Positions 1-18,578 of a stretch of 18,578 nucleotides of DNA are shown in pieces. Both the position numbers and the translations under genes were made by a program. Each line of letters opens with the position of its first letter. Within the stretch, counting starts at the first letter, position 1. The DNA is from a bacterium (GTDB taxonomy: Bacteria; SM23-31; JAUVVT01): the NCBI GenBank assembly GCA_030616165.1, contig JAUWXV010000050.1, forward strand, positions 1-18,578, read 5' to 3'. The notes beneath the pieces were generated by a model. It was given only the letters and a program-made list of their open reading frames with translations, did not search any database and was not told the DNA's origin.

Positions 1-1558
1 CTCCAAATGTCCAGCGGATATAGTAATCTCCCGCATAGGTCTCTTTATTATCGGGATCTGTGCCATCCCATGTTATAAGAAATATTCCAGAGGTGCCACC
101 ATAAAAACCGCCCTCAATAGGACCATTATAGAATTTTTTAATCTTCTTACCATCTGTTGAATACAAAGCAATTTCCAGTTCCCCGGATTTCCATGACTTA
201 TTTATGATTACGGATTCTTTTCCCCCGGTAATAATATGCGGAATTACTGCTGCCATATTAAGATCCCTGCATTCAGTGAATTTAACAGCCGGAACAGTAA
301 CTTTTTCTTTAGCATATTTTCTTTTAAAACTCGGAGGATGTTTCAGCACTGTATTCTCATAACGTATGCGCTCATATTGCCTGACATTGCCTCTTTTAAA
401 ACGCAGTTCATAGAGGTCGCGTATGGTCTGATCAAAATCGAGCAAGCCTGTCCAGAGCTGACCTGAATTTTTTGTGGCATTTGAATGACCCCACCTTTGT
501 TGAAAAGCCCCCAATCCTGTTGTATCTTTATCAGCTCCTCTGCCGTTTGAACTTATAAATTCCGGGTTCTCTTTGTCTTTATTCCACATTACTTCCAAAT
601 TGGTATTAATAATTCTTTGTATATCCTGCTCGTCAAAGACCATCCCATAATGATATGCCTCCACTATCTGGTGTACTTCACCAGCCTGGTAACCAGACCG
701 CCATGGGTGCACCCAGACACCGTGACGGGTATTTTTTCTTTCCAGGTCAATATCCCCGGGTATAAGTGGTTCCCAATAATTCCAAGTATAGTGATCATCA
801 AAGTATTGAAACCGGCTTTTTGCCGTAAAGAAAATCTTCTCTGCCCTGTCCCAATAAAATTTTTCTCCGGTAACCCGATATATACGCAAACAGACCTGAG
901 CCGCGTCCATCTGTTTATTAAACGGATGACTCACTCCCGACCTCGAGATTTCAGGTGCATATATCCACTCTTTAAAGTTATTAGGTTTTAAATACTTATT
1001 AGAACGAACATAAGCCCCATACGGTCCGTCCTCCTGCCAGGTATCTCTTTTGTCCCACTTTTCGACAAAGTGTTTTTTCGCTATTTCAACATAAGAATTT
1101 GCTTTATCACCATAATTTTTTTTGAGTGATTCATCATCAGACACAAGCACAGCAAAATCCAATATTCCTGTCAATAAGATTGCATCACCGACATGAACAT
1201 CAGTCCAATAATTATTATCATAACCATAGGGACCAATCCAGCCCTTGTATCCATCCGGAGCGGTATCCATTTTGTCCAATAAAAAATCGTAGTATTTTAT
1301 ACCCCAGTCCAACCAAGAGGTGTCTTTCGTTAATAAATAATTATCCACATACTGTCCCATACCAACCCTGGCATTCCAGCAAAAGCTTTCCCCCTTGGCA
1401 TATTTTTTAAGAGCAGGATTATCGACCATTTTCTGATATAAATCCGGAGGCGTGATATCCAGTTTAACCGGTTTTTTAGCACATGAAGAGATTACGAAAC
1501 ATAATATAAGTGCTAAACACCGAACAATAAAAGCACGTGATGATTTGGTTATTTTCAC
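1..1558 (-). CDS. Large exported lipoprotein, probable (alpha/alpha)-barrel carbohydrate enzyme with FlgD-like Ig segment (3' end outside window)
   Basis: The reading frame stays open from a GTG at 1556-1558 to the left edge (519 codons, no stop), so the C-terminus is missing. The start is set by GGAGG seven bases upstream. The N-terminus is a lipoprotein signal: basic residues, a hydrophobic stretch and lipobox VISSC with Cys at residue 26. Residues about 40-400 are rich in Trp, Tyr and His, with helical repeats (e.g. WLDWGIKYYDFLLDK, HPWRSGYQAGEVHQ), which resembles six-hairpin glycosidase or polysaccharide-lyase barrels; no exact family or catalytic residue is assigned. From about residue 443 the pattern changes to beta, with ITWDGTD followed by a YAGDYYIRW strand, as in FlgD-like Ig domains. 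It is divergent from the barrel genes. The export signal and open frame are seen directly; a carbohydrate role is inferred. Confidence 0.72.
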   Translation of the reverse strand, partial: MKITKSSRAFIVRCLALILCFVISSCAKKPVKLDITPPDLYQKMVDNPALKKYAKGESFCWNARVGMGQYVDNYLLTKDTSWLDWGIKYYDFLLDKMDTAPDGYKGWIGPYGYDNNYWTDVHVGDAILLTGILDFAVLVSDDESLKKNYGDKANSYVEIAKKHFVEKWDKRDTWQEDGPYGAYVRSNKYLKPNNFKEWIYAPEISRSGVSHPFNKQMDAAQVCLRIYRVTGEKFYWDRAEKIFFTAKSRFQYFDDHYTWNYWEPLIPGDIDLERKNTRHGVWVHPWRSGYQAGEVHQIVEAYHYGMVFDEQDIQRIINTNLEVMWNKDKENPEFISSNGRGADKDTTGLGAFQQRWGHSNATKNSGQLWTGLLDFDQTIRDLYELRFKRGNVRQYERIRYENTVLKHPPSFKRKYAKEKVTVPAVKFTECRDLNMAAVIPHIITGGKESVIINKSWKSGELEIALYSTDGKKIKKFYNGPIEGGFYGGTSGIFLITWDGTDPDNKETYAGDYYIRWTFG

Positions 1559-1754
1559 TAATAAACCTCCTATTTTTAAATAAAATAGAATGTTAAATTT
1601 TCTTTATTCTTGATGTAAAACTAAATGGAATTTAAACTAAAAAATTAATTTTTCAATAGAATTTTAATATTTTAATTTTAATTCCTAATTTCTTCTGTGG
1701 TTAAAAATTTATTGTCGGTATTTGCCGGATTTATGGATATTTTCTTACTTTTTT

Positions 1755-1810
1755 TGATAATATTTTATCATTTTGTGATAAAAAGAGGTTAAAAATTATC
1801 ATTTTTATCA
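1755..1810. promoter_or_regulatory. Cluster of five TTATCA/TGATAA motifs with near-helical spacing
   Basis: TGATAA occurs at 1755 and 1776, and TTATCA at 1765, 1796 and 1805. The steps between successive motif starts are 10, 11, 20 and 9 bases, close to multiples of one DNA turn. The two inner copies form TTTTATCA / TGATAAAA (1763-1783) with a 5-base loop. It lies about 200 bases upstream of the GTG of the minus-strand lipoprotein gene. It could be a multi-site operator. AT-rich chance recurrence is the main alternative. Confidence 0.3.
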
Positions 1811-2256
1811 TTTTTTATGATATTAAGAGAAATTTGAATCACTCATTATTTGTTAATTTACAAATATGTATGAGTATATTCAATTTTTGTATTTTATATT
1901 TTTAATTTTTTTTAAAAGAGAAAGAGAGTGCAGAGTATATAATTCTCACTGGAAAGCCATTTTATAGTTCATTAAAAAACAAACAAATTATTATTTGTTA
2001 TTGATAATAATATTATATTATAAATATAACAAATTATATTTGATATGTCAAGAATTATTTTATTATATTTACTAATTTATTAGTAAGCATTATTTTTGGG
2101 TTGTGAAAGTGTGAAATACTTCAGTAATTTAGATTTTCAATTAAAGATTTTACGATATAAGTATTTTGCATTAGTTTACAGGAGAAATTGTTCATAATGA
2201 ATAAAATAACAAATTTAATTGACTTTTGGAAGTTAATATAATAAATTATTATTGAA

Positions 2257-2277
2257 TTATCCGCCAGAGGCGGATAA
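2257..2277. repeat. GC-rich REP-like palindrome
   Basis: TTATCCGCC and GGCGGATAA form perfect 9-bp arms around AGA. The core CCGCCAGAGGCGG is the same as the unit tandemly repeated near 6195-6292 and 6608-6702, so this is a solitary member of the same repeat family. Its GC content stands out sharply from the flanking AT-rich sequence. It sits about 80 bases upstream of the first barrel gene and would form a hairpin in a leader transcript. Confidence 0.7.
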
Positions 2278-2359
2278 ACCACTTATTTACTTATGTATGA
2301 TAAGTGAATAATTGTTAAGTTAATTAAAAGTTATACAATAAATGGAGGTATTATAAAAG

Positions 2360-3256
2360 ATGAAAAAAGTTATCTTTTTTATAATGATTATAATATTACC
2401 TTCTTGTGTTTTAGGTAATTCCGTAAAGTCGTATTTACCAGCAATTGATTATTTTCGTTGTACTGCTGGAGAGCGTCTATTTTTTTATTATCAAGAATTA
2501 CATAAAGGCACTTTTTATATCGATAATGATTTTCGATTATACAATTTTAATAAATACTGGGATAAATCGGGCAAAAAATCTAACCATAGTAAATATACAA
2601 GATTGATAAATATAATCTCAATAAAATATTGTCCTATAAGTAAAACACAATTTAGTATCAGGGTGCCTTATGTATATTTAAATTCTGAGTGGAGAAAATT
2701 ATCAAGCTATGGTCTAAGTGATATATTTATCGGCATATCATATGAAGTTCTACAATTTTTAAATAATAAGATTTATTTATCAAGTGGAGTGAAAATACCT
2801 ATTGGTTATTATGAATACGATTTAGAAAAATTACCTTTAGGGACTGGCAGTTATGATATACCATTTGCTATAAATTCAGATTTTAATGTTCGCAATTTTT
2901 TTCTCTTTTTCGATATAGGTTACATTTTTAATGGAAAAAGTGATGTATCTTCTTATCCTTTCACCATTAATCTTAAAAGGAATAATGGTGATGAAATATT
3001 TAGTGACATTGCGATTATAAAGGAATATAATGGACTGGGAGTTAAGTTTGAGATGAATTATTACTACGTTTTTTATTCATCAATTTCAGGGTCAAGGTGG
3101 GATGATAGTCACTCTAAATTTAGTATTAATCCCGGATTGATATTTTCTCCAAAGTTTAAAAATATCAAATTAGAATTAGGATTTTCGTATGATTTGATTG
3201 GTAAAAATAATTTTTCAGGTTACTCGCCGGTTATTAGAATTCATTTTAATAAATAA
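2360..3256 (+). CDS. Outer-membrane beta-barrel protein, tandem paralog 1
   Basis: This 298-residue protein has a Sec signal peptide (about 1-20, ending VLG) and alternating hydrophobic/polar strands rich in Tyr, Phe and Asn. It ends in alternating RIHFNK, typical of a C-terminal barrel strand. The segments RVPYVY, SGLSDI-like, GVKIPIGYY and LGTGSYDI resemble transporter-type barrels of the Phenol_MetA_deg (PF13557) group; the family assignment is by pattern only. The ATG follows GGAGG by 11 bases. LPSC near residue 16 mimics a lipobox, but paralogs 2 and 3 have Gly there, so cleavage by signal peptidase I is more likely. It is first of three paralogs, 18 bases before the next. No substrate can be named. 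Confidence 0.82.
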   Translation: MKKVIFFIMIIILPSCVLGNSVKSYLPAIDYFRCTAGERLFFYYQELHKGTFYIDNDFRLYNFNKYWDKSGKKSNHSKYTRLINIISIKYCPISKTQFSIRVPYVYLNSEWRKLSSYGLSDIFIGISYEVLQFLNNKIYLSSGVKIPIGYYEYDLEKLPLGTGSYDIPFAINSDFNVRNFFLFFDIGYIFNGKSDVSSYPFTINLKRNNGDEIFSDIAIIKEYNGLGVKFEMNYYYVFYSSISGSRWDDSHSKFSINPGLIFSPKFKNIKLELGFSYDLIGKNNFSGYSPVIRIHFNK

Positions 3257-3274
3257 CGAAAGGTATTATAAAAG

Positions 3275-4246
3275 ATGAAAAAATTTATATTTTTTATAAT
3301 GTTGATATTATTGCCTTCAGGTATTTTAGGCCATTCCATAGGATGGCCATATTTGCAGGCATTTGATTATTTTCGTAGTACTGCCGGAGAGCGTATATTT
3401 TTTTATTATCAAAAATATCAGAAAGGCTCTTTTTATATCAATAATGATTTTCGATTATACAATTCTAATAAATATTGGGATGAATCGGGAGGAAAACATA
3501 ACTTTGATAAATATACGAGATTGATAAATATAATTTCAATAAAATACAGCCCTATAAGTAAGACACAATTCAGTGTCAGGGTGCCGTATGTATATTTAGA
3601 TTATTCATATAAATATTATAACTATCAGTTATCAAACTCCGGTCTAAGTGATATATTACTTGGCGTATCATATGAGATTGCACAATATTTAAATAATAAA
3701 ATTTATTTATCAAGCGGAGTGAAAATACCCGTGGGTTATTATAAATGCATCGACTACAATGAAAGAAAATTACCTCTGGGTACCGGCAGCTATGATATTC
3801 CAATTATTATAAGTTCAGATTTCAATGTTAAGAATCTCTTTCTCTTTTTAGATATAGGTTATATCTTTATTGGAAGTAGTGAAATATCATATGAAATATA
3901 TTATAAAATGTTACTTCCGCCCTATTTCAGTGTCAGTCTTGAAAAGTCTATAAGAAATAATGGTGATGAGATATTTGGTGACATTGCGATTATAAAGGAA
4001 CTCAAGAAATTTGCATTTAAGTTTGAAATAAATTACTACTACGTGTTTGATTCACCCAGTTGGGAAATCAGCTTTATGAGTAAGAGATGGGATAAAAGTC
4101 ACTATAAATTTAGCATTAATCCTGGATTAATTTTTTCTCCAAAGTTTAAAAATATCAAATTAGAATTAGGATTTTCGTATGATTTGATTGGAAAAAATAA
4201 TTATTCAGGATACTCACCAGTTGTTAGAATTCATTTTAATAAATAA
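3275..4246 (+). CDS. Outer-membrane beta-barrel protein, tandem paralog 2
   Basis: This 323-residue paralog of its neighbours has a Sec signal peptide ending ILG and the same barrel strands. It is the longest copy. Extra residues fall at four predicted loops: after RVPYVYLD, after GYYK (CIDYNE insertion), after the IGSSE segment (about 20 residues, including LLPPYFS), and before RWDKSHYKFS. The start has AGG followed by TATTATAAAAG, a leader motif shared with paralogs 1 and 3. The 3' 53 bases of scaffold sequence (4133-4185) are identical to both siblings, but the region matching 2523-2616 differs. It probably forms an operon with the flanking copies (gaps of 18 and 16 bases). Confidence 0.82.
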   Translation: MKKFIFFIMLILLPSGILGHSIGWPYLQAFDYFRSTAGERIFFYYQKYQKGSFYINNDFRLYNSNKYWDESGGKHNFDKYTRLINIISIKYSPISKTQFSVRVPYVYLDYSYKYYNYQLSNSGLSDILLGVSYEIAQYLNNKIYLSSGVKIPVGYYKCIDYNERKLPLGTGSYDIPIIISSDFNVKNLFLFLDIGYIFIGSSEISYEIYYKMLLPPYFSVSLEKSIRNNGDEIFGDIAIIKELKKFAFKFEINYYYVFDSPSWEISFMSKRWDKSHYKFSINPGLIFSPKFKNIKLELGFSYDLIGKNNYSGYSPVVRIHFNK

Positions 4247-4262
4247 TGAAAGGTATTATAAA

Positions 4263-5162
4263 ATGAAAAAATTTATCTTTATTATAATATTGATAGTATT
4301 GCCTTCAGGTGTTTTTGGCAATCCCATATCGTGGCCTTATTTACGAGCAAATGATTATTTCAGGGGAACTGCAGGAGAGCGTCTATTTTTTTATTATCAA
4401 GAATTACAGAAGGGCTCTTTTTATATTAATAATGATTTTCGATTATACAATTTTAATAAATACTGGGATAAATCGGGCAAAAAATCTAACCATAGTAAAT
4501 ATACAAGATTGATAAATATAATATCAATAAATTACAATTCTGGAAATAAAACACAATTCAGTATCAGGGTGCCGTATGTGAGATTAGACCATAGAGCATA
4601 TAGAACATTATCAAACTCCGGTCTAAGTGATATATTCCTTGGGGTATCGTATGAGATTGTAAAATTTTTGAATAATAAAATTTATTTATCAAGCGGAGTG
4701 AAGATACCTGCAGGTTATTATAAATACAATAAAGAAAAATTAACCATGGGGACCGGCAGTTTTGATATTCCATTTATTATAAATTCAGATTTTAATATTC
4801 AAAATCTTTTACTCTTTTTTGATTTTGGTTATATTTATATTGGAAATAGTAAAGAATTATATTCAAGTGATAGTGGTGGTTATGTTGTAAACAATGGTGA
4901 TGAGATGTTTGGTGATATTGCTATTATTAAGGAACTCGAACGAGTAGCATTTAAGTTTGAAATGAATTACTACTACGTTTTTAATTCATCACGTGTTTCA
5001 TGGTGGGATGATAGTCAATCTAAATTCAGCATTACACCCGGATTGATATTTTCTCCAAAGTTTAAAAATATCAAATTAGAATTAGGATTTTCGTATGATT
5101 TAATTGGTAAAAATAATTTTTCAGGTTACTCACCGGTCATTAGAATTCATTTTAATAATTGA
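4263..5162 (+). CDS. Outer-membrane beta-barrel protein, tandem paralog 3
   Basis: This 299-residue paralog starts at ATG 4263, directly after the shared AGGTATTATAAA leader. An in-frame ATG at 4188 lies inside the end of paralog 2 and is not credible as the start. Signal peptide, barrel strands and C-terminal RIHFNN match paralogs 1 and 2. Loop sequences are its own: SKELYSSDSGGYVV replaces the long loop of paralog 2, and TMGTGSFD replaces PLGTGSYD. A 94-bp block (4429-4522) is identical to paralog 1 (2523-2616) but not to paralog 2, which points to gene conversion. Function and substrate are unknown; an outer-membrane location is inferred from signal and strand pattern. Confidence 0.82.
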   Translation: MKKFIFIIILIVLPSGVFGNPISWPYLRANDYFRGTAGERLFFYYQELQKGSFYINNDFRLYNFNKYWDKSGKKSNHSKYTRLINIISINYNSGNKTQFSIRVPYVRLDHRAYRTLSNSGLSDIFLGVSYEIVKFLNNKIYLSSGVKIPAGYYKYNKEKLTMGTGSFDIPFIINSDFNIQNLLLFFDFGYIYIGNSKELYSSDSGGYVVNNGDEMFGDIAIIKELERVAFKFEMNYYYVFNSSRVSWWDDSQSKFSITPGLIFSPKFKNIKLELGFSYDLIGKNNFSGYSPVIRIHFNN

Positions 5163-5171
5163 CAAATTGAG

Positions 5172-5199
5172 TTGACAATTTTTTATTAAGGTATATGAT
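5172..5199 (+). promoter_or_regulatory. Sigma-70-like promoter for the small lipoprotein gene
   Basis: TTGACA (5172-5177) is followed after 16 bases by TATGAT (5194-5199), a five-of-six match to the -10 consensus. It lies just after the stop codon of paralog 3 and about 118 bases upstream of the GTG at 5317. It would let the lipoprotein gene be transcribed separately from the barrel array and would place the barrel remnant in its 5' leader. Confidence 0.5.
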
Positions 5200-5232
5200 A
5201 TGTTAATAATTATTAAATTTAATTAATATTTG

Positions 5233-5295
5233 TAAAGATATCAGAAAGGTTATTTTTACATTGGTAATGAAGTTCGATTGTTTAAATTAAAATAA
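5233..5295 (+). pseudogene. Remnant of a fourth beta-barrel paralog
   Basis: In frame, 5239-5292 encodes YQKGYFYIGNEVRLFK then LK and a stop. It aligns without gaps to YQKGSFYINNDFRLYN of paralog 2 (about 3415-3465). The DNA also aligns: ATATCAGAAAGG is identical, then TTTTTA, TAATGA and TTCGATT are shared. A CAA codon of the intact gene is TAA here (5233-5235), and the frame ends at 5293-5295. Upstream AAGGTATATGATATG may be a decayed copy of the shared AGGTATTATAAAATG leader, implying an internal deletion. What remains is too short to be a functional barrel. Confidence 0.7.
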
Positions 5296-5316
5296 GTAGT
5301 GAAAAGAGGGAATAAA

Positions 5317-5871
5317 GTGTTAAAGGTTACTTTTAAAACTGTTCTAATAATTATGATTATTTACTTATTGTTGTTATCGTGCGGTTCTTATACGACTCTA
5401 CCTCCTACGGCTCGCTATTCGATAACAAATCAAGATAGAATTTTTAATGCATCATTTGACGACATTTGGTCATCTGTGGTTTCATTAATAAGAAATTTCC
5501 AATGGGAAACTAAGTTAATAGACAAATCTTCAGGTGTAATTAAATTACGAGCATCCTGGATTTACTCTGATGTATCAGGAAATCCTGTTAATAGAGTTTA
5601 TAATTGGCCAAATTTAGAAGAAGTAGAATATTCCAATGTGCTAAGATATCTAAAAGAATATACTTATTCAAAGATTAAAATTCCAGGGATTACTAGATAC
5701 AGCAGAGAATACTTAACAATTAAAATAATAAAAGTTTCTTCCTCTAAAACGCAAGTTGATATAAAATACACAATTAATGTTTTTTCGAGTGCAACAGGTT
5801 TCTTAAAGGTTAATTCAAATGGATACCTTGAGTACCAAATCCTATCAAATATTAAGTCTCAGTTAAAATAG
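5317..5871 (+). CDS. Small uncharacterised lipoprotein
   Basis: I choose GTG 5317 (184 residues) because GAGGG lies six bases upstream; an in-frame GTG at 5299 lacks a ribosome site. The N-terminus is a compact lipoprotein signal: Lys, a long hydrophobic run, and lipobox LLLSC with Cys about residue 22 from this start. The mature part begins with a polar linker. It then shows an alpha/beta pattern: FNASFDDIWSSVVSLIRN, ETKLIDKSSGVIKLRA and YLTIKIIKV. This resembles the small BamC/NlpB-like or DUF-type lipoprotein domains in which a DDIW-type helix precedes strands; no family is assigned. It follows the barrel array on the same strand with its own predicted promoter. A role with the barrels is possible but unproven. 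Confidence 0.72.
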   Translation: MLKVTFKTVLIIMIIYLLLLSCGSYTTLPPTARYSITNQDRIFNASFDDIWSSVVSLIRNFQWETKLIDKSSGVIKLRASWIYSDVSGNPVNRVYNWPNLEEVEYSNVLRYLKEYTYSKIKIPGITRYSREYLTIKIIKVSSSKTQVDIKYTINVFSSATGFLKVNSNGYLEYQILSNIKSQLK

Positions 5872-6147
5872 TAGATTTATACATCTTTTATTTTTTAATT
5901 CTTGTATTTTTTCACCGCACAGGATAAAATCGGTTGAATTTGAATTAGTATCTCTGAAAATGCTTAAATAGACTAAAGGTATTGGGTTTCACGAAATTCG
6001 TTAGTTATTACAGTATAATAAGTTACAAGGATGCTAAAAATCAACTGCCTAATAAGATTTTCAATACTTGTTAATATTGAATTTACGGTAGCAAAAATTA
6101 AAAATTTTTCTTCAAAATAGCCCTTTTTATGGGTTATCATGCAGTTT

Positions 6148-6360
6148 TTTCAGAGCGCCACGAATTATGAAAATAAAATGCAGGGTGGGTAAGCCCGCCA
6201 CCAGAGGCGGACAAGCCCACCAGGGGGGGACAAGCCCGCCAGAGGCGGGTAAACCCACCAGAGGCGGGTAAACCCACCAGGGGCGGGTAAACCCGCCCCT
6301 ACGCGAACTAATGTGATTAAATTTTATGTCGTATGATAGGACAGTTATTTTAGGGATAAA
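6148..6360. repeat. Composite repeat, copy 1 (about 213 bp)
   Basis: It begins TTTCAGAGCGCCACGAATTA and ends GGGATAAA, matching copy 2 at both ends. Its centre (6195-6292) holds five tandem units of a 19-22 bp self-complementary sequence based on CCGCCAGAGGCGG plus ACAAGC or GTAAAC, then CCGCCCCTACGCG. The right arm is unique-looking AT-rich sequence with TTTTATGTCGTATGATAGGAC. There are no obvious terminal inverted repeats and no ORF, so it resembles a REP/BIME-type or non-autonomous element. Confidence 0.8.
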
Positions 6361-6364
6361 AAAT

Positions 6365-6410
6365 GGGATTGCCACGTCCCCCGCTAAAAGCGGGATACTC
6401 GCAATGACAG
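6365..6410. repeat. GGATTGCC...GCAATGACA hairpin repeat
   Basis: GGGATTGCC at the left and GCAATGACA at the right enclose CCCGCT-AAA-AGCGGG (6380-6394). The layout, GTCATTGC on the opposite strand, a hairpin, then GGCAATCC, is a common intergenic repeat form in bacterial genomes. It lies between the two composite repeats. Confidence 0.6.
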
Positions 6411-6466
6411 AAGAGGGTTTCATAATTCCAAAATAGAATTTTTTTCATAATTTAAAATAATTGTAA

Positions 6467-6487
6467 GGACAGAACACTGTTCTGTCC
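6467..6487. repeat. 21-bp near-perfect palindrome
   Basis: GGACAGAACA (6467-6476) and TGTTCTGTCC (6478-6487) are perfect 10-bp arms around one base. With the following CTACA it reads on the minus strand as TGTAGGGACAGAACA, a familiar style of dispersed intergenic palindrome. No T-run adjoins it, so it is not a clear terminator. Confidence 0.6.
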
Positions 6488-6560
6488 CTACATCTAATTT
6501 CTTTAATCTATGTAATTCATGAAATTAGTGGTTCTATTTTAAAACAAAACGTTTATTCTC

Positions 6561-6768
6561 TTTCAGAGCGCCACGAATTATGAAAATAAAAGGCAGGGGG
6601 GGTAAATCCGCCAGAGGCGGACAAGCCCGCCAGAGGCGGACAAGCCCACCAGAGGCGGACAAGCCCGCCAGAGGCGGGTAAACCCACCAGAGGCGGACAA
6701 GCCCGCCCCTACGCGAACTAATGATTAAATTTTATGTCGTATGATAGGACAGCTATTTTTGGGATAAA
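6561..6768. repeat. Composite repeat, copy 2 (about 208 bp)
   Basis: This is a direct-orientation copy of the element at 6148-6360, with the same left arm (TTTCAGAGCGCCACGAATTA) and right arm (ACGCGAACTAATG to GGGATAAA). The centre has five exact-length 19-bp units at 6608-6702, CCGCCAGAGGCGGACAAGC with small changes (CCACC in units 3 and 5, GGGTAAAC in unit 4). The flanking arms differ from copy 1 by only a few bases and a 2-base indel, so the copies are recent relatives. Confidence 0.8.
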
Positions 6769-6833
6769 TTAATGTATTAAAATTGCACTTATTTCAGAAA
6801 TAAGATTTAAAACAGATTGGATAGATTTGGTAT

Positions 6834-6869
6834 AAAAAAGGGGGCACAACGTCCAAATATTGTGCCCCC
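6834..6869 (-). terminator. Rho-independent terminator of the PD40 gene
   Basis: On the minus strand GGGGGCACAA (6869-6860) pairs perfectly with TTGTGCCCCC (6849-6840) across a 10-base loop and is followed by six Ts (6839-6834). It lies about 27 bases past the stop of the PD40 protein gene, so its assignment is clear. Confidence 0.9.
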
Positions 6870-6895
6870 TGCGTATGCTTTTATTGTTCGGCTTT

Positions 6896-8983
6896 TTATT
6901 CAGGCAGGAAGTTTTCCATCACCCAGACTTCTGCAAGCCTACTGGTACTGTTGTAGAAGGCAATATGTTGCCCATCGGGATGAACACTTAGATGGATTAT
7001 ATCTAATCCAAGTTTCTCGGGTTTTCCGCCCTCTATAGTAATTCGCAATAAGCTATATTCGGGTTGACTTATTACAAAGAGAATATACTTTCCATTAGGA
7101 GTCCATCTTAGTGTAAAAAAACTATCGTCTTCTTGCTCAGACCTATACAGTTCTCGAGGTTCTCCTCCAGCAGCCGGCATGATTCTCAGTACACCTTTCT
7201 TCCCCCTTTTTATAAAAGCCAGCCATTTGCCGTCCGGTGAACAGGATAAATTGAAACGATCATCATCGGATGTACGATAGAGTTCCTTTTCTGTGCCGCT
7301 TTCGAGGTTTCGAACAAGGATTTGACGAAGATTATTAGTATCGTTGCTACGCACATAGAAAATAGCTTTTCCATCATGTGACCATTCTCCTGAGTATATT
7401 ATTTCATATTCTTCGCCACCACTCAGCACGACAGGCGTGACGTTGCCTGTTTGAGCATCTATCTGATAGAGTCCCCAACGATTATTATTGTCCAGACCAC
7501 CGACAAGAATAGAGCTGCAATCCGGAGACCAACGGGGTAAACCAATTTCTTTGAGTTTCGGGAAGAATTCTCGCTCCTCACCGGTTTTAAGGGAATGAAT
7601 ACAGAGAACGTTAGGATGATTAGAAATGAAGGGCATAGTGCCCCGTCTAGAAATATAGGCCAGGTATTTCCCGTCAGGCGAATAGTCTGGTTGAGTATTA
7701 GAACCCTCGAAACGTTTAATTGCCTTCTTCGGTGGACCCAGGATTTCGCCTGTCTCAGGATCGAGTTTGGCGAAATAAACATCGCGTATTCTGCCTCCTT
7801 GGCAGCCGTAGTAAAAAGAACCATCCCTGGTGAATCCCATTGCTTTAAATCGCCCAATATCCGGCTTAATCAGTTCAGGTGCTCCCTGAGGTTTTCCATC
7901 AGCGACCGCAATGAGCCATGCACCGAGGGTTCCGGTTCGGTCACTGGCAAAAAGGATATTTTTTCCATCCGGCGCCCAGCCGAGTACATAATCATTGGCA
8001 GGGTGTTTAACCAGAGAAATTTCACGACTTCCATTGGTCGACATCAGGGAGATGTCACGTTCCGGAGAGTCTTCTTTTTGTGGAAAGTCATACACAATGT
8101 AGTGCCCGTCCGGTGAAAAGCTCATATTCTCCGGTTCGCCTTGTTCCAGTATTTTTAGAACACGCACGGAACCATCGGCAGCGGAAAACAGCACCATCTG
8201 GCAGATCCAGTCTGTTCCGCCTTTTCTGTAGAAGCATGCCAGAATTTGCCTGCCATCGGGGGACCAATCGTAAGTTTTGGCATATTCTCCATCCTCATTA
8301 CTATATAGAATTCGGGGCTTCGAGCCGTCAAGCCCGATAATGTACAAGTCGATAAATTCGTTATCATTGTACCACTCATAAACAATCTGCTTGCCGTCGG
8401 GTGACCATCTGGAAAATATTGCATATTCAAAGGATTCATCCCATGAACCCTTATTCGTGAGACGGCGCTTCTTCCCGGTGGCAATTTCACGGATGGCAAG
8501 GTCGCCGGTATCCCAGTCAACATAAGAGAGATACCTGCCGTCAGGTGAAGGTGCTCCATATATACCCACTATGTCAGGATCTGCCCATACCTGCCGGATA
8601 TTAAATTCCTTATCTTCTTTTCTTATGACTGCTTTGGCTCTTAAGAGAAGGGATAGTTTTTCGTTAGCCACTTTGACTGCTTCGGCTTGCTCAGGATAGC
8701 TGTCAATCACTTTCTGGTAAGCTTTTTGCGCTTCTTTCAGACCTAATTTTTCATAGCAGAGTCCGATATAAAGTTGAGATTTAGCCGCATATTCTCTTTC
8801 ATCGGAATATTTTTCTATGATTTCGTTAAAGAGTTTAATAGCTTCCTTTAGGTCGCCTTTTGTTTCCATAGTAAATTTTGCCTTCTCGAAGAGAACCTTG
8901 AACTCGGGCGAAGTCTGAAATCCGAATGCCGTTAATAAGACGGCAATAAAGGCAATTAGAATAAAAGTTTTTTTGTGGTTCAT
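6896..8983 (-). CDS. Exported TPR / PD40 (WD40-like, TolB-type) beta-propeller protein
   Basis: This 695-residue protein starts at ATG 8983 with AGGAGG seven bases upstream. Residues 1-22 are a Sec signal peptide (AVLLTAFGF). Residues about 30-110 hold TPR-type helices (EAIKLFNEIIEKYSD, AQKAYQKVIDSYPEQA). From about 140 to the end there are twelve PD40 motifs of the form WSPDGKxIxY, enough for two propellers of six blades; a few are degenerate (FTRDGSFYYG, WSPDCSS). No catalytic peptidase domain follows, so it is probably a periplasmic binding or scaffold protein rather than a peptidase. It lies downstream of a response regulator and kinase on the same strand. A terminator follows, and an 11-bp-arm palindrome abuts its ribosome site. 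Ligand unknown. Confidence 0.88.
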   Translation of the reverse strand: MNHKKTFILIAFIAVLLTAFGFQTSPEFKVLFEKAKFTMETKGDLKEAIKLFNEIIEKYSDEREYAAKSQLYIGLCYEKLGLKEAQKAYQKVIDSYPEQAEAVKVANEKLSLLLRAKAVIRKEDKEFNIRQVWADPDIVGIYGAPSPDGRYLSYVDWDTGDLAIREIATGKKRRLTNKGSWDESFEYAIFSRWSPDGKQIVYEWYNDNEFIDLYIIGLDGSKPRILYSNEDGEYAKTYDWSPDGRQILACFYRKGGTDWICQMVLFSAADGSVRVLKILEQGEPENMSFSPDGHYIVYDFPQKEDSPERDISLMSTNGSREISLVKHPANDYVLGWAPDGKNILFASDRTGTLGAWLIAVADGKPQGAPELIKPDIGRFKAMGFTRDGSFYYGCQGGRIRDVYFAKLDPETGEILGPPKKAIKRFEGSNTQPDYSPDGKYLAYISRRGTMPFISNHPNVLCIHSLKTGEEREFFPKLKEIGLPRWSPDCSSILVGGLDNNNRWGLYQIDAQTGNVTPVVLSGGEEYEIIYSGEWSHDGKAIFYVRSNDTNNLRQILVRNLESGTEKELYRTSDDDRFNLSCSPDGKWLAFIKRGKKGVLRIMPAAGGEPRELYRSEQEDDSFFTLRWTPNGKYILFVISQPEYSLLRITIEGGKPEKLGLDIIHLSVHPDGQHIAFYNSTSRLAEVWVMENFLPE

Positions 8984-8998
8984 GATGCTACCTCCTGT

Positions 8999-9028
8999 TT
9001 GTTAGTGAAATTTTTGATTCACTAACAA
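8999..9028 (-). promoter_or_regulatory. Palindrome abutting the PD40 gene ribosome site (operator or leader hairpin)
   Basis: TTGTTAGTGAA (8999-9009) and TTCACTAACAA (9018-9028) are perfect 11-bp arms with an 8-base spacer. It ends two bases from the AGGAGG that starts the PD40 gene. A TTGACA on the minus strand (9058-9053) lies just upstream, though no good -10 is visible. It could be a repressor operator or a translation-affecting hairpin. GTTAGTGAAA here resembles GTTTGTGAAA in the palindrome at 13575-13609. Confidence 0.55.
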
Positions 9029-9089
9029 TGTAGGTATTTAAATTATCCATATTGTCAAATAAAAGTAAAAGAATGTAAAAAGATTGTAG

Positions 9090-9788
9090 TCATCCCACAA
9101 ATCGGTATCCTCCTCCGTAGACTGAGAGGATATATTGGGGATGAGCCGGGTTCTCCTCAATCTTTTTCCTCAATTTAAGGATATGGTTGTCAATGGTCCG
9201 GGTAGTGGGATAACTTTCATATCCCCATATTTTATCAAGAAAATCGTCTCTCGCTACTACTTCTCCCCTGTGGGCAATGAAATATTTTAGAATTTCCATT
9301 TCAATAGAAGTGAAATCCAATTCTTTCCCTTTTCGTCTAACTTTAAAATTGGCAAAATCAATTTCAACATCACCAAATGAATAAACTTTGGGGACTGCTT
9401 TTTCATCTCTTTCAGCGCGCCTTAAGTGCGCTTTTATACGGGCTAAAAGTTCACGAATGCTGAAGGGTTTGGTTATATAATCATCAGCACCAATTTCAAG
9501 CCCCACTACTTTGTCAATCTCTTCTCCTTTGGCTGTGAGCATGATAATCGGTATGGCTATATTTTTTTGTCGGAGTTCCCGACAGACCTCCAGACCATCC
9601 ATCTCCGGAAGCATAATATCAAGAATAATCAGGTCGGTTATCTCCTCGAGGGCTTTACGAAGACCTTCCACGCCATTAACTGCCCAGTCCACTTCATATC
9701 CTTCGTCAGATAGGTTGAGTTTCAATCCTTTAACCAGGTCTTCTTCATCTTCTATAATTAATATCTTTTTTTTCATTTTGTTATACAT
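9090..9788 (-). CDS. OmpR/PhoB-family response regulator
   Basis: This is a full-length two-domain transcription regulator of 232 residues. The receiver domain (about 5-120) has the acidic pocket IIEDEED, phospho-acceptor Asp57 in LIILDIMLPEMDG, Thr85 in MLTAKGE and Lys107 in YITKPF. The winged-helix effector (about 135-232) has the family signatures LDFTSIEMEILKYF, TRTIDNHILKLRKKIE and the terminal YGGGYRFVG wing. It should be phosphorylated by the kinase encoded just upstream and then bind direct-repeat sites in DNA. The start is uncertain: ATG 9788 or ATG 9776 (giving MKKKILIIED) are four codons apart, and neither has a strong Shine-Dalgarno site. It is separated from the kinase by a 402-base repeat-filled gap. 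Confidence 0.94.
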   Translation of the reverse strand: MYNKMKKKILIIEDEEDLVKGLKLNLSDEGYEVDWAVNGVEGLRKALEEITDLIILDIMLPEMDGLEVCRELRQKNIAIPIIMLTAKGEEIDKVVGLEIGADDYITKPFSIRELLARIKAHLRRAERDEKAVPKVYSFGDVEIDFANFKVRRKGKELDFTSIEMEILKYFIAHRGEVVARDDFLDKIWGYESYPTTRTIDNHILKLRKKIEENPAHPQYILSVYGGGYRFVG

Positions 9789-9910
9789 CTTTCGATTTTA
9801 GTATTATGTTTCTTAAATTAACTGATATAATAATTGTAAGAAATCACACTATATTGCCCACACATGAACTTGATTCCCAATTTCGTGTCTGTTGCAGAAC
9901 TATCTTTTTT

Positions 9911-10026
9911 GTCATTCCGAGCAAAGCCAGAGGGTAGAAGGTGAAGAACACCTTCTACAGCAAGCGTTATGAGATTTCTCCACTACGTCTCACCGCTTTC
10001 AGCGGTGAGACTTCGGTCGAAATGAC
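9911..10026. repeat. MITE-like element with GTCATTyCGA inverted ends
   Basis: The ends are GTCATTCCGA (9911-9920) and TCGAAATGAC (10017-10026), inverted with one mismatch. Inside are two strong hairpins: GTAGAAGGTG/CACCTTCTAC (9934-9958, 5-base loop) and GTCTCACCGCT/AGCGGTGAGAC (9987-10011, 3-base loop). There is no coding capacity. The form GTCATTCCGAGC...GAGATTTCTCC...CTTCGGTCGAAATGAC is a widely seen intergenic repeat type. Confidence 0.75.
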
Positions 10027-10033
10027 ACGGTGG

Positions 10034-10065
10034 TGTTGTGCAACATCCACTTTCGTGGGAATGAC
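10034..10065. repeat. Short GGAATGAC repeat unit
   Basis: TGTTG/CAACA (10034-10045) is followed by CCAC-TTTC-GTGG and GGAATGAC. On the minus strand it reads GTCATTCCCACGAAAGTGG, the same style as the neighbouring units but inverted. It directly follows the longer element at 9911-10026. Confidence 0.55.
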
Positions 10066-10110
10066 AATTGTATTCTTTTAAATTACAAATCTATTTTCAC
10101 TAATACCTCT

Positions 10111-10140
10111 GTCATTCCCCCGAGTACTCGGGGGAATCCA
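10111..10140. repeat. GTCATTCC repeat with 24-bp perfect palindrome
   Basis: ATTCCCCCGAGT and ACTCGGGGGAAT (10114-10137) form a perfect 24-bp palindrome with no loop, preceded by GTC and followed by CCA. It is the third GTCATTCC-type unit in the kinase-regulator gap and lies about 50 bases past the stop of the kinase gene. Without a T-run it is not a classic terminator, although a hairpin there could still affect the 3' end. Confidence 0.65.
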
Positions 10141-10190
10141 CTCTCAAACAACCAAGGTTTCATACTTTTTTTCACGTACGCAAAATGTAA

Positions 10191-12326
10191 TCATATTTTA
10201 TTATATGCAACATTAGATATAGGGAGAATCACGGAAAAGATACTGCCTTTTCCCGGTTCACTTTCAACCTGAATCCTGCCGCCGTGAGCCTCGGTAATAT
10301 GTTTAATTAGGGTAAGTCCTAATCCACTTCCCCTCGTTTCGGAGACAATTTTATTTTTTGACTGATAAAATCTTTGAAAAATTTTTGGGATTTCTTTTGG
10401 CGAAATTCCAATTCCTTTATCTGCAACTTGAAGGACGGCATTTTCATTATCTCGAAATAATTTCACAGTTACTTCCTTTTTCGCCGGCGAAAATTTCATG
10501 GCATTGCTCAATAAATTGACTAAAACACTTGCTATAGATTCTCTATCAAACTTCATTTCCGGAAGGTTTGAGGCAATATCTGTTTGAATTGCAAAACCTT
10601 TTTTCTCTAAATGATAGCGATATGATTCCAAGGTATCCCGGACAACTTTTGCCAAATTGCCTTTTTTAAAATCGAATTCTTTTCTGCCCATCTCAATCCT
10701 TGAAAAATCAAGAACGTTGTTAATCAGGTGCGATAAACGCTCACTTTCCTTGGTGATTATCTCATAGCATTCTTTCTTCTCTTTATTTGCGAGATTTTCT
10801 TTGCGTTGGAGCGTTTCTCCATAAAGACGGATGAGTGTCAGCGGAGTTTTCAGTTCGTGGGAGATATTATGAACGAATTCAGTTTTTAAGCGTGTGGTTT
10901 CCGATTCGCGTGAAATATCACGCGCTATCAGAACAGCGCCTAAAAGCATTAAAGCCACAATAACAGTCAGGAGAATCCCGTAGAAAAAAATCTCCCGACG
11001 TGCCGTGCGTTCAAGGGCTTTTATTTCAGGGTTAGAAACGAGAAGTTTCCATGGCAGAGGAAACATACGATAAGATAAAGAAAGAGATTCCTTTGAAGTT
11101 AATTCTTCTTTTCCTGATAAGATATTTTGACCTTTTTCATCAACGATTTGAAAACGCAGCATAGAATCCTTTGTTATATCTTCCAAGACTTTTGGTATTA
11201 TCTGTTTTTTTAATGAATTTATATCCCAGCAAAATCCACCATAAAAGGTTTGTTCTGACTGAAAGTCTGGCAGGATGGCATAGGAAATTAGAGAAAAATT
11301 TTTTTCTTCAGGGATAAGCAAGCGTCCCGGCATAACTTCACCTGCCACTCGAGATAGGGATAGCTTTTCCTTAATCTTTGGAATAATCTTTCTATCTAAA
11401 AAATCTGCAAAAGTCAGTGCCTGCCTGTAAGTAGATTGCTGTTTTCGTAAGTCCTGATAAGATTTTTGAATTTCAGGGAATTTCCCTTCGTTAAATTTAC
11501 TGTTTAGAATTGATTCGATTTCTGCTGTGAAAAAATCATAAGTAGAAGTATTAAGAAGCCAAACTCCAGTTTGTATTTTTTCATAAAGTTCAAGCAAAGT
11601 TTTAAGGTTATTTGCTTCTTTATTTCGACGTTTGTCAATTTCGTATAATTGAAAAATGGCAGTAACAGCATAAGGGTGTCCTGCCTTGTTTTGGAATTGT
11701 CCATATTTGTTAGAAAGTTCGTTATATACTTTATATGCTTCATCATATCTTTTAGATGATACAAGGGAGCGTCCCAAACCTTCTAAGGCTGTTGCCTGGT
11801 GCTGCTTTGAGGGAGCGGACAGGATACACTCCTTATATAATTCAGCAGCCCGAGTGTAATTTTTTTGAGAGAATTCAAAAAATTCGGCTCTCTGGAGAAA
11901 TTGCGCAAATTGACTGTTTGATATGTCCTTTTCCCATTGAAAGAACGAAGCATCTTCCCTTCTTGTTTCAGGGAAAATTATTTGATAATCGGCGTCAAGC
12001 AAAAAAAGTTGTCCGTCAATATCTTTTAAAACTACAGAAGAGCTGAAAAAGGGTTGGTCAGTTTTTTTTGTTTGGATTAAACGAATAAAATTTTCTGACT
12101 TTAAGGCATTTTTTTCATGTTCAAGAAGTGCTGCTTCGATGGATTTGAGAGCAGATTCGCCTGAAATCCAAAGATTCGATTCAAGAAGTTTTTTTACAGT
12201 TTCACGCCTCCTGGAAAAGGTACTTAAACTTAAATAACCCACAATTAATGAAGGAAGACAAATTGCCAGAAGGAAAATAAAGATAATTTTCCTGTGTGCA
12301 AATATTTTATGTTTAAATATTTTCAT
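10191..12326 (-). CDS. Membrane histidine kinase with TPR-like extracytoplasmic sensor region
   Basis: This 711-residue sensor kinase has a first membrane segment at about 13-33 and a second at 446-468, enclosing a very large (about 410-residue) extracytoplasmic region. Within it, residues about 148-205 form TPR-like helices (NYTRAAELYKECILSAP, RYDEAYKVYNELSNKYG). No HAMP domain is evident; a short linker leads to the HisKA helix with phospho-acceptor His490 in HNISHELKTPLTLIR. The ATPase domain has the N box (Asn608, NLLSNAMKFSP), G1 (Asp636, DKGIGI) and G2 (GSGLGL, 666-671). It should phosphorylate the OmpR-type regulator encoded downstream. The ATG start has only a weak ribosome site. The ligand is unknown; TPRs suggest sensing a protein or peptide. 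Confidence 0.93.
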   Translation of the reverse strand: MKIFKHKIFAHRKIIFIFLLAICLPSLIVGYLSLSTFSRRRETVKKLLESNLWISGESALKSIEAALLEHEKNALKSENFIRLIQTKKTDQPFFSSSVVLKDIDGQLFLLDADYQIIFPETRREDASFFQWEKDISNSQFAQFLQRAEFFEFSQKNYTRAAELYKECILSAPSKQHQATALEGLGRSLVSSKRYDEAYKVYNELSNKYGQFQNKAGHPYAVTAIFQLYEIDKRRNKEANNLKTLLELYEKIQTGVWLLNTSTYDFFTAEIESILNSKFNEGKFPEIQKSYQDLRKQQSTYRQALTFADFLDRKIIPKIKEKLSLSRVAGEVMPGRLLIPEEKNFSLISYAILPDFQSEQTFYGGFCWDINSLKKQIIPKVLEDITKDSMLRFQIVDEKGQNILSGKEELTSKESLSLSYRMFPLPWKLLVSNPEIKALERTARREIFFYGILLTVIVALMLLGAVLIARDISRESETTRLKTEFVHNISHELKTPLTLIRLYGETLQRKENLANKEKKECYEIITKESERLSHLINNVLDFSRIEMGRKEFDFKKGNLAKVVRDTLESYRYHLEKKGFAIQTDIASNLPEMKFDRESIASVLVNLLSNAMKFSPAKKEVTVKLFRDNENAVLQVADKGIGISPKEIPKIFQRFYQSKNKIVSETRGSGLGLTLIKHITEAHGGRIQVESEPGKGSIFSVILPISNVAYNKI

Positions 12327-12378
12327 TTCTGACGTAGAAATACAGGTTAAATTTTAATACCACCGTTTAAAATATAAT

Positions 12379-12406
12379 ATACTAAATTCAACCATTAAAA
12401 TGTCAA
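12379..12406 (-). promoter_or_regulatory. Sigma-70-like promoter of the histidine kinase gene
   Basis: On the minus strand TTGACA (12406-12401) is followed after 16 bases by TAGTAT (12384-12379), with an alternative TATATT three bases further. The kinase ATG is about 53 bases downstream. A second TTGACA lies a little upstream on the same strand. Confidence 0.5.
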
Positions 12407-12443
12407 AAAAATGTAAAAAATTGTCAACGAATGTTAACGACGA

Positions 12444-12463
12444 ATTGTATATCTTCAAAACAT
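12444..12463. repeat. 20-bp motif shared with the 15818-15837 site
   Basis: ATTGTATATCTTCAAAACAT here is an exact inverted match to 15818-15837. It lies about 37 bases upstream of the predicted -35 of the kinase promoter. The other copy lies about 45 bases upstream of the predicted -35 of the isomerase-like gene. A 20-base exact match is longer than expected by chance in this window, so a shared regulatory site is plausible. Confidence 0.5.
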
Positions 12464-12608
12464 TTTGGACATTTTGTACCATTCCAGGGAGAATATGAGG
12501 CAAAATGAAAAAAGGCTGGGATAAATCTCAACTTATTTTTGTGTTCTTTGCGTAATTGGTATAAGCCTGCCCCTATGGGGTGTCACCAAAATAATCGATT
12601 CGGCAAAT

Positions 12609-12941
12609 TTACCAATCAATCAATTCTTCAAAAGCTTCCTTCATATTCTTTATATAGCTTCTGAAAGCGGATCTTCCTTTATCGGAGAGACTCAGCAAAG
12701 TATGAGGCTTTTTATTTACAAATTCTTTCCTGATTTCAATATATTCTGCTGCTTCAAGTTTACTCATATGTGTAGAGAGGTTACCCTGAGTAAGGCCTGT
12801 TCTCCGCATTAAAAAGATAACATCGGCATTTTCCACTACATACAATTGCGCGAGTATCTTGAGGCGCGCAGGTTCATGAATGATTTTATCTATGTCAGTC
12901 CGGGGCAATCTGCTTTTATTATCATCTTTTACATCTGTCAT
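12609..12941 (-). CDS. Winged-helix transcriptional regulator (HTH_27/PF13601-like)
   Basis: This 110-residue regulator is one winged helix-turn-helix domain. IDKIIHEPARLKILAQLY is the entry helix. The recognition helix is TQGNLSTHMSKLE (about 51-63). The wing reads YIEIRKEFVNKKPHTLLSLSDKGRSAF, matching the typical GNLSxHLxKLExAGY / KPRTxYxLTxKGR pattern of this family. I choose ATG 12941 because GAGGG lies nine bases upstream; a TTG at 12947 is too close to that site. It follows a membrane-protein gene after 13 bases, so the two form an operon. Such regulators in this arrangement are commonly autoregulatory, and the palindrome at the operon promoter is a candidate operator. The inducing signal is unknown. 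Confidence 0.88.
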   Translation of the reverse strand: MTDVKDDNKSRLPRTDIDKIIHEPARLKILAQLYVVENADVIFLMRRTGLTQGNLSTHMSKLEAAEYIEIRKEFVNKKPHTLLSLSDKGRSAFRSYIKNMKEAFEELIDW

Positions 12942-12954
12942 TTTCAACCGCCCT

Positions 12955-13545
12955 CTATGATAAAGGATACGTCTTTATGAATCGACGAAGATATACTATT
13001 CCTGTTGCAATCATAACAATCGCCGGAAGTAAATACGCGTATCCCGTTCTGGAAATAAAACCGGGATTTTCTCTAATTATTCCGGTAAGAATAAAAGCAA
13101 AGAGTATCACGAAAGTATAAATATACATTCTGTTGAAATTCAAAAAGAATGCGATTGAACCGCAAATAATTAGAATATCACCACATATAATAGCAAAATT
13201 TGCATATTTACTTTGAATAATACTGGAATTTGAAAAAGCTGTAATAAGCACCAGAATGACAAGTAATGTGGTTACTATCGCAAAATATATCAAATTCTTT
13301 TTCCTTCGACGTCTATGAAATTTCACAAGTCCTATTCTGGGTATGATAATATATCTTTTTGCTGCGAACAGCAGCAGAGCCGGCACAAGATACAGTGCCA
13401 TTAAATAGTAGCTTATATCGTCAAAAATATGACATAATGTGGCCACAATAAAGATAACTCCCATCATAATATCGACGCAGCCGCTTTGAAAAACAGTTAC
13501 CCAGGTAGCTTTCTCCAGGTCATTTAAGTTTATACTCTGATTCAT
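12955..13545 (-). CDS. Multi-pass inner-membrane protein paired with the winged-helix regulator
   Basis: This 196-residue protein shows about five or six membrane segments: after a soluble N-terminus (about 1-20), segments at about 23-40, 43-62, 85-105, 118-138, 140-158 and 168-186, with a basic loop FHRRRRKKN between the second and third. The ATG has GGAGG six bases upstream. It ends 13 bases before the regulator start, in one operon. I recognise no named family, but membrane proteins of this size are often paired with HTH_27 regulators. It may modulate the regulator or serve as its target; that is inference. The promoter and a 35-bp palindrome lie immediately upstream. Confidence 0.78.
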   Translation of the reverse strand: MNQSINLNDLEKATWVTVFQSGCVDIMMGVIFIVATLCHIFDDISYYLMALYLVPALLLFAAKRYIIIPRIGLVKFHRRRRKKNLIYFAIVTTLLVILVLITAFSNSSIIQSKYANFAIICGDILIICGSIAFFLNFNRMYIYTFVILFAFILTGIIRENPGFISRTGYAYLLPAIVMIATGIVYLRRFIKTYPLS

Positions 13546-13574
13546 ATAAATCCTCCAAATCCAAAGTTACTTTG

Positions 13575-13609
13575 ATAAATTGTAGTTTGTTTCACAAACT
13601 ATAATTTAT
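13575..13609 (-). promoter_or_regulatory. 35-bp palindromic operator candidate of the membrane protein/regulator operon
   Basis: Arms ATAAATTGTAGTTTGT (13575-13590) and ACAAACTATAATTTAT (13594-13609) are inverted 16-mers with one mismatch around TTC. The inner core is a perfect TAGTTTGT/ACAAACTA. It begins four bases downstream of the predicted -10, so it covers the transcription start and early leader, the classic place for a repressor site. The winged-helix protein of the same operon is the natural candidate binder. Confidence 0.65.
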
Positions 13610-13612
13610 TAG

Positions 13613-13641
13613 AAAATACGCATTGAATTTCACAATGTCAA
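13613..13641 (-). promoter_or_regulatory. Sigma-70-like promoter of the membrane protein/regulator operon
   Basis: On the minus strand TTGACA (13641-13636) and TATTTT (13618-13613) are separated by 17 bases. The first ATG of the operon is at 13545, and the 35-bp palindrome lies directly downstream of the -10. Confidence 0.6.
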
Positions 13642-13756
13642 GGATTGTTTTAAATAAAAGACAATATTAGACAAAGCAATAGGACGATAGAACTAATCGT
13701 TACTTATATTTACTTTTATTAAATGGGCATCAACTGACGAATAATCAGTAGGTTCG

Positions 13757-13810
13757 GGGTTTCCGCCGAAGGCAGATCCGCCTACGGAGGACGAGTCCCT
13801 GAGGGCACAC
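13757..13810. repeat. GC-rich CCGCC/GGAGG repeat between operons
   Basis: The stretch TTTCCGCCGAAGGCAGATCC, then GCCTACGGAGGACGA and GTCCCTGAGGGCAC, is much GC-richer than its surroundings and holds nested short inverted pairs (CCGCC with GGAGG or GGC, and CCCTGAGGG). It lies just past the end of the DUF456 gene and seems to be another dispersed-repeat family in degenerate form. Confidence 0.5.
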
Positions 13811-13829
13811 TAATAAAGCCGGGCTAACT

Positions 13830-14309
13830 TTAGATAAAAAGAGAAGTCAGGAATATACCGAGCATTGTGAAAGCCAATCCCAGCCTGACAGCAATCCCTA
13901 AAACAATGCCGAGCCATGTTCCGAAACCCACTTTACCTGCTTTCAACAAATCATGCTTCGATATATACTCACCTACCACTGCCCCAATGAAAGGTCCCAG
14001 TATAATACCTGTAACACCAAAGAAGAATCCGACAAGAATACCAATTATTGCTCCTGTAATCGCTAAACGGCTTGCGCCCATTTTTTTTGCACCGATACCC
14101 GTCATTAAAAAATCTATGCCAAAGGAAAAAAGGGTTAATATGCCGAGTATTGTCAGCGTAATCCATCCTATTTTCTGAAAATTATCGATCCATGCTGCAG
14201 TCAGAAAACCTAAAAACATAATCGGTATGCCGGGAAGTGCAGGAAGAACAAGCCCTGCCAATCCAATAAGAATAAGTATTATAGCACAAATCCATAAGAA
14301 GGTAATCAT
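13830..14309 (-). CDS. DUF456-family inner-membrane protein
   Basis: This 159-residue protein matches DUF456 (PF04306) by sequence pattern: LVLPALPGIPIMFLGF near the N-terminus, GAKKMGASRLAITGAIIG in the middle, then a Gly-rich GFFFGVTGIILGPFIGAVVGEY segment. It has about four membrane helices with glycine-rich packing motifs. The function of the family is not established. The length is normal for the family. The ribosome site before ATG 14309 is weak. It stands alone on the minus strand, with intergenic regions of nearly 300 bases on both sides, so it is probably its own transcription unit. Confidence 0.9.
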   Translation of the reverse strand: MITFLWICAIILILIGLAGLVLPALPGIPIMFLGFLTAAWIDNFQKIGWITLTILGILTLFSFGIDFLMTGIGAKKMGASRLAITGAIIGILVGFFFGVTGIILGPFIGAVVGEYISKHDLLKAGKVGFGTWLGIVLGIAVRLGLAFTMLGIFLTSLFI

Positions 14310-14411
14310 GCTTCTACTTTTAACCTCAAAATGTGAAACATTAGCTGAAGAATAATTTATCTTTTAAATTAAGGAAATTCAAGCAAAATTTGTTTTGTTA
14401 TAAAAAAATAT

Positions 14412-14546
14412 AACGATACAGAAGCAATAGATTTCCTCGACGACAAACTACACAAACACACAGCCGAACGTAAGAAAGACGCATCCATGGACCCCACGGA
14501 TTTATCTCCGCAAGAGCATGGAGTGATAGAAGGTGGAATGAGGTAA
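14412..14546 (+). pseudogene. Orphan coding-like fragment (decayed gene end)
   Basis: In the 296-base gap between minus-strand genes, one plus frame reads sensibly from about 14412 to a TGA-free run ending TAA at 14544-14546: NDTEAIDFLDDKLHKHTA, then ERKKDASMDPTDLSPQEHG and VIEGGMR. It is GC-richer and more codon-like than the surrounding sequence, but the frame is blocked upstream by a TAA near 14370 and has no suitable start or ribosome site. The charged, soluble composition suits the C-terminal tail of a small protein. I do not recognise the family. Confidence 0.35.
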
Positions 14547-14605
14547 AAAACGATGGTGCTAATTGAGTAATTTGTGAGTGATTATTAGAATCTGTAAATA
14601 TTTAT

Positions 14606-15688
14606 TTAAGCTACTTCGGACAAAATATTTCTTAAATATTCAAGTGCGAATACTGCCTGCTCCTCAGAATCTTCCAGTTTAGCATATTTGTTTCCGATTT
14701 TAAATGGATGGCATAATTCATATGAGAGATAACCATTATATCCTATTTCAGTCAATGTTTTCAAAAAACCAGGGTAATTTATCAAGTTCCTTCTAGAACC
14801 AAAAACACGCTGGGCAATTTTTCCATTCTCCTGTCTATAAAATTCTCCTCCAACATGCGAATGCACAATTAAATCTTTTCCTGCTTCCAACACTGCATTC
14901 CGAACGTATTCATCATCCTGAGCGTAAAAAAGTGGAACATCGAGGGAAAGTTTAAGGTTTTCGGAGCCAATTTCATTAACCATTTCAATTGCATCTTTAT
15001 AATTATCAATCAGTGGTTTATGATTCTGAAAAGCAAGAGTAATACCAAATTTCTCGGCATACTTTACTGACTCTTCAAGGCATTCTCTACACCATTTCCA
15101 TTTTTGTTGTTTTGTAACATCAGGAAAAGCAACTTCGGATGCTTTCCTTGCCTCATCATAAATAGCTTTACCATTATCCATAGTAACTCCCGTCCAAGCA
15201 GCCATTAACCTAAGAATTTTAACTCCTAAATAACTCGTAGTTCTCATCTGTTCTCTTACCATTAATAATTCATTCTCACGCCTTTCGGGAATAGGACTGG
15301 CAAAATTATTATAACTTGCGACTGCGGCAATTTCTATTCCTTCCCTATCAGCCAACTTTCTTATTTCAGCACATTCTTTTTCATCATAATCAAGTGGACT
15401 CAGGTGAGGTCTTTTTCCCCCTAATTCTACTGCATTGTATCCAATTGATTTAGCTTTTCGGATAAATTCCTTAATGTTCAATCCAGGTCCATCATACCAC
15501 ACTCCCGTAAATGTCACACTAAATAGACTCAATTTAATTGAGTTTTTATTTTTTTGTTCTACAATTTTTTCCCTATCCTGACATGAAAATATTGCCCCCG
15601 ATGCGGCTATCCCGGCTGTTAATCCAATTGTTCCCTTTGTGCCTTTTAATAAAAACTCCCTTCGATTTAAAGAATTTTTTTGTGTCAT
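14606..15688 (-). CDS. Tat-exported xylose-isomerase-like TIM-barrel protein (sugar isomerase/epimerase or keto-glycoside lyase type), 1
   Basis: The ATG at 15688 is chosen since GGAGG precedes it by five to six bases; the ATG at 15700 contains that site. The protein has 360 residues. The N-terminus carries a Tat motif, NRREFLLKG (Arg9-Arg10), and a lipobox-like AIFSC (Cys36), so it is probably a Tat lipoprotein. The rest is an AP-endonuclease-2/xylose-isomerase-like barrel: GYNAVELGGK, LAFQNHKPL (219-225), LKLSLDVPLF (Asp250), VHSHVGGEF (His276/278) and YLSYELCHPF (Glu324). The usual first metal ligand Glu in the (E)NH motif is Gln221 here. It probably acts in the periplasm on oxidised or phosphorylation-free sugars. 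The exact reaction cannot be told. Confidence 0.86.
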   Translation of the reverse strand: MTQKNSLNRREFLLKGTKGTIGLTAGIAASGAIFSCQDREKIVEQKNKNSIKLSLFSVTFTGVWYDGPGLNIKEFIRKAKSIGYNAVELGGKRPHLSPLDYDEKECAEIRKLADREGIEIAAVASYNNFASPIPERRENELLMVREQMRTTSYLGVKILRLMAAWTGVTMDNGKAIYDEARKASEVAFPDVTKQQKWKWCRECLEESVKYAEKFGITLAFQNHKPLIDNYKDAIEMVNEIGSENLKLSLDVPLFYAQDDEYVRNAVLEAGKDLIVHSHVGGEFYRQENGKIAQRVFGSRRNLINYPGFLKTLTEIGYNGYLSYELCHPFKIGNKYAKLEDSEEQAVFALEYLRNILSEVA

Positions 15689-15743
15689 TTTTTCCTCCAT
15701 AAAATTTTTTATATGTTCGAAAATATAAAATCTATATAAATTT

Positions 15744-15772
15744 AATATACTTTCTCAACAATGTAAAATCAA
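15744..15772 (-). promoter_or_regulatory. Sigma-70-like promoter of the first isomerase-like gene
   Basis: On the minus strand TTGATT (15772-15767) is followed after 17 bases by TATATT (15749-15744). The gene's ATG at 15688 is about 55 bases downstream. The shared 20-bp motif lies about 45 bases upstream. Confidence 0.5.
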
Positions 15773-15812
15773 TTATAATTTGCTTTAACAAATATTATTT
15801 AACCAAGATATT

Positions 15813-15837
15813 ATTGTATGTTTTGAAGATATACAAT
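15813..15837. promoter_or_regulatory. Inverted repeat containing the shared 20-bp motif
   Basis: ATTGTAT (15813-15819) and ATACAAT (15831-15837) are 7-bp arms around an 11-base centre, GTTTTGAAGAT. Positions 15818-15837 equal the reverse complement of 12444-12463. Here the inverted repeat is complete; at the kinase gene only one half-site and the centre remain. The site is upstream of the predicted promoter of the isomerase-like gene, which suits an activator. Confidence 0.45.
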
Positions 15838-15954
15838 CCTCTACTCAATAAAAGGGAAAATCTATTATTAAAAGTATTTTTTGTTAATTTATTAGAAAAA
15901 GAAATAAAATTAAATATTATAAAATATAAATAACTACAGCAGATTTTAATTAAA

Positions 15955-16845
15955 TTACACTATATTCTGATACGCCAAAAATAAAGCTCTGTAATAATTC
16001 ATCAGTCTTATTGGTTCACGACTTGCATCTATCTCCGCAAAACAGTCTCCATTAAATCCATTGTCTAAAAGTTTTTTAAATAATTTTCTGTATGGATATT
16101 CAATATTACTCAATTCATGCATATGAAGAGAAAATATTTTATCTTTTATCATTTCGAAATTTTCATCAAATCCGCCATCCTCAAGATCAGATGGATTACA
16201 ATTCCAGTTTACAACAACATTATCATGTTCGGCAGCATCCATAATGCTTTTTATCACAGGAATATTGCTTGTTCCTCTACCATGAGCGCACAATTTTATT
16301 TTGACATTATAATCCTCAGCAAACTCTCCCACTTCCCTTAATGACCTCCCAATCTGTGCAATGGTTTTCTCTTTTGGGATACCTTTATCTTCCAATAACA
16401 TATTTGGAAACACTCGTATCCCAACAGCACCAACATCTTGTGCCAGTTTTACATATTCTTTTGTTCCTTCAATATTTTTCCTCAGTTCATCAGGGTCAGG
16501 TGAATGATAATAAAAACCGCTTGCCAGCCCTGATAGTCTTATTGGAGAATCTGCGAATCGCTTTTTAACTTCCGCTCTCTGAGCAGATGTAAGATCAACC
16601 TCAACTCCATGTGTATGTGTGGTTCTAAGTTCAACACATTCAAAGTTGGTCTCAGTTAAATTCTTAATGACAGTTTCAATATCCCAATCCCTTGCCAATG
16701 TATATGTCATAACACCTAAAGGTAATGATTTTTCTTGCGATGTAGATTCACCTGATGGTTTTTGACCACATTCATATAATAATCCAGCGGATGCTGTAAT
16801 AGCCGCTGTTTTTAAAAAATTTCTTCTTGAAAAATTTCCTGACAT
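15955..16845 (-). CDS. Tat-exported xylose-isomerase-like TIM-barrel protein, 2
   Basis: The 296-residue protein starts at ATG 16845 with GGGAGG about seven bases upstream. The N-terminus has a textbook Tat motif, SRRNFLK (Arg7-Arg8), then a hydrophobic stretch and LLYEC (Cys26), so lipid attachment is likely. The barrel shows MTYTL, FECVELRTTHTHG (Glu72), LCAHGRGTSN (His188), VVNWNCNPSDL (about 211-221), FSLHMHEL (His241/243) and CFAEID (Glu271). It is only distantly like the neighbouring isomerase-like protein, so they are not recent duplicates. Asn occupies the position where an Asp metal ligand is common. It lies 254 bases upstream of that gene and 212 bases downstream of the oxidoreductase gene, and probably works with both in periplasmic sugar conversion. 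Confidence 0.86.
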   Translation of the reverse strand: MSGNFSRRNFLKTAAITASAGLLYECGQKPSGESTSQEKSLPLGVMTYTLARDWDIETVIKNLTETNFECVELRTTHTHGVEVDLTSAQRAEVKKRFADSPIRLSGLASGFYYHSPDPDELRKNIEGTKEYVKLAQDVGAVGIRVFPNMLLEDKGIPKEKTIAQIGRSLREVGEFAEDYNVKIKLCAHGRGTSNIPVIKSIMDAAEHDNVVVNWNCNPSDLEDGGFDENFEMIKDKIFSLHMHELSNIEYPYRKLFKKLLDNGFNGDCFAEIDASREPIRLMNYYRALFLAYQNIV

Positions 16846-16935
16846 TATAATACCTCCCTGTTTTAGAATTTAAAGACTTCTGTAAAACATATAATATTAG
16901 ATAATACAATATGTTAAGGTTAATTATTTACTTGT

Positions 16936-16969
16936 TATTTCCTCCAAATTTTGTTATATGGAGGAAATA
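16936..16969. repeat. 11-bp-arm inverted repeat between oxidoreductase and isomerase-like genes
   Basis: TATTTCCTCCA (16936-16946) and TGGAGGAAATA (16959-16969) are perfect 11-bp arms with a 12-base loop. It lies about 90 bases past the oxidoreductase stop and about 90 upstream of the next start. No T-run follows on the minus strand, so it is not a standard terminator; it could be an mRNA processing or stabilising hairpin, or an operator. Confidence 0.5.
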
Positions 16970-17057
16970 GTATTAAAAATATTCAATTTTCAATACCAGA
17001 GAAATCTATCTGTGAGAATCTTTCCGCTTGATATTCAATAGTCAATATATTCTTTAG

Positions 17058-18416
17058 TTATATCTTATCGGGAACTACGTACGGATAACGGTATTTTCTT
17101 GTCAGGTAAGTATTTGCATCTTCATCATTGATAAAAGTTTCATTATATGGATTATAAGTCAACTTTCGTCCTGTGCGGTACGATATAATCCCGAGATGTC
17201 CTATGGCTGTTGACATATGGCCTTCTAAAATATCGCAATCGAGGTCCTGCCATCTCCGGGTTCTGACGCAGTCGATAAAGTTTTTCCAGATATTACCCCT
17301 CTCTTCTTCCGGAATATCTTTATCGGATAAACTCGGACCCGGTTCGTTCTTTCTGCCAAAAAATGTCCTGAATCCTCCCGAAGAGAGCGTCATCCATCCT
17401 TCCGAGCTGTAAAGAAAACAGTTGCCTCCTGACGCTGCGCCTTCTGGGTTTGTATACAGACTTCGTACTTCATTCTGTATAATCTTCCCATCATCATACT
17501 CATAAATGGCAGCCATAATATTCGGTACCTCCTGGTCGGAATCCTGACAGAAAAATCCACCCGTGCAGTGCACCTTAACAGGATGGATACGCTTATTCAT
17601 AGCCCATCGAGCCCCATCCATTCGGTAGATACCGTTGTTCCCAAACTCTGTCGTACTCGTATCCCAGAACCAGTGCCATGTATATATAAACCTGTTTTCA
17701 TTAAAGGGACGATATGGCGCAGGACCGAGAAACATATCCCAGTTAACACCCTTGGGAATAGGACTGTCCTTTACATGTCCTATACTGGTACGGTAACTAT
17801 ATACAATTCCTTTAGCCATATAAATATCCCCCATTTTTCCGTCACGGATAAACTTTATACCCTCCTGAGCAGCCTTACTGCTTCTCCATGTGATTCCTGC
17901 CTGAACCACGCGGTTATATTTTCTTGCCGCCTGGACCATCTTTCGCCCTTCGGAAATATTGTGAGATACGGGTTTTTCCACATACACATCCTTCCCTGCC
18001 TGGCACGCCCAGATTGTCTGAAGAGCATGCCAGTGGTCCGGTGTCACTACTGAAACAGCATCTATATCTTTATCTTCAAGCAACTTTCGGCAATCAACCT
18101 CAGTCTTCGGTTTAGTTCCATATAATTTTTCCACTTCAGCCGCAGCCGCATGTAATAATCTTTCATCAACATCGCATATTGCTGCGACCCTGACATTAGG
18201 TATTCTGGCATAATTTGTAATGTGCACCATACCCCTCCCACTTATTATTCCCCTTACACGCTCTCGCTTTCTTCCGCTGACACCTATAACTGCAACATTC
18301 ACCCTATCATTCGGGCTGTTTCTGACAAAACCCTTAATTACAGCAGGAGCAGTTACCATTAGTCCTGCTGTAAAAGCGGATTTATTTAAGAATCTGCGAC
18401 GATTTATTAACTTCAT
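17058..18416 (-). CDS. Tat-exported Gfo/Idh/MocA-family oxidoreductase
   Basis: I choose ATG 18416 (452 residues) because GGAGGG lies six bases upstream; an ATG at 18458 is fourteen codons earlier and has no ribosome site. The N-terminus is a Tat signal, NRRRFLNKSA (Arg6-Arg8), followed by a hydrophobic AGLMVTAPAV. The Rossmann domain begins VNVAVIGVSG (39-48), continues with RVAAICDVDE (about 76-85), and carries the family catalytic motif EKP (147-149) in VYVEKPVSHN. The C-terminal half (WHWFWDTSTTEFGNNG) is of the bacterial oxidoreductase C-terminal type. It probably oxidises a sugar or glycoside hydroxyl with bound NAD(P) outside the cytoplasm. Two Tat-exported TIM-barrel proteins are encoded downstream. 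The substrate is unknown. Confidence 0.91.
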   Translation of the reverse strand: MKLINRRRFLNKSAFTAGLMVTAPAVIKGFVRNSPNDRVNVAVIGVSGRKRERVRGIISGRGMVHITNYARIPNVRVAAICDVDERLLHAAAAEVEKLYGTKPKTEVDCRKLLEDKDIDAVSVVTPDHWHALQTIWACQAGKDVYVEKPVSHNISEGRKMVQAARKYNRVVQAGITWRSSKAAQEGIKFIRDGKMGDIYMAKGIVYSYRTSIGHVKDSPIPKGVNWDMFLGPAPYRPFNENRFIYTWHWFWDTSTTEFGNNGIYRMDGARWAMNKRIHPVKVHCTGGFFCQDSDQEVPNIMAAIYEYDDGKIIQNEVRSLYTNPEGAASGGNCFLYSSEGWMTLSSGGFRTFFGRKNEPGPSLSDKDIPEEERGNIWKNFIDCVRTRRWQDLDCDILEGHMSTAIGHLGIISYRTGRKLTYNPYNETFINDEDANTYLTRKYRYPYVVPDKI

Positions 18417-18452
18417 AATTATCCCTCCAATATTATTGGTTAAATAAATAAG

Positions 18453-18469
18453 CTGCATTTTTAATGCAG
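18453..18469 (-). promoter_or_regulatory. Small hairpin in the leader of the oxidoreductase gene
   Basis: CTGCATT and AATGCAG are perfect 7-bp arms with a 3-base loop, about 37 bases upstream of the chosen ATG. It could be an operator half-pair or a leader hairpin. The flanks are AT-rich, and no firm promoter was found in the remaining 100 bases to the window edge. Confidence 0.35.
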
Positions 18470-18578
18470 ATATTTTGATTTATTTTATTATTTTCATAAT
18501 ATAATTTCCATTACTGGTTCATTGTAAATCATTCAGTTATTATTAACAATACAGTGATATAAAGACATTATTATAGGC

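Follow-up and report, generated by a model that had tools for sequence, protein, structure and literature searches.

Background

FapF, an amyloid secretion channel, and Pput2725, a member of COG4313, are 12-stranded β-barrels which are blocked by an N-terminal segment (PMC5557850; PMC5406399). The PTG motif of FapF lies on the extracellular side, at the base of loop β5–β6, and the COG4313 relative is a channel for which uptake of hydrophobic substrates via a lateral gate near PTG has been proposed (PMC5557850). In the outer-membrane proteins (OMPs) of Escherichia coli, most variable regions belong to extracellular loops and frequently coincide with sites of phage binding; FadL is a receptor for T2 (PMC12175518).

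We analysed a window of 18,578 nucleotides, the entire contig C177 (JAUWXV010000050.1) of a bacterial genome (GTDB lineage SM23-31; 3.74 Mb in 343 contigs, 90% complete). With a probability of roughly 0.6 we interpret the locus described here as a tandem-duplicated barrel related to COG4313 and FapF in which the wall is conserved and loops 2–5 have diverged, the products presumably being small-molecule channels with different outer faces.

Organization of the array

Three genes are arranged head to tail on the forward strand, with intergenic spacers of 18 and 16 bp. Gene 1 (2360–3256, 298 aa) specifies a predicted 12-stranded outer-membrane barrel with a signal peptide. Gene 2 (3275–4246, 323 aa), which has the longest loops of the three, and gene 3 (4263–5162, 299 aa) are paralogues displaying 73% and 74% identity, respectively, to gene 1. 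The start of gene 3 is the ATG at 4263; the listed 324-aa ORF from the TTG at 4188 runs into gene 2. A ribosome-binding-like leader, GGTATTATAAAA, precedes the start codon of each gene which, together with the short spacers, fits a single operon built by tandem duplication. The initial annotation had described three adjacent genes of these lengths for one predicted outer-membrane barrel; coordinates and lengths proved correct, and the barrel prediction is in keeping with the remote homology to FapF and the COG4313/PF13557 barrels presented below. An assembly duplication was rejected because the copies differ at about a quarter of their residues. No extra copy was found elsewhere in the genome, giving a total of three.

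Just 3' of gene 3 a 46-nt match to gene 2 (5234–5279; 80% identity) was found in searches confined to the flanks [blastn E 2.3e-7, tblastn E 0.003], and appears to be the remnant of a fourth copy. This relic (5234–5293, forward strand) is approximately 60 bp in length, reads YQKGYFYIGNEVRLFKLK followed by a stop, and is devoid of any loop.

Directly after the relic, on the same strand, lies a gene for a small predicted lipoprotein (5299–5871) with a lipobox-like LLSC and no Pfam match, which may or may not be a member of the array; no homologue was found in five other genomes of the phylum. Besides this lipoprotein, the neighbours of the array comprise a two-component system and a TPR/PD40 protein. 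The latter, a 695-aa protein encoded on the minus strand (6896–8983), possesses TPR_6 and PD40 beta-propeller repeats; the same five genomes yielded no full relative of it at E 1e-20. At the other end a 519-aa open-ended predicted lipoprotein (2–1558, minus strand; no Pfam match at 1e-5) leaves the contig. The region also contains a palindromic unit, CCRCCAGRGGCGGRYAARCC, which forms two head-to-tail arrays of five with 19-bp spacing (6198–6294 and 6608–6704) and occurs singly at 2261–2281, some 80 bp 5' of gene 1 (11 matches in all, versus 0 expected). Three other contigs of this genome (C266, C328 and C339) carry a 20-mer of this repeat as well; the unit is a dispersed GC-rich repeat within an AT-rich region.

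Relationship to known barrels

Pfam and NCBIfam scans gave no usable family match for the three proteins; the PF13557 model did not match them even at E 10, and a PF13557-family search of their own genome returned nothing at 1e-6. Nor did a profile of the three proteins alone match any PDB sequence. Among 386 broadly sampled genomes this profile found nine distant OMPs [E 5e-7 to 4e-4], with open frames of 232–353 residues and a common motif, GLGD...VKxPTG...LPLGxGSxD; PF13557 is present in three of the nine. Compared profile to profile with ten aligned relatives, the array proteins gave a probability of 98.4 over 205 columns. The joint profile of array proteins and relatives matched FapF [1.3e-9] and Pput2725 [0.004, 4rl8] in the PDB, and a profile of the relatives only, with the array proteins left out, did so too [FapF 1.7e-6, Pput2725 2.7e-4]; since the FapF match persists, it is owed largely to the relatives, and its link to the array proteins is transitive.

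The array proteins display a signal peptide, amphipathic strands up to the C-terminus and an even strand number (from sequence, and from predicted strands in genes 1 and 3). Alternation gives 12 strands, and some 30 residues lie between the signal peptide and the first of these. Together with the profile matches this supports their being outer-membrane β-barrels with a remote relationship to FapF and the COG4313 barrels. They share with COG4313/PF13557 "Phenol_MetA_deg" proteins such as Pput2725 the (here predicted) 12-strand architecture, a preceding N-terminal segment, a length of about 300 aa and the signature GLxD...VKxPxG...LPLGTGSxD. They differ in lying below detection by the Pfam model, in possessing P[IVA]G for PTG, in being triplicated and in having divergent loops. 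Of the solved structures FapF [PDB 5o65, 5o67 and 5o68] is matched best by the joint profile, and it is a plugged barrel with the 12 strands that are predicted for the array proteins too, but these have no room for its long N-terminal periplasmic coiled coil. A FapF function was rejected on this account (approximately 30 residues before strand 1) and because the window showed no other recognisable fap gene.

Six-frame searches of five other genomes of the phylum (63–83% complete) revealed no close homologue, and the same was true of scans of genome contigs, viral contigs, plasmids and phages with the array proteins. A genome scan with the closest distant relative as query recovered only that relative itself. 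Weak PF13557-like barrels occur in one of the five phylum genomes, and the neighbouring genes, used as probes for a syntenic locus in these genomes, gave no match. Judged on this sample of five incomplete genomes, the array looks lineage-specific. A genome of the same class (L037) carries a single, non-tandem PF13557-like barrel of 310 aa (5915–6847), which adjoins a thioredoxin-domain-like protein and two DUF3179-like proteins (named by eye).

Topology

In the joint-profile alignment the family PTG falls on the PTG of FapF; there the array proteins carry P[IVA]GYY ("KIPxGYY"), the T not being kept, and this motif closes their fifth strand. On that alignment loop 3 would be extracellular and, by strand alternation, so would loops 2, 4 and 5. 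In known barrels the C-terminus is periplasmic, and counting strands back from it puts loops 2–5 on the extracellular side also. A crude strand predictor, which takes no account of variability, gave the same twelve strands (the first excepted) in genes 1 and 3, not in gene 2, polarity being beyond its reach. The AlphaFold models, with pLDDT values of 33 for the three proteins and 29 for the mature forms and one distant relative, were unusable for orientation.

The initial annotation had regarded four variable stretches as surface loops. Their prediction as extracellular loops is well supported, the FapF PTG anchor agreeing with alternation from the C-terminus, and by these two means none of them falls in a periplasmic turn or a strand.

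Where the copies differ

The alignment was split into signal peptide, N-terminal segment, 12 strands, six extracellular loops and five periplasmic turns. Within the barrel, length differences are confined to loops 2–5, there being not one gap column in strands or turns. Loop 2 (β3–β4), after RVPYVxL, has 10, 14 and 11 residues in genes 1, 2 and 3, respectively; in gene 1 it is NSEWRKLSSY (2681–2710, with counterparts at 3599–3640 and 4587–4619; coordinates computed from the alignment). Loop 3 (β5–β6), following the GYY of the PxG motif, has 9, 12 and 9 residues (2813–2839; 3743–3778 and 4722–4748), and loop 4 (β7–β8), which precedes NNGDE and is the most variable, has 15, 27 and 15 (2936–2980; 3875–3955 and 4845–4889). 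Loop 5 (β9–β10), before xKFS, has 13, 18 and 12 (3074–3112; 4049–4102 and 4983–5018). All of these lie on the forward strand.

In the strands 126 of the 155 columns are invariant and none is gapped, so that their description in the initial annotation as near-constant is apt; in loops 2–5 only 10 of 72 columns are invariant and 29 are gapped. Conservation is relatively high in loops 1 and 6: loop 6 is almost constant, and loop 1 is identical between genes 1 and 3. As these two adjoin at barrel closure, the variable loops 2–5 would line up along the rim as a single unbroken arc. The same annotation had the differences concentrated in four places. This holds for all of the length change in the barrel, but the N-terminal segment (columns 20–52) has a one-residue indel and only 19 of 33 columns invariant, and the periplasmic turns, though constant in length, carry substitutions (11 of 24 columns invariant). 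The number of variable columns under loop labels (68) was matched by 0 of 271 other circular shifts of the alignment, and the observed count of gap columns was reached by 3 of 272, the true placement included; since the strand and loop labels were set with the alignment in view, these figures gauge concentration and are not an independent test.

Possible recombination between copies

A tract of 94 bp (2523–2616 in gene 1, 4429–4522 in gene 3; forward strand), spanning β1, loop 1 and the start of β2, is identical in genes 1 and 3. It includes 13 consecutive polymorphic sites at which gene 2 differs, a run seen in 0 of 2000 permutations when all sites were used; at synonymous sites alone the identity runs were not significant [P 0.10 for this tract, and 0.14]. 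All three genes also share an identical 53-bp stretch close to their 3' end. Gene conversion between genes 1 and 3 is plausible, and the 94-bp tract is a candidate for it.

Antigenic variation through segmental gene conversion from silent cassettes, of the TprK or Msp2 type, was rejected because each of the three copies is full-length with its own start and leader. No silent donor cassettes or expression site were seen: the genome holds only three copies and the fourth is the 60-bp, loop-less relic.

Constraint and selection

For the strands dN is 0.06–0.07, dS 0.38–0.46 and dN/dS 0.15–0.16 in all three gene pairs. For loops 2–5 the corresponding dN is 0.46–0.53 and dS 0.49–0.99, with ratios of 0.47, 0.95 and 1.08. 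The barrel strands are under strong purifying constraint, and loops 2–5 evolve almost freely. Conservation of the strands in every pair implies that each of the three proteins is produced and in use.

Ratios near 1 from three sequences do not separate relaxed constraint from diversifying selection, and they fit the former as well as the latter acting in the past. One might suppose, then, that the loops of a duplicated channel have simply drifted with no selection for difference, the extra copies being kept for dosage. We regard this as a genuine possibility, somewhat short of probable. The loop ratios approach 1 without clearly exceeding it, and loops in general are the most change-tolerant parts of a barrel. 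Against it, a control pair of related proteins from one genus (L008 and L013, 80% identical) has a loop dN of 0.110 versus 0.118 for the rest of the barrel, a single pair with saturated dS; its loops are no faster than its barrel, and on this one pair fast loops are not automatic in the broad family, nor is free drift a property of all members. In addition loops 1 and 6 and most strands of the array proteins remain conserved, and three copies with differing faces have all been kept open by purifying selection.

Possible function of the divergent loops

If selection has acted, phages or predators might be the agents: the loops would serve as receptor sites, and their alteration would permit escape from binders while the channel continues to work. 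The concentration of indels and substitutions in loops 2–5 is what such pressure might produce, and the precedent of the E. coli OMPs, whose variable loops coincide with phage-binding sites (PMC12175518), favours by analogy a role in binding. However, all copies look intact and co-transcribed, and nothing points to a switching of their expression; we consider this cause, too, a possibility short of probable.

The COG4313 relative suggests, again by analogy, substrate uptake instead. Each copy might have its own ligand, the loops forming an outer vestibule or lateral gate, and loop 3 does follow the position equivalent to the PTG and lateral gate of COG4313. No array-specific catabolic or transport gene was seen among the neighbours, however, and specialisation of this kind is put forward only tentatively. 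Improbable in our estimation is a dedicated loop-diversification locus, in which barrel segments would be exchanged by gene conversion and loops 2–5 kept different by selection to give three outer faces per cell, in a family not known for this.

We thus return to the tandem-duplicated channel as the preferred reading. A single-copy barrel, remotely related to the 12-stranded COG4313/FapF channels, would have been duplicated in tandem to at least four copies, one of which is now the relic. Purifying selection would have kept the barrel wall, with occasional recombination between neighbours probably helping its uniformity, as the four adjacent extracellular loops 2–5 of each copy diverged, both in sequence and in length. 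Going by family membership, the most likely role of all three proteins is that of channels for small molecules, possibly hydrophobic ones. Their different outer faces may recognise different ligands, or may change the surface to which phages and other binders can attach.

Should selection rather than drift be responsible, pressure from phages, predators or ligands on this group of bacteria would be indicated, and a COG4313/FapF-type barrel, usually considered a transporter, could be a diversified surface structure as well.

Comparison with known systems

The array resembles the E. coli OMPs under mosaic evolution (FadL, OmpC and LamB; PMC12175518) in its conserved barrel, hypervariable extracellular loops and local recombination. 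Those, however, are alleles of one locus across strains, whereas here we are dealing with tandem paralogues within one genome.

The P28/OMP-1 proteins of Ehrlichia constitute a tandem OMP multigene family with hypervariable regions, likewise composed of head-to-tail barrel paralogues with constant strands and variable loops. Unlike these, the array proteins have no Surface_Ag_2 match in Pfam, are specified by only three genes and have no known host association. The array is a real, apparently lineage-specific example of a familiar kind of surface-protein diversification. What it adds, in a sparsely sampled phylum, is a tandem-triplicated predicted outer-membrane channel in which change is confined to what would be one arc of the rim.
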